Origin: Bacteroidota bacterium
GTDB taxonomy: Bacteria > Bacteroidota > Bacteroidia > Chitinophagales > Chitinophagaceae
Direction: 5' to 3'
NCBI GenBank assembly: GCA_030706685.1
Contig: JAUZOA010000006.1
Coordinates: forward strand, 1-64,000
DNA: 64,000 bases
Shown here: one piece after another, positions 1 through 64,000 of the stretch
Numbering within the stretch: position 1 is the first letter of the stretch
Layout of the letters: every line of letters begins with the position of its first letter
Program-made: the position numbers and the translations under genes
The notes under the pieces: generated by a model
The model's database searches: none
What the model was told of the DNA's origin: nothing
Seen by the model: the letters and a program-made list of their open reading frames with translations, nothing else

Positions 1-61
1 ACGAAGTCCGTACCAAGTCCGTTGATCAACGGACTTGGTACGGACTTCGTACGGACTTACT
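1..61. repeat. 50-bp perfect palindrome (1-50) made of 11-bp units, plus one more unit (51-61)
   Basis: ACGAAGTCCGT ACCAAGTCCGT TGATCA ACGGACTTGGT ACGGACTTCGT ACGGACTTACT; bases 1-50 equal their own reverse complement. May continue past the left window edge. Confidence 0.9.
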
Positions 62-409
62 ATATTCCATTCATGGCTAAGGTTAAAAGGGTGCCCGGAC
101 AAAACCCGGAGCCTGGGATGGAAAAATTGGGTCCAAAGGAGGAGGAGGGAGTTTGGGAGATGGAGAATTGCGGGAAAATTGCTTTTTAAAACTAAACCGG
201 GCGCCTGGTTTCCACCCACATTTTTTGACAGGGTTCCTTAACAAGCAACCATCGCCCTTGTAACTTACCTGGCCGGGTAAGGCTATCCCTTCAGCAATCA
301 GCTAATGGGTCAGTTTAATTCTATCATTAAATCCTTTAGGCTGGAAAAGGAACGACTACGAACTTAGTACTATTTGTAAAAATGAATAGGGAGGCCGGGC
401 TCACTGTAC

Positions 410-2083
410 TCAATGTTTATACACTTCATCATCCCCTTTATACTCAAACCAGTTAAAATAAGCTTTATTGACAGTTTCTTTTCCGGATGAAGTAGCATAT
501 AACGCAAACACGCTTCCTGTAAAACCGCCCGCGACTTTAGTACTGAGGAATTTTCCATCTACCCCGTCTTTCAATAATTTCCATTTATGATCATCCAATG
601 CATAAAAAAAAGCATAGCTGTCTTTCCGCGCTTCTATTTTCAGTTGAATTTCCTTATTCCCGGGAAGAACAGGTGCTGACGCCAGCCATTGCATACTGCT
701 GTCTTTCGTGGACTGATATAACTGCACAACCGGTTTATTATTCTCCATGGAAAGACACAAATAATAAAAATGCACCTCATTCTGGAAAATAGCCAATCCT
801 GCTTTTTCATTGTCCGACCTGGCTGAAAATAATATAGATGTGGTGGCGCTGCACTGCAGGTTTTGCTGGCGATGGGCAACAAAAGAGGGATTCTTCTTCT
901 CCAGGCATGTTTCGGGTCTTAATTGAAGAGCCAGCCAGCCTTTCTTTTCAGAAAGATCATACCATTTACTTCTTACTGTTCGTAAAAAGATAAAACGGTT
1001 GTTCAATTGCGGCCGGTTGAAATCATCCCGGTAAAAAGCATTTCCGCTGAATGAATTCGCAACTGTTTTTGTCAGGGAAGGCATCGGAACGGGATAATGG
1101 TATTGCACTTCTTCATTTCCTTTGAGGATAGTTGGCCATCCATCTTCCCATATAACTGGCGCCATAAAAGTTTCCCTGCCTGTATTATAATAATCATCTT
1201 CGTAGGGGCGGCAACCCAGGAATACAGCATACCACTTGCCATTTTTTGTTTGTACAAAGCCGGCATGACCGGTTGTAGTAACAGGATCTTTTCTTGCCGG
1301 GTCAAGATGCCGCTGCGTAAGGATAGGATTCTTTTCATAAGAAACAAAAGGCCCTCCGGGAGATTTACTCCTGAATACTACTTCCGAATGGTTATAGCCT
1401 GTGCCTCCTTCTGCGCAGATAAGGTAATACCATCCTTCTTTTTTAAAAATATGCGGCCCTTCTATCCAAACCGGTTTTTTAGTGATATCTGTTCCTCCAT
1501 TGACCAGCAATTTTTCTTCGCCGGTGATTTTTAGATCCTTTGCATTCAATTCAAACATTCTTATCGTACGGTGGCCGTCGTACAATGATTTATTACCGGG
1601 GGGAATGCTGTTGAAAACAATATAGGCTTTGTCGTTATCATCAAAAAAAAGAGAAGGGTCTATGCCATTTACTCCCGTTAACGCGACAGGATTACTCCAG
1701 GGCCCTTTGGGGTCTTTGGCGGTTATCACGAAATTGCCCAGCCGGTCGATCAACGTACAAACGATATAAAAAGTTCCTTTATGATAAGTAATATCCGGTG
1801 CAAACAACCCTCTTGAAACACCTGCCCCGTCCAGGTTAAGTTGCTCCGGCCTGTTCATAGCATTCCCTATTTGTTTCCAGTTAACCAGGTCTTTGCTATG
1901 AAAAATGGGTAAGCCAGGATAATAAGAAAATGATGAATTCACGAGGTAATAATCATCGCCTGCCCGGCAAATACCGGGATCAGGATAAAAACCGGCGAGG
2001 ACTGGATTCGTGTAATAGTTTGACTGGCCAAAGCTTTGAAGGAAAAGAGTGATGGTTAATACTGTCGCAACAATTTTTTTCAT
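410..2083 (-). CDS. Glycoside hydrolase family 43 beta-xylosidase/arabinofuranosidase with C-terminal beta-sandwich domain, secreted
   Basis: Signal peptide; YYTNPVLAGFYPDPGICRAGDDYYLVNSSFSYYPGLPIFHSKDLVNW is typical of the GH43 five-blade propeller. Confidence 0.9.
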   Translation of the reverse strand: MKKIVATVLTITLFLQSFGQSNYYTNPVLAGFYPDPGICRAGDDYYLVNSSFSYYPGLPIFHSKDLVNWKQIGNAMNRPEQLNLDGAGVSRGLFAPDITYHKGTFYIVCTLIDRLGNFVITAKDPKGPWSNPVALTGVNGIDPSLFFDDNDKAYIVFNSIPPGNKSLYDGHRTIRMFELNAKDLKITGEEKLLVNGGTDITKKPVWIEGPHIFKKEGWYYLICAEGGTGYNHSEVVFRSKSPGGPFVSYEKNPILTQRHLDPARKDPVTTTGHAGFVQTKNGKWYAVFLGCRPYEDDYYNTGRETFMAPVIWEDGWPTILKGNEEVQYHYPVPMPSLTKTVANSFSGNAFYRDDFNRPQLNNRFIFLRTVRSKWYDLSEKKGWLALQLRPETCLEKKNPSFVAHRQQNLQCSATTSILFSARSDNEKAGLAIFQNEVHFYYLCLSMENNKPVVQLYQSTKDSSMQWLASAPVLPGNKEIQLKIEARKDSYAFFYALDDHKWKLLKDGVDGKFLSTKVAGGFTGSVFALYATSSGKETVNKAYFNWFEYKGDDEVYKH

Positions 2084-2092
2084 GCCTGTTAT

Positions 2093-3133
2093 TTAAAGAG
2101 TGCTCATATCAATGACAAACCTGTACCGGACATCATTCCGGATCATTCGTTCATAGGCTTCATTGATCTGCCCGATAGGAATCAGTTCTATATCCGCCAC
2201 AATATTTTTTTCTGCGCAGTAATCCAGCATTTCCTGTGTTTCCTTAGTGCCGCCGATCATGGAGCCGGTGATGCTCCTGCGGTTTTTGATGAGGGCAAAA
2301 GGTCTTGTTCTTGGGTCTTCAGCGGGCAGGCCTACTACCAGCATCTTCCCGTTAAGATCAAGCAGGTTTAAATATTTTTCATAATCGTGATTGGCTGAAA
2401 TAGTATTAAGGACAACGTCGAAATAACTATCGGAACCCTTCATTTGTTTTTCATCGGTGGATAAAAGAAATTTATGAGCCCCTAATCTTTCAGCGTCTTT
2501 TTGCTTGGAAGGGGAAGTGCTGATCAGGGTAACTTCAGCGCCGAATGAGACGGCAAACTTTACGCCCATATGACCCAAGCCGCCCAAACCTACCACGCCT
2601 ACCTTCATTCCTTTGGTAACACCCGCGTAACGAAGAGGGGAGTAGGTAGTGATCCCCGCGCATAACAGCGGCGCTACCGCTTTCAGATCGAGGCGGGAAG
2701 AAATATGATAAACATATCTTTCATCGGTCACTATTTGTGATGAATAGCCGCCCTGTGCAATCGTTACTCCATCTCTTTCCATACCATTGTAAGTGCCGGT
2801 CATATCTTCTACGCAATATTGTTCCATCTGTTGCCGGCAATTCTTGCATTTCCTGCAGCTATCTATCATTACACCTACTCCGGCGATATCGCCCGCTTTG
2901 AATTTTTTGACATCTTTGCCGGTTTTGATCACCCGGCCTACGATCTCATGACCCGGCACCATCGGGTAAATGGACTCGCCCCATTCATCGCGTACCTGGT
3001 GAATATCGCTATGGCAAACCCCGCAATACATAATTTCTACCTGCACGTCATTGGGACGGACCTCTCTTCTTTCAAATTGAAAAGGCGCTAGTGGATCCTT
3101 GGCTGTCAACGCCGCATAAGCTTTCGTGATCAT
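2093..3133 (-). CDS. Zn-dependent NAD(P) alcohol dehydrogenase (MDR family, YahK/cinnamyl-alcohol dehydrogenase-like)
   Basis: CGVCHSD, GHEIVGRV, four-Cys structural Zn cluster CRKCKNCRQQMEQYC, Rossmann GLGGLG; no signal peptide. Confidence 0.9.
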   Translation of the reverse strand: MITKAYAALTAKDPLAPFQFERREVRPNDVQVEIMYCGVCHSDIHQVRDEWGESIYPMVPGHEIVGRVIKTGKDVKKFKAGDIAGVGVMIDSCRKCKNCRQQMEQYCVEDMTGTYNGMERDGVTIAQGGYSSQIVTDERYVYHISSRLDLKAVAPLLCAGITTYSPLRYAGVTKGMKVGVVGLGGLGHMGVKFAVSFGAEVTLISTSPSKQKDAERLGAHKFLLSTDEKQMKGSDSYFDVVLNTISANHDYEKYLNLLDLNGKMLVVGLPAEDPRTRPFALIKNRRSITGSMIGGTKETQEMLDYCAEKNIVADIELIPIGQINEAYERMIRNDVRYRFVIDMSTL

Positions 3134-3177
3134 CCTAAAATAAGAGTTTGAATAAATTGAGTTATAAAATTTTGTTT

Positions 3178-3469
3178 CTAATATATAATATCTACAAATC
3201 CCGCGAAAGGTGAAAGCTGTTTATTGTACCGGATAATATAATAATAGGTCCCCGAAGGAGCAGCTTTGCCATTTATTTTTCCATCCCGGGGCTTATCATA
3301 TCCTGTTGAATGATAAACAAGCTGACCATAACGATTATAAATATTCACCGAATCAATAATAACTTATATCGTATATTTTTTCGCTGCACCAAAAACGATT
3401 TAAACCTTCCTCTTTTCCGGTATACACCAGGTATAAAAAGATCAGCATTAATAAAATGATCTTATGCAT
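3178..3469 (-). pseudogene. Degenerate remnant of a protein with a T9SS type-B (gliding motility-associated) C-terminal sorting domain
   Basis: Minus-strand translation from ~3366 to the stop at 3178 gives IIDSVNIYNRYGQLVYHSTGYDKPRDGKINGKAAPSGTYYYIIRYNKQLSPFAGFVDIIY*. In another frame, from ATG at 3469, MHKIILLMLIFLYLVYTGKEEGLNRFWCSEKIYDIS... precedes it; joining the two needs a frameshift near 3360. Confidence 0.7.
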
Positions 3470-3493
3470 GAAGATTCAACGGCTTCTTTGTTA

Positions 3494-4666
3494 TTAAAAG
3501 CCACGTTTATCACCCGGCTTTGACAATTTTTCGTCCTTAGTAAAATTTATAACTTCCCAATAGGCTTTTTTAGGCTGATAAGTTGTGTCAAATAGTAAAG
3601 GATAAGCTTTTCCCCCGCCGCCCCGCCTGTCCAGCCAGCTATACTTGTCAGAAACGTTCCAGAAGGTGACTCCCGAGATCACATCCCTGTATTTCCTGAA
3701 TAAACGAAAAACCATTTTATAGAGCTCGGTTTGTTTCATTTCTCTTTCAGGGGTATAACCGCGAACAGTATCCTGTCTCGCAGCGGGACCATTGTGCTGC
3801 ACTTTCAGGTCCAGTTCTGTGACCTGGATCTTAAGGCCGAGTTGTGCAAATTGGCTGAGCGTAGAATCCACTTGTCCTTCCGCCAGGTCATGAATGGACC
3901 AATGTGATTGCAAACCTACACCATTAATCGGAACGCCTGCCTCTTTCAATCCTTTTACCAGGCGGATAATCTTTTCCCTTTTTACGGGGTCGGTCTCATT
4001 ATAGTCATTGTAAAAAAGCAAGGCGTTGGGGTCGGCAGCATGAGCGTATTCAAATGCTTTGGCAACGAATTCTTCTCCGCATATCCGGTACCAGGGTGAA
4101 TTACGGAAATATTCATTCGGATTGTCCGAGATCACTTCGTTGCACACATCCCAGGCATATATCACTCCTTTATACCTCGAAACGACCGTCGTGATATGAT
4201 CTTTGAGACGTTTCAATAAAACTTCTTTGGAAACAGTATCAGGCGGATTCTTCGTGGAATCAATAAATATCCAGCGGGGCGCCTGGTTGTGCCAGCAGAG
4301 ATTATGCCCGCGTATCTTTAAGTTATGCTGTTTGGCAAATGCTACAATTGAATCGGCGTCTTTCCAGAAGTATTCATTTTCTCGCGGATGAATCGGGCCC
4401 ATTTTCATGGCATTCTCCGGGGTCATACTGCTGAATTGCTGCAGTATTAGCTGGCTTTCATCTGCCCTTTTCAATCCTTGTGGCGATACGGCCACGCCCA
4501 TCGTAAAATAATCTTTATAATAATCCTTCAGACCCTGCTTGTCTGCAGGTAAGTCCTTTGTTTTACCACCGCCCGGTTGTTTTTGCACCTTGCCGGATTT
4601 GCAGCCCTCCGCAACCAACAACAATAAGGAAGCTGAAAAAATCAGCGGAGCGATTAATTTGCTCAT
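3494..4666 (-). CDS. GH10 endo-1,4-beta-xylanase, lipoprotein
   Basis: Lipobox LLVAEGC; GHNLCWHNQAPRW, acid/base WDVCNEV, nucleophile VTELDL. Confidence 0.95.
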   Translation of the reverse strand: MSKLIAPLIFSASLLLLVAEGCKSGKVQKQPGGGKTKDLPADKQGLKDYYKDYFTMGVAVSPQGLKRADESQLILQQFSSMTPENAMKMGPIHPRENEYFWKDADSIVAFAKQHNLKIRGHNLCWHNQAPRWIFIDSTKNPPDTVSKEVLLKRLKDHITTVVSRYKGVIYAWDVCNEVISDNPNEYFRNSPWYRICGEEFVAKAFEYAHAADPNALLFYNDYNETDPVKREKIIRLVKGLKEAGVPINGVGLQSHWSIHDLAEGQVDSTLSQFAQLGLKIQVTELDLKVQHNGPAARQDTVRGYTPEREMKQTELYKMVFRLFRKYRDVISGVTFWNVSDKYSWLDRRGGGGKAYPLLFDTTYQPKKAYWEVINFTKDEKLSKPGDKRGF

Positions 4667-4697
4667 ATTTATATTTAAATCTGGTTAATAATTTACT

Positions 4698-6017
4698 TTA
4701 TCGCGGGACAAACAGTTGTAATACCAGCACTCCGATCAAACCGAGAACCGAAATACTCGTTTCCATAACCGTCCATGATAAAAACGTTTGTTTTAATGAC
4801 AGGTTGAAAAATTCTTTGAACATCCAGAACCCCGAATCATTGATATGCGAGCCAAAGACACTGCCTGTTCCTACAGCCAATACCATTAATTCCGGAGACA
4901 CAACACCTGAAGCCACTAATGGGGACACCACGCCTGCAGCCGTTATACCCGCCACAGTAGCAGAACCGATCGTTACTCTCAATAGAGCAGTAACTACCCA
5001 GCCAAATACAAGCGGGGGCATTTGCCACTTGCGACTGAAGGAAGCAATATAATCTCCTGTACCGCTGTCCTGCAGCACCTGTTTAAAAACACCGCCGGCT
5101 GTAATGATCAAAACAATGATAGCAATTCCGGATATAGCTTCGTTCAGCCACTTCATCGTTGTTTCCATGGATTCGCCTGCGCGCAAACCGAAATACCAGG
5201 TCGCCAGGGCTACTGTCAACAGGAGCGCGATAGTCGGATCGCCAATAAATAAGATTATTTTTTTCAAAATGGTTTGATCGGGTAGAAAATTATCCGCCAT
5301 TACAGCCAGTGTGATCAACATCACCGGCAACAACCCGATCAAAAAACTTGGAAATACTGCGGGCAATATTTTTTCTTTTTTAGGTTCGTCGGCCAGGAAG
5401 AAGGAACTGATATCTACTTTAATTTTTTGCAGCATTCTTCCCAATACAGGACCGGCCAGGATCACTACGGGGATGGCAATAATAGCCCCATAGATCAATG
5501 TCTTTCCCATATCGGCTCTGAATGCTTTTACTAAAAAGACAGGGCTTGGATGAGGTGGCAAAAAACAATGGGTAGTAGATAAAGAGGCCGCCATCGGGAT
5601 GGCTATATATAATAAAGGAAGGTTGGCTTTCCTGGCAATAGAAAATACCAATGGCACCAATATGACGAACCCTGCATTATAGTACAGCGGAATGCCGATC
5701 AGGAAACCGGTTACCAGTACGGCCCATTGAATATATTTCTGGCCAAAACCGTTTATCAGTGTAGAGGACACCTGTTCCGCCGCACCACTGACCTCCAGTA
5801 TCTTTCCGAGTATCGCGCCAAGGCAAATTATTAATGCAAGGCCACCCAATGTACTTCCTACGCCGGTTTCAATTGATTTTAGAATATCTTTTGGCTGCAT
5901 ACCCAGGCAGAGGCCGGCAACAATTGCGACGATCAATAATGACAGGAAAGGGCTGACTTTTTTATAGGTCAGGAATACCTGGAGAGCGATCGCTAATATG
6001 ATTATGAGGAATGTCAT
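4698..6017 (-). CDS. GntP-family gluconate/sugar-acid:H+ symporter
   Basis: Polytopic protein with GntP-like segments such as THCFLPPHPSPVFLVKAFRADMGKTLIYG and HINDSGFWMFKEFF. Confidence 0.88.
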   Translation of the reverse strand: MTFLIIILAIALQVFLTYKKVSPFLSLLIVAIVAGLCLGMQPKDILKSIETGVGSTLGGLALIICLGAILGKILEVSGAAEQVSSTLINGFGQKYIQWAVLVTGFLIGIPLYYNAGFVILVPLVFSIARKANLPLLYIAIPMAASLSTTHCFLPPHPSPVFLVKAFRADMGKTLIYGAIIAIPVVILAGPVLGRMLQKIKVDISSFFLADEPKKEKILPAVFPSFLIGLLPVMLITLAVMADNFLPDQTILKKIILFIGDPTIALLLTVALATWYFGLRAGESMETTMKWLNEAISGIAIIVLIITAGGVFKQVLQDSGTGDYIASFSRKWQMPPLVFGWVVTALLRVTIGSATVAGITAAGVVSPLVASGVVSPELMVLAVGTGSVFGSHINDSGFWMFKEFFNLSLKQTFLSWTVMETSISVLGLIGVLVLQLFVPR

Positions 6018-6024
6018 TAATTTA

Positions 6025-6110
6025 ATCAGTGGTCAGTGGTGAGTGGTGAGTGGTGAGTGGCACTCCTGATTTAGTAAGCCCACTCACCACTGACTACTCA
6101 CCACTCACTA
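6025..6110. repeat. Intergenic inverted/direct repeat built from GTGAGTGGT units
   Basis: GTCAGTGGTGAGTGG (6032-6046) pairs with CCACTCACCACTGAC (6080-6094); repeated GAGTGGT units in between. Confidence 0.85.
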
Positions 6111-6935
6111 TCTTACTACATTCACCAGCGTCCCTATATGATCTATCGAAATTTTTATTTCATCACCGGACTTTAACGTAAAGTCGCTTCCCGGCACGAT
6201 TCCCGTTCCTGTCATGATCAGGCTCCCCTGCGGAAATGAACATTCACGGTATACGAAGGACACCAATTCTTCCGGCGTTCTTTTCATCTGGCTGATGCCC
6301 ACACTTCCTTCGAAAACATTTTTATCAGCACGATTTATCTCAAGCCGGATCATGGTATTCTTGTCAATCGTTTTTTCCGTCACATAGATACAGGGACCGA
6401 TGGCCGCGCAGGCATCATAGGTTTTTGCCTGCGGTAAATACAATGGATTCTCCCCTTCAATGCTCCTGCTGCTCATATCATTCCCAATCGTATAACCTAC
6501 TATTTTCCCGGATGAAGTTACGACCAACGTCAGTTCCGGCTCGGGCACGTCCCAGGTGGAGTCTTTTCGGATATTTACTTTGTCGCCATGACCTACTACG
6601 CGGTGCGGAGTAGATTTGAAAAATACTTCCGGTCTTTCCGCTTCATATACTTTACCGTAAAAATCTGCGCCGCCGGCCGATTTGGATTCTTCCTGTCTTC
6701 CTACCTTGCTGCGCAGGTAAGTAACACCGCAGGCCCATAGTTCCTGGTTGCCTATCGGCGCCAAAACATTTTTAATCAAATCATTTCCGTTCGCCGGCAA
6801 TGACAGGGTAAGCTCCAGCATCTTTAGAAATAACTTATCATCATTGATAAAAGCATTCCAGTTCCCGCCTTTGGATAAAAAGAACTGGTTTTCTTTTTCG
6901 ATTACGATTCCTTCTTTGGTTTTATATAATTTCAT
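6108..6935 (-). CDS. Fumarylacetoacetate hydrolase-family protein; candidate 2-keto-3-deoxy-pentonate dehydratase
   Basis: WDVPEPELTLVVTSSGKIVGYTIGNDMSSRSIEGENPLYLPQAKTYDACAAIGP is the FAH core; no signal peptide. Pathway role inferred from neighbours. Confidence 0.82.
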   Translation of the reverse strand: MKLYKTKEGIVIEKENQFFLSKGGNWNAFINDDKLFLKMLELTLSLPANGNDLIKNVLAPIGNQELWACGVTYLRSKVGRQEESKSAGGADFYGKVYEAERPEVFFKSTPHRVVGHGDKVNIRKDSTWDVPEPELTLVVTSSGKIVGYTIGNDMSSRSIEGENPLYLPQAKTYDACAAIGPCIYVTEKTIDKNTMIRLEINRADKNVFEGSVGISQMKRTPEELVSFVYRECSFPQGSLIMTGTGIVPGSDFTLKSGDEIKISIDHIGTLVNVVR

Positions 6936-6963
6936 TGGACCGTTTGGTGATTATTTGATCATT

Positions 6964-7833
6964 TTATTTTTTCATTACATCGCTCCACAACCATCTCAGT
7001 GATTCGGGTAAAATAGCTCCCCCGTGCTTCCCGCTGTGCGACCCCGTTCCTTTTTCAAATTTGTAATCATATCCCCTGAATTTCAGCGCCGATTCCATTT
7101 GAAGGTTGCTCAGCCACCAGTCGCCGAAATTATTGTTGAGATCGTTGCTGCCATCCTGTAAAAAAACTTTAATATCTTTTTTTGTGCTTTTACGAATAAG
7201 ATCGGGGTATTCATGCCCGCCGCGGATATTGGTAAAACTGCCGACATGGCTCAATACTTTCTGAAAATAATCGGGGCGTTGCCAGGCGGCCGTAAAGGCG
7301 CAGATACCTCCTGATGAAAGCCCGCCGATCGCGTGCATCTTCGGGTTATCAGAAATATTGTATTGCTTTTTGATATAGGGAAGCAGTTCTTCTGACAGGA
7401 ATTTTACATACCTGTCGCTCATATCATCATATTCATCGCTCCGGTTTGAAGCCCGGAAACGATTTTCGGGATAATCCTTCGACAGGTGACCGGGGTTAAT
7501 GAATACTCCAATGATAACGGGGATTTCTTTTTTATAAATAAGATTATCAAAAACAACCGGAACGCGAAAATCGCCATCCTCTCTTGCGTACGCGTATCCA
7601 TCCTGGAAGACCATTAAAGCGGCCGGCTTCGTTGAATCGTATTGTGCAGGTACATATATATAATACTCGCGGAAATTGCCATACAGTTTGCTTTCCCAGT
7701 TGTATTTCGTTACAGTCCCTTTTGGTACGCCTTCTTTTCGTTGCGAGTCAGGGCCCGGTTTATAAAGTGAATCCTGCCCGGTAACTGTATAAATGACGGA
7801 AAACAATAGGGCAGTTGATAAAAATTTTTTCAT
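6964..7833 (-). CDS. Secreted alpha/beta-hydrolase, CE1/enterochelin-esterase-like
   Basis: Signal peptide; nucleophile elbow IGGLSSGGICAF; C-terminal GSHSGKHGG. Confidence 0.82.
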   Translation of the reverse strand: MKKFLSTALLFSVIYTVTGQDSLYKPGPDSQRKEGVPKGTVTKYNWESKLYGNFREYYIYVPAQYDSTKPAALMVFQDGYAYAREDGDFRVPVVFDNLIYKKEIPVIIGVFINPGHLSKDYPENRFRASNRSDEYDDMSDRYVKFLSEELLPYIKKQYNISDNPKMHAIGGLSSGGICAFTAAWQRPDYFQKVLSHVGSFTNIRGGHEYPDLIRKSTKKDIKVFLQDGSNDLNNNFGDWWLSNLQMESALKFRGYDYKFEKGTGSHSGKHGGAILPESLRWLWSDVMKK

Positions 7834-7850
7834 TAACCTTGTTTGGCTGA

Positions 7851-8876
7851 TTACTGTCTCATTTTTAATCTCAGTATATACATATCATTCGTAATGAATA
7901 ATGTTTTTTCATCGCCGGATAAAGCGCAATTGGAAGTGGCATCGGGTACCCTGTATTTTCCCAGTAATTTTCCGTCTTTATTAAAGATCCAGATACCACC
8001 CGGTCCTGCAGCAAACACATTTCCATTCTTATCAATCTTCATTCCGTCGGGCAGGCCCTTTAAGGATTTGTCATAGCCTGCGGCGCTGTGAAATATCCTT
8101 GGGTGGGTGAATTGATCATTGTCACCCACATCAAAAGCATACCAGTTGGGTTTGGCAGGATCGGAGTTGGCAATGATCAATGTCTTTTCGCCGGGTAAAA
8201 AGGCAATGCCATTGGGTCTTGTCAGTGTATCCGTCACCAATATTACTTCACCATTTGTTTTTACTTTGAAGACACCCTGGTAGGGCATTTCTTTTTTGGG
8301 ATCATCCATTTGTTTTTCCAGGCCATAAGGAGGATCAGTAAAGAAGATTTCGCCTTTGCTGTTAAAAACGACATCATTGGGACTGTTGAATTTTTTTCCT
8401 TTATAGGAATTGGCAAGGGAAACATATTTGGGTTCTGGTTTATCGATTGGCGCATCCATCCTGGCTATTTGCCGGTTGCCGCATTGGCACAAAACAAGTC
8501 TTCCTTCCCTGTCCAATGTCAGTCCATTCGATCCCATTTCTCCACCTCTTTTAACCGTATCTGTATAGCCGGAAGGCGTGAGATAAACTTCTTTTCTTTT
8601 TCCTTCCGTCCATTTGAAGATCGTATCCCGCGGCACATCCGAGAATAAAAGCATTTTCTGGCTTTCTACCCATACAGGGCCTTCACTCCAATCGTATCCT
8701 TCGGAGATAATCTCAGCCTGGGTGCCCGGGGCAATAATACTATCCAATGCCGGATCGGCTTTCTCGAGAATACCGATTTTAATATTATTCACTTCTTGTG
8801 TTTGTGGTGGTTGACTGGTGTTATTGTTGCAGGCAATCAAAAGAGCAAGTAAGGGGAAGAAAATACTTTTTTTCAT
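7851..8876 (-). CDS. SMP-30/gluconolactonase-like lipoprotein
   Basis: Lipobox LLIACNNN; EGPVWVESQKMLLFSDVP, GSNGLTLDREGRLVLCQ, NSPNDVVFNSKGEIFFTDPPYGL. Confidence 0.9.
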   Translation of the reverse strand: MKKSIFFPLLALLIACNNNTSQPPQTQEVNNIKIGILEKADPALDSIIAPGTQAEIISEGYDWSEGPVWVESQKMLLFSDVPRDTIFKWTEGKRKEVYLTPSGYTDTVKRGGEMGSNGLTLDREGRLVLCQCGNRQIARMDAPIDKPEPKYVSLANSYKGKKFNSPNDVVFNSKGEIFFTDPPYGLEKQMDDPKKEMPYQGVFKVKTNGEVILVTDTLTRPNGIAFLPGEKTLIIANSDPAKPNWYAFDVGDNDQFTHPRIFHSAAGYDKSLKGLPDGMKIDKNGNVFAAGPGGIWIFNKDGKLLGKYRVPDATSNCALSGDEKTLFITNDMYILRLKMRQ

Positions 8877-8935
8877 ACATCAAAATGGTTTAAAATATCC
8901 TTCAATATAAATGATTTGAGCTTCAAAGCTAAGTT

Positions 8936-8948
8936 CCCCTTTCAGGGG
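8936..8948. repeat. Short intergenic palindrome CCCCT-TTC-AGGGG
   Basis: AGTTCCCCTTTCAGGGGACAGGGG between the SMP-30 and dehydratase genes. Confidence 0.5.
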
Positions 8949-8956
8949 ACAGGGGT

Positions 8957-10678
8957 TTAATGCAAATCTCTTGTCACTTCTGAACCCGATCCGCCTTGCA
9001 ACAGGTCAAGGTCGACTCCAAGATGAGCTTGCTGCACATGATCAATATAAAATTTCACATAGCCTCTTGTAGCCATTGGTTCAGGCGCTTTCCAGGCCGC
9101 TCTTCTTTTCTTTAATTCCTCATCACTGATATCGAGGTGCAATTTTCTTTTTTCTACATCCAGCTCGATCATATCGCCATCTTTTACCAATGCTAATGTA
9201 CCGCCAACGGCTGACTCCGGTGAAACATGCAATATTACAGTTCCTGCGGCGGTTCCGCTCATTCTTCCGTCGGAAATCCTGATCATGTCTTTAACTCCTT
9301 TCTTCAATAATTTTTCCGGCAGATCCACATTACCCACTTCCGGCATTCCGGGATAACCCACGGGGCCGACATTTTTCAATACGATAACGGAATCTTCATC
9401 AATGTCCAGGCCGGGGTCGTCGATACGCCGGTGATAATCTTCCATCGTTTCAAATACGACGGCGCGGCCCCGGTGTTTCATTAATGAGGGGGTGGCCGCG
9501 GATGGTTTAATGATGGCCCCGTTTTCACAAAGATTTCCTTTCAATACGGCAATGCCCGCATTTTCCTGTAAGGGTTTGTCAATGCCGGCGATCACATCCT
9601 GGTTATAACAAGGGGGATTGATATTATTATCGCCAATAGACCTGCCGTTTACAGTAATGGCGTCGTTATGTAAATACTTTTTCAATTCTTTTATTACGAC
9701 AGGTAAACCGCCCGCGTAATAAAAGTCTTCCATTAAATATTTCCCGGATGGTTTCAGGTTGGCCAGTAAAGGAATTTTGCTCCCTATCTTATCAAAGTCT
9801 TCGAGATGAAGTTGCACGCCGATCCTTCCGGCAATCGCTAACAGGTGAATGATCAGATTCGTAGAGCCGCCTACGCCGGCATTGACAATGATTGAATTTT
9901 CAAATGCCTTTCTCGTTAATATTTTTGAGAGTTTCAGGTCTTCTTTTACCATTTCTACAATTCGTCTTCCTGATAATTGCGCCATGACTTTTTTTCTTGA
10001 ATCAACGGCAGGGATAGCCGCGGCTCCCGGCAGGGTGAGCCCCAGCGCTTCGACCATACAGGCCATCGTGGATGCGGTACCCATCGTCATGCAATGTCCC
10101 TGGCTTCTTGCCGCACCGATCTCCACTTCATGTATGTCTTCTTCGGTATAATTTTCTACGGATTGTTTTTCTTTTATCAACCAGTTGAAAGAGCCGGAGC
10201 CGATACACTCTCCGCGAAAACGCCCGTTTAGCATGGGCCCGCCGGGAACAACGATGGTGGGAAGGTTAACACTGCAGGCGCCCATGACCGTAGAGGGGGT
10301 TGTTTTGTCGCAACCGGTCAATAATACGACGCCGTCAATAGGGTTCGCGCGAATGGACTCTTCAGTATCCATGCTGGCTAGGTTACGAAACAACATGGTG
10401 GTGGGCCGCATAATGGTTTCACCTAAAGAGGTAACAGGAAATTCCAATGGGAAGCCTCCTGCTTCCACGACGCCGCGTTTTACTATTTCGGCAAAGTCGC
10501 GCAGGTGACCGTTACAGGGAGTCAGTTCGCTCCAGGTATTGCAAATACCAATGACAGGTTTACCTTTGAAATAATCATCAGGATAACCCTGGTTGCGCAG
10601 CCAGGAACGATGCACAAAGCCCATTTTATCAGATTTGCCAAACCAATCATAGCTCCTTAATTTCTTTTCATCTTTCAT
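8957..10678 (-). CDS. IlvD/Edd-family dehydratase, likely L-arabinonate/D-xylonate dehydratase
   Basis: GICNTWSELTPCNGHLRDFAEIVKRGV, GCDKTTPSTVMGA, SDGRMSGTAAGTVILHVSPESAVGG; similar in layout to pentonate dehydratases. Confidence 0.92.
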   Translation of the reverse strand: MKDEKKLRSYDWFGKSDKMGFVHRSWLRNQGYPDDYFKGKPVIGICNTWSELTPCNGHLRDFAEIVKRGVVEAGGFPLEFPVTSLGETIMRPTTMLFRNLASMDTEESIRANPIDGVVLLTGCDKTTPSTVMGACSVNLPTIVVPGGPMLNGRFRGECIGSGSFNWLIKEKQSVENYTEEDIHEVEIGAARSQGHCMTMGTASTMACMVEALGLTLPGAAAIPAVDSRKKVMAQLSGRRIVEMVKEDLKLSKILTRKAFENSIIVNAGVGGSTNLIIHLLAIAGRIGVQLHLEDFDKIGSKIPLLANLKPSGKYLMEDFYYAGGLPVVIKELKKYLHNDAITVNGRSIGDNNINPPCYNQDVIAGIDKPLQENAGIAVLKGNLCENGAIIKPSAATPSLMKHRGRAVVFETMEDYHRRIDDPGLDIDEDSVIVLKNVGPVGYPGMPEVGNVDLPEKLLKKGVKDMIRISDGRMSGTAAGTVILHVSPESAVGGTLALVKDGDMIELDVEKRKLHLDISDEELKKRRAAWKAPEPMATRGYVKFYIDHVQQAHLGVDLDLLQGGSGSEVTRDLH

Positions 10679-10908
10679 TTCATTACTGGATAAGTTAATT
10701 TAATAATACCCGCCTTCAGCAGGCCAGCTCTTTCATTCTGCTACTAAACATCAGTATTATTTATTTCGGGGAAATTCAATTCTAAATTAGATTAATAGCC
10801 CGAAAACAGGTTTTTCATGACTGCCTCGGAATCCTTTACGTCAAAAAATCCCGGTATATTTTGATATTTCCTCCTGATGTTTAGTTTATATAGGATGATT
10901 ATAGGATA

Positions 10909-10936
10909 AAAAACCTTTGTAGAAACAAAGGTTTTT
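10909..10936 (-). terminator. Rho-independent-type terminator downstream of susD
   Basis: AAAAACCTTTG-TAGAAA-CAAAGGTTTTT: 11-bp stem, 6-nt loop, T-rich on both strands; lies 38 bp past the SusD stop. Confidence 0.8.
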
Positions 10937-10973
10937 AGTGCTTCACATGCTAACTGCTATTATGAAAAAATTG

Positions 10974-12515
10974 TTATGGCTTATCCCACCATATCCTGGT
11001 ACTTAATTTGTCAGCTCCCTGTCTCGTAATGGCTGCGTTTACATTAGTTGTATTCACAGACAGCTCTGAGGTGGGATAAGTAAGCCTCCTGATAAACGTT
11101 CCGTTGGGTACATCCGGGTTGTTGGGTTGTCCATAAGGATTGGGTGTCAGGGCAGGATACCCGCTCCTCCTGAAGTTAGCAAAAGCTTCCGGGCCGTTTA
11201 AAAAAGAAGCGATCCAATATTGTGTATTGATTTGTTGCAACTCTGTTCCGGCTGTAAGAGGGTTCGCTGCGATATAAGTATCCCTGGCTGCGGCAGCAAC
11301 CGCTGAACCGGCATCATAAGTTGCCATTTGATCCATGTGGGCTTTTATTCCATCAGAAAAATATTGCGCAGCTGTGCCGGCCGCTATCCATCCCTTGAAC
11401 CTGGCTTCGGCCAATAACAGATTGGTTTGAGCAGCCGTAACAAAAAATACAGGAGCAGCGGTTTTTACCATTCTTCTCCGGTCCACCTGGCTGTAATCAT
11501 AGAAACTTGCCAGGCCATCCGCGGCGGCGGCAGCCACAATGGTACCATTGTCTTTTCCCATGGGCATTCCTATTTGCTGTGCCGGGTTTGTAGAACCAGC
11601 GGCTACTGTTTGTCCATTGCCCGAAGTAGCTCCTACATAGCGAATAGCTATGGCAGGTAACCGGGGATCATTGGTGTTTTTCAATTGATCCACGAAGGGT
11701 TTGGTTAAATAAAAATTGGCAGCCTCGCTTCCGTTGAGCGTACCGCCGATAGGCTGTGTATAATTGGCATCATGCCTCATATAGGCATTATCGGCATTGT
11801 CCGTTATGACACCGCCTGCAAAAGCAGCCTGTACCGTTGCCTGGGCTTTTGTGGCATCCGCTTTACCAAGCCGCATGCCTGCTCTTAGCATCAATGAGTA
11901 GGCGAATTTTTTCCATTTCGCTATGTTTCCTGCATACAGGACATCAGAGGATTCAATTGTGCCGGAAGCGTTCAATGCAGTAGCAGCATCTGTCAGTTCC
12001 TGTATGATTTTTGGATAAATGTCCTGCTGCGCATCATATTTGGGGAAAAATATCTGGTCGGAATAACCGGCGCCGCCTTCAGTATAAGGAATGTCTCCGT
12101 ATTCGTCGGTTAATACCATGAATGCATACGCCTGGAATATGCGGGCCATATTATAGAGATTACTTCTTGCAGGTACATTTTTCGTTTGTACAATCGCATC
12201 ATGGGTATACTTGATGACATTTTGGTAATAGACTGACCAGATAGGCGGCGTAGTGATATCCCGGCTATCCTGGTTAAAATTGGCTCCCGCCAATACACCT
12301 CCATTTGGTGAAATGACCTGCTGAACAATTCCGATATCAAAAACCAATGATTTTACAGGAAATGAAGTATTGATAACCGCATTGTTCAACAGCAGGGCGG
12401 GATCAACTGAAGTGGGACTTGTTTTATTTTTATTTAAGCCTTCCAATCCTTTATCACATGAAACGGCGAATAGCAATAAAACAGCCAGCAAACTATAGTT
12501 AAGTATTTTATTCAT
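10974..12515 (-). CDS. SusD/RagB-family outer-membrane lipoprotein (SusD-like_2 type)
   Basis: Lipobox FAVSCDKGLEGLNKNKTSPTSVDPALLLNNA; directly downstream of SusC. Confidence 0.92.
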   Translation of the reverse strand: MNKILNYSLLAVLLLFAVSCDKGLEGLNKNKTSPTSVDPALLLNNAVINTSFPVKSLVFDIGIVQQVISPNGGVLAGANFNQDSRDITTPPIWSVYYQNVIKYTHDAIVQTKNVPARSNLYNMARIFQAYAFMVLTDEYGDIPYTEGGAGYSDQIFFPKYDAQQDIYPKIIQELTDAATALNASGTIESSDVLYAGNIAKWKKFAYSLMLRAGMRLGKADATKAQATVQAAFAGGVITDNADNAYMRHDANYTQPIGGTLNGSEAANFYLTKPFVDQLKNTNDPRLPAIAIRYVGATSGNGQTVAAGSTNPAQQIGMPMGKDNGTIVAAAAADGLASFYDYSQVDRRRMVKTAAPVFFVTAAQTNLLLAEARFKGWIAAGTAAQYFSDGIKAHMDQMATYDAGSAVAAAARDTYIAANPLTAGTELQQINTQYWIASFLNGPEAFANFRRSGYPALTPNPYGQPNNPDVPNGTFIRRLTYPTSELSVNTTNVNAAITRQGADKLSTRIWWDKP

Positions 12516-12526
12516 GATTAGTCGTG

Positions 12527-15500
12527 TTAAAATTTAATATTTAAATTAAATCCCAATCCCCTGGTAGTAGGAAGGCCCGGGGATTCCAGCCCGACCTGGT
12601 TATCGGAGCCATACCCGAAGGTTTCCGGATCAATGTTGTCAACCCATTTCTTCAGCATGAGTACATTATTAGCTACGAAATCGAGTTTAACGCCTTTGAC
12701 CGGCCATTTGGCAGGAACGAACCGGGTGAAATCATAACCCACGGAAATCTGGCGCAATTTCCAGTAACCGCCATTATAAATAACCGGTTCGATTATTTGT
12801 TGCGAACGGAGATGTTCCCAGTACGTTTGAACCGGGGCTACTGCCGTATTTACGCCTCCGCTTGGATTTACACCGTTGCCTACTACTCCGCTGGTTCTTC
12901 CTTCCAGCGTCATTTTATGCAAACCTTCACGAATAGCATTGAAGTTTGTTCCGGAAAGCATTTTATTCCCCAGCTTATAATCTATGAAAACAGACAGGCT
13001 GATCCCCTTATAGGTAAATGAATTCAGAAAACCTCCTGTCCATTTAGGCAAAGCGCTGCCAAATAAAATGAGGTCAGAGGTGCGTTGAGGCAATCCATTT
13101 GTCTGGAAAATCATTTGTCCTTTATCATTCCTTGCATAACCATAGCCTGCGATCTGTCCCATTTCCTCCCCAACGACATGTCTTACTTCCCCATTAAACA
13201 CGTGGGTTCCTATGGTGATTCTTTCTCCCGGTGTATTGGTGAGTATGCTAAGCACTTTGGTCTTATTATAAGAGGTATTAGCCGTAAACTCCCATGTGAA
13301 TGTCCTGGTTTGGAAGGGAACAAGGTTGAGCAATGCTTCAAAACCCTGGTTGCGGCTTTTACCGCTATTGATACGCGTATTCACAAAGCCGGAACCGTCC
13401 GAGATTTGTACCGGAACAATCTGGTCGCGGGTTATTTTCCTGTAGGCGGCGAAATCAAAGTTCACCCTGTTTCTGAACATTTTTAACTCCAGGCCAACTT
13501 CTGTTTCAGCAACCCGGCTTGGTCTGAGATTGGCATTTGGCACAGTTGTTCCACTGGTACCTACAGCCACTGCTGTTCCGGATGGATTGTTGATCAGGTT
13601 GGCATTGATCGCATAAAATAACTGATCAGAATAAGGAGATACATCGCCATCGCTGCCCACTTCTGCATAACCGATCCTGATTTTTCCGAAAGATAACCAC
13701 GGTATGTTTTTAAGATTTTCTGAAAAAACATAAGCGCCGGAAACAGATGGGTACAAAATGCTCCTGTTTTCAGGAGACAGCGTAGAGAACCAGTCATTCC
13801 GTACTGTACCATTCAAATACAGGGTTTGCCTCCAGGAGACCTCTGCGGAACTATATAAAGAATTTACGCCTTGCTCGGTAAGGGTGTAGACGGGATCTTT
13901 GGCTCTTCCGTTCTGAACAGTGTAAAGGCCTCTGATAATAAAGTCTGTTACTTGTACATTATTGATATCAGACCGTCTCCGCATTTGATTGCCTCCACCC
14001 GTGAGGGTAGCATTAAAATCTCCAAATTTTTTGGCAGCGGTTATTAAAAAGTCAAGATTCGTTTCCCTGAAACGGCGTGATTCCTGTGTATATATTCCAT
14101 TCACAAAACCCGCTGATGCGGGAGCTCTTGAAGCCTGGCCGGTAGGGAAATTATTCACGTCTTCATCACGCGACCAGTAATCCTGTCCAAAGCGGCCCTG
14201 TACAAAAAGCCAGGGAAGGATAGTATATTTTGTTGAAACATTACCGAATATTCTATCCCGGCGGATATTATGAAATTGTTCTGCCAGGATCCAGTAAGGA
14301 TTGGTACGATTCATAAACCGTGAATAGATATATTCATTTCCGGCCGCATTGTATTTATTATCATTCAATACTTGTAGCGGCATTGAATTGGCCAGCGCCA
14401 TCAGGGTGGTTGGAATAGAATTATCCTGGTTGGCTATATTGGGCGGGTTCTTATTATTCTCCCTGGAATAATTAACGTTGCCGGAAAAACTGAATTTCTC
14501 TGATAAATTATAACTAAAACCAAGATTCATCGACTTCCGGTTAAACGTATTATTGGGCATTATCCCCTTGTTATCCGTATTGTTTAATGAAAGATGTATG
14601 CCGCCTTTATCTCCCCCGCTTTCCAATGTAACGGTATTAGACAGGTTCTCCCCATTGCGGTAAAATTCTTTGATCCGGCTTCCTTGCGGTTCGTAAGGAA
14701 GACTAAGATTATTAAATAATACCTGCGTCATTCCCGGCGCAAACTTTTCACCAAAAGACCATTCGCCTGATGTAGGGTTGGCAGCAGTGGGACGAACGCC
14801 ATTTTCTCCCTGTCCATATTCTTTCTGGTAATCAGTAAAGTCAAGGGGAGTTTCATTTGTATAATTTATATTATACGCTACACCTATGCCTTTACCCTTG
14901 CCTTTTGTCTTAGTGGTGATCATAATCACTCCGTCTTTGGCGCGGGAGCCATAAAGCGCAGAGGCAGGAGCGCCCTTCAGGATGGTCATGCTTTCAATAT
15001 CGTCGGGGTTTATACTTGACAGGCCGTCTCCGCCGTCCGCATAAACACCACCGCCTTTTACTCCAATAGTATTATCGTTAAAATTGGTATTATCAATCGG
15101 AACGCCATCAATAACAATCAGCGGGTTGTTTTGCCCCGAAATAGATGATTGGCCCCGGATGCGTATCTTAGAAGTACCTCCCGGGCCGGTCCCCAGCGAA
15201 GAGATATTGACACCGGCTACTTTGCCCTGCAAGGCATTAATTACATTCGGTGTGCGGTTGATAGTCAGCTCATCTGATTTTACATTGGTGGCGGAATATC
15301 CCAATCCCCTTGCTTGTTTGGTAATGCCTAATGCGGTTATCACTACTGCATCAAGACTTTGAGCGGTAGTGGATAATACTACATTTACCACTGTACGGCC
15401 GGCAACGGAAACTTCAAGGCTTGTATAGCCAACAGAACTAAACACTAAAATTGCATTGGATGCAGCGGTGATCTTGTATTGTCCCGAAGCATCAGTAGAA

Positions 15501-15679
15501 GTACCGCCGGGAGCACCTTTTACCGTTACTGAAGCGCCGGGAAGTTTTTTCCCGCTTTCATCAGATACTGTTCCCGAAACTGTTTGTGCCTGTGTTGTGA
15601 TAACAAAAGAAAAGAGTAATAAAGTCAGCAGCAGTTTGATCAAACCAGGGCTAAAGCCCGGCTTTACATGTTCTTTCAT
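12527..15679 (-). CDS. SusC/RagA TonB-linked outer-membrane transporter
   Basis: Carboxypeptidase-like N-terminal domain (VSGTVSDESGKKLPGASVTVKG), plug motif GGTSKIRIRGQSSISGQNNPLIVIDGVPID, ASALYGSRAKDGVIMITTK. Confidence 0.97.
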   Translation of the reverse strand: MKEHVKPGFSPGLIKLLLTLLLFSFVITTQAQTVSGTVSDESGKKLPGASVTVKGAPGGTSTDASGQYKITAASNAILVFSSVGYTSLEVSVAGRTVVNVVLSTTAQSLDAVVITALGITKQARGLGYSATNVKSDELTINRTPNVINALQGKVAGVNISSLGTGPGGTSKIRIRGQSSISGQNNPLIVIDGVPIDNTNFNDNTIGVKGGGVYADGGDGLSSINPDDIESMTILKGAPASALYGSRAKDGVIMITTKTKGKGKGIGVAYNINYTNETPLDFTDYQKEYGQGENGVRPTAANPTSGEWSFGEKFAPGMTQVLFNNLSLPYEPQGSRIKEFYRNGENLSNTVTLESGGDKGGIHLSLNNTDNKGIMPNNTFNRKSMNLGFSYNLSEKFSFSGNVNYSRENNKNPPNIANQDNSIPTTLMALANSMPLQVLNDNKYNAAGNEYIYSRFMNRTNPYWILAEQFHNIRRDRIFGNVSTKYTILPWLFVQGRFGQDYWSRDEDVNNFPTGQASRAPASAGFVNGIYTQESRRFRETNLDFLITAAKKFGDFNATLTGGGNQMRRRSDINNVQVTDFIIRGLYTVQNGRAKDPVYTLTEQGVNSLYSSAEVSWRQTLYLNGTVRNDWFSTLSPENRSILYPSVSGAYVFSENLKNIPWLSFGKIRIGYAEVGSDGDVSPYSDQLFYAINANLINNPSGTAVAVGTSGTTVPNANLRPSRVAETEVGLELKMFRNRVNFDFAAYRKITRDQIVPVQISDGSGFVNTRINSGKSRNQGFEALLNLVPFQTRTFTWEFTANTSYNKTKVLSILTNTPGERITIGTHVFNGEVRHVVGEEMGQIAGYGYARNDKGQMIFQTNGLPQRTSDLILFGSALPKWTGGFLNSFTYKGISLSVFIDYKLGNKMLSGTNFNAIREGLHKMTLEGRTSGVVGNGVNPSGGVNTAVAPVQTYWEHLRSQQIIEPVIYNGGYWKLRQISVGYDFTRFVPAKWPVKGVKLDFVANNVLMLKKWVDNIDPETFGYGSDNQVGLESPGLPTTRGLGFNLNIKF

Positions 15680-15898
15680 AATGGCAAGTTGTTTTGATGA
15701 AGTAATAATTAATCTTACTTAGCCCTTTACCGGGCATCAATCATTAGCCAAAGTATCCACTGTTATAAAGAAAAACTTCCAAAAAAACACACTGATGAAT
15801 TTTGTACCGTCCGGGTGAGATAAATTCACTTTCTTTATACGGATGAACGGATACCGGCGGGAATACGGTTTGTACATTTAGTAACCAATGATGCTTGC

Positions 15899-16786
15899 AT
15901 GAACCAATTTATACTTCAGCAGGGGCGCTCGAGGGAATTGCAGTTGTTTCCCCACATCATGGAGCTGGGTATAAAGAAGAACAGTTCTATCCAGTTACAC
16001 TCATTGCCGGAGTCCGTTACTGAAAATACCAGGATCTATTATATTATTGAAGGAAAATTTGAATGGACGATTCAGCAGCAGCAGTACATGCTTTATCCCG
16101 GTGATGTTGCGTTGGTATTACCCGGTCAGAAATTCGGCAGCGAGAAAGGTTTTTTGGAAATAGGCAGTCTTTCGTGGATACATATAAATGTACATAAACT
16201 GGAAAGCGGGGAAATGATACCGGGAAAATGGAGCAGTTTGTCAGAAAGTGAAAGCCTGACCATCGGAAAGATTTTATTGCTGAACAATTCACCGGTTCTT
16301 TCCAAATTGAGCGAAGCAGGCCGGATACTTCAGTACATACAGCATGAAGTATTTAACCAGGAGATCGGTTATTGCACTATGGTGAACCAGCTTATTGACG
16401 AACTTTTTATTACCATTACCCGCCACTTAACCCGGCAAAATAATTCCGGCAGGGATTTTCCCAAAACATTTTTACAACTGGAACAAGCGCTCCGGCAAAA
16501 CCTGTCGCACCAATGGACGGTAGAAGAAATGGCTGCCATGGTAGGTATGGGAACCACTTTGTTTAATGAAAAAGTAAAAAACTATTCAGGCTTTTCACCT
16601 ATCAATTACCTGATCAACATACGTATTTCCGAGGCGATCAAATTATTAAAGAAACCGGATGTCAGTGTGACGGATATAGCGCTGGACACGGGATTTTATT
16701 CTTCGCAGCATTTCTCGACCACGTTTAAAAAACTGACTGGTTTTACTCCAAGTGAATTCAGGAAAAATAATTTACCCAACAACTAA
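15899..16786 (+). CDS. AraC-family transcriptional regulator with N-terminal cupin
   Basis: C-terminal tandem HTH: VEEMAAMVGMGTTLFNEKVKNYSGFSPINYLINIRISEAIKLL...ITDIALDTGFYSSQHFSTTFKKLTGFTPSEFRK (approximate). Confidence 0.93.
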   Translation: MNQFILQQGRSRELQLFPHIMELGIKKNSSIQLHSLPESVTENTRIYYIIEGKFEWTIQQQQYMLYPGDVALVLPGQKFGSEKGFLEIGSLSWIHINVHKLESGEMIPGKWSSLSESESLTIGKILLLNNSPVLSKLSEAGRILQYIQHEVFNQEIGYCTMVNQLIDELFITITRHLTRQNNSGRDFPKTFLQLEQALRQNLSHQWTVEEMAAMVGMGTTLFNEKVKNYSGFSPINYLINIRISEAIKLLKKPDVSVTDIALDTGFYSSQHFSTTFKKLTGFTPSEFRKNNLPNN

Positions 16787-16797
16787 TTATACCAAAC

Positions 16798-18357
16798 ATG
16801 AAATGCATCATCACTATCGAATTAGGAACAAATGCCGTAAGGGTATTCGCATTTGATCTTGGCGGTAATGTCATCGGCTCCATGAAGGGATATTATCCCA
16901 CTTTCCATACAGAGCCTGATCATAGTGAACAGGATCCCGAGCAAATGTTCATTACGATGCTCTATGTGCTGAAGAATTTATTGAATGAAGATATTCATCC
17001 AAAGAAATACAAGGTGGCCTGTATCTGCTTCAGCGCTTCTATGCACAGTGTACTGGCCATAGATAAAAACGGGGTGCCGCTTGGGAATGCTATCACCTGG
17101 GCCGATAACCGGGCAAAGAAAGAAGCGCAGGAACTGAAGAATTCTCCGGCCGGAAAAAAAATTTATACGGCAACAGGAACGCCGATTCATCCCATGTCCC
17201 CATTACTTAAGATTGCCTGGATGAAGAATAATGACCCCGACAGGTTTAACCGGGCGAGTAAATTTTTATCTGTCAAAAGCTATATCATTCAGCAATTGAC
17301 CGGCGAATACCTGATTGATTATAGCCTGGCTTCCGCCACGGGATTGTTGAATATTCATACGATAAAATGGGAAACAGATGCATTAGAATTTGCCGGTATT
17401 ACCGCTGACAAGTTATCAGAACTGGTTCCTGTTTTTGCATCAGCCGGCACGCTGAGAAAAGCCTACCAGAATTCCCTGGGCCTTCATGCCGATACAAAAA
17501 TAATTATCGGGTCAAGCGACGGATGCATGGCGACCCTGGGCGCAGGTATCTGGGGCGAGGGGAAAGCCACCATAACGATTGAAGACAGTGGCGCTGTAAG
17601 GGTAGTAGGCAAAAAGGTTTTGCAGGATGAAAAGCAACGCTTCTTCAATTACCTGCTGACGGAAGATTTTTATATATCGGGCGGACCGACCAATAATGGT
17701 GGAATTATTTTTGAATGGTTTGCCCGGCAGTTCGGCGATTTCAAGAATCCCTTTGGCCTGGAACATAGCATGGAAGAACTTATTACGGAAGCATCAAAAG
17801 TTCCTGTTGGTTCGGACGGCTTATTGTTTCTTCCCTACCTGCTTGGAGAAAGAGCGCCGATATGGAATGCCAATGCAAGGGGGGTTTATTTTGGTTTAAA
17901 TATAAAACATGAACGGCAACACTTCATACGGGCCACGATAGAAGGGATACTCTACGAGATTTACAGCATTGGAAAAATACTGGAAGAACACCGGACGATC
18001 AATAGTCTTTCTATCAATGGCAGCTTTGCCTCTATTCCATTTTGTACGCAGATTATAGCGGATATTTTTAATAAGCCTGTCAGTCTCCGGCAAGATTATC
18101 ATAGTGTTGGTTTAGGTGCCTTTTTAGTGAGTGCAACAGAGATGGGAATTTATAAAAGCCTTGATGAAGCGGCACAGACTGTTGAATTGCCGGATAACTA
18201 CACCCCGCAAAAGCAAAACCATGCTGTCTATTCCAGGTACTTCAGCATTTTTGAAAGATTGAGTACGAAGTTGTTTGAGGAGTTTGAAGCCATTGCCACG
18301 CTTCAGCAGAAAAATGCGTCGGACCGGGGCACAGTTGTAAACCGAATTCAAAAATAA
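16798..18357 (+). CDS. FGGY-family carbohydrate kinase, gluconokinase-like
   Basis: IELGTNAVRVFAFDLGGNVIGS, FSASMHSVLAIDKNGVPLGNAITWADNRA, LPYLLGERAPIWNANARGVYFGL. Confidence 0.9.
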   Translation: MKCIITIELGTNAVRVFAFDLGGNVIGSMKGYYPTFHTEPDHSEQDPEQMFITMLYVLKNLLNEDIHPKKYKVACICFSASMHSVLAIDKNGVPLGNAITWADNRAKKEAQELKNSPAGKKIYTATGTPIHPMSPLLKIAWMKNNDPDRFNRASKFLSVKSYIIQQLTGEYLIDYSLASATGLLNIHTIKWETDALEFAGITADKLSELVPVFASAGTLRKAYQNSLGLHADTKIIIGSSDGCMATLGAGIWGEGKATITIEDSGAVRVVGKKVLQDEKQRFFNYLLTEDFYISGGPTNNGGIIFEWFARQFGDFKNPFGLEHSMEELITEASKVPVGSDGLLFLPYLLGERAPIWNANARGVYFGLNIKHERQHFIRATIEGILYEIYSIGKILEEHRTINSLSINGSFASIPFCTQIIADIFNKPVSLRQDYHSVGLGAFLVSATEMGIYKSLDEAAQTVELPDNYTPQKQNHAVYSRYFSIFERLSTKLFEEFEAIATLQQKNASDRGTVVNRIQK

Positions 18358-18404
18358 AATCAACCTGAACACTATAAACAATAAAAATTAAAACGGTCAT
18401 TTAT

Positions 18405-19331
18405 ATGAAAAAAAGCAGTTTCCTTTTTATCCTGTTATTAGGCGCATCATTACATATAATAGCACAGCAGGTCACACTGACCAGCGACCAGATCAAGGCG
18501 TATACTCCTGAATGGAAAGGAGAGCGGTTCCCTGACGGGAGACCCAAGGTGCCCGATAAATTACTGGAACGTCTTAAAACAGTTCATCTCGAGGAAGCCT
18601 GGGGCATACTTCGAAACAAAGGTTACCAGAATCAATTCGAAGGCGATTGGATGATATTGCATCCTGACTCAGTAATGACAGGAAGAGTAGTCACCGCGCA
18701 ATACCTGCCACTCAGGCCCGATGTAGATAAAATAATAAAGGATATCGGTAAAAGAGAAGGACGCATCGGCGCTACGAACTCATGGCCTATTGACGTATTG
18801 AAGAATGGCGATATCTATGTTGCCGACAGCTATGGAAAAATAGTGGATGGTACATTGATTGGTGATAATCTCGGCAATGCCATTTATGCTAAATCATTAC
18901 GGGGCGTAATCTTTTATGGTTCGGTCAGGGATATTGAGGGATTGGATGAAATCACAGGATTCAATGCATGGACAAAGGGATATGACCCTTCTTATATTCA
19001 GCAGATGATGCTTGGAGGAATTAATGTTCCGATACGGATGGGAAGAGCCACAGTCTTGCCCGGTGATGTAGTGCTGGCAAAAAAAGGAGGCGTTGTATTC
19101 ATTCCTTCACACCTTGTAGAAGAGGTAGTAATCAATGCTGAATTCATCGAATTAAAAGATGAGTTTGGCCATCAGCGTTTGCGGGAAGGGAAATATACAC
19201 CGGGGCAGATAGATACACAATGGACGGACGAGATCAAAAAAGATTTTCTCAAATGGCTGGATGATAATCCCGGCAAGCTTCCTATGACAAGACAGGAACT
19301 GGATCAATACATGAAAGACAGGACCTGGTGA
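18405..19331 (+). CDS. RraA-family protein with Sec signal peptide (copy 1)
   Basis: SP MKKSSFLFILLLGASLHIIAQQ; RraA core NGDIYVADSYGKIVDGTLIGDNLGNAIYAKSLRGVIFYGSVRDIEGL. Confidence 0.88.
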   Translation: MKKSSFLFILLLGASLHIIAQQVTLTSDQIKAYTPEWKGERFPDGRPKVPDKLLERLKTVHLEEAWGILRNKGYQNQFEGDWMILHPDSVMTGRVVTAQYLPLRPDVDKIIKDIGKREGRIGATNSWPIDVLKNGDIYVADSYGKIVDGTLIGDNLGNAIYAKSLRGVIFYGSVRDIEGLDEITGFNAWTKGYDPSYIQQMMLGGINVPIRMGRATVLPGDVVLAKKGGVVFIPSHLVEEVVINAEFIELKDEFGHQRLREGKYTPGQIDTQWTDEIKKDFLKWLDDNPGKLPMTRQELDQYMKDRTW

Positions 19332-19420
19332 AAGCTGTCAGCTATTAGCGGTTAGCCATTAGCTATTAGCCCGGGGCTTAAATTAGCTGTCGAACTATCA
19401 GTCTGACAGCTAACCGCTTT
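19332..19420. repeat. Intergenic inverted repeat rich in TTAGC/GCTAA units
   Basis: AGCGGTTAGC (19347-19356) pairs with GCTAACCGCT (19409-19418); GCTGTCAG pairs with CTGACAGC. Confidence 0.8.
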
Positions 19421-19455
19421 ATTAAAATAATTCAACTAAACTAAAACATACAACT

Positions 19456-20940
19456 ATGACTCCCTCACAAAAATTCTTAGCCAAACTTGGTTTAAAGGAT
19501 ACGGATCCCGGAGACGCGCAGGCTATAAATAATAAAAATGAAATACAGGAAAACGGCCGCCGTTCTTTTTTAAAAAAATCAGCCCTGGGTGGTATTGCCT
19601 TAGGAGGAGCATTAATGTCTCTGCCCGTTGAGGAAATAATTGCGCGAAGCACTCAAAAAGTCAGCCGTTATTCAGGCCCTTCGGATTTGAAAATAACGGA
19701 TATGCGCTATTGCATTATCCAGAATGTAGGCCGCACGCCTATTATCCGCATCGATACGAACCAGGGGATTTATGGTTTAGGCGAAGTAAGAGACGGGGCT
19801 GATGAACGATATGCGTTGATGTTGAAAAGCAGGATACTCGGTCAGAATCCCTGTAACGTAGAAATGATCTTTAAATCGCTCAAACAATTCGGCGGGCCCG
19901 CGCGGCAGGGAGGTGGCGTATGCGCGGTTGAAATGGCGCTCTGGGATCTTTGCGGAAAGGCGTACAACGTACCGGCATGGCAATTATTAGGAGGAAGGTA
20001 CCGGGATAAAGTAAGAATGTACGCCGACACACCGGAAGCGCCAACTTTTGAAGAATTTAAAGCAAAGATCAAACATCGCCTGGAAGTGCAGGGAATGACA
20101 TGGCTGAAGATGGATATTTCAATAGGAGAAGTAAAGGACACCCCCGGGTCATTGGTTAATAGTAAATTTTGGGGTAGCAATTTAGCGCAATGGAATGGCG
20201 GCTATATGGACTATGCCAATACAAAACATCCTTTTACCGCTATTCAAATAACCGAAAAAGGATTGGACGGCATGGCACAGATCGTAAGTGATGTTCGCTC
20301 GGCGGTGGGTTATGAGATTCCTCTTTCCTCCGATCATTACGGTCATTTTGATTTGAATAATGCCATACGCTGGGGGAAAAAAGTAGAACCCTATCGTTTG
20401 GCATGGCTGGAAGATATGGTGCCCTGGCAATATACCGATCAGTACAAAACAATATCCGACGCGCTGGAAACTCCTGTGCTTACGGGGGAAGATATTTATT
20501 TGCTGAGCGGGTTTAAACCGTTAATTGACGCCCGTGCTGTGGACATCATTCATCCTGATTTAGCTACTTCAGGGGGACTTTTAGAAACAAAAAGGATTGG
20601 TGATTATGCGGAAGAACATGGCATAGCCATGGCGATGCACTTTGCAGGAAGCCCTGTTTCATTTATGGCAAGCGTGCATTGTGCGGCAGCCACTCAAAAC
20701 TTCCTGGCATTGGAACATCATTCGTTGGATAGTTCATGGTGGGAAGGTCTTGTAAAAACCACGGACGGGAGAAAGTTATTTGAGAAAGGATTTGCCAATG
20801 TTCCATTGACAGCACCGGGATTGGGAATAGAATTAGTGGATGAAGAAGTAAAAAAACATTTGATTCCTTCAGATAAAAGTTATTTCGCCCCCACGCCCGA
20901 TTGGAATGATGTGCGTTCTCATGACAGATTATGGAGTTAA
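19456..20940 (+). CDS. Enolase-superfamily (mandelate racemase/muconate lactonising type) sugar-acid dehydratase, Tat-type signal (copy 1)
   Basis: Twin-Arg GRRSFLKKSALGGIALGGAL; KMD, SSDHYGHFD, WLED, GEDIYLL and MAMHFAGSP fit the metal-ligand/catalytic positions of the superfamily. Confidence 0.88.
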   Translation: MTPSQKFLAKLGLKDTDPGDAQAINNKNEIQENGRRSFLKKSALGGIALGGALMSLPVEEIIARSTQKVSRYSGPSDLKITDMRYCIIQNVGRTPIIRIDTNQGIYGLGEVRDGADERYALMLKSRILGQNPCNVEMIFKSLKQFGGPARQGGGVCAVEMALWDLCGKAYNVPAWQLLGGRYRDKVRMYADTPEAPTFEEFKAKIKHRLEVQGMTWLKMDISIGEVKDTPGSLVNSKFWGSNLAQWNGGYMDYANTKHPFTAIQITEKGLDGMAQIVSDVRSAVGYEIPLSSDHYGHFDLNNAIRWGKKVEPYRLAWLEDMVPWQYTDQYKTISDALETPVLTGEDIYLLSGFKPLIDARAVDIIHPDLATSGGLLETKRIGDYAEEHGIAMAMHFAGSPVSFMASVHCAAATQNFLALEHHSLDSSWWEGLVKTTDGRKLFEKGFANVPLTAPGLGIELVDEEVKKHLIPSDKSYFAPTPDWNDVRSHDRLWS

Positions 20941-21021
20941 GGTTCGACGCCGGAAGCTGGATGTCGGAGAACCTCCATCCTCCGGTAATTATGCTGATTT
21001 ACTGATTAAAACCCATTTAAT

Positions 21022-22122
21022 ATGTTACTCGCAAGGCGGTCATTGTTTTTTTACCTGGTATCGGCCATTTGCTTCCTGGTGTATATTATATTGCTTATAA
21101 GGGGGCAACATGAATGGGGAGGCTGGTTATTGCTCTTGCTTTTCCTGAGCCTTGCTTTTGCTTTTAGGGATAATCACGTCCTGAAAGGTCTTTCCTATAC
21201 GCTGATGATAATAGCCGTGGTAAGCCTGGCTATGTATTATCCCTGGTATTTTAAAACCATCCGGGGTTTTAATCTTTCCGCTTTGATCATTCCATTATTG
21301 CAGGTAATCATGTTTGGCATGGGTACAGAATTAAGCCTGAAAGATTTTGCGAATGTTATACGCATGCCAAAAGGAATTATTATAGGCGTCGTTTGCCACT
21401 ATGTTATTATGCCGTTGATAGGATTTTCTATTGCCAGTTTGTTTAATTTTCCCAAAGAAATTGCTGCGGGTATTATATTAGTCGGTTGTTGCCCGAGCGG
21501 GTTAGCCTCGAATGTTATGTCTTACCTCGCGAGAGCTAATCTTGCATTGTCAGTATCTGTTACTACTATATCTACTATGCTTGCTCCTTTTTTAACACCG
21601 TTGCTGATGCGGTTATTAGGAGGCAGTTTTGTAGAAATACATTTCTGGAACATGGTATGGGATATCACCAAGATTGTAATTATTCCTATTGCAGGTGGCC
21701 TGGCCTTTCATTATCTCATGCGCGGGAAATTCGAATGGCTCGATAAGGCTATGCCACTGCTTTCCATGACGGGCATAGCATTTATATTAATGATCATTAC
21801 TGCTGCGGGAAGAGATAACCTGGTAAAAGTGGGGGCATTATTAATAATAGCAACATTCATTCACAATATGGCGGGTTATTTTCTTGGTTACTGGTCGGCG
21901 CGATTGCTGAAATTCCAGGAGAAAGATTGCAGAACCATTGCCCTGGAAGTAGGAATGCAAAATGCCGGCCTTGCATCCGGCCTCGCTTTAGGGATGGGTA
22001 AACTGGCTACAGCGGGGTTAGCGCCCGCCATTTTTGGACCTGTCATGAATATTACGGGTTCTTCGCTGGCGAGCTGGTGGCATAATCGTTTGCCGGAAGA
22101 GAAGGAGAAAGCTAATAGCTAA
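21022..22122 (+). CDS. Bile acid:sodium symporter (BASS) family transporter
   Basis: Polytopic; FGMGTELSLKDF, VGCCPSGLASNVMSYLARANLALSVSVT, ALEVGMQNAGLASGLA. Confidence 0.92.
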   Translation: MLLARRSLFFYLVSAICFLVYIILLIRGQHEWGGWLLLLLFLSLAFAFRDNHVLKGLSYTLMIIAVVSLAMYYPWYFKTIRGFNLSALIIPLLQVIMFGMGTELSLKDFANVIRMPKGIIIGVVCHYVIMPLIGFSIASLFNFPKEIAAGIILVGCCPSGLASNVMSYLARANLALSVSVTTISTMLAPFLTPLLMRLLGGSFVEIHFWNMVWDITKIVIIPIAGGLAFHYLMRGKFEWLDKAMPLLSMTGIAFILMIITAAGRDNLVKVGALLIIATFIHNMAGYFLGYWSARLLKFQEKDCRTIALEVGMQNAGLASGLALGMGKLATAGLAPAIFGPVMNITGSSLASWWHNRLPEEKEKANS

Positions 22123-22164
22123 CAGCTCTTAAAACATATTCATCATTAATAAATTGTTCAAGCC

Positions 22165-23109
22165 ATGTCAAAATTGAAATACCTGGTACTTTTTTCCACA
22201 GCGATCCTGTTATGCACGCAATCAAAAAGCCAGCATGTACAGATATCGAAAGAACAACTTATCGCATTGACACCCGAATGGAAAGGGGAGCGTTACCCTG
22301 ATGGCCGTCCGAAAGTGCCGGATAATATAATTCAGCGAATGAAATTGGTAAGTGTGGAAGAAGCGTGGGCAGTAATGAAAAATGCCGGCTATGGTTACCA
22401 GGTGGCTGAGGGCTGGGAACAAATAAACCCTGATAGCGTGTTAGTGGGAAGAGCCGTGACGGCAACGTTTATGCCTGCCCGGCCCGATGTATGGCATGCT
22501 ATTGATTCAGCAGGAAAAAAAGAAGGAAAGAGAGGACAAAATACCTGGCCGGTGGATATTTTGATTAAAGGCGATGTGTATGTTGCCGACCAGTTTGGTG
22601 CTCATAAGAATGGCCCGACAATAGGTGATAATGTAGGCAATGCCATTTATGCAAAAACCGGTAATGGTATTGTTTATGACGGCGCATTGAGAGATATTGA
22701 AGGTTTAAAAGAAATAGGAGGCTTCACTTCTTATTATACCAGCTATGACCCTTCTTATCATAACCCGCCGGGCGATCTGAATACTATGATCGTCGGTATC
22801 AACCAACCCACGCGGATCCGGATGGTGACCGTTATGCCGGGGGATATTGTTTTAGGTAAAGAAGGGGTTGTCGTTTTCATTCCGCCTCATCTGGCAGAAA
22901 AAGTGGTAAAGACTTCAGAGATCATCCGGTTACGGGATATGTTCGGTCATCAGCGTTTGAGAGAAGGTAAATATACTGCCGGCCAGATAGATGCCCGCTG
23001 GACTGATGAAATTGAAAAAGATTTTTCTAAATGGTTGAACGATCATATTAATGAACTGCCTGTTCCTAAAGAACAAATACAGGAATACCTTAAAGACCGT
23101 ACATGGTAA
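22165..23109 (+). CDS. RraA-family protein with Sec signal peptide (copy 2)
   Basis: Paralogue of the 18405 gene; KGDVYVADQFGAHKNGPTIGDNVGNAIYAKTGNGIVYDGALRDIEGL; same C-terminal tail HQRLREGKYT-GQID-RWTDEI-KDF-KWL. Confidence 0.88.
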   Translation: MSKLKYLVLFSTAILLCTQSKSQHVQISKEQLIALTPEWKGERYPDGRPKVPDNIIQRMKLVSVEEAWAVMKNAGYGYQVAEGWEQINPDSVLVGRAVTATFMPARPDVWHAIDSAGKKEGKRGQNTWPVDILIKGDVYVADQFGAHKNGPTIGDNVGNAIYAKTGNGIVYDGALRDIEGLKEIGGFTSYYTSYDPSYHNPPGDLNTMIVGINQPTRIRMVTVMPGDIVLGKEGVVVFIPPHLAEKVVKTSEIIRLRDMFGHQRLREGKYTAGQIDARWTDEIEKDFSKWLNDHINELPVPKEQIQEYLKDRTW

Positions 23110-23133
23110 TGCTTCGCTTTGCTTAGCATGACA
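23109..23133. repeat. Intergenic repeat-like element ATGCTTCGCTTTGCTTAGCATGACA
   Basis: Imperfect palindrome directly after the RraA copy 2 stop codon. Confidence 0.5.
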
Positions 23134-23180
23134 AGTATCCGATTAAAGATTCAAATTCAACACTATCAAATACCAGTAAA

Positions 23181-24452
23181 ATGTCAAATTCAACTTCACG
23201 ACGTTCATTCCTTACAAAGGCAACCATAGCAGCTGCCATGGCCCCGCTGGCCACTTTCGGCCGGGGTCTTGAAACGGCCATAGAAAGGACACCTAAATCT
23301 TCAGCGCCCTCCGATTTAAAGATTACCGAAGTCAAATGCGGGTATTCAGGCGGCGGGCTGTTTGTAAAAATTTATACCAACCAGGGTATCTGGGGTTGCG
23401 GCGAAGGCGTTGATGCCATATCCGGAACTTATTATCTTATCAAACGCATCAGCAACCAGATAAAAGACAGGAATCCATTAAATCCCAATCGTATTGCCGA
23501 AGAACTACGCAAAGCGAATTTTTTTGGCGGCGCCCAGTCAGGCATGTATGTGGCCGTTCTCTCTGCTATTGAAACCGCTTTATGGGATTTAACAGGTAAG
23601 GCATTGGGATTGCCTATCTATCAATTATTAGGCGGTAAATTCCGTGATAAGGTCCGCGTTTACTGTGATACAGAGTTGTACACAAGGAATAACCCGGTGC
23701 CTGATGATTACGCAAAAGCCGCTTTAGGCGCAATTAACAGGGGATACACCGCTGTCAAGTTTGATATTGATGAAGCCACAGATCCCAATAAGTTTGACAG
23801 GTATAACTGGACTGCCAGTAATGCCGAATTAGAGCGCATGTATGAAGCTATTGCGGCTGTGCGCAAAGCAGTAGGACCGCATATTGATATTTGTGTGGAT
23901 ATGCACGGACGTTATGATGCCACCACGGGAAGAAGAGTAGCGAAAATGATGGAACCCTTAAATCTTATGTGGCTGGAAGAACCCGTGCCTGCAGATAATA
24001 TTGATGTGTATAAAACCATTACTCAGGAAACAAGTACGCCTATTTGTGCGGGGGAAAATTTTTACCTGGGTTATGGATACACCCGTCTGCTGTCAGAAGC
24101 CGGAGTCGACATTGTGATGCCCGATCTGCAAAAATGTGGCGGGCTTGGTGAAGGTCAGCGGATAGCCAACCTCGCCAATTTATATTATGTGCCCTTCTCT
24201 CCGCACATGGTAGGATCTTTTGTCGGTGCCATGGCCACTGCACATGTTTGTGCTTCTGTTCCAAACTTTCATATCCTGGAATGGCAAACCCTGAGCGATA
24301 CAGAACCTAAATGGAAAGAAATTGTAACATACGATAAGCCTTTTATTGAAAAAGGCTTTCTTACTGTATCCGATAAACCGGGCATCGGCGTTGAAATAAA
24401 TGAAGAAGGTTTGAAAAAATATGCAATCCCCGGGGTACCTTTTTTTGAATAA
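23181..24452 (+). CDS. Enolase-superfamily sugar-acid dehydratase, Tat-type signal (copy 2)
   Basis: TSRRSFLTKATIAAAMAPLATFG; KFD, VDMHGRYD, WLEEPVPADN, GENFYLGYG, SPHMVGS. Confidence 0.9.
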   Translation: MSNSTSRRSFLTKATIAAAMAPLATFGRGLETAIERTPKSSAPSDLKITEVKCGYSGGGLFVKIYTNQGIWGCGEGVDAISGTYYLIKRISNQIKDRNPLNPNRIAEELRKANFFGGAQSGMYVAVLSAIETALWDLTGKALGLPIYQLLGGKFRDKVRVYCDTELYTRNNPVPDDYAKAALGAINRGYTAVKFDIDEATDPNKFDRYNWTASNAELERMYEAIAAVRKAVGPHIDICVDMHGRYDATTGRRVAKMMEPLNLMWLEEPVPADNIDVYKTITQETSTPICAGENFYLGYGYTRLLSEAGVDIVMPDLQKCGGLGEGQRIANLANLYYVPFSPHMVGSFVGAMATAHVCASVPNFHILEWQTLSDTEPKWKEIVTYDKPFIEKGFLTVSDKPGIGVEINEEGLKKYAIPGVPFFE

Positions 24453-24464
24453 ACATAACTATAA

Positions 24465-25304
24465 ATGATAACAAATGCAGGTAAGAGCGCTTCTTGGCTT
24501 ATTATTTTTTCCCTGGTAATTTCCTGTGGCAGGAAACTTGTTGAAAGAACAACCTATTTCCCAAAGCGAAATGAAATGATAGCGGGAGCCATGAATAAAC
24601 AAAACGTATGGGTATTCATTATGGCGGGCCAGTCTAACATGGCGGGCCGGGGCCTGGTGGAGCCGCAGGATACAATAGCTGAAAAGAGAATATTGACTAT
24701 TGATAAAAACGGGCAATTAATTATTGCAAAGGAACCCCTGCATTTTTATGAGCCATCATTGGCGGGCCTGGATTGCGGATATTCTTTTGGAAAAACGATG
24801 ATTAAATATATTCCCGATAGCATTTCTGTCCTGCTTATCCCTACGGCAATCGGAGGAAGTTCCATTAGTCAGTGGCTGGATGATGCTTTATATCGCAATG
24901 TGAAATTATTTTCAAATTTCAGGTCAAAAGCTGAGATAGGGAAACAATACGGGATTATTAAAGGTATATTATGGCACCAGGGTGAAAGTGACGCTAATCC
25001 CAATGATATTCCCCATTATCAGCAAAGGCTTTCTATGTTATTTACACGGTTCAGATCAACTACGGGGAATGATCATCTTCCTGTTTTAATAGGTGAACTT
25101 GGTTTATTTCCAAAAGACAAAGAGAACCGGGAATTGATAAACAAAGCAATTAAGGAGTACTCGCTGCAAGACAAGAATACAGCGGTTATTCCGACCAGCG
25201 ATCTCAAAGACAGAGGTGACAGTCTTCATTTCAACTCAAAGGGACAAAGAACTATGGGCAGAAGATTTGCTGAAATGTATTTGAGGAAATGGCCGGCTGG
25301 TTAA
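24465..25304 (+). CDS. SGNH/SASA-family carbohydrate acetylesterase (CE6-like)
   Basis: FIMAGQSNMAGRG, IGGSSISQW, LWHQGESDANP, C-terminal DSLHFNSKGQRTMGRRFAEMY. Confidence 0.88.
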   Translation: MITNAGKSASWLIIFSLVISCGRKLVERTTYFPKRNEMIAGAMNKQNVWVFIMAGQSNMAGRGLVEPQDTIAEKRILTIDKNGQLIIAKEPLHFYEPSLAGLDCGYSFGKTMIKYIPDSISVLLIPTAIGGSSISQWLDDALYRNVKLFSNFRSKAEIGKQYGIIKGILWHQGESDANPNDIPHYQQRLSMLFTRFRSTTGNDHLPVLIGELGLFPKDKENRELINKAIKEYSLQDKNTAVIPTSDLKDRGDSLHFNSKGQRTMGRRFAEMYLRKWPAG

Positions 25305-25351
25305 GGGGCAGGCCACTGTTATCATAATAAAATATCAAAAATCTTAATAGA

Positions 25352-25371
25352 GCGGCCGGGCCAACGGCCGC
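25352..25371. repeat. GC-rich hairpin GCGGCCG-GGCCAA-CGGCCGC
   Basis: 7-bp perfect stem between the CE6-like and Gfo/Idh genes; no T-tract. Confidence 0.6.
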
Positions 25372-25392
25372 CCAACCGTTAAAACCACTTTT

Positions 25393-26511
25393 ATGAATAC
25401 ACGTCGTGATTTTTTACAAAAAATTACTGCTTCCTTCTTCGCACTGCCTTTTTTAACGCGCCAGGGTCTGGAAGATATCAATGATCATAATAATGAGCCT
25501 TATGATGGGCCATTATTGCGGGTAGCTATCATGGGCCTTGGCAGTTATGGCACCCGTGTTGCAGAAGCCATGCAAGCTTGTACCAAAGCGAAATTGGCGG
25601 GAGTAATAAGCGGTACCCCTTCGAAAATAACCGCATGGCAGGCCAAATACAATATTCCTGATAAAAATTGTTACAACTACGAAAATTTTGACAATATAAG
25701 GGACAACCCGGATATTGATGCGGTATATATTATTACACCCAATGCACTGCACAAAGAGGAGGCGATAAGGGTAGCTAAAGCAGGCAAGCATGTTATAAGC
25801 GAGAAGCCAATGGCTTTAAACGCCAAAGAAGGGCAGGAGATGATTGCAGCTTGTAAGAAAGCGAATGTGAAATTGCTGGTTGGGTATCGCATGCACTTTG
25901 AACCAAAGACGCTGGAGATTGTCCGGATGAGAAAAGAAGGGGAGCTCGGAAAAATTTTATTCTTCCAGGGCCTGAGCGGTTTCCGGATTGGAGACCCCAA
26001 TCAATGGCGATTAAACAAAGAACTGGCCGGCGGGGGCTCATTGATGGATATTGGTATATACTCTATAAATGGTTCGCGGTACATGGTGGGGGAAGAACCT
26101 GTTTGGGTGACAGCGCAGGAAACTAAAACAGACAGGATAAAATTCAAAGAAGGTGTTGACGAAACCATTCAATTCCAGTTAGGTTTTCCCGGTGGAGCCG
26201 TCGCCTCATGCTTATCTACTTATAATATGAACGGGCTGGACCGTTTTTATTTAAACGCTGAGAACGGATTTGCAGAAATGCAGCCTGCTACCGGCTATGG
26301 GCCTATAAAAGGACGAACGAATAAAGGTGAATTGAACTATCCTCATGTGACCCATCAAACCGTACAGATGGACGAGATGTCGGCTATCCTTCTCGAAGGC
26401 AAGCAGCCTCCCCTGCCGGTAGACGGAGAAGAAGCGCTGAAAGATTTAAAGATTATTGATGCTATCTATGAAGCGGTTAAGTCGGGTAAAAAGGTAAAAT
26501 TAAATTTATAA
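25393..26511 (+). CDS. Gfo/Idh/MocA-family oxidoreductase with Tat-type signal
   Basis: NTRRDFLQKITASFFALPF; IMGLGSYGTRVAEAM, GKHVISEKPMALN. Confidence 0.92.
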   Translation: MNTRRDFLQKITASFFALPFLTRQGLEDINDHNNEPYDGPLLRVAIMGLGSYGTRVAEAMQACTKAKLAGVISGTPSKITAWQAKYNIPDKNCYNYENFDNIRDNPDIDAVYIITPNALHKEEAIRVAKAGKHVISEKPMALNAKEGQEMIAACKKANVKLLVGYRMHFEPKTLEIVRMRKEGELGKILFFQGLSGFRIGDPNQWRLNKELAGGGSLMDIGIYSINGSRYMVGEEPVWVTAQETKTDRIKFKEGVDETIQFQLGFPGGAVASCLSTYNMNGLDRFYLNAENGFAEMQPATGYGPIKGRTNKGELNYPHVTHQTVQMDEMSAILLEGKQPPLPVDGEEALKDLKIIDAIYEAVKSGKKVKLNL

Positions 26512-26530
26512 TAGTACTGCAGAATAGTTT

Positions 26531-26583
26531 AATGGAAAATTGATAAAGGATAATTATTCATTCTCTGCTATCAATTTTCCATT
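26531..26583. terminator. Inverted repeat between convergent genes, possible bidirectional terminator
   Basis: AATGGAAAATTGATA (26531-26545) pairs perfectly with TATCAATTTTCCATT (26569-26583). Confidence 0.6.
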
Positions 26584-26593
26584 CCCGATTATT

Positions 26594-28123
26594 TCAGGGC
26601 ATCCATACATCAGCCGTATTGCTCACAAATGCAACCTTCTTACTGTCCGGCGACCACGAAGGCACATTGATCGTTCCTTGTCCGCCGAAAATATAAGCAA
26701 TGGTTTTGGGTACACCGCCATTGGTCGGCATCAACCGCAAATACACTTTTTGATAAAAGGGATGCGTAGTGGGATCAATTTCTTTCGGAAAAGAAAGATA
26801 TACGATCCACTTACCATCCGGAGAAAAATGAGGGAACCAGTCATTGTATTCATCAAAGGTCACCTGCTCCTGGTGACCGCCATCAGCTTTCATCCGCCAG
26901 ATCTTCATCGTTCCTGTTCGTACCGAATTAAAATAGATCCATTTTCCATCCGGGCTGTATTCAGCTCCGTCATCGAGTGTTGGCAGGTTTGTTAATTGTG
27001 TTTCTTTTTTTGTGGCAATATTGATGGACCATATATCGTATTGATTTTTACGAAAACCTGTAAAGAGCAATTCTTTTCCATCCGGTGACCAGCTATGAAA
27101 ATAGGAATGGCCCGAATCTTCCGACGAGATTTTGAGTGGATGGGATGACCCGTTGACAGGCATGATAAAAATGGTAGATACATGGTTGCCAACATAATTA
27201 CTCAGCCCGATCATTTTCCCGTCAAATGACAAAGCATGATCATTGTTATTATTGATCGCAGAGCCTGTATTGATTGGGCTTACCGATTTGCCCGCAATAT
27301 CAAATTTATACATTAGCCCTGCAGCCGAATTAACAATGAGCGATTTACCGTCTCTTGTCCAGTTAGGACCTTGTATGGAACCCGTATCAGTATGTACAAT
27401 TTTTCTCAGACCTGTTTGTACATCCATTATTTCCAGCAAACTGCCGATATAATCGCGGTAAGGCCTGAAATCTTTTTTAGGGGGAATAATGATGCGCACA
27501 TTGCTGAAGACGGCTTTTTCAATTACCGTATCGACATGGGAACAGATGAAGAGACCGGCATATACTTCGTCATTCAATTGCACTTCTTTCGTAACGGTTT
27601 TATAGTTTTCTCCGAATACAGCCGATGAAAAAGTGAAGAGGTTACCCTCGCGCTGGAACAGGATATCGGTAGGATGTGTAGATGATATAATCACCTGCCC
27701 GGTAGTATCGCCATCCGATAGCCGGTATTGCAGGGATGTCAGTAATGGCATGCCTCCGTGTACACAGGCATCGGCATACCGGGAATCAGTTGTCAATTTG
27801 TCGCGGGCAATGATACCGATCTTTCTGTGGCCTGCCACGCCCTTACCAATGAATCGTACCGTAGCCGTGATAATAAAGTCTCCTTTGATCTTTTTCCATA
27901 AAAAATGAAACTGATCGATGCTCTTCCACATATTGCTGCCGGCGCCTTCCATCGTATATTCCTGCGTTTGCGGGTCATAAATAACAGAGCCATGACGGAT
28001 TGGATTGCCTATATCGGCGTGATCGGTAAAAAGACCAAGTTTTGGCTGCTGGGAATAAACCCCGGGCAGGAAAGTCAACAGGCTGATGAAGACGCCCGGA
28101 AGAAGAGTTGTAATTTTTTTCAT
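26594..28123 (-). CDS. Secreted TolB/PD40-type beta-propeller protein with an N-terminal concanavalin/DUF1349-like domain
   Basis: C-terminal SWSPDGKELLFTG, YSPDGKWIYFNS, FSPDGKWIVYLS; N-terminal beta-rich ITATVRFIGKGVAGHRKIGIIARD. Confidence 0.8.
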   Translation of the reverse strand: MKKITTLLPGVFISLLTFLPGVYSQQPKLGLFTDHADIGNPIRHGSVIYDPQTQEYTMEGAGSNMWKSIDQFHFLWKKIKGDFIITATVRFIGKGVAGHRKIGIIARDKLTTDSRYADACVHGGMPLLTSLQYRLSDGDTTGQVIISSTHPTDILFQREGNLFTFSSAVFGENYKTVTKEVQLNDEVYAGLFICSHVDTVIEKAVFSNVRIIIPPKKDFRPYRDYIGSLLEIMDVQTGLRKIVHTDTGSIQGPNWTRDGKSLIVNSAAGLMYKFDIAGKSVSPINTGSAINNNNDHALSFDGKMIGLSNYVGNHVSTIFIMPVNGSSHPLKISSEDSGHSYFHSWSPDGKELLFTGFRKNQYDIWSINIATKKETQLTNLPTLDDGAEYSPDGKWIYFNSVRTGTMKIWRMKADGGHQEQVTFDEYNDWFPHFSPDGKWIVYLSFPKEIDPTTHPFYQKVYLRLMPTNGGVPKTIAYIFGGQGTINVPSWSPDSKKVAFVSNTADVWMP

Positions 28124-28138
28124 TGATAATACTATTTA

Positions 28139-28915
28139 TTAATTACGCCATTGAAAGGCAAAATATTCACAGGGCTCATTACCTGTATTAGCCAGGTTAT
28201 GTAATACGCCTGAAGCAAGGAATACTATATCACCGGGACCGGCACTATAGAAATTATCACCGATGCGCATCTTCACATAACCTCTCAGGATCAGTATGAT
28301 CTCTTCTTCTTTGTGCGTATGCGGGGCATGACTATCAAGACCTATATTCAGGGAGGTCGTATGCATTTCAAACTTTTCTAATTGTGATGTCGGCTTGTTG
28401 AAAAATTCCCGCCGGGTTCCTTTATCGGTTTTTTTTACCGTTACCGTATCCCAGTTGACCAGGAAAGAGCCGCCGTTTTGTTTGGCTCTTTCCTGGTTCA
28501 TGGGCAATTTTGACTTGTATTTGAATATATAATAAACGGCCTGTGTCTTCCCGGCATTTTCAATTCCATGTTCATCGCCGGGGATCGCATAGGCGATACT
28601 TCCCGGGCCCATTATTTTATTTATGCCATTTATAGTAATTTTTACTTCTCCTTCTTTGACAATAATAAGTTCTTCCTGGTCGGGATGTGTATGCGGGGGA
28701 TGGGGAGCTTTACCGGGATCAAGTGTGGAAGCATGTACTTCAAAATAGGCTAACGAAGTGGTACTGCCTTCCATGATCTCTCTCCGGAGACGCGTATCTT
28801 CTTTAGTAACGGTAAGGCTATCCCAGTGATAAACACGGGGCGGCAACGAATCCGTCTTTTGCGCCAGGGTTAATGACCCGCTGCTGAGCGCCAATACAAA
28901 AACAAGCCATTTCAT
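28139..28915 (-). CDS. Secreted bicupin protein
   Basis: Two related cupin halves: HPPHTHPDQEELIIVKEGEVKI... and HAPHTHKEEEIILILRGYVKM...; signal peptide. Confidence 0.88.
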   Translation of the reverse strand: MKWLVFVLALSSGSLTLAQKTDSLPPRVYHWDSLTVTKEDTRLRREIMEGSTTSLAYFEVHASTLDPGKAPHPPHTHPDQEELIIVKEGEVKITINGINKIMGPGSIAYAIPGDEHGIENAGKTQAVYYIFKYKSKLPMNQERAKQNGGSFLVNWDTVTVKKTDKGTRREFFNKPTSQLEKFEMHTTSLNIGLDSHAPHTHKEEEIILILRGYVKMRIGDNFYSAGPGDIVFLASGVLHNLANTGNEPCEYFAFQWRN

Positions 28916-28916
28916 A

Positions 28917-29999
28917 TTAATTCGTTTTTTTAAAAGATTGGGTATTGAGATACCTGTCTAACCCGAAACCATCGACTTTGCCGTTATCAGTGGTAAAATG
29001 CATATTGAAAAATTCATTGGTTGAATAAAACCAGCTCTCACTTGCTGCATAGAGAACATATTTATAATTGGGATTGAAATAAATCACCAACTGGTTATTT
29101 TCATTTTTGAGCTCTATTTTGGTTCCGTTGGCTCCTTCATAACTGCCGGTATATTTATTCAATACTGCATCAGGCATTTTAAGCATGGGTCTTTCAAAGA
29201 CATATTGCAGGCCCCGGTTGTATGTTTCGCTTTTGGTACCGGAATGTCCTGTGTTCTCCAGTACTTTCGATTTTATATGTACAGTTGAATAATTGCGATC
29301 CGCCAAAAACTTAACGAGTTTCTCAAAACCGGGAACGCTTCTTTCTACGCCGCCGATAGTCATATATACTCTGGCAGGCAGCATTGATTTCTTTTCATAA
29401 AAGTTTTTTTCATACTGGTAAATGATCTCCTTATCCCAGCCGAATGCCGGACTTGCGGCTACATAACCATTGAACATATCTGTATGGGTAAATAAAGTAT
29501 ACAAAGTAAGTAAACCGCCCAGTGAGCAACCCATCAATATCCTGTTTTTACTATCCGCTTTATACCTGGATTCGATAAAGGGAAACAATTCAGTTTTCAT
29601 AAAGGATAGAAACTTATCGGCTCCGCCGCTTTGCGGCAACCGGCTTTCCGTGGTGGGAGTATAATCTCTTGCACGCAGGCTATCAGGATTGGGATTGACG
29701 CCGCCCCAGGTAACACCTACCACAATAAGCTCGGGAATAAACCCATCAAAATATTGCTGGCCATAAATCGATTTTACGAGCGGGAAATCCCATTGCGAGT
29801 CCATTAAATAAACAACCGGGTATTTTTTGGCGCTAACTGCATAGCCTGCAGGCAACAGGATTTGTAATTCATATTCCTGCCCGGAGACTGACGAAGATGT
29901 TATTTTCCTGATCTCTGAGCCCGGTATATCTACCTTTGGATATTGTGCATGGCTTTGTACAGCAATAGTGATGATAAAGATCGCAGCTAGTTTTTTCAT
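28917..29999 (-). CDS. Secreted alpha/beta-hydrolase (CE1/esterase D-like)
   Basis: YPVVYLMDSQWDFP, nucleophile ILMGCSLGGLLTLY; signal peptide. Confidence 0.85.
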   Translation of the reverse strand: MKKLAAIFIITIAVQSHAQYPKVDIPGSEIRKITSSSVSGQEYELQILLPAGYAVSAKKYPVVYLMDSQWDFPLVKSIYGQQYFDGFIPELIVVGVTWGGVNPNPDSLRARDYTPTTESRLPQSGGADKFLSFMKTELFPFIESRYKADSKNRILMGCSLGGLLTLYTLFTHTDMFNGYVAASPAFGWDKEIIYQYEKNFYEKKSMLPARVYMTIGGVERSVPGFEKLVKFLADRNYSTVHIKSKVLENTGHSGTKSETYNRGLQYVFERPMLKMPDAVLNKYTGSYEGANGTKIELKNENNQLVIYFNPNYKYVLYAASESWFYSTNEFFNMHFTTDNGKVDGFGLDRYLNTQSFKKTN

Positions 30000-30025
30000 T
30001 TTTTATTATTTAGTAATTCAGATAA

Positions 30026-30463
30026 TTATTCTAAAGAAAATATAATTCCTGTTTCCAGTTTGGTCTCATCCGCTGTCCAATGGCCATAAACCTCTAAATA
30101 GGGCAGGCTTATCTTTAAATCTCTGTTTGCTGATTCTTCTTTCATTTTCCGGTAGGCTTCAGGTAATTGATTATAGGGTCCGACATGTTTATAATAAACA
30201 TATTTTGCCAGGTTGACCATTTTTGATTCTAAACCGGTATCATTCGGGGGAGCATTTTCAAGTTCAACCCCCGCAAACATATTATCACCCGGCTCATAAA
30301 CCCAGATATTGATCCCTTTGTTTTTTAAACCGGCTGACTTTACTATTTCCCACATCCTGTTCATTAATTTGAAACCTGTTTCTGCGTAATTCCTGCTGAC
30401 CGCTTTACCAGAGAACCCATAAAGGGTCATCACCAGGTTTTTATCTATTACCTCAATATTCAT
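30026..30463 (-). CDS. GyrI-like / AraC-effector-binding-like small protein
   Basis: YGFSGKAVSRNYAETGFKLMNRMWEIVK ... YVYYKHVGPYNQLPEAYRKM; no HTH; ATGA overlap with the upstream gene. Confidence 0.65.
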   Translation of the reverse strand: MNIEVIDKNLVMTLYGFSGKAVSRNYAETGFKLMNRMWEIVKSAGLKNKGINIWVYEPGDNMFAGVELENAPPNDTGLESKMVNLAKYVYYKHVGPYNQLPEAYRKMKEESANRDLKISLPYLEVYGHWTADETKLETGIIFSLE

Positions 30464-31842
30464 CTGCTGTTATTTTTCTTTGCCAGTTCCAATGCTTTAG
30501 TGGTGGTATAATATTTTGCCAGCATATTGGGAACTTCCCAGGCGGGTATATCTTTTTTATCGAGGTACTCTAAGAAATTTTGAGTAACTCTGGAAAAATG
30601 GGCTTCATGTCCTTCTTTGTATTTATCCGGGATGACTACTTCCCAGCCGGTACCTTTTTTTTTCAATTCCACCCCGGGATATTGCGCCTGGATCTTTTTT
30701 ATTTGTTCCTGTAATATCTTTTCGTAATCGGCATTATTAGTGACCGGCTCAATATACAAGGCAGGCTTGTACTGCTGTTCTGCGCCCTGCCGGACAAAGA
30801 GATTGGCTTTTGTTCCGCGCATCATGGAATAATGCGTGTCATTTCCGCCGGGAACCTGGTAATCCCAGCGAACCAAAACTTTTGCATGCACACCCCGTAG
30901 TTGATAGTCGATCTCACCATTCGACCAGACCTTCAATAGTGTATCATGCTGAAGATTGTTTTTAAAATAAGAAGGGACACTGTCCAGTTTCGTGATCGTT
31001 TTGAACTGGGAGACGGTCATACCTGTCGGCCATCTTTTGGCTGCCTGTACATCTATGTCTTTTGTATAATCAAGGCTAAGTTCTGGGAAACACTCCCATT
31101 GAACAAGGTCAACCAAATGGGTAGTCACATCTACAATCCCTTCACCCTGTTGTGATGCATCCATAAACCAGGCAGGTCTTACTACTACATTGCCTGAAAC
31201 ATATTTATAAAAGCAATGCCCGCTTTCCATGATTATCGCGGGATCATCAGCGGTGCCTTTTACAAGAGTGCCAAATACTTCCGGCATCATGGATAATTCC
31301 CTTTGCAGGATCGTCGTTATTTCAAATCGTTCTGTCATGATATCATATAACAGTAAGTTCTTTTCCTTTGCGGTTTCAAATGCTTTTTTCAGCATTTCAA
31401 AACTTTCACTGTTTATGACCATCGGTTTATCCGCCAATACATTCAGTCCCGCTTCCAGGGATTTTAAGATATATTCCGTTTTCTTCCGGTTATTACCGGC
31501 TAATACAACAACATTTCCTTTCTTTTCGGCCAGCATTTTTTCAAAATAATCATCACCGGTATAAACCTCTTCTTTCCAATGCGCGGGGTTCTCTGTTCTT
31601 TTATTAAAAGCAGTAATGCGGTCAAGATGCAATTGCAGATCACTTCCTGCGGGCGCATACACATGCACTGTTGAATCCACACCCTCATACATTGTTTTTT
31701 GCACAAGGGCTGCATGAAAATGGCCGGGGTCAAGTGTGATAAGCTTTACCATATTGGTATCATCTTTCGGCTCTTTGGGGGATGGATGACATGAAACGAT
31801 CAATACCATCACCACGCTGATCAAAAAAAGGAGTTTATTCAT
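30460..31842 (-). CDS. Gfo/Idh/MocA-family oxidoreductase, predicted lipoprotein
   Basis: Lipobox MVLIVSCHPS; GLNVLADKPMVI, VVDLVQWECF context. Confidence 0.82.
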   Translation of the reverse strand: MNKLLFLISVVMVLIVSCHPSPKEPKDDTNMVKLITLDPGHFHAALVQKTMYEGVDSTVHVYAPAGSDLQLHLDRITAFNKRTENPAHWKEEVYTGDDYFEKMLAEKKGNVVVLAGNNRKKTEYILKSLEAGLNVLADKPMVINSESFEMLKKAFETAKEKNLLLYDIMTERFEITTILQRELSMMPEVFGTLVKGTADDPAIIMESGHCFYKYVSGNVVVRPAWFMDASQQGEGIVDVTTHLVDLVQWECFPELSLDYTKDIDVQAAKRWPTGMTVSQFKTITKLDSVPSYFKNNLQHDTLLKVWSNGEIDYQLRGVHAKVLVRWDYQVPGGNDTHYSMMRGTKANLFVRQGAEQQYKPALYIEPVTNNADYEKILQEQIKKIQAQYPGVELKKKGTGWEVVIPDKYKEGHEAHFSRVTQNFLEYLDKKDIPAWEVPNMLAKYYTTTKALELAKKNNSR

Positions 31843-31845
31843 ATA

Positions 31846-33315
31846 TTAAAAATCATATTTTTTACGGCGCGGACGCGATAACATCGCCGTGGCTTCCTTA
31901 TCGTTATTTTTAAACGTTTCTTTTTCGGGGTCCCAGTAAATTTTTCTTTTCAGCTTCATAGCTACCTGGTGCAGGAGACAGGCGCTGCAGGAACGATGCC
32001 CGATCTCAACAGGGGCCGAAGGCGCCTTCCTTGATTTTACGCTATCCAGCCAGTTGGCATGTTGCTCCGAACTTTCATACAAGTGGATCTCATTCGCACC
32101 GATCACTGACTGAAGTATCTTCGGATTGCTTGCATCTATTGGTTTAACACCATCTTTATCGGCTACCGGATCACTATCGGTGACTTTATAATTGCCGCGG
32201 GTCACCCATATCCATCCTTCTGTACCGATAAACTTGACGCCTGTCGGTAATTCATTGGAAACGATCATATGAACGCCATTGGCATACATCGCTTCGGTCC
32301 TGAATATTCCGTGTACATCCCACAGGCCTTTGTAATTCGGGTCATCTGTAGGAAATGCCGCTTTGCCCCATACTTCAATTGGCCCCGAATATTCTGTGCC
32401 CATTCCCCAATGAGCTGTATCAATATGATGGGCGCCCCACCCGGTTATCATGCCGGCGCCGAATTGCTCACAACGCAGCCATCCCGGTCTGCTCAGGATT
32501 CCTTGTGTCGAAGCATCATGCGAATGAACCCTGTCTTCTGTATAATATACTTCGGGTGTGGCTCCCAGCCATGCATCATAATTCAATGTTTCGGGTACGA
32601 CCATTTTTTCAGGATTGCCTCCGCCCGGATCACCGGGAAGACCTACTTCAACGGTTTGGAGCTGGCCGATGCGACCATTACGTACCAGTTCACAGGCTTT
32701 TTTAAATTGCGGCCATGGATCAATCGAACGTTGCTGGCTTCCCATTTGTAAGATCCTGCCGCTCTTTTTTACGGCATTACTCAGAATTCTTCCTTCTTCA
32801 ATAGTTAAAGATGCGGGTTTCTGAAGATAAACATCTTTGCCTGCATTCACGGCATGTACGCCAACGATGGCATGCTGGTGATCGGGTAAACTGATGTGTA
32901 CTGCATCTATGTCTTTATTAGCGAGAACTTCTTTATAATCGTAATACACTTTTATATCCCAGTCGCCCTTGAGTCCGCCATTCACACCGGCTGCTTTCAC
33001 ATAATTCGCTCTTACTGCTGCAGGACCTGCATCAGCTCTTTTCCTGTCGAGATCGCACACAGCAATGATACGGGCACCTGCATAACGTGCAATGCAGGTC
33101 ATATCGTGAATAGTTGAAATACGGCCACAGCCGATGGAGGCCACATTGATAAGATTACTTGGCGCATTCTTACCAAATACACTGGCAGGGACGATGGAAG
33201 GAAAACTCATCGCAATGGAAGTACCTACAGCAGTTTTTACCGTGTTGCTGAGAAATTCCCTGCGGCTGACGGTTGAACCCTTAACTCCTGAAGGAGAATT
33301 ATTTTTCTTTTTCAT
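31846..33315 (-). CDS. Gfo/Idh/MocA-family oxidoreductase with Tat-type signal
   Basis: VSRREFLSNTVKTAVGTSIA; NVASIGCGRISTIHD, GKDVYLQKPASLTIEEGR, GWGAHHIDTAHWGMG. Confidence 0.93.
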   Translation of the reverse strand: MKKKNNSPSGVKGSTVSRREFLSNTVKTAVGTSIAMSFPSIVPASVFGKNAPSNLINVASIGCGRISTIHDMTCIARYAGARIIAVCDLDRKRADAGPAAVRANYVKAAGVNGGLKGDWDIKVYYDYKEVLANKDIDAVHISLPDHQHAIVGVHAVNAGKDVYLQKPASLTIEEGRILSNAVKKSGRILQMGSQQRSIDPWPQFKKACELVRNGRIGQLQTVEVGLPGDPGGGNPEKMVVPETLNYDAWLGATPEVYYTEDRVHSHDASTQGILSRPGWLRCEQFGAGMITGWGAHHIDTAHWGMGTEYSGPIEVWGKAAFPTDDPNYKGLWDVHGIFRTEAMYANGVHMIVSNELPTGVKFIGTEGWIWVTRGNYKVTDSDPVADKDGVKPIDASNPKILQSVIGANEIHLYESSEQHANWLDSVKSRKAPSAPVEIGHRSCSACLLHQVAMKLKRKIYWDPEKETFKNNDKEATAMLSRPRRKKYDF

Positions 33316-33355
33316 ATTTGGTGATTTCGTTTTATAAATAATGCTTTATATCCCG

Positions 33356-33402
33356 CCACGCAAAGACGCTGCGTGGACTCTCTTGTGTTCGTTGCGTCTT
33401 TG
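33356..33402. repeat. Intergenic inverted repeat CGCAAAGACGC ... GCGTCTTTG
   Basis: CAAAGACGC pairs with GCGTCTTTG (33394-33402); nested CCACGC/GCGTGG stem (33356-33376). Confidence 0.75.
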
Positions 33403-33416
33403 CATCGTTGCGAGAG

Positions 33417-34664
33417 CTATTTTTTTATGACCTTCACCTCTGGCGGGGCCGCAAAATATTGCCACGCGCTTTCCGCTTTCGCGGCATTAAACTTTCCATT
33501 AAATACAACCAACCTGTATTTTAATACATAAGTTTTTCCCGGCTCCAGTATCCAGTCTTTATCTTTTGTCGGGGCGAAATTGGCAAATACATCCCCCCGT
33601 CCATTATTCGCATTCTTATCCCATATCCGCAAGGGTTCGGGATGATTATAGTTGGCAGGATATGATAGCATCACCGCTCCGCCGTAATCATTACCGGGTA
33701 ATGCCCCCTGTACAATGCACCATCTTGCTTTGGAACCATCCGTATTATCTCTTGTTTTTCCTTCCGAGGTAAGCATTTCAGAATTATTCTTATCCCAGAA
33801 TTCCGTTGCACGCCAGCCAAGGCCTGCGTAGCGGTATGCCAGGATATGAAAAGGACTTTGTGTTGCGCAATTCAATTCTGAAGTAATATCAACAATGTAG
33901 TAGTCGCTGTTATCTTCCGGCTTATACACTCTTACCGTTTGCAATTCATTTAATGCGACTTTTTCACCACCACCTTTTTTTAATACTACATGTTCATGCA
34001 ACGCTTTGAACTCAGAATAAATGGACCCGTTTGTTTCAGCTATGAACCTGGCAAAACGAACTGTTCCTTTTTTATCGCCTATGTTCCAGAAGTCAATCGT
34101 ATCCCGTTCAAATAATACATGCGTCCATGGATTCCAGAGACCATAGTGATGATGGTGATCAGGCGGCTGAATCCTTGTAAGCTCCTGCCCATGCGGTGTC
34201 CACAAAGGATGAATGAAACCGCTTCTGCGGAAAGCTGTATCAAGTCCTGCGGGCGGATAAATAGTTTTGAAGTAATAACGAAGGAGATTGGTCTTGCCTG
34301 ATTGAAATGTCAGCATACCATCATAGGCGTCGGCGACTATTTCACTGAATTTACCCGGGACGGCCTTGACCAACTCATACTTTCTTTTGGAAGCAGTATT
34401 GTTTTTTGTTTCGATCAGCCAATGCAATGTCCGTTGTTCTCCCTGTACCACCTGGAATGGAACCGGAATTTTTTTATTGCCTTGTATTTCCACCAACGAT
34501 AAAGAAGAGTCAGCTATGTACGTGATCTCATCCAAATTAATACTGGCCGGTATTTCCAGCCCGTTGGTTGCTTGCGTCAGCTTTACTTCGAAACTGGCAA
34601 TTGTCTGTGCAGAACCAATAACAGATGTCATAAGAAATGATATGATAAATAATTTGTGCAGCAT
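33417..34664 (-). CDS. PmoA-like protein (DUF6807 type), secreted
   Basis: SGFIHPLWTPHGQELTRIQPPDHHHHYGLWNPWTHVLFE, typical of PmoA-like proteins in Bacteroidota/Planctomycetota; signal peptide. Confidence 0.85.
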   Translation of the reverse strand: MLHKLFIISFLMTSVIGSAQTIASFEVKLTQATNGLEIPASINLDEITYIADSSLSLVEIQGNKKIPVPFQVVQGEQRTLHWLIETKNNTASKRKYELVKAVPGKFSEIVADAYDGMLTFQSGKTNLLRYYFKTIYPPAGLDTAFRRSGFIHPLWTPHGQELTRIQPPDHHHHYGLWNPWTHVLFERDTIDFWNIGDKKGTVRFARFIAETNGSIYSEFKALHEHVVLKKGGGEKVALNELQTVRVYKPEDNSDYYIVDITSELNCATQSPFHILAYRYAGLGWRATEFWDKNNSEMLTSEGKTRDNTDGSKARWCIVQGALPGNDYGGAVMLSYPANYNHPEPLRIWDKNANNGRGDVFANFAPTKDKDWILEPGKTYVLKYRLVVFNGKFNAAKAESAWQYFAAPPEVKVIKK

Positions 34665-34673
34665 AAAAGCAGG

Positions 34674-37319
34674 TTAGTTGTTTATAGTTATTTCTGACTT
34701 TAATACATTGGATATTGTCTTCAGTTTTACGCCGGGTTGCCCGCCACCCACCGTTATTTCAAATTTCCCGGGCAGGGTTACCCGCTGGTTGGCCTCATTT
34801 AATACAGAAAAAGCATCCGGCTTTATCACCAGTTCGACCGTTTTCGTTTCACCTGCATCCAAATGAATCCTTTTAAAAGCTTTTAATGCCCGAACCGGGA
34901 TATGACCGCTCTTATTTTCATTCGATACATATACCTGTATTACTTCATCGCCGGCCAGGTTTCCCGTATTCTTTACGTTTACGGCAAACTTTATTTCATT
35001 GCCCGCTTTGTATTGATTATTGATCTTTAAATTATCGTAATTAAAAGTTGTATAACTCAACCCATACCCAAACGGATACAGGGGTTCGCCGGTAAAATAG
35101 CGATAGGTCTGTGTAGTAATATTGTAATCTTCGAACGAAGGAAGGTCGTTGATGGATTTATAAAAAGTAACCGGCAATTTCCCCCCGGGATTGTAATCAC
35201 CGAATAATACATTGGCAATCGCCTGCCCGGCCGCCTGCCCGGGATACCAGGCTTCGATGATCGCGGGAATTTTTTCATTTTCCCAGTTGATGGATAAAGC
35301 GCTTCCGTTTAATAATACCAGTACAACCGGTTTCCCCAATGCCTGTATTTCTCTGATCAATTGTTCCTGTACGGCCGGGAGATCCAACTTTGTCCTGTCG
35401 CCACCTTTGAAACCATCTATGGCAATATCCATTTCCTCGCCTTCCAGTCTTGCCGTTAATCCCATACAAAGTATGACTGCATCAGATTGTTTGGCTACTT
35501 CCAGCGCCTGTTTTTTCAGTTCATCTTTCGGGTTAGATGCCGGTACCGACCATACTAACTGCACTTGTGCATCGCCGTATGATTCGCCGGCTTCGATTTT
35601 TAATTTGTATTTTTTTCCTGCTTCCAGTTTTACCGGGACAGATTTTCTCAGCCTCGGATCACTGAATTCATCGCGGAAATGATAGGAGGTATTGACGATG
35701 ACTGTATCACCAAGATAAAAATTGACTTTGCAGGTAGTGATAATACCGAGTTGATACATCCCGGTTTTGGGGGGTGTTATCTCGCCGGTCCATCTTACCC
35801 CGAAATCATCATCATTCATATCGTTTCTTGGGGATTTATCTTTCCAGTTGGCATCGAGACTGCTGTCTGTTGCAGAAAATAATATAGCACCTTTAAATTC
35901 CCGGTTATTATAATAGTCCACTTTTAATCCCGCTGCGTTGTCATGTGATAAAGCTTTTCCCGGAATAACGGTAAACGAGGGAAGCCCTTCAGCCACTTCA
36001 GCTCCCTGCGCATATAAGATTTTTGTGTTGGGTAATTTTTCCCTGATACCTCTCAAAGGAGTAATGGGATCGGATGGTAAACCATTGTAATTACCCAGCA
36101 ACATCGTTGCTTGGTCTGCGTTGGGCCCGATCACAGCGATTGTTTTGATATCTTTTTTTAACGGGAGCAGGTTGTTTTCGTTTTTCAGTAACACAATAGA
36201 TTTTTGTGCAGCTTCCAATGCGAGATCGTGATGCTCTTTATTATCAACAACGCTGTAGGGTATTTGCGTATACTTCACCATCTCCGGCGGATCAAACATA
36301 CCCAACCTGAATCTTGCGGTAAAGAGCCGTTTCACCGCCACATCAATTTCAGCTTCGGTAATTATTTTTTTAGCGACTGCCTCTTTCAAACTTTGATAGG
36401 TTGTTGCGCATTCAAGATCACAACCTGATTTTACGGCAAGGGCCGATGCTTCTTCCGCTGTCGGCACTACTTTATGATGTTGGTAAATATCGCCGATCGC
36501 GCCGCAGTCGGAAACGACATAGCCATCAAACTTCCATTCATTCCTTAAAATATCCGTTAATAAATGATTGCTCCCGCAACAGGCTTCGCCATTCAGGCGA
36601 TTATAAGCGCACATGACCGAATATGCTTTTCCTTCTTTTACACCCATTTCAAATTGCGGAAGGTAAGTTTCCCGGAAATCTTTTTCATCAATTCTCGCAT
36701 CAAAAGAATGACGCTCCGGTTCGGGCCCGCTGTGTACGGCAAAATGTTTTACGGTCGCGATAGTTTTAAAATACTTTGGATCATCTCCCTGCAAACCTTT
36801 GATGAATTGGACAGCCATTTTTCCTGTGAGGAAAGGATCTTCTCCATAAGTCTCCTGCCCGCGTCCCCAGCGGGGATCGCGGAATATATTGATATTGGGC
36901 GACCAGAAAGTAAGTCCCTGGTATATTAATCTTTTTCCTTTATTGGCAAAATCATGATGCTTGGCGCGGGCCTCATCGGATATGGAAGTAGCAACCCGGA
37001 GCATCATGTCTTCATCCCATGTAGCGCCGAGACCAATGGCTTGCGGGTAAACCGTCGCCAGTCCTGCCCGGGCCACACCATGCAGGCATTCATTCCACCA
37101 ATTGTATTCAGGTACGCCCAACCTGTCAATCGCCGGGGAAGCATTCATCATCTGGCTGATCTTTTCGTCCAGCGTCATTCTTCCTACGAGATCATTTACC
37201 CTCTCTTCAACAGGCAGATCAGGATTGAGAAAGGGAAACTTGTATTCCTTTTTTGTTTTGCAGGTTGAAAGGATCAAGGAAAGGAAAGTAATTGTAATTG
37301 ATTTGAACAGGGTCTTCAT
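34674..37319 (-). CDS. GH3 beta-glycosidase with PA14 insertion, lipoprotein (beta-xylosidase/glucosidase)
   Basis: Start MKTLFKSITITFLSLILSTCKTKKEY at 37319 preferred over the 37382 ORF start; KHFAVHSGPEPERHSFDARI, VSDCGAIGDIYQHHK, fibronectin-III-like C-terminus. Confidence 0.93.
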   Translation of the reverse strand: MKTLFKSITITFLSLILSTCKTKKEYKFPFLNPDLPVEERVNDLVGRMTLDEKISQMMNASPAIDRLGVPEYNWWNECLHGVARAGLATVYPQAIGLGATWDEDMMLRVATSISDEARAKHHDFANKGKRLIYQGLTFWSPNINIFRDPRWGRGQETYGEDPFLTGKMAVQFIKGLQGDDPKYFKTIATVKHFAVHSGPEPERHSFDARIDEKDFRETYLPQFEMGVKEGKAYSVMCAYNRLNGEACCGSNHLLTDILRNEWKFDGYVVSDCGAIGDIYQHHKVVPTAEEASALAVKSGCDLECATTYQSLKEAVAKKIITEAEIDVAVKRLFTARFRLGMFDPPEMVKYTQIPYSVVDNKEHHDLALEAAQKSIVLLKNENNLLPLKKDIKTIAVIGPNADQATMLLGNYNGLPSDPITPLRGIREKLPNTKILYAQGAEVAEGLPSFTVIPGKALSHDNAAGLKVDYYNNREFKGAILFSATDSSLDANWKDKSPRNDMNDDDFGVRWTGEITPPKTGMYQLGIITTCKVNFYLGDTVIVNTSYHFRDEFSDPRLRKSVPVKLEAGKKYKLKIEAGESYGDAQVQLVWSVPASNPKDELKKQALEVAKQSDAVILCMGLTARLEGEEMDIAIDGFKGGDRTKLDLPAVQEQLIREIQALGKPVVLVLLNGSALSINWENEKIPAIIEAWYPGQAAGQAIANVLFGDYNPGGKLPVTFYKSINDLPSFEDYNITTQTYRYFTGEPLYPFGYGLSYTTFNYDNLKINNQYKAGNEIKFAVNVKNTGNLAGDEVIQVYVSNENKSGHIPVRALKAFKRIHLDAGETKTVELVIKPDAFSVLNEANQRVTLPGKFEITVGGGQPGVKLKTISNVLKSEITINN

Positions 37320-37354
37320 TGTTAATATTTTTTTTGTTACCAGCTTTAGTTCTC

Positions 37355-37384
37355 TGCTCACCGTTGACAACTCATCACTCACTA
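37355..37384 (-). repeat. GTGAGTGATGAGT-type intergenic repeat overlapping the GH3 stop codon
   Basis: Minus strand TAGTGAGTGATGAGTTGTCAACGGTGAGCAGA resembles TAGTGAGTGGTGAGTAGTCAGTGGTGAGTGGG at ~6079-6110. Confidence 0.65.
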
Positions 37385-40036
37385 CTCAATCTTCACTTCA
37401 GCTTTTACCACGTTGCCACTTGTCTTATTCTTTTCACCGGGTTGCCCGCCGCCAATACTAATCAACACTTTTCCTTTGACCTGTTTTAATGTTCCTTTAT
37501 CATCCACCACCGAAAGATCCGCCGGGCTTAATTCAAATTGAACAACTTTGCTTTCACCCGCTTTCAGGGAAATTCTTTTAAAACCCCTCAAAGCCCTGAG
37601 CGGAGATTTTATTGTTTTATTTTCATTGGAAGCATACAACTGGACTACTTCTTCGCCATCCCTTTTGCCTGTATTAGTAACCCTTGCGCTTACTAAAATT
37701 TTTTTACCGGTCGCTGAACTAAGGGGCAATTTCAACTGGTCATAAAAAAAACTTGTATAGCTAAGACCATAACCAAAGCCATACAAGGGGTCGCCTTTAA
37801 AATAACGGTAAGTGCGGTTCTCCATCGAATAACTATTGAACTCCGGAAGGTCGCTGTCACTTTTATAAAAAGTAACAGGTAAACGTCCCGCGGGATTATA
37901 ATCACCAAACAAAACATCAGCGATCGCTGTACCGGCCGACTGACCGCCATACCATGCATTGACGATCGCCGGGATATTTTCAGCTTCCCAGGGAATGGCG
38001 ACAGCACTGCCCGTCATCATTACAAATACAACAGGCTTGCCGGTTGTATTGATTGCTTTCATCAATTCGGTCTGTATTTTCGGCAGCAGAATTGAAGTGC
38101 GATCACCTCCATTAAAGCCGGGATAATCCACTCTCATTTCTTCTCCTTCTAATTGAGGAGAAATACCGCCTACAAAAACGATAGCATCGGCATCCTTGAC
38201 GCGGTTTGCCAATGCAGTGAAATCAGTTTTTTCGTAATTGCCGGCCCTGAGTTTTATATTGGCTTTACCCTGTCCCTGCCAGTATTCCACAACAATTTTA
38301 TAAACGCTGTCTTTCTTTGTATTTAATTTATACGTTCTTGCTCCAAAACGATTCCTCGTCCAGGTATTGATTTGTTCTTTGCCATTTATTATCAATTTGT
38401 ATCCATCATCCCCGTCTGTTTCAAAAGTGATATCACCATTTTTATTCGCGGTAAAGTTGGTGGTGTATCTTGCTGAAAAGTCTATCGCCCTGATATTCCC
38501 GGCTACTCCTTCGCCTTCCTGCCAGGCATGATCCAATTTATCTTCCTGCCTTGTTATTTCCGGCTCACCTTTCAACTCTTTATTGCTGAAATATTCAGCT
38601 TTGAAACCGGGTTTGCCTTCGTAAGAATATTGATTGCTTATATCTGAATAAGCCAGCAAAGTGTCATTAGTAAAATTGACGGCTCTCTCAAAAACTACTT
38701 CTGTGCCGGCTCCGAGTTTATTTTTTATTCCCTGCAGGGCTGTGATTATTTCTGAAGGAATGCCATTATAGTTTCCTAAAACAGAAACACTGTTATCAGC
38801 ATTAGGCCCGAGTACAGCTATCTTTTTTATTTTCCTGCTCAAAGGCAAAGTATTGTTCTCATTTCTTAGCAAGACAATGGATTGCTGTGCCATCTTCAAT
38901 GAATGAGCTTTATGCTCAGGGCTTTCCAAAACGGAGGCGGGGGTCTGCGCATATTTGACCATGGAAGGAGGATCAAACATTCCCAGGCGGAACCGGATCA
39001 TGAACAATCTTTTGACAGATACATCAATTTGTTTTTCGGGAATTTTTCCATCCTTCACGGCTTTCACCAATGCTTTATAAGCATCCGTACCGCATTCCAC
39101 ATCGGTTCCATGAAAGACAGCGTCGGCCGAAGCACTTTCGGCATCGGGATGTGTTTTATGATTTTTGAAAAAATCATCAATGGCCCCGCAATCGGAAGTA
39201 ACATAACCGCTGAACTTCCACCGGTTGCGAAGGATATCAATCATTAATTCATCGCTGCCGCAACAGGGCTGCTTCTTGAAAGCGTTATAGGCGCACATTA
39301 CCCCGGCTACTTTTGCGTTCGTAACCAGTTCGCGGAAAGCAGGCAGGTAAGTATCCCACAGGTCATAGTCGCTCACTTCCGCATCAAACACATGCCGCAA
39401 TGGTTCGGGACCGCTATGCACCGCATAATGTTTGGCGCAGGCAGCTGCCTTCAGGTATTTCGGATCATCACCCTGCAATCCTCTTACAAAAGCTTTTCCC
39501 ATGGTGCCGGTAAGAAAAGGATCTTCTCCATACGTTTCCTGGCCTCGTCCCCATCGGGGATCGCGAAAAATATTAATGTTGGGTGTCCAGTAGGTCAGCC
39601 CCTGGTATCTTGTGCCATATTTATTTTTTTGAACATTATCGTAATAGATAGCTCTTCCTTCCATCGCGGAATAGTCCGCCATTTTATGTAATGAAGCGGT
39701 ATCAAAAGTTGCAGCCATAGCAATAGCCTGGGGATAAACCGTTACCCTGTAGGGTGTGCGGGCAACACCATGCAATATTTCATTCCACCATTCATAAGCC
39801 GGTATTCCAAGGCGCTCAATGGCCGGCGCCGTATTCAGCATCTGCGCTACTTTTTCTTCCAGCGTCAACCGGCTTACGAGATCATTTACTCTTTGTTCAA
39901 ACGAAAGAGTATAATCCTGGAAAGGATATTTGCTGCCGCGTTGAGCATTACACAGCAGGAGCGAAAATAGAAATGAGGTGGTTGCTAATAAGATGTGGCG
40001 GGCCCTTTTCATTAGTATGTTTTTTTTTATAATCAT
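37382..40036 (-). CDS. GH3 beta-glycosidase with PA14 domain, secreted
   Basis: CAKHYAVHSGPEPLRHVFDAEV, VTSDCGAIDDFFKNHK, PA14-like FTANKNGDITFETDGDDGYKLIINGK. Confidence 0.93.
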   Translation of the reverse strand: MIIKKNILMKRARHILLATTSFLFSLLLCNAQRGSKYPFQDYTLSFEQRVNDLVSRLTLEEKVAQMLNTAPAIERLGIPAYEWWNEILHGVARTPYRVTVYPQAIAMAATFDTASLHKMADYSAMEGRAIYYDNVQKNKYGTRYQGLTYWTPNINIFRDPRWGRGQETYGEDPFLTGTMGKAFVRGLQGDDPKYLKAAACAKHYAVHSGPEPLRHVFDAEVSDYDLWDTYLPAFRELVTNAKVAGVMCAYNAFKKQPCCGSDELMIDILRNRWKFSGYVTSDCGAIDDFFKNHKTHPDAESASADAVFHGTDVECGTDAYKALVKAVKDGKIPEKQIDVSVKRLFMIRFRLGMFDPPSMVKYAQTPASVLESPEHKAHSLKMAQQSIVLLRNENNTLPLSRKIKKIAVLGPNADNSVSVLGNYNGIPSEIITALQGIKNKLGAGTEVVFERAVNFTNDTLLAYSDISNQYSYEGKPGFKAEYFSNKELKGEPEITRQEDKLDHAWQEGEGVAGNIRAIDFSARYTTNFTANKNGDITFETDGDDGYKLIINGKEQINTWTRNRFGARTYKLNTKKDSVYKIVVEYWQGQGKANIKLRAGNYEKTDFTALANRVKDADAIVFVGGISPQLEGEEMRVDYPGFNGGDRTSILLPKIQTELMKAINTTGKPVVFVMMTGSAVAIPWEAENIPAIVNAWYGGQSAGTAIADVLFGDYNPAGRLPVTFYKSDSDLPEFNSYSMENRTYRYFKGDPLYGFGYGLSYTSFFYDQLKLPLSSATGKKILVSARVTNTGKRDGEEVVQLYASNENKTIKSPLRALRGFKRISLKAGESKVVQFELSPADLSVVDDKGTLKQVKGKVLISIGGGQPGEKNKTSGNVVKAEVKIE

Positions 40037-40095
40037 TTTTTCAGGTAAAAAAAGTAAGGAATCTGAGAATGTGCTTGCGAAATATTGTTTGAAAA

Positions 40096-41475
40096 TTATT
40101 TAAAATATTTTCCTGCGAACTCGATAAACGTCGGCCAATTGGGTACAGGTGTATGTCCATCTTCATGTTGCCTGTACCCGATATCTCCATCAATTAATGT
40201 AGTTCCGATCGGCGGATATTCTGCTGTTCCCATATCTTTTTTTCCTAAAAGCTTATAAACAGGTCCTGCTGCGGCTGCGGCCATAAACATTCCTCTTGTA
40301 TCTACCCATCCATCGCCTTTCGAACCACCGCTGATGAATACAGGTCGCGGGGCGCACATCGCAATCAATTCGTGTGAATCCACCGGCATATCACCCCAGT
40401 TCAGGGGTCCGGCATATTTAATAAAGTTGCCGGCCATCCAATGATATTCACCGGAACCGGCTACGTTTTCTACAATTTCACCGGCATTGCGGCGATGCAA
40501 CTTAGCGCCGCCTTCTCCTGATGAACTAACAAAAGCAGTTGCAAAACGGGGATTATAGGCTAATGTGACCAATGCAGCTTTACCATAACGGGAATGTCCT
40601 TCAATCGCCACTTTTCTTGCATCAATAGCTTTATCAATTTCAAAATAATCCATCGCCCGATCTGCACCCCATGCCCATGCACGCAACGAACCCCAGTCAT
40701 CGGGTTTGCGGGGTTGTCCTTTATTTACTAAACCGATAATACCCTGTGTAAGCCCTGCACCATTATCTGCTTGTATACTTCCGGGAACGAGAATGGCATA
40801 GCCCCATCCTTTTGCTAAAACCTGTTGTTGCCAGGAAGGGGGTTGCGGGGGGGCCGGTTTGGTTGTATCACGTGGAGGGCCGGGCACCCTGAAGCCGGGA
40901 GGGAACACAAAACCAAATTCCATCACTACAGGTACGGGACCCGTTGCATTAGCAGGAACGGATAAGGTAAGATCAATATTTACGTTGATTGACGGGTAAG
41001 ATGAATTATCAACATGGCCAACCAATTTTTTTGTATGCACTTTCACATCTCCATTCATTTCCATGGTGTCTTTGGTTACTTCCCATTTTACTTTGGGTGT
41101 ATTCTTTGGCATGCGGCCATAAATTTCCCTGTCAAAATCTTCTACTATTTCCGGGCGGCGTTTGTCCCACCACATTTTTGCCGTAGTAATTTTCTGGCCA
41201 TTCTTCAGCATCAATGGGTCTGGTAAATTGGGATATGGGTTCGCTTTCGATTCATCATAATTAGCGGCATTCGGAGCATTTGGGTTATTGCCATTAGCGC
41301 CCGGCCGCACAGTTGTGATATTTAATTCCGCGAGCATTTGTTTATAATCCTGCTGGGTCATGCGGTTCATGCTGTCCCTGCGCAAACTGTCTGCGGGCGA
41401 AAGCCTGCCGAATTGTGAGTAGCTGTGCAATGCTATCACCAGTCCCATAAAAAATAGTCCTGCTATTTTTTTCAT
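40096..41475 (-). CDS. CE15-like glucuronoyl esterase (copy A), secreted
   Basis: VAIEGHSRYGKAALVTLAYNPRFATAFVSSSGEGGAKLHRR; PVDSHELIAMCAPRPVFISGG. Start MKKIAGLFFMG at 41475 preferred over 41505. Confidence 0.85.
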   Translation of the reverse strand: MKKIAGLFFMGLVIALHSYSQFGRLSPADSLRRDSMNRMTQQDYKQMLAELNITTVRPGANGNNPNAPNAANYDESKANPYPNLPDPLMLKNGQKITTAKMWWDKRRPEIVEDFDREIYGRMPKNTPKVKWEVTKDTMEMNGDVKVHTKKLVGHVDNSSYPSINVNIDLTLSVPANATGPVPVVMEFGFVFPPGFRVPGPPRDTTKPAPPQPPSWQQQVLAKGWGYAILVPGSIQADNGAGLTQGIIGLVNKGQPRKPDDWGSLRAWAWGADRAMDYFEIDKAIDARKVAIEGHSRYGKAALVTLAYNPRFATAFVSSSGEGGAKLHRRNAGEIVENVAGSGEYHWMAGNFIKYAGPLNWGDMPVDSHELIAMCAPRPVFISGGSKGDGWVDTRGMFMAAAAAGPVYKLLGKKDMGTAEYPPIGTTLIDGDIGYRQHEDGHTPVPNWPTFIEFAGKYFK

Positions 41476-41531
41476 TGTATCACCTTTAGGTATTAAATGA
41501 AACATAATATGGTTCTTTCTCGCAATTAATT

Positions 41532-43157
41532 TTAATAGGTATATAACTTTACATGTTGAATACTATATTCATTGCAGGGTATCCTTACATGTCTTCCCTG
41601 GTGATCCTGGTCACCATTCATGCGGCGTCCCGGGATCCATTTTCCATTATCAAATTGGCCTTCATCCACACTGATAAAACCAGCTTTCCGGTTGACGATT
41701 ACTGATGCAAACGTTATTACTATGCCGGTACCTGCGACATAAAACTCACCAGGAGCAACAGAAATAATAATACATCCTGTTAAAGGCCATTCATCGTTTT
41801 TTGCGCCAGGAGACCATCCGAGTTTATATTCATGGCTTACAACCAGGGAATAGTCCCCCATTTTAACCTCTTTCGGCAAAGAATCTTTATTTAATAAAAA
41901 ACCATTAACCGCGCCGGTTGACTGGTATTTAGTAATTAAAGGGCTTACCTGTTTTAGTATGTTATACGCTTTACCTATCGGTTCTTTTTCCGGGTGATCC
42001 GTTGATTCAATAGAAAATGGAGAGAAGGCCAGGCAATTATAATTTCCAAAAGCGAAGAAAGCCTTGGCATCAATACCTTTTTCAAAACGGATTTCAGGAA
42101 TAAACAAAGGATCGGAATATCTTGTATATAAGTCGCACCAATGTTTGAAATCCGGGTTGTAAAAATCAGGGGCCAGTATATCAATTGAGGGAGTTCCAGC
42201 TTTCCACACGTCCATTATATGTGGCAATGGCCCGGCGCTGGGATATTGGCCTGGCTTCAATCCGGGGCGATTCAATGCAGCATTCACATACATGGGTAAA
42301 TCATACACAGCCTTACCTGCTGTTGCTAACTCATTGACAAAAGTGGCATAATGCCAGGCCATAAAAATTTCATCTGTATAAAGGCTTTTCCCAAATATTT
42401 CTTCCCAGTTGCCGGAGGTTTTATATCCATTAGCTTCCCAGGCAGATTTGATTTCGGGACTCAAAACGAGCCTGTTTTTTTCCAGGTAAATCAATAGTTG
42501 TTCAGGAACAACCTGGCTGAAAGCTGTAGTGGCCCCTTCATCATAATCGCGCGCATCGGGAAGCATACCTATTTCATTCTCCACTTGTATTGTAATAACT
42601 GTGTTTTGAATGCTATCAATATGCCTGATATGATGCATGAGTTTTACAAATGCATGTTTATCTGCTTCAAGATTATTCTTATTGAATGGAGTTAATATTT
42701 CTTGTTGACTTCCGCTTTTGTCCAATATCCTGGGAAACCTTTCTGTATTGGTCTTGACCCAGGCGGGTACGTAACAGGACATACTATTCTTCCATGCGCC
42801 AAACCATAACAACACCAGTTTCATATTGGCCAAACGGGCATTCTTAATCAAACTATCCAGTAAGGAGAAATCAAATCGTCCTTCACCGGGTTCAACCAGT
42901 TCCCAATATACAGGTGCAATAACCGTGTTAAGGTTCATCTGCTTTAACCTCGGCCATATGGGTCTCATATAGACATTACTCGACGCGCTTGAATTGCCAA
43001 GTTCACCTCCAAGAATCAAATATGGTTTATCATTTACCAATAACTGGGTATATTTTCCCTTCTTTACCAGCCGGGGCATATGATCTGGTGCTGCTTGTGC
43101 ATTTACCCGCGATGAGCAGAAAAGAATTATTCCTATGACGAATAATTTACTTTTCAT
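41532..43157 (-). CDS. GH35-like beta-galactosidase (DUF5597-type architecture), secreted
   Basis: LVNDKPYLILGGELGNSSAS, NTVIAPVYWELVEPGEGRFDFSLLD, acid/base IQVENEIGM, FIPEIRFEKG. Confidence 0.85.
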   Translation of the reverse strand: MKSKLFVIGIILFCSSRVNAQAAPDHMPRLVKKGKYTQLLVNDKPYLILGGELGNSSASSNVYMRPIWPRLKQMNLNTVIAPVYWELVEPGEGRFDFSLLDSLIKNARLANMKLVLLWFGAWKNSMSCYVPAWVKTNTERFPRILDKSGSQQEILTPFNKNNLEADKHAFVKLMHHIRHIDSIQNTVITIQVENEIGMLPDARDYDEGATTAFSQVVPEQLLIYLEKNRLVLSPEIKSAWEANGYKTSGNWEEIFGKSLYTDEIFMAWHYATFVNELATAGKAVYDLPMYVNAALNRPGLKPGQYPSAGPLPHIMDVWKAGTPSIDILAPDFYNPDFKHWCDLYTRYSDPLFIPEIRFEKGIDAKAFFAFGNYNCLAFSPFSIESTDHPEKEPIGKAYNILKQVSPLITKYQSTGAVNGFLLNKDSLPKEVKMGDYSLVVSHEYKLGWSPGAKNDEWPLTGCIIISVAPGEFYVAGTGIVITFASVIVNRKAGFISVDEGQFDNGKWIPGRRMNGDQDHQGRHVRIPCNEYSIQHVKLYTY

Positions 43158-43249
43158 AAAAAGATTTTTTGAATTCCCGGATACTCATCCTTCTTTATTA
43201 TTAATTGTTGAATCAATAAGTGACTGTTTCCAGTATATTTTAGGTGATC

Positions 43250-44065
43250 TTATTGTATGTTTTTCGCTGCTTTATTACTGTCTTGCCATGTTTTAATATG
43301 TTCCGCCACAGTAATCATAGGGGCAATCATGATGTCTTTTTCATTCTCTTTTAAGAAATGTAAAAGCCGGCTATGTGCAGGCAATGATACATTCAGTGAA
43401 TTGCCGCCATTTACTCCATGAAAAAGAATAACGAGTAATGAATTTGTTTCCATTGCCTTTTTAACCCATTCAATCATTTGCTCACCTGTTTCGCCGTTTA
43501 CCATATAGCAATCCACATTGTACAAGTCTACTTCATTTATTTTATGCATTTGATTCCTGACGGCTCTTGCTGCTGCAAAATCATTCTTCATCGCATTGAT
43601 AAACGATGAATCGCCAATCTTCATATCACCGCAGGTAAAAGCAAAGGTTCTTTTAGTTTTTCCGTCCAATGCCTGCAAAAAAACATTGGTCATTCTTGTT
43701 TCATCAATCATTCGCTGAACGGTGTAATTGCTTAAGTCGTATTCCGGCTTTACCCATTCTCTTCCTTTGCCCCCGAGACAGGGATGATATAAGGTATGAT
43801 TGCCTAACTCATGACCATTTGCCGCCAATTTTTTCCAATCATTCATGCGGGTCTGCATGGAAGTAGAAAAAGCAGTAATATAAAATGTCGCTTTCAATCC
43901 GAGCGAGTCGAGAACCGGAATGGCATTGTCTAAATGCTGATTGTAAGCATCATCATAAGTAAGTACAACTGCGCATTTTTTTCCCTGCCAGGCAATGTTG
44001 AATTGCGCAGATGCACCAGTAACGAGCAGGAGACCTGATAATAGAACAATAAAGTTTTTCTTCAT
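43250..44065 (-). CDS. Polysaccharide deacetylase-family (CE4/NodB-like) secreted protein
   Basis: CAVVLTYDDAYNQHLDNAIPVLDSLGLKATFYIT; NGHELGNHTLYHP. Confidence 0.88.
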   Translation of the reverse strand: MKKNFIVLLSGLLLVTGASAQFNIAWQGKKCAVVLTYDDAYNQHLDNAIPVLDSLGLKATFYITAFSTSMQTRMNDWKKLAANGHELGNHTLYHPCLGGKGREWVKPEYDLSNYTVQRMIDETRMTNVFLQALDGKTKRTFAFTCGDMKIGDSSFINAMKNDFAAARAVRNQMHKINEVDLYNVDCYMVNGETGEQMIEWVKKAMETNSLLVILFHGVNGGNSLNVSLPAHSRLLHFLKENEKDIMIAPMITVAEHIKTWQDSNKAAKNIQ

Positions 44066-44104
44066 GTTAGAATGGTTGTCTTGTAAGATTAGCCTATCAA
44101 TGTC

Positions 44105-45649
44105 TTACTGTGCTGCTTTTCTCTCATACTTCAGAAATTTGCCGGCCCATGGAATAAAATACTTGAAGTTTGGAGCATCTGTATGTCCGCCATCATGTTG
44201 CCGCCATGCTAATTCACCATTCAGCATACCTGTAAGCACAGGAGGCATTTTCTCTGTTAAATACTCATTGGAAACGCCAATATCTTTTGCCCCTAACAAT
44301 TTAAATACTGAACCCGCCGCTACAGTAGCCATATAACTGCCTGCATGATCCAGCCATTTGGCATCGCCTTTTTCCGGGATACCATAACTGATGAATGTAA
44401 GACGAGGGGCACAAAGAGCTATTAATTCATGCGAATCAACAGGCAGGTCACATCCTGTTTTACTGCCAAAGCTTGCTTCAGAAGCTCCATACTTCATGTA
44501 GTTCCCTGCCATCCAGTAATATTCACCACCGGTAAGGCTTTCAACTGCTTCGCCAAACACACGCCGGTGAAGCGTAGCGCCACCTTTACCCGAAGAACCA
44601 ATCAATCCGACGGCGAAACGTGGTTCAAAAGCAAGTGTCACCAGTGCAGCTTTACCATAGCGTGATACGCCTTCAATACCCACTTTTTTTGCATCAACCA
44701 AACTATCTGTCTCAAGGTAATCAAGTCCCCGGGCAGCACCCCAGGCCCATGCACGCAGTGCTCCCCAATCATCCGGCTTACGGGGTTGTCCTTTATTTAC
44801 TAAACCAATAATACCTCTTGTAATACCTGCACCATTATCTGCCTGTATGCTTGTAGGATCAATAGTAACATAACCCCAGCCCGCTGCCAGTAACTGTTCA
44901 GTAGGCGAAGGATCACCAACCGGAGGAGGTGCAAAGAAGTTCGGACCGGGTAATCTGGTGATCGGGGTGTAAGCAGGATACTGATCGAAGATAGCTTTTA
45001 TTTCAGGGTTATTTTTTATCATCATCTCTTTAAAAGCGGCATTCAATTTTTCCATTTGCTCTGGCGATGGTTGTGCCGGAGACGGAAAAGAAGGACGACC
45101 CAGCATCATTAATACCGGCACGGGTCCTTTTACATTAAGCGGCACAACCAGCATCATATTAATGTCAACATTTATCAATGGGTACTCGCTATTATCTACA
45201 TGACCGATCAATTGTTTTGCAATAACCGGGGTAAAGCCGACAAATTCACGATCAGTAATCTTTACAGACCAGGTCACCTTAGGTATATTTTTTGGAAGCC
45301 GTCCGTACATTTCTCTTTCCATATCTTCTGCAATTTCCGGGCGACGCTGTTTCCACCACATATCTGCCGTAGTTACTTTCTTGCCACTCTTAGTTGTCAG
45401 TATATCCGGCAACTGGGGACAGGGGTTGGCCAATGATTCATCGTAGTTAGCATGGTTGGGAGCAGATTCATTGCCGCTTGGACCAGGTCTTAATTTTTTT
45501 ATACCCAACTGTTGCATCATGTTGTCATGATCCTGCTGGGCAGTAAATGTTGCCGGACGGGGGTACTTGCTGCTGTCAATCTTTGACTGCTGGGCTAATG
45601 CAGTATAAGTAAGAGTTACCATCAGCAAGAAAAATGTAAGTTTTTTCAT
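44105..45649 (-). CDS. CE15-like glucuronoyl esterase (copy B), secreted
   Basis: VGIEGVSRYGKAALVTLAFEPRFAVGLIGSSGKGGATLHRR; PVDSHELIALCAPRLTFISYG; extra segment NAAFKEMMIKNNPEIKAIFDQYPAYTP. Confidence 0.85.
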   Translation of the reverse strand: MKKLTFFLLMVTLTYTALAQQSKIDSSKYPRPATFTAQQDHDNMMQQLGIKKLRPGPSGNESAPNHANYDESLANPCPQLPDILTTKSGKKVTTADMWWKQRRPEIAEDMEREMYGRLPKNIPKVTWSVKITDREFVGFTPVIAKQLIGHVDNSEYPLINVDINMMLVVPLNVKGPVPVLMMLGRPSFPSPAQPSPEQMEKLNAAFKEMMIKNNPEIKAIFDQYPAYTPITRLPGPNFFAPPPVGDPSPTEQLLAAGWGYVTIDPTSIQADNGAGITRGIIGLVNKGQPRKPDDWGALRAWAWGAARGLDYLETDSLVDAKKVGIEGVSRYGKAALVTLAFEPRFAVGLIGSSGKGGATLHRRVFGEAVESLTGGEYYWMAGNYMKYGASEASFGSKTGCDLPVDSHELIALCAPRLTFISYGIPEKGDAKWLDHAGSYMATVAAGSVFKLLGAKDIGVSNEYLTEKMPPVLTGMLNGELAWRQHDGGHTDAPNFKYFIPWAGKFLKYERKAAQ

Positions 45650-45701
45650 TTGATCATCTTTGGTTTTTTAATATGCAGAAACATAATTAAGCAGGCCTGT
45701 T

Positions 45702-47630
45702 TTATTTATCCGTACGGAATGGTGAAGCAGGTAACCCCTCTTTGTTAAACAAATTCGCTCCATCCGGATTATCGGCCCATGCGTAACGAACATACATGGG
45801 ATTGGTGACAGCATCACTCCAAACCACTACTTTATCACCTTCAATTTTAGCTTTTGCCCACATAAATTTTTTATCAGCTCCTGCGATGGCAAACTGGCTG
45901 AGTTCTTCACCATCACTGGTGGTAAGCCCGCTTCCCGTATTGCTGAAAGAAATTGTTATTTTATTGCCTTCAATAGCGGCGGATTGATAAACAGGGCCCG
46001 AATAAACAATGCCCTTTTCGCTATAAGCAATTTTTTCTGCAGCCAATGCGAGCCTTACACCTACTTCTTTTTTCTTGTCGGGGTGTATATCGTTCCATTC
46101 TCCAAGATCAATCGCCACGGCCATTCCTGTATTGGGCACCGCTAATGATTTTAATTGCGATTCTCTTAGCGCCGCCCACTGACTTTCTGAAGGGAGATAA
46201 TTCATTTCCATAAAACCAGGAAGCTGTACATATAGAAAAGGAATGTGACCCTCCTTCCACTGATGGCGCCAGTCGGCAATCATGGCCGGCTGCAATTTTG
46301 CATATTCTTCTGCGCGGCCTGTATTGGCTTCGCCCTGATACCAAAGAATACCTTTAATGGTATAATTTATTAACGGCGCAATCATCGCATTGTATAATGC
46401 CGAGGGTTGATTTTGTGCAGATATTCCACCACCACCGAATCCACGTTGCGGAATAAAAACATCTCCCACCTTATATTGCCAGTATCCTTTGAGGTCAATC
46501 GTATCGTTACCGGCAATTAAGCAGTAAGGCTTATCAGGCACAAATCCGCCTTTGCCAAAGTTGTTGATAACACGAATTACAAATAAATTTTTGCCGGCTT
46601 TCAATAAACCTGCGGGCAATTGATATCTTCTTTGCGGGTATTGATAGGTGGTATTGCCAACCTGTTTTCCATTCACGTATAAAACATCCGCATCAACAAT
46701 ACGTCCCAAAAAAACTTTTGCCGGAATACCTGTCATAGACGCAGGAATATCAATTTCTTTGCGGTACCAGACTATACCGTCAAGATCTTTTATTCCCTGG
46801 TCTTCCCAATAACCGGGTATATTAATCGGATGCCACCCTTTCGGTATATAGGAAGTATCGAACCAGGTTTTTGAGCCCGTCAACCCTTTATCCTGCATTG
46901 GCGGCCTGTTGGCAGTATTGGCAAAAGCTCTCCGGCTCATGCTATTGATAAAAGCAGTGTCTTTATTTTTTTGTATTGTACTTAACAAAGAAGGAAATTC
47001 TTTTAATCCTTCCTCACTTGTCCATGCTTCGACAGGTGTGCCGCCGACGCTTGCATTGATTAATCCAATGGGGATATGATATTTTTCATAAATCATCCTG
47101 GCAAAGAAATAGGCGACGGCAGAAAACTGGCGTACATCCTGTGGGTTGGCCGATTTCCAATAACCAGCCGGCAAGTCATCTTTCGGTCCCTGCATATCGG
47201 TGAGCGTTGGGATCCAGAAATGTCTTATTTCCGGGTAATTCGCCTGTGCAATATCATCAGCATATCGTATACTATGCAATTCCATTTGATGAACCATATT
47301 GGATTGGCCTGAACAGATCCATACATCACCGATTAAAATATCGTTCAGTGTAATTTTATTACTGGCAATAATATCCATCGTGTAAGGGCCACCGGCTTTC
47401 TGGGGTAATAGTACAATCACCCATTTCCCATCGGCGCCTGCAGTTGTTTTATACGTTTTCCCATTGAACCTTACCTGTATCTTTTCCCCTTTAGCTGCCC
47501 ACCCCCAGATATTTACTTTTGCCTCTCTTTGCAATACCATGCTGTCTCTTACCAGCCTGGGCAACCTTACTTGTGCTCCTGAAACGAGCAACGAAAAAGA
47601 TAACAGGATAAAAAAAACAATTCGCTTCAT
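45702..47630 (-). CDS. SASA-family O-acetylesterase (sialate O-acetylesterase-like) with inserted jelly-roll domain
   Basis: WICSGQSNMVHQMELHS, INASVGGTPVEAW, insertion WYRKEIDIPASMTGIPAKVFLGRIVDADVLYVNGKQVG, LWYQGEANTGRAEEY. Confidence 0.88.
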   Translation of the reverse strand: MKRIVFFILLSFSLLVSGAQVRLPRLVRDSMVLQREAKVNIWGWAAKGEKIQVRFNGKTYKTTAGADGKWVIVLLPQKAGGPYTMDIIASNKITLNDILIGDVWICSGQSNMVHQMELHSIRYADDIAQANYPEIRHFWIPTLTDMQGPKDDLPAGYWKSANPQDVRQFSAVAYFFARMIYEKYHIPIGLINASVGGTPVEAWTSEEGLKEFPSLLSTIQKNKDTAFINSMSRRAFANTANRPPMQDKGLTGSKTWFDTSYIPKGWHPINIPGYWEDQGIKDLDGIVWYRKEIDIPASMTGIPAKVFLGRIVDADVLYVNGKQVGNTTYQYPQRRYQLPAGLLKAGKNLFVIRVINNFGKGGFVPDKPYCLIAGNDTIDLKGYWQYKVGDVFIPQRGFGGGGISAQNQPSALYNAMIAPLINYTIKGILWYQGEANTGRAEEYAKLQPAMIADWRHQWKEGHIPFLYVQLPGFMEMNYLPSESQWAALRESQLKSLAVPNTGMAVAIDLGEWNDIHPDKKKEVGVRLALAAEKIAYSEKGIVYSGPVYQSAAIEGNKITISFSNTGSGLTTSDGEELSQFAIAGADKKFMWAKAKIEGDKVVVWSDAVTNPMYVRYAWADNPDGANLFNKEGLPASPFRTDK

Positions 47631-47644
47631 CTTACAGAGTATTA

Positions 47645-48703
47645 TTATTTATAGGCTGTTATTGTTTGAATCGTACCATCTTTATTATATTTCAATTCAG
47701 TTACTTTCACATTACGCAAATGAGTTTTACCGCTCAACAGGGCATCATGATAAAAGAGGTACCACTTATCTTTTATCGTGATGATCGAATGGTGATTTGT
47801 CCAGCCTGCTACGGGATTTAAGACCACCCCCTGGTACGTGAAGGGCCCATACGGGTTATCACCAATAGCATAACAGATAAAATGCGTATCACCCGTTGAA
47901 TACGAGAAGTAGTATTTGCCATTATACTTATGCATCCACGATGCTTCAAAGAAACGCTTGTCATTATCTTTTTCTTTGAAGAGATTCCCGTTTTTGTCAA
48001 CGATCTTTACTTCCTTCACTTCGCCGGAAAAACTCTTCATGTCTTTGTTGAGTTTGGCTATGCGCGGGAGAATAGCTGTTTCATCTGGCTGGCGCAGTTT
48101 GGCCGCCGAATCATATTTATTATTGTTCCATCTTTGTAATTGGCCACCCCAGATACCTCCGAAATATATATAAAATGAACCATCATCATCTTTGAATACG
48201 CAGGGGTCAATGCTGTAACTTCCCCGGAGGGGTTCTTTTTCCGCAACAAAAGGACCCCCTGGTTTTTTACTGGTAGCTACGCCAATACGATTGATACCCA
48301 TTTTATCTTTGGCGGGGAAATAGAGATAATACATATCATTGGCAAAAGCGGCATCAGGCGCCCATAACTGGCGTCCTGCCCAGGGTATATCTTTTATACT
48401 TAGTGCAACACCATCATCTGTGACTTTACCGCCAATAGCATCCATAGACAGAATATGATAGTCCTTCATGTCGAAATGATCGCCATTATCATTTTCAGGA
48501 GCGCCGGTAGCGGAATCATGTGAAGGATAAATATAAATGCGTCCATTAAACAGGTGGGCGGAAGGATCGGCGGTATAAATATGCGTGACCAATGGTTGTG
48601 ATATAGGCTCTTTCTTGTTACCCTGCGTTTTGCCAACATGGCAAATGCATAAGACAAATACAGTGATCATTCCCGGAATAGACCGGTATTTTATTTTACT
48701 CAT
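47645..48703 (-). CDS. GH43 beta-xylosidase/arabinofuranosidase-like protein
   Basis: YTADPSAHLFNGRIYIYPSHD, QLWAPDAAFANDMYYLYFPAKD, YSIDPCVFKDDDGSFYIYFGG, FEASWMHKYNGKYYFSYSTGD. Confidence 0.92.
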   Translation of the reverse strand: MSKIKYRSIPGMITVFVLCICHVGKTQGNKKEPISQPLVTHIYTADPSAHLFNGRIYIYPSHDSATGAPENDNGDHFDMKDYHILSMDAIGGKVTDDGVALSIKDIPWAGRQLWAPDAAFANDMYYLYFPAKDKMGINRIGVATSKKPGGPFVAEKEPLRGSYSIDPCVFKDDDGSFYIYFGGIWGGQLQRWNNNKYDSAAKLRQPDETAILPRIAKLNKDMKSFSGEVKEVKIVDKNGNLFKEKDNDKRFFEASWMHKYNGKYYFSYSTGDTHFICYAIGDNPYGPFTYQGVVLNPVAGWTNHHSIITIKDKWYLFYHDALLSGKTHLRNVKVTELKYNKDGTIQTITAYK

Positions 48704-48777
48704 GGAAAAATTAATTTAGACAGTTACTTCCATCTTATTGACTGTTATCTTCTTCTTTTTATTAATGACTTTATTTT

Positions 48778-51291
48778 TTATTCGTTTGGCACATTTAGTA
48801 AATCATTTACAGCAAGCGTCAGCAAAATATAACTGGCCCCAAGGTTTACTACATATTCATTTTCGCCCCACAGGAAAGGCCAGTCTTCTTTATTCTCAGG
48901 GAAATCGGGAGGGATTATCAATACTCCCGGTACAATACCGCCGGCAATGAATGTAAAATCCGCGCGGTTATTACCATATGCTACTTCCTTGGACCGGGTA
49001 CCTGCTGCGGATACCAAAGAGATATCCGAGGCGGGATGACAACCATAGACATAATTCAATCCCCTGAAAACATCTTCTTTGCTCATGATCCCGGGGAATG
49101 CTTTATACAATAAATAGTTGGTGCCGGCGAAACCAATCACTTGCCCGCTGCCGGCCCATCCGCCTGTGCCGATAAAAACACCAAACGGGTTTTGCTGCGC
49201 CATTTTGTCCAGGTTGGCTTTATAATTTTTTACCGCAGCTTCTATTCTTTGTTTGTAAGATGCATCCATGTAGGGAATTGCTTGAACAGCAATGACAGCA
49301 AAACGGCCGGGCTGCTTTTCAATATCGGGCAATCTGGAATAAAGAGTATCCGCATATTTTTTATCTCCTGTTGAAAGCAATAATTCTACTGCTGCCCTTA
49401 ATTTTTCATCCAGCAGGTTTCCACCGGTTGTATTTCCATGACGGAACATATCAGGGGCATGACTGTTTTCTTCTTCCCATACTTTTTTAGCCATCGATAA
49501 ACATTCAGTTGCCAGCGTATCGTTATATCCCTTCAAGGCGCGACTGGCTGCGGCGAGCGCAGCAGCGGAACCGTAGTTCAATGATGAAGATTTACTGGTA
49601 AAGGCCCAACGATCGTCAAAAGTGCCGCTGGTAAAACCATCCGATTCGTTTTCTTTTAAGGCGGCGTTATATACCAGGTTGTCTGTTTTGGTGGAAGCGT
49701 CGCCAAGATGGGTATATTGATCCAGGTGCGCTTCCACAATACCGTTAATGGCATAGCCCACCGATTTCTGTTGTCCCAGCAATTGCAGGATACCATGTTC
49801 TATCTGTTGGAGGATATCCGGTTTTCCATCCGGGTGATGCATATCGGCATAGCGTGTTTGCTCATTGATCAGCGTTTCATCGCGCATTGGTTTGAACAGT
49901 TCCCAGGTTTGTACCAGGTTCATGACCGTTCCATAGATGGTTTGTGTCCGCAAATCAAAATCACCGGCATCATACCATCCGCCAATATTTAGCCCTGGAA
50001 TATGCTCGCCGGGTTTAAAACGATTACCCGTTGTGGGCCCCTGTGCATATAAATCAAAATGGGTATGATTGACGGGCGCCTGCAAAGCATCATCCATATG
50101 TGATCTGCCATGCCACACACGGTAGGCTTCATTCACAAAAATGTGATCCATCTGCTCGGTGAAGAATACATCCAGCGTAGGATGCCAGGTATTCACAAAA
50201 ACATCATTGGCTATGCGGAAAGGCTGGGTTTGAACTTTTCCATATTCAAGGATATAAATACCATTTTCTTTTACAGATGAAAAATCAAACGTGTAATATT
50301 GATAGCGCAGGTAATTGCCCCAGCGGGTAATGGGCGCTTTCAATTTTTCTGTCCATTGACCGGTTTCATTTACTCTCAATAAACGTGCAGAACCAAGTGC
50401 TTTATCGTTCTTATCTAATTCAATGATGGCCATCTTTTTTTGTTCCGGGTGATAGCCTACCTGCGAATGCGCTATCATGGGTTGACGAACCCAGTTGGGG
50501 ATAGTGTTGCCGCTGATAAACCATTCTAATACTTTACCGGTTTTACCGGCTGGCAATAAACTGCGAACGACAAACCAGCCATTCTGTGCTTTGTTGCGGC
50601 CATCATACATGGAGAGCGGGTTACCGGGACTTTCGATCGTAATTCTTCTTTCAGGGTCTTCCGGCGCCAGCACTAATTTTTTAGCAACAGCGAAAGGTTG
50701 CGGATCGGTGATACCTGCATGGACAAGCATGGCACTGGAAGGATAAAGGGGAAATATCCCGCTTTTATCATCTGCCAGGTAAGATTTCCTGAAATAAGCT
50801 GCAGGAAGAAATTCGAGGTTAAAACCGGCTTTTCCTTCTAAAGCAGCAGGAAGAGGCTTATCCAGGTAAACACTTATTACTATGCCGTTTTCTCTTGCCT
50901 GTGCTTTTATTGAATAAGCAAAATCGAATACCGGGTATTGCAGGAATGCTTCTATCGAATTGCTCTCTTTGTTGATGGTTCGTTTAATAAATTGTGGAAT
51001 AGAATCCCATTGTTCAGGAGTAGGGTTCAGTCGCACATCACCGTTTGTAGCGGTTCGCACACCATGATGAATAATCTCGATACCACTGCTTTTTTCATCG
51101 CCAAAAAGACCGTAATGATTACTGAATACAAAAACATTCAGGCCTCGTGTTTCAAAGTAGCCGGAGTCGTTAATGGTCAGTTTGCCTGTTTGACCAAATG
51201 AGAAGAAGTGGCACAGTAAAGATGTATAGCTGATGAGAAGCCTGCACGTCAGCCACTTGCTCCTGCGATTATATTTTAGAGAATAACGCAC
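48778..51291 (-). CDS. GH9 endo-glucanase-like enzyme with N-terminal Ig-like domain and an additional N-terminal region
   Basis: NIGGWYDAGDFDLRTQT (GH9 DAGD), SQVGYHPEQKKMAIIELDKND (CelD_N-like), VYGCHPASD, GENEYVVNLGA. Confidence 0.9.
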   Translation of the reverse strand: MRYSLKYNRRSKWLTCRLLISYTSLLCHFFSFGQTGKLTINDSGYFETRGLNVFVFSNHYGLFGDEKSSGIEIIHHGVRTATNGDVRLNPTPEQWDSIPQFIKRTINKESNSIEAFLQYPVFDFAYSIKAQARENGIVISVYLDKPLPAALEGKAGFNLEFLPAAYFRKSYLADDKSGIFPLYPSSAMLVHAGITDPQPFAVAKKLVLAPEDPERRITIESPGNPLSMYDGRNKAQNGWFVVRSLLPAGKTGKVLEWFISGNTIPNWVRQPMIAHSQVGYHPEQKKMAIIELDKNDKALGSARLLRVNETGQWTEKLKAPITRWGNYLRYQYYTFDFSSVKENGIYILEYGKVQTQPFRIANDVFVNTWHPTLDVFFTEQMDHIFVNEAYRVWHGRSHMDDALQAPVNHTHFDLYAQGPTTGNRFKPGEHIPGLNIGGWYDAGDFDLRTQTIYGTVMNLVQTWELFKPMRDETLINEQTRYADMHHPDGKPDILQQIEHGILQLLGQQKSVGYAINGIVEAHLDQYTHLGDASTKTDNLVYNAALKENESDGFTSGTFDDRWAFTSKSSSLNYGSAAALAAASRALKGYNDTLATECLSMAKKVWEEENSHAPDMFRHGNTTGGNLLDEKLRAAVELLLSTGDKKYADTLYSRLPDIEKQPGRFAVIAVQAIPYMDASYKQRIEAAVKNYKANLDKMAQQNPFGVFIGTGGWAGSGQVIGFAGTNYLLYKAFPGIMSKEDVFRGLNYVYGCHPASDISLVSAAGTRSKEVAYGNNRADFTFIAGGIVPGVLIIPPDFPENKEDWPFLWGENEYVVNLGASYILLTLAVNDLLNVPNE

Positions 51292-51307
51292 TGATTGGAT
51301 TATTAAA

Positions 51308-53884
51308 TTATTTATGATTAACTCTTGTTTCCGGCGGGCCTAAATAACTGGGCTTCATGCCACCAAGGTCAACCACCAATTTCTGCAACACCACACAGGG
51401 GCTGACCATCCAGAATTTGATTATATGTTTTCCTGTTTTCGAAATGTTGTGATTCGTTGTTTTGATAATGATATTGTTTGCTACCCACCCTTCCCATGTT
51501 CTTACATTGTTGTCTTCTTTATTGATAGAAAGGGTCTGTGGTTGTTCATCATCTATGGAAATGGCATATTTCAATCCATCGTCGTTGTGAAAGTTCAGGG
51601 TAGGGGAGAAGTAAGCGTTGAGTTTTATTTTTCCCGTATCATATACATATACTTCATATTCCAAATGAGGTGAATGGGCGTCAGGTTTTTGTTCAGCAGC
51701 CGTAACGGGGAATACGGTAATAGAAGAACCGGTTCTGCCATGGTCAGGCAACACTTTCCACGTGATGCTGTTTGCATTCACTGCTTTCGTGTAATGGTCG
51801 GATTCTATTGCAACGTAGCCATCCCGTTCGTAAAAAACATTGCCTGTTCTTTCTTTGGGTATAAGTTGTTCTGCTGATTGGGTAAGTAAATTCTCCTTAA
51901 GACGGTCAATGACAGAATCAGCAGACAGGTATTTTACTTCAGGCATTCTTTGTCGCGGGGGTTGCTGCCAGTAAGTATACCCGATATGCGTTTGATCCAT
52001 CATGTGATTCCATTTGCCGTTGGCGATATGGTTATACGCTGCACTGATCAATGAGTCTTTAGCATAAAGTTGCTTCGCAAGTTCTGCATGTTCATTAGCG
52101 AACGGCGATTTGTTTAAAACTTCATAGTGGTTTTTGGCGACTGTGGTATATAACTCCTGGAGGTTTGCACACGCTCTTACCGGGTGCAATACCAATTCAA
52201 AGTAGGCATCGCGGTATTCAGCGGGTAATTCGTTATTTATTTTTTCGGCTTTTGTTAAAAGATCAAACCAGTCGTTCGTCACCCTGGTGGCCTCATCATA
52301 GTTTAAAAGACTATAAGTATTTGCATCCAATAATTCCGGTTTGCGCCTTCCATTATATTTTGTGTATTTGGAAATGATGTCGGCAATTTCCACCGCATAC
52401 TGATCGCCAAATTGATCAGCGGCCCATTGTTCTGTATATTTTTGCAGATCGGCCGGGCCGATTTTATCAGGATTCCAGGCATAATCAAGGAAAAAAGAAA
52501 TAGGAAACTCCATCGGTTTAAGGTCGCCCACATTCACGATCCATATCTGTCTTACATTGTATTCATACGCCAAATGCATCTGTTCCCATGTTCTGGGAAT
52601 AGGATTTGTATTGAGCCATTTGTAATTCCTCGGGCCGCCTACATAATCGAAATGATAATAAATGCCATAACCACCTGCTCTTGGTTTTTCTTCCAATTTG
52701 GGGAGCTTACGGATATTACCCCAGTTATCGTCGCATAATAATAGGGTCACATCATCCGGCACCCTCATACCCTTATCGTAATAATCCTGTACTTCTTTAT
52801 ATAATGCCCATAGTTGCGGAGTCCTGGAGGCCGGTTGGTGAGTTACCTCTTCTATGATCTGTCGCTGGTCTTTTACAATTCTTTCCAATAAAGCAGTCGC
52901 TGTTCCCTGGGTCATCGGTTTGTCGCCATCGCCGCGCATACCTACGGTAACAATACTTTCATGTGTACCCATGTTCTGTATACCTTTTCTCCAGAAATCT
53001 TTCAATACGGCTTCATTGCTGTCGTAGTCCCATTTTCCTTTACCATATCGTTTCCATTCCTGCTGAGCTCTTAACATGGGTTCGTGATGAGAAGTGCCCA
53101 TGACGATACCATATTCATCTGCCAGTTTCGCATCCAGCGTATCATCATCATTAAAAGCATTGCCCCACATCGCGGGCCAGAGATAATTTCCTTTCAGCCG
53201 GAGGATGAGTTCAAACATTTTTTCATATACCAGGTGATTGATGCCTCCGAATTTTTCTTTTGCCCATCCTGAAAAAGCAGGCGCTTCGTCGTTGATAAAT
53301 ATGCCGCGGTATTTTACCCTGGGAGCATCCGTAAGCTTTATACCGTTCTTTATATAGATGGCTTGTTTCTTTTTTACGGGTACATCTGCCCACCAATACC
53401 AGGGTGAGACACCGATCTGCTGTGACAGTTCAGCCACCCCATAAGCGACTCCTCTTCTGTCGCTGCCCGCAATAACCAATGCGTTGGCAATTCCCTTGAA
53501 GGGATGGGCGACCGTTTGTATTAAATACGCTTCCCATTTACCTTTTATATTGTCAACACTGATCTTTTTTTGTTTGACAAGCTCCCGTACCAGGGACGAT
53601 TTTTCCAGGGTACCAATGAGGATAATGTTTTTTCCTGATGCAGGAAGACTGCTGACGATAGTGGGCTTTTTCCCGGTCACGCTTTCCATATCCTGTTGAA
53701 GCCAGGAAGCTGATTTTTGTACCAATACAAAATCGGCCACGTCGGCATAGATTATCGCATTATCATTTGGGGAGACAATGGCTAAAGAACCCGGCCGGGC
53801 TTTATCCGTTATTAATGGTTGTGCCTGCGCTGAAATACCGCAATAGACCGCTATAAGAAACGGCAATACAATCCCTTTGTACAT
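51308..53884 (-). CDS. GH115 xylan alpha-1,2-glucuronidase, secreted
   Basis: VSPWYWWADVPVKKKQAIYI, RVKYRGIFINDEAPAFSGWAKEKFGGINHLVYEKMFELILRLKGNYLWPAMWGNAFNDDD, VTLLLCDDNWGNIRKLP. Confidence 0.95.
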   Translation of the reverse strand: MYKGIVLPFLIAVYCGISAQAQPLITDKARPGSLAIVSPNDNAIIYADVADFVLVQKSASWLQQDMESVTGKKPTIVSSLPASGKNIILIGTLEKSSLVRELVKQKKISVDNIKGKWEAYLIQTVAHPFKGIANALVIAGSDRRGVAYGVAELSQQIGVSPWYWWADVPVKKKQAIYIKNGIKLTDAPRVKYRGIFINDEAPAFSGWAKEKFGGINHLVYEKMFELILRLKGNYLWPAMWGNAFNDDDTLDAKLADEYGIVMGTSHHEPMLRAQQEWKRYGKGKWDYDSNEAVLKDFWRKGIQNMGTHESIVTVGMRGDGDKPMTQGTATALLERIVKDQRQIIEEVTHQPASRTPQLWALYKEVQDYYDKGMRVPDDVTLLLCDDNWGNIRKLPKLEEKPRAGGYGIYYHFDYVGGPRNYKWLNTNPIPRTWEQMHLAYEYNVRQIWIVNVGDLKPMEFPISFFLDYAWNPDKIGPADLQKYTEQWAADQFGDQYAVEIADIISKYTKYNGRRKPELLDANTYSLLNYDEATRVTNDWFDLLTKAEKINNELPAEYRDAYFELVLHPVRACANLQELYTTVAKNHYEVLNKSPFANEHAELAKQLYAKDSLISAAYNHIANGKWNHMMDQTHIGYTYWQQPPRQRMPEVKYLSADSVIDRLKENLLTQSAEQLIPKERTGNVFYERDGYVAIESDHYTKAVNANSITWKVLPDHGRTGSSITVFPVTAAEQKPDAHSPHLEYEVYVYDTGKIKLNAYFSPTLNFHNDDGLKYAISIDDEQPQTLSINKEDNNVRTWEGWVANNIIIKTTNHNISKTGKHIIKFWMVSPCVVLQKLVVDLGGMKPSYLGPPETRVNHK

Positions 53885-53991
53885 CGTATGTTTTTAGATG
53901 TCCTGAAAAATAAATCAATAGCAATTATACAGGCGGCTTGTTTTAGCAGGGTACAGCGATCGGTCGGTTATGTTTTTATATACCCGGTGAT

Positions 53992-54744
53992 TCAAAATCC
54001 TACCGAGTTTCCTCCATCAACAGGTAATACTACACCTGTGATATACCTGGCCGCATCAGAAGCCAGGAATAAAGCGGCTTCACCAATATCACGGGGCTTT
54101 CCCATATAACCCATCGGTGTTCTTCCAAATACTTTCTGTTTTCTTTCCGGGTCTTCATTTAATGCTTTTGCTGTCATGTCCGTTTCGATAAACCCCGGCG
54201 CAATGGCATTGACCCGAATTCCTTTTGGTGACAATTCCACAGCCATGGCCCTTGTCATACCATCAATAGCGGTTTTGGAAGCGCTGTAGGCAATGACTTT
54301 CGGTAACCCATACTGGGCCGCCATGGAACTGATATGAATAATGGAACCGCTTCCTCTTTTCAACATATGTTTTACCACTTCCCGTGATATCGCAAATACG
54401 GAACACAGGTTGGTAGTGATCACCCGCTGGAATTCTTCATCCGTTACTTCTATAAATTCTTTTTTCATATTAATACCTGCATTGTTCACCAATGTATCAA
54501 TTTGGCCAAATTTGCTGATCACCTTTTCAATGAATGCGGGAATGCAAGCCAGGTTACTTATATCGCAAATCATCGGGTAACAATACTCGCCTAACTGCTT
54601 TTTTGCTTTTTCCAGTTTTTTCTCATCACGGCCCACGATAACGGTATGAATTTTATTTTGAGTAAATTTTTCGGCAATGGCCAATCCAATTCCTGATCCG
54701 CCCCCGGTCACTATGGCCACCTGTTGCTGGTTAGTGTTCTCCAT
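53992..54744 (-). CDS. SDR-family oxidoreductase (gluconate 5-dehydrogenase/FabG-like)
   Basis: VTGGGSGIGLAIAEKF, NNAGINMKKEF, YSASKTAIDGMTRAMAVELSPKGIRVNAIAPGFIETDM; no signal peptide. Confidence 0.92.
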   Translation of the reverse strand: MENTNQQQVAIVTGGGSGIGLAIAEKFTQNKIHTVIVGRDEKKLEKAKKQLGEYCYPMICDISNLACIPAFIEKVISKFGQIDTLVNNAGINMKKEFIEVTDEEFQRVITTNLCSVFAISREVVKHMLKRGSGSIIHISSMAAQYGLPKVIAYSASKTAIDGMTRAMAVELSPKGIRVNAIAPGFIETDMTAKALNEDPERKQKVFGRTPMGYMGKPRDIGEAALFLASDAARYITGVVLPVDGGNSVGF

Positions 54745-54790
54745 TCGGTTATTTTTAATACTTACAAATTAAATCTTTCCTTATCTCAGG

Positions 54791-54824
54791 CTCTTGCTCA
54801 TCAATAATTATTGATGAGCAAGAG
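54791..54824. repeat. 34-bp perfect palindrome between the GH67 and SDR genes
   Basis: CTCTTGCTCATCAATAATTATTGATGAGCAAGAG equals its own reverse complement. Confidence 0.9.
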
Positions 54825-54838
54825 AAGGCTATTGTTAT

Positions 54839-57001
54839 TTATAAATTTCCTCCATTCCCCGGCGCAAAAGGAAATCTTAGTCCTTTATAATATTCTAAGG
54901 TATGACCTGGTTTCTCATAACCATCCGGCAGCGGCATTTTTGAAAATGTCTGAAAATACAAAAGACAAGCGTTTCGCCACCATACAGCTTCTTTTTCCTG
55001 GATGGTCAATAACATTTTTACCTGCCGGAATCTTTCTTCATCCGTCCATCCTTCCATTTTATTCCATGTTTGCTGCATCCATTTAGCTGAATCAACGCCG
55101 GAATAATATTGATAGCAAAGCTCGCCCCATAATGTCCTTCCTGAGCGCATGGTATAATTCCAGGGTACATGATGAAACCATAACAAATATTCATCCGGGC
55201 AAGTTTTAAGATTACTCCATGGACCACTGACCGTGGAAGTATATTGAGACAGTGCATTGCTTCCGCTGCTTGTTCTGTCAAAACCAATCCCTATGCTATC
55301 TGCCCTATGATAATAAACCGGGTTCCAGTCTGCTCTGCCAACATTATTAACCCACGGAGCAGGTCCATAATGATTTCCTGTTCCCATGATGTGATGCAGT
55401 CCAAGCGGTGTCATGTAATTCACCATTATTTGACGTGATGCGAGCATTATTTCTTTTACTCCGTCAACAAATGTTTTATTGTTGGTAAAAGTTTGTTTTA
55501 TCCATTCATCAGCGATCTGCGCTGAAGCGAGGTCATGATCCCAGGCTAATCTTCCGAATGCATACCAGTTGGCCTGGCCGAAAGGATGCCCTGTCCAGTT
55601 TCTTTCATTACCGATATTGGCAACGCCTGCGATTCCGGAAATGGAATGATTATCTAAAGAACCGTCAATAATTTTAGCTACAGTTGATCCTTTGCCTTTC
55701 GCATAGGTATCAGCATCTATACATTCTTTGAACAGCGGAGCTTCATAAACCAGGTGCGTAGCCTGGCCAAGGTATTCCTGCGTGATCTGGAATTCCATCA
55801 TCAATGGCGTTTGCGGCATGGAGCCAAACAAGGGATGAAAAGGTTCTCTCGGTTGAAAATCGATGGGCCCGTTCTTTACCTGTATCAACACATTCTTCCT
55901 GAATTGTCCGTCCAATGGTTTGAATTCATCATAAGCCTGTTTAAACCGGTCAGTCGGTGTTTCATTGCTGTAAACAAATGCCCGCCACATTACGATACCT
56001 CCATAGGGGGCGACCGCATCAGCAAGCATGTTCGCGCCATCGGCATGTGTTCGCTGGTAATTTTGCGGACCGGGTTGCCCTTCTGAATTTGCTTTGACCA
56101 AAAAACCGCCGAAATCAGGAATGTATTGGTATATCGTATCCACTTTTTTCTTCCACCATTGCTGTACCTCTGCATTTAATGGGTCAGCGGTTTTCAATCC
56201 TCCTATTTCAACCGGCGCACTGAATCTCGCGGTGAGATATACTTTGATACCATAAGGCCTGAACACATTTGCCAGGGCCGCTACTTTTTCTAAAAATGTT
56301 TTTGTCAATACCAGGGCATTGGCATTTACATTCGTTAATACCGATCCATTGATACCAATGGAAGCATTGGCTCTTGCATAATCTATATACCGCTGGTCAA
56401 TATAATCGGGTAGAGTATGCCAATTCCAGATGGAAATACCGGCATAGCCTCTTTCCACCGACCGGTTGAGATTGTCCCAGTGATCAAGAATACGAAGCTG
56501 GATTTTTGGAACACTGATTACAGATAAATGCTGTATGCTTTGATGCGTTTGCAGTAAACGTAAAAAATAGAATACGCCATATAGAACTCCCATATCTGTG
56601 TTGGCGCTGATTGCAATTATATCCTCTGCATTGCCTTTAGAAGACAATTTTAGAGTAGAGATGGCGAACCCTTCTTCACCCAGAGCAGTATAATCTACGC
56701 CAATTGTTTCCGGGAAGCCGGAGGTTTTTTTAAAGATGACGATAGAATTATTTTTAATTTCTTTTGCTTCGGGAACCTTTTTGGCCAATAGCCCGTCCAG
56801 ACCGGCAAGCAATTCCTGTCGTGCAGCAATTATTGTTGGAGAAGAGCCATTAATTACAACGGAACTGATATTATTCCTGTATTGCTGAAGCAAAATAGAA
56901 TTATCAATTTTATCATAACGCAGCCATAAGCGATAACCATCTTCGGCAAACAGCCGGGATGCTGTCATCAGCAGTATGAAAAGCGATACAATTTTTCTCA
57001 T
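54839..57001 (-). CDS. GH67 alpha-glucuronidase, secreted
   Basis: LDHWDNLNRSVERGYAGISIWNW, ANASIGINGSVLTNVNANALVLT, FLVKANSEGQPGPQNYQRTHADGANMLADA, signal peptide. Confidence 0.95.
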   Translation of the reverse strand: MRKIVSLFILLMTASRLFAEDGYRLWLRYDKIDNSILLQQYRNNISSVVINGSSPTIIAARQELLAGLDGLLAKKVPEAKEIKNNSIVIFKKTSGFPETIGVDYTALGEEGFAISTLKLSSKGNAEDIIAISANTDMGVLYGVFYFLRLLQTHQSIQHLSVISVPKIQLRILDHWDNLNRSVERGYAGISIWNWHTLPDYIDQRYIDYARANASIGINGSVLTNVNANALVLTKTFLEKVAALANVFRPYGIKVYLTARFSAPVEIGGLKTADPLNAEVQQWWKKKVDTIYQYIPDFGGFLVKANSEGQPGPQNYQRTHADGANMLADAVAPYGGIVMWRAFVYSNETPTDRFKQAYDEFKPLDGQFRKNVLIQVKNGPIDFQPREPFHPLFGSMPQTPLMMEFQITQEYLGQATHLVYEAPLFKECIDADTYAKGKGSTVAKIIDGSLDNHSISGIAGVANIGNERNWTGHPFGQANWYAFGRLAWDHDLASAQIADEWIKQTFTNNKTFVDGVKEIMLASRQIMVNYMTPLGLHHIMGTGNHYGPAPWVNNVGRADWNPVYYHRADSIGIGFDRTSSGSNALSQYTSTVSGPWSNLKTCPDEYLLWFHHVPWNYTMRSGRTLWGELCYQYYSGVDSAKWMQQTWNKMEGWTDEERFRQVKMLLTIQEKEAVWWRNACLLYFQTFSKMPLPDGYEKPGHTLEYYKGLRFPFAPGNGGNL

Positions 57002-57020
57002 AACGAAATGAATGCCGGTT

Positions 57021-58058
57021 TTAAAAATGGCTTTGTCTCTTCAGTGATGATTTCCTTATGATCAGTTCTGAACGTACGACAATGGTATTAGTATGTTTGA
57101 GATTTGAAACTCCCCGGAGGTGATTGATAAGGTTGCGGGCGGCGATCTCTCCCATATCCATACCGGGATAATGGATAGTGGTCAATTGCGGTTCAATAAT
57201 TTTACTGATAGCGTCATTGTTAAACCCTACAACGGCTATGTCTTCGGGGATCTTTACGCCATAGTCCTTCAATGTTTGCATACATACAGCCGCGGAGAAA
57301 TCATTGGTAATAAATGCTCCGTCGGGCAATGGCTTCATCTTTAATATCTCCAGCGCAGCCTCGATACCGCATTGTTCACTGAGGTCTTTAATTAACACAA
57401 GGTCTTTTTCAAAAGGGATATTGTTATCAAACAAAGCGTCCATATATCCTTTTTGGCGCTGGGCGTACACATTTCTTTTAAGGCTGGCGGTAACCATCAC
57501 TATCCGTTTACATCCCTGCTCCACCAGGTGTTTAGTGGCCTGGTAGCCGCATTTATAATTGTCAATGATGACTTTGGTACAATCGCTTTTTTCCTCCACC
57601 CTGTCAAAGAAGATGACCGGGATACCCTTTTCTTCGTATGATTTATAATGCTCCAATCCTTTGGTGTCAAAAGCGAGGGAAGCGATCAGGCCATCCACTC
57701 TTTTATGAAATAAGTTAAGGGCATTGGCAGCTTCTTTCTCGTAGCTTTCGGAAGAGTGGGCGATGATTAAATCGTACCCTGCTTCGGTGGTCACTTTTTC
57801 TATACCTGCCAGCACAGAAGTAATAAAGTTACTGTTCAATTCATGCACGATGACCCCGATAGTATTTGTTTTTTGTTTGCGAAGGCTGCTGGCGAATGTA
57901 TTATGCCTGTAACCCAGCTCGCGGGCAGCCTCCTGTATTCTCTTCCTGGTATTTTTATTAATGGCAGGATTATCCTGCAAACCCCGGCTCACTGTAGCCG
58001 AGGAGAGGGCTAATTTTTGTGCGATATCATATATGGTAACTTCTTTTTTAGGTTTCAT
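57021..58058 (-). CDS. LacI-family transcriptional regulator (copy 1)
   Basis: MKPKKEVTIYDIAQKLALSSATVSRGLQDNPAINKNTRKRI; start at 58058 preferred over 58130. Confidence 0.95.
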   Translation of the reverse strand: MKPKKEVTIYDIAQKLALSSATVSRGLQDNPAINKNTRKRIQEAARELGYRHNTFASSLRKQKTNTIGVIVHELNSNFITSVLAGIEKVTTEAGYDLIIAHSSESYEKEAANALNLFHKRVDGLIASLAFDTKGLEHYKSYEEKGIPVIFFDRVEEKSDCTKVIIDNYKCGYQATKHLVEQGCKRIVMVTASLKRNVYAQRQKGYMDALFDNNIPFEKDLVLIKDLSEQCGIEAALEILKMKPLPDGAFITNDFSAAVCMQTLKDYGVKIPEDIAVVGFNNDAISKIIEPQLTTIHYPGMDMGEIAARNLINHLRGVSNLKHTNTIVVRSELIIRKSSLKRQSHF

Positions 58059-58060
58059 GT

Positions 58061-58074
58061 TGCAATCGGTTGCA
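58061..58074. promoter_or_regulatory. Predicted LacI-family operator TGCAATCGGTTGCA
   Basis: CG-centred near-palindrome 2 bp upstream of the LacI copy 1 start; identical 14-mer upstream of LacI copy 2. Confidence 0.8.
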
Positions 58075-58098
58075 TAAAAATCGCAAAAAAAAACCCAA

Positions 58099-59136
58099 TT
58101 ACAAACTTTTGTTTTTTGAGGAGGATTCACGGATGATAAGTTCTGAGCGAAGGATAATGCTGTTGGTAGTTTTTACATTGGAAATACCATTGAGATGATT
58201 GATAAGACTGGTGACAGCCGCTTCTCCCATATCATATCCTGAATAGTTGACGGTGGTAAGATTGGGCTCTATTATTTTACTGATTGGATCATTGTTAAAA
58301 CCGGCGAAAGCTATGTCTTCGGGGATGCGGATACCCGCCTCTTTTAATTTTTTCATGCAATAGACTGCAGCGGCATCATTAGCAGAAAAAACAGCATCCG
58401 GTTGTTTGCCGCCCATCTTTAATATGAGTTTCGCTGCCTCGGTCCCTGCCTCCTCATTGAGCTTGCTGATAAACAAAAGTTTTTCATCAAACTTGATCTT
58501 ATGATCCTGCAGCGCCTGTTTATACCCTCTTAGTCTGTCGGCATAAACATTCCTGAGCAGGTTGCCGCCAATGTGCATGATTCTGCTACAACCGTTGTCA
58601 ATCAAGTGATTGGTGATGTCATAGGCGGCCCTGAAATTATCAATTACCACGCTGGTACTTTCCTTGTGATCATAAATGCGGTCAAAAAAAACAACCGGGA
58701 TACCCTTCTTAAAAAAAGGTTCAAAATGGGCGATATTTTCAGTATCGTAGGCCAGGGAAACCAGTAAACCGTCCACCCTTTTATTGAACATCGTGTGAGC
58801 ATTCGCTATTTCTTTTTCAGCGCTTTCAAGCGAATGGCTGATGATCAGGTTATATCCTGCCCGGTTTGCAACGTCTTCCATTCCTGCCAGGACGGTCGCT
58901 ACGAAATAGGAGTTAAGCCTATGCACAATAACTCCGAGCGTATAGGTCTTTTTGCTACGCAGACTACTGGCAAACATATTGGAGCGGTAGCCTAGTTCCT
59001 TTGCTGCCGCAAATATGCGCTTCCGTGTATTTTTGTTAATAGTGGGATGATTTTTCAAACCCCGGCTGACTGTAGTCGCCGAAATATTAAGATGTTTGGC
59101 AATGTCATAGATCGTTATTTCTTTCTCATCTGGCAT
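58099..59136 (-). CDS. LacI-family transcriptional regulator (copy 2)
   Basis: MPDEKEITIYDIAKHLNISATTVSRGLKNHPTINKNTRKRI; start at 59136 (or 59169). The track's start at 59190 is a TTG inside the operator. Confidence 0.95.
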   Translation of the reverse strand: MPDEKEITIYDIAKHLNISATTVSRGLKNHPTINKNTRKRIFAAAKELGYRSNMFASSLRSKKTYTLGVIVHRLNSYFVATVLAGMEDVANRAGYNLIISHSLESAEKEIANAHTMFNKRVDGLLVSLAYDTENIAHFEPFFKKGIPVVFFDRIYDHKESTSVVIDNFRAAYDITNHLIDNGCSRIMHIGGNLLRNVYADRLRGYKQALQDHKIKFDEKLLFISKLNEEAGTEAAKLILKMGGKQPDAVFSANDAAAVYCMKKLKEAGIRIPEDIAFAGFNNDPISKIIEPNLTTVNYSGYDMGEAAVTSLINHLNGISNVKTTNSIILRSELIIRESSSKNKSL

Positions 59137-59180
59137 ATTTGGGCTTTCTGGTACAAATAAAGGAAGCATTATTTGAAAAA

Positions 59181-59204
59181 AAAATTGCAATCGGTTGCAA
59201 TTTT
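59181..59204. promoter_or_regulatory. Predicted LacI-family operator AAAATTGCAATCGGTTGCAATTTT
   Basis: 24-bp near-perfect palindrome containing TGCAATCGGTTGCA, as at 58061-58074; lies between lacI copy 2 and the divergent susC. Confidence 0.85.
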
Positions 59205-59538
59205 CAAAAAAAACTCTTTACATTCGACTTGCCAATTGCTTCTCCATGCTTGCCTTAACAATTAAAAGATTTTACTTAAGACCAGTACAACCCATGCTCC
59301 TGCAGGGTTTCATTCGATTTTTCTCTTCATTTTTTAATGACTGGTGCACTTATTTTTTCCCTTTTTTATCGCAGGCTCCGGAGTTGAATTTTCAATTATT
59401 GCTGATCAGGCCAGGAAAAACTACCGGCAAAAAGCTTTTGACGGGTATACCTGTTTATGCGAGATCGGTAAAAATTGAATTACAATGGTGAAAATAATCC
59501 GCCCGAATGAAAAACAGGGACTAGCGATAGTCTGTAAA

Positions 59539-59557
59539 AAAGTTGGTTGCCAACTTT
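59539..59557. promoter_or_regulatory. Inverted repeat AAAGTTGG-TTG-CCAACTTT upstream of susC
   Basis: Perfect 8-bp arms, 3-nt spacer, 30 bp upstream of the ATG at 59588. Confidence 0.6.
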
Positions 59558-59587
59558 AAAACTTATAAAACTTTAAAACTGCTGGTT

Positions 59588-62500
59588 ATGAAAGCTTCAT
59601 TAAAAAAGAATTCACTAAGAATTTTCCCGCAGAATCGATCATTGCAAAAAATCATGATGGTTACGGTTTCCGTTATTGTCATAGTTTGTTTTGCATTGCC
59701 CGGTTTTGCGCAAACCATCCGGGTAAAAGGACGTATTATCAATGAGAGCGGGCAGCCTGTGCAAAGGGCTTCCGTCACGGTCAAAGGAGGTACGACAGGT
59801 ACTACCGCCGACGATAATGGAGTCTTTGAGATTAATGCGCCGGCTAATGGCACACTGATCATTTCTGCGGTAAATTTTAAAATGCAGGAGGTTTCTGTTA
59901 ACAACAAGCAAACCATTGATGTCACACTTATTTCTTCGGAAAAAGTAGAAGGGGAAGTAGTTGTAGTCGGTTACGGCACAACCAGGAGAAAAGATGTGAC
60001 AGGTTCAATCGCTTCCGTACCGGAAGCTACATTGAAAGAAGTTCCGGCGACGAATGTTGTTTCACAACTTAAAGGCCGTGTAGCTGGTGTTTCGATAGTC
60101 AGCAATAGCAGTTCTATCGGGTCTGTACCCCAGATTCGTATCCGGGGCAACCGAACATTAACTACCAACTCAGGTTCAAGTGATGCGTTAGATGGTCCTT
60201 TATTTGTCGTAGATGGAATACCCTACGGAGGATTGAATGATTTAAATCCCGACGATATTGCCAGCATTGATATTTTGAAAGATGCCTCTGCCACGGCAAT
60301 ATATGGCTCACGTGGTGCGGGCGGCGTTATATTAATTACAACCAAACGCGGGAAAGTTGGAAAACCAGTAATCACCTACGATGGCTATTATTCAGTTACT
60401 TCTATCCTGGATGAATACCAGGTATTTAACGGCCCCGAATATGCTCAATTCAAGCAGGACGCGGCTATTTATAACAGATCATCACCTACCAGCCCGGGTA
60501 CTTCATCTTATTTACTTACTCAACCTGAAAAAGACGCCCTGGCTGCAGGTATATCAACCGATTGGCAAAATTTAATTTTTCAACATGGTCTGACTACCAG
60601 TCAACAGTTGGGTGTGCAGGGAGGCACGGACTTGACTCAATATTCATTAGGTGCAGGATTTTACAGAGAAACGGGAATTGTTACACATCAAAAATTCGAC
60701 CGTGCAAACCTGCGTTTAACATTGGATCAAAAAATTGGTAAAAGAATAAAAGTTGGAGTCAATAGCCTTAATACAGTTAGCTATACAAATAACCCGGGTG
60801 GTGGCGGAGTACCAGGAGGTTTGGTTAGATTAACACCACTGGCAGCTCCTTACAATTCAGATGGGACAGTAAACCTTACTCCTGCCGCCGGTTCCATTGA
60901 TGCGGCGAACATCAGCCCTTTAACGTTAATAACAAAGTCTGATGCTATATTATCAAGAAGCAGGTCATTAAGAACTTTTAATAGTGCCTATGTGGAAATC
61001 AGGATTATTGAAGGATTAAGGTACAGGTTTAACGCGGGCTTAAATTACAGCCAATCTGTTTTTAATGGTTACTCTGGCCCTCTTACTTATGTTAACAACG
61101 CAACAGTACAGTCATCTTCAAATGCATCAGTAAGTAATACTGAATTTTGGAATTATGACCTGCAACACCTTTTGTATTATGATAAAGTGATTGCCCAAAA
61201 ACATCGAATTGGATTTACAGGTTTGTTTGAGGTAACTAAAGATCATTCGCAAGGAAGTAATTTTACCGTAACAGGAGTTCCGGCGGATTATATTGGCAGT
61301 TACAATTTTGGATTAGCAAGTGGTGCTCCTGTTGCAAATCCCAATAATCAATCTTTCAATGAACAAGGGTTGGTTTCTTATATGGGGCGATTAAATTATT
61401 CGTATAACAACCGCTATATGCTGACTGCTACAGTAAGACGAGATGGTTCTTCAACATTAGCACCGGGTCACCAATGGTTTACTTATCCAGCTATTGGTTT
61501 AGGTTGGACAGTTACAGAAGAAAACTTTATGAAGAACGTTTCATTTATTTCCAACCTCAAGCTGAGAGGCGGATGGGGAGTTTCAGGTAATAGAAACGTT
61601 GGTCCATATCAAACACTTGGTGCATTATCTCCAGGTTATTATAATTTCGGAACCACTACTGGCGGTCAACAACTAGCTTATACAGTAACAACATTGGCTG
61701 CTACCGATCTGGGCTGGCAGTCTACAGCACAAGTTGATGCCGGCCTCGAATTCGGTATATTAAAAAACAGGATCACGGGTAGCATCGACTATTACCATCA
61801 AAAAACAAAAGATATTTTATTGTCAGTATTGCTTCCTCAAAGTAATGGCGCCAATTCTACTTTGAAAAATCTGGGCAAAACTGAAAGCAAGGGATTGGAA
61901 ATCGCGCTTGGTGCCGATATTATTCAAAATAAAGCTGGCTTTAACTGGAGTGTAGATCTGACCTATTTCTTTAACAGAGAAAAAATTACACAATTAACGA
62001 CGCCAGGTGAACTATCTATTCCCGGCAATGGTTGGTTTGTGGGACAGCCATTAAGTGTAATATATGATTATAATAAGCTGGGAATATGGCAAACCGACGA
62101 TTCTACAAAAGGGATCCTGGCACAACAAACTTCACCGGTTCAGTATCCTGGTCAAATACGTGTGGAAGATGTAAATGGAGACCATAAAATCACGGCTGCA
62201 GACAGGAAAATTTTAGGAAACTTCCAGCCCAGCTGGGAGGGCGGTATTACCAACCGGGTTAGTTATAAAGGTTTTGATCTGTCGGTAGTTGTTTATGCAA
62301 GAATGGGAATGAAGGTGGTAGTTCCCTATCTCACCGGTAATTCTACAGGCAGTGGAGGTTTTGCCTTCTTTAATCAAAGCCGCGTAAACCAGATAAAGGT
62401 TAATTATTGGACGCGCAGCAATCCTACCAACGATTTTCCTGCACCTGATGCAGGTAGTGCTGTTGCCTACTTTGGTTCTGTTTTGGGTTACCAGGATGGA

Positions 62501-62794
62501 TCATTTATTAAATGCAGAAGCATTAACCTTGGGTATGAAATCCCGGGTAAAATTCTCTCGAAAGCACGAATTGCCTCTGCAAGAGTGTATATAAACGTCA
62601 CCAATCCATTTATTTTTTATTCACCTTTTGTAAAAGCCGGTTTTGGTCCTGATCCGGAAGGAAATGCATACAATACAACGCAATTATCGCCAACCGGTAC
62701 AAGTGATCCCGGTGCACCGACCAGGCAGATCAGCGTGGATCTTAATAATCCATCCACAAGGCAATTTACTTTCGGTGTAAACTTTAAATTTTAA
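59588..62794 (+). CDS. SusC/RagA TonB-linked outer-membrane transporter
   Basis: Start MKASLKKNSLRIF at 59588 preferred over the TTG at 59543; VKGRIINESGQPVQRASVTVKGG, PQIRIRGNRTLT, DPLFVVDGIPYGG-like plug, TAIYGSRGAGGVILITTK. Confidence 0.95.
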   Translation: MKASLKKNSLRIFPQNRSLQKIMMVTVSVIVIVCFALPGFAQTIRVKGRIINESGQPVQRASVTVKGGTTGTTADDNGVFEINAPANGTLIISAVNFKMQEVSVNNKQTIDVTLISSEKVEGEVVVVGYGTTRRKDVTGSIASVPEATLKEVPATNVVSQLKGRVAGVSIVSNSSSIGSVPQIRIRGNRTLTTNSGSSDALDGPLFVVDGIPYGGLNDLNPDDIASIDILKDASATAIYGSRGAGGVILITTKRGKVGKPVITYDGYYSVTSILDEYQVFNGPEYAQFKQDAAIYNRSSPTSPGTSSYLLTQPEKDALAAGISTDWQNLIFQHGLTTSQQLGVQGGTDLTQYSLGAGFYRETGIVTHQKFDRANLRLTLDQKIGKRIKVGVNSLNTVSYTNNPGGGGVPGGLVRLTPLAAPYNSDGTVNLTPAAGSIDAANISPLTLITKSDAILSRSRSLRTFNSAYVEIRIIEGLRYRFNAGLNYSQSVFNGYSGPLTYVNNATVQSSSNASVSNTEFWNYDLQHLLYYDKVIAQKHRIGFTGLFEVTKDHSQGSNFTVTGVPADYIGSYNFGLASGAPVANPNNQSFNEQGLVSYMGRLNYSYNNRYMLTATVRRDGSSTLAPGHQWFTYPAIGLGWTVTEENFMKNVSFISNLKLRGGWGVSGNRNVGPYQTLGALSPGYYNFGTTTGGQQLAYTVTTLAATDLGWQSTAQVDAGLEFGILKNRITGSIDYYHQKTKDILLSVLLPQSNGANSTLKNLGKTESKGLEIALGADIIQNKAGFNWSVDLTYFFNREKITQLTTPGELSIPGNGWFVGQPLSVIYDYNKLGIWQTDDSTKGILAQQTSPVQYPGQIRVEDVNGDHKITAADRKILGNFQPSWEGGITNRVSYKGFDLSVVVYARMGMKVVVPYLTGNSTGSGGFAFFNQSRVNQIKVNYWTRSNPTNDFPAPDAGSAVAYFGSVLGYQDGSFIKCRSINLGYEIPGKILSKARIASARVYINVTNPFIFYSPFVKAGFGPDPEGNAYNTTQLSPTGTSDPGAPTRQISVDLNNPSTRQFTFGVNFKF

Positions 62795-62812
62795 ACTTTT
62801 AATAATAATAGT

Positions 62813-64000
62813 ATGAAAAATAAACACATGACCTATATGTTAATATTTGCCACTATGGCTTTTATTAGCATGGGCTGCAAAAAATTGCTGGAGGAACATC
62901 CGCAAGCTCAAGTTGTGCCGTCTTTTTTCAGTAGCCCTTCCGGTGTTTTAGGCGGAATTGCAGGTGTATACAATGACATCAGGGGCCAATGGGGTACTGA
63001 AGGTTTCGGTAATGAAATGCAGGCTGGCACGGATGAATTTTTGCTAGGTCAGAGCGGCAACTCAATAAGCTGTACTTATAATGGACTTAATGCAACTAAT
63101 TTCGGTGCTGCCTGGGGAGTGGCATTTCAGGATATCAACACGTTAAATGGAGTACTTCAATACGGCCAAACAGTTAATGTTGATGCCACTACAAAAAAAC
63201 AATACCTGGCCCAGGCAAAATTCCTGAGAGGTTTTTGGTATTTCTATCTGGTGCAAAATTTTGGGGCCGTGCCTTTACACACAACTTTCATTACCGTCCC
63301 TTCCCAGGCCGATCACAGATCATCAGTTGACAGCGTTTATGCGTTAATAATACAGGATTTGACAGAGGCGGCGGCCGATCTTCCTAATACACCTACTGCT
63401 CCTTTTCTTGGCAAGCCTGCTACAAAACCGGTTGCTCAGTTTCTCTTAGCAAAAGCTTATTTAACCAGGGGCTGGTTGAATAACACCGCATCTGATTTTA
63501 CCTCTGCAGCGACTATTTGCGCTAATATTATCGCCAATAAAACAACTTATGGCCTGGATTTGTGGCAAGATTATGGTGATGCTTTTGTCCCTGCAAATGA
63601 TTATGGCAAAGAAACCATGTTTGTGAGCGATCATGTATTAGATCCAAAATATGGGTATTATGCCGTCGGTACAGGTGCGAGTGGCGGAGCAGCACAAAAC
63701 CTTAGTCCGTGGTTTACAAACTGGAATTATCCTAATAACAGCGGCGTCAATTCATTTGTAAACGGGTCGGGTAATTTTGTTAATAGCGGTACTTCGGGAA
63801 TGATTCGTGATTCATATTATGGGCGTCCATACATCCGACTAGCTCCCAATTACTACAAATGGCCCAGCGGTCCTAATGCAGGCAAAACATATTTTCTTGA
63901 CGAGGCTTTTACCCAGAGAAGTGATGATTCCAGGTTTGCCAACTCTTTTTATACAGTCTACATCTCCAATACTTCTATTACCAATAGTGCTACCGCGGCA
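62813..64000 (+). CDS. SusD/RagB-family outer-membrane lipoprotein, truncated by the window end
   Basis: Open frame from ATG 62813: MKNKHMTYMLIFATMAFISMGCKKLLEEHPQAQVVPSFFSSPSGVLGGIAGVYNDIRGQWGTEG...; lipobox SMGC; absent from the ORF track because no stop falls in the window. Confidence 0.92.
   Translation, partial: MKNKHMTYMLIFATMAFISMGCKKLLEEHPQAQVVPSFFSSPSGVLGGIAGVYNDIRGQWGTEGFGNEMQAGTDEFLLGQSGNSISCTYNGLNATNFGAAWGVAFQDINTLNGVLQYGQTVNVDATTKKQYLAQAKFLRGFWYFYLVQNFGAVPLHTTFITVPSQADHRSSVDSVYALIIQDLTEAAADLPNTPTAPFLGKPATKPVAQFLLAKAYLTRGWLNNTASDFTSAATICANIIANKTTYGLDLWQDYGDAFVPANDYGKETMFVSDHVLDPKYGYYAVGTGASGGAAQNLSPWFTNWNYPNNSGVNSFVNGSGNFVNSGTSGMIRDSYYGRPYIRLAPNYYKWPSGPNAGKTYFLDEAFTQRSDDSRFANSFYTVYISNTSITNSATAA

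Follow-up and report, generated by a model that had tools for sequence, protein, structure and literature searches.

Two neighboring repressor genes that are each preceded by the same DNA word raise the question of whether both proteins act on both copies of it, or each protein only on its own. Such a pair of LacI-type genes is located in the stretch of DNA analyzed here, which covers 64,000 nucleotides of contig JAUZOA010000006.1 from a member of the Chitinophagaceae (hereafter the window), and the word is a 14-mer, TGCAATCGGTTGCA, found once before each gene (sites O1 and O2). To our knowledge, LacI-type control of Sus loci has been little studied in the Chitinophagaceae, and no description of this tandem LacI pair was found in the open literature searched. 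The features of the locus are listed in Table 1.

Table 1. Genes, operator sites and putative promoter elements at the tandem lacI locus, with positions in the window.
Feature	Position	Strand	Evidence and remarks
GH115 family protein (alpha-glucuronidase family)	51308-53884	-	PF15979 and PF17829; synteny
SDR-family oxidoreductase	53992-54744	-	Family search; synteny
GH67 alpha-glucuronidase, directly after copy 1	54839-57001	-	Pfam GH67 N, M and C domains; synteny
lacI copy 1, 345 aa, second of the pair	57021-58058	-	PF00356 and Peripla_BP_1/3 above cut-off; own clade
O1, operator 14-mer TGCAATCGGTTGCA	58061-58074		In the spacer between copy 2 and copy 1; separated by 2 bp from the start codon of copy 1 (ATG, 58058-58056, minus strand)
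Putative promoter P1	58075-58104	-	TTG at 58104-58102 (the final sense codon of copy 2), followed after a 19-bp spacer by GATTTTTA (58082-58075), which abuts O1
lacI copy 2, 345 aa, first of the pair	58099-59136	-	PF00356 and Peripla_BP_3 above cut-off; own clade
Putative copy 2 -7 element TTTATTTG, downstream of O2	59154-59161	-	Most relatives have a TTnTTTG-like element here
O2, operator 14-mer TGCAATCGGTTGCA	59186-59199		In the region that separates copy 2 from the divergent susC, 49 bp before the copy 2 ATG
Putative susC -7 element TACATTCG	59219-59226	+	21-bp spacer from the -33 TTG (59195-59197) within O2
SusC/RagA TonB-linked outer-membrane transporter, divergent putative target of O2	59588-62794	+	TIGR04056, 794 bits; divergent SusC in most loci
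SusD-like protein	62813-64000	+	Frame leaves the window; follows SusC and resembles the SusD-like genes of relatives

The LacI paralogs and their gene neighborhood

Judged by their domains, both copies are members of the LacI/GalR family, with an N-terminal LacI helix-turn-helix (HTH) domain (PF00356, 52.6 and 42.7 bits; cut-off 27) and a periplasmic-binding-like effector domain (Peripla_BP_1 and Peripla_BP_3 above cut-off). Five LacI-type HTHs are present in the whole genome. The start of copy 2 is backed by its conserved N-terminus and by the distance between O2 and the ATG among relatives. The nearest solved structures by sequence are CcpA for both copies, but the scores of 207 and 194 bits against the CcpA equivalog TIGR01481 (cut-off 442) indicate that they are not CcpA orthologs, and the scores against the curated GalR and GalS equivalogs, 147-152 bits, also fall below the cut-offs of 555-557. 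The two copies are 58% identical to each other. In a tree built from 144 relatives, they belong to two separate groups (52 and 42 members, SH-aLRT 99 each), both of which span many genera, so the duplication was not recent and the two genes are, on this phylogeny, ancient paralogs.

The first-pass annotation, made from the letters of the window, had described the HTHs as nearly the same. The residue pattern that it quoted is present in both, but the likeness does not extend to the positions that determine specificity: 10 of the 34 residues spanned by the pattern differ, including the recognition-helix positions equivalent to LacI Tyr17 and Gln18, which are S-A in copy 1 and A-T in copy 2. The similarity of the HTHs is therefore insufficient as proof of a shared operator. 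Positions that we take to line the effector pockets of LacI and PurR were mapped on the sequences of these proteins from the E. coli K-12 record. Most are invariant and identical in the two groups, including Asp152, Arg153, Asp166, Arg195, Arg201 and Asn281, while three are group-specific (72, 79 and 254/255), which suggests that the two proteins have effectors that are related, yet not identical. At residue 73, next to the effector pocket or the dimer face, the charge differs between the groups throughout the tandem loci: all copy 1 proteins have Glu and all copy 2 proteins Arg. With their last residue at 345, the two proteins lack a LacI-like C-terminal tetramerization tail (LacI residues about 340-360), so DNA looping is not expected. 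Looping by a LacI-type tetramer was rejected on this ground and because the spacing between O1 and O2 varies from 1108 to 1137 bp among loci.

Beyond the GH115 gene, a gene for a GH9-like protein and then more esterase and glycosidase genes follow on the same strand. The order SusD-SusC / lacI2-lacI1-GH67-SDR-GH115(-GH10), where lacI2 and lacI1 are copy 2 and copy 1, is conserved throughout the family. The named relatives, among them Terrimonas, Pseudoflavitalea, Hydrotalea, Sediminibacterium and Chitinophaga, assign the window to the Chitinophagaceae. Given its gene content and conserved order, we read the locus as a glucuronoxylan utilization cluster.

Operator sites in the window and in the genome

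Exact copies of the 14-mer had been reported at first pass, one of them 2 bp before the copy 1 ATG and the other inside a 24-bp near-palindrome upstream of copy 2, and no further copy had been noticed in the window. All of this agrees with our coordinates: the near-palindrome, AAAATTGCAATCGGTTGCAATTTT at 59181-59204, encloses O2 and is palindromic at 22 of 24 positions, and no other exact copy exists in the window or in the genome. A pattern search with TGCAAYCGRTTGCA over all 5,739,888 bp returned exact matches at O1 and O2 only, and the reversed control had 0 matches in the whole 5.74-Mb genome. Allowing up to two mismatches adds a single match within the window (58356, inside copy 2), which is at chance level. 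Genome-wide, one mismatch adds two sites, one of them genic and the other intergenic but distant from the xylan genes. The core AACCGATTGYA has six further matches in the genome, mostly genic, none of which adjoins xylan genes.

Read on the minus strand, which is the direction of the lacI genes, the 14-mer is TGCAACCGATTGCA, an even palindrome with a central CG that is present and conserved at both promoter regions. LacI operators are described as even palindromes with a central CG, with autoregulation in 72% (PMC4052901), and the 14-mer also fits the core of the GalR operator consensus, GTGNAANC.GNTTNCAC, perfectly (PMC5110547). By these features, TGCAATCGGTTGCA is an ordinary operator of the LacI/GalR type (TGNAANCGNTTNCA). 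A slight asymmetry (CCGA center) gives it a direction, which relative to lacI is the same in every tandem locus. The lacI-proximal half alone remains perfect in several lineages, and symmetric forms occur in other genera. That one asymmetric orientation holds universally was rejected, as other genera have the symmetric TGCAATCGATTGCA and some extra sites are inverted.

Conservation across the Chitinophagaceae

The comparison set consisted of 30 distinct loci with copy 2 and copy 1 in tandem, which represent no fewer than 11 genera of Chitinophagaceae. O2 was identified in all 30 loci and O1 in 28 of the 29 that could be assessed; locus L077 is without O1, and the contig of L206 stops before the copy 1 start, so that O1 is not assessable there. 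Both sites are exact 14-mers in 15 of the 30 loci. O1 is located 1-6 bp from the ATG in 28 loci (2 bp in 19), and O2 about 50 bp upstream of the first ATG. The mean pairwise identity, calculated over 28-30 loci that are related to each other, is 92% for O1 and 97% for O2, as opposed to 48-56% for the flanking DNA. Among 200 genomes of the family, 64 contained matches to the pattern, and the reversed control had 0 matches in the genomes listed. Several lineages, including those with copy 2 only, carry degenerate sites.

Since the genes are tandem paralogs, the two sites could be thought a trivial repeat from the duplication, if not a product of chance. We give this next to no credence: the uniqueness of the word in the genome, a site identity that across 11 or more genera is far above the roughly 50% of the flanking DNA, and the reversed control with 0 matches in the family genomes listed exclude it. 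The layout of two repressors on one switch appears to be conserved across the family, while the operator itself is of the ordinary LacI type.

Lineages that have lost one of the genes

Nine genomes from Chitinophaga and its relatives contain copy 2 only (G181, G198, G200, G201, G202, G204, G205, G206 and G207). In all nine, nothing matches copy 1 better than the copy 2 gene does, which means that copy 1 is absent. All of them have kept an O2-like site, located about 50 bp upstream of copy 2, and all have an O1-like site 17-35 bp past the copy 2 stop, ahead of GH67 or the next gene (9/9 for both sites). The sites are often looser in these genomes, such as CGCAACCGATTGTA, or CGCAACCGATTACA in G198. 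The only genome found with copy 1 alone is G208 (locus L203), which lacks copy 2 and has copy 1 directly divergent from SusC, with two exact 14-mers, 228 bp apart, upstream of copy 1. A locus in Flavihumibacter (L202) has two sites (4885 and 4985) before a gene of the copy 1 type, and both have changed from CCGA to CTGA, which gives a TG center (AACTGATT). Such a concerted change would be expected of sites that are read by a single protein, and a copy 2-like protein may be present elsewhere there.

In these lineages, nature has run the control, as there are genomes with both repressors, with the first only and with the second only, on the same operator. They are good indirect evidence, and the best to be had other than from an assay, that O1 and O2 can each be used by either protein. 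The suggestion made at first pass, that both proteins probably bind the same sequence, can be raised to very probably, as both operators are retained where either gene has been lost. Why two isorepressors stay on one switch is directly testable with the same lineages.

Putative promoter elements at the operators

The promoter of the Bacteroidota is described as TTTG / TANNTTTG (PMC6847099; PMC9723704). O2 contains the putative -33 TTG of the divergent susC promoter and would thus be placed to block it. In the direction of susC, a TANNTTYG-like element is located 17-24 bp after the TTG of O2 in 30 of 33 loci, of which 29 have it at 19-21 bp and one at 24 bp (shuffles: mean 1.5, maximum 5). An ANNTTYR/ANNTTTA-like element that ends 0-3 bp short of O1 is present in 31 of 41 loci, against a mean of 2.6 and a maximum of 11 in shuffles. 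The significance of both is overstated because the loci share ancestry, which the shuffle controls ignore. The ANNTTTA-like element before O1 is accompanied by a T-tract, also in loci without copy 1, and many tandem loci have a TTG about 19 bp upstream of the O1-adjacent element. P1 in the window is weak relative to the Bacteroidota consensus, matching about 4 of 6 key positions. We tentatively suggest that the element before O1 resembles an internal promoter with its start inside O1, and O1 with the preceding T-tract/ANNTTTA element fits a promoter-operator unit.

The putative leader of susC (59227-59587) is long, and the gap between O2 and SusC is about 300-430 nt in relatives too. The leader contains a perfect 8-bp inverted repeat, AAAGTTGG-TTG-CCAACTTT, at 59539-59557. 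A search against Rfam gave no match in the region 57000-60000.

A proposed model with two sensors on one switch

With a probability of roughly 0.75, the tandem genes encode the repressors of a local glucuronoxylan regulon of the LacI type, in which both paralogs would act on both O1 and O2. We read the two sites as two control points of this local regulon, served by two sensors, rather than mainly as a roadblock, and its main targets are probably susCD and the copy 1-linked GH67/SDR/GH115 operon, not the repressor genes alone. The auto- and cross-regulation that had been suggested at first pass would follow from the layout.

We infer the course of events as follows, from binding and repression (rather than activation) to the identity of the ligands and the logic of two signals. 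Without inducer, both paralogs would occupy O2, masking the -33 element of susC, and O1, masking the start of the catabolic operon, so that import by susCD and breakdown by the alpha-glucuronidase operon would be off and the repressor genes low. Ligands derived from xylan would then free both repressors from the operators. Two effector domains that have a common pocket core and a few unlike lining residues, placed on one DNA switch, could respond to two related signals or to one signal at two affinities. It is possible, though doubtful, that the pair forms a natural two-input gate, where paralogs sensing different breakdown products of glucuronoxylan compete for one operator sequence and the promoters for import and breakdown open only with both ligands present (AND).

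A division of labor, with copy 1 on O1 and copy 2 on O2 and the likeness of the sites explained by a common ancestor of genes and sites, is unlikely. It would agree with the phylogeny, in which the ATG-abutting site goes with the clade of copy 1 and the distal site with that of copy 2, and with the unlike residues at positions 17 and 18 of the recognition helix. However, an O1-like site persists without copy 1, both exact sites persist without copy 2 in G208, and the 14-mer is identical although the paralogs are ancient, 58% identical, and have unlike flanks. Nor do we think it probable that O1 serves mainly as a roadblock for polymerase that has started at the promoter of copy 2, or as a block of translation by a hairpin hiding the start codon. 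The roadblock had been proposed at first pass from the position of O1 within the two-gene unit, to which its distance of 1-6 bp from the ATG in 28 loci can be added, but the copy-2-only genomes keep O1 beside the T-tract/ANNTTTA element with the next ATG 19-139 bp away. O1 and the promoter-like element outlive copy 1, so a roadblock is not needed, and it may act as an extra on read-through. A hairpin in the RNA around the start codon of copy 1 was rejected, as the fold is weak (z -1.5) and the outer pairs, which variants of O1 disrupt, are not conserved.

That the proteins are activators, as CcpA can be, or an obligate heterodimer on the slightly asymmetric site, is quite improbable. Among solved structures, CcpA is the closest in sequence, and dual activator and repressor roles have been discussed for AraQ/MalR1 and CcpA (PMC6882875), but O2 overlaps the -33 element of susC, which is the position of a repressor. 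The uniform orientation of the sites relative to lacI in all tandem loci and the contrast between Glu73 and Arg73 would suit a heterodimer. Genomes with a single copy nevertheless retain the asymmetric operator and the same state of residue 73, so a heterodimer is not required, and its obligate form was rejected.

Comparison with known systems

GalR and GalS share operators, and the pair described here resembles them in that two LacI-family paralogs act, on our reading, on one sugar regulon. In contrast to the unlinked galR and galS genes of E. coli, the genes in the Chitinophagaceae are in tandem, with an operator between them, in a xylan locus of the Bacteroidota. The survival of both operators after the loss of either gene indirectly suggests that the pair may work like the GalR/GalS isorepressors. 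The cre sites of CcpA have a similar operator core. Unlike CcpA, the pair is not a global regulator, since it has only two genomic sites; a global CcpA-like regulon was rejected on the basis of the two exact sites, the CcpA score below cut-off, and the lack of extra matches adjacent to xylan genes.

AraQ and MalR1 of Bifidobacterium are distinct LacI-type proteins that use the same operators, with auto- and mutual regulation (PMC6882875). They are 26% similar, non-orthologous and active in central carbon metabolism, whereas the proteins considered here are tandem paralogs, 58% identical, in a local xylan regulon. UxuR, UxaR and KdgR of Bacteroides are LacI-family local regulators of uronate metabolism that form a monophyletic branch (PMC3878776, PMC4052901). 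The likeness, which is one of description only, is in local regulation by LacI-family proteins in the Bacteroidota, and no tandem pair with a shared operator was found in the text consulted. The xylan PULs of Gramella flava include an annotated LacI gene (PMC5306329). In synthetic biology, multi-input gates of LacI/GalR proteins have been built on one operator, with AND logic from LacI/GalR chimeras (PMC13056197), which is the same kind of design. The locus offers a concrete glucuronoxylan regulon for the Chitinophagaceae, unreported in the open literature searched.

The layout recurs at a third LacI gene of the genome (L005; contig C214, 1657-1670 and 564-577), with TGTAATCGTTTACA 3 bp before the ATG and TGCAATCGTTTACA between lacI and susC. 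The operator word there is different. The architecture is therefore not unique to the tandem pair, and an ATG-abutting operator is also seen at other LacI genes of the family. Six further loci (L081, L086, L088, L091, L095 and L183) have two operators, the distal one about 56-67 bp upstream and the proximal one overlapping or touching the start codon (TGTAANCGATTGT, then ATG).
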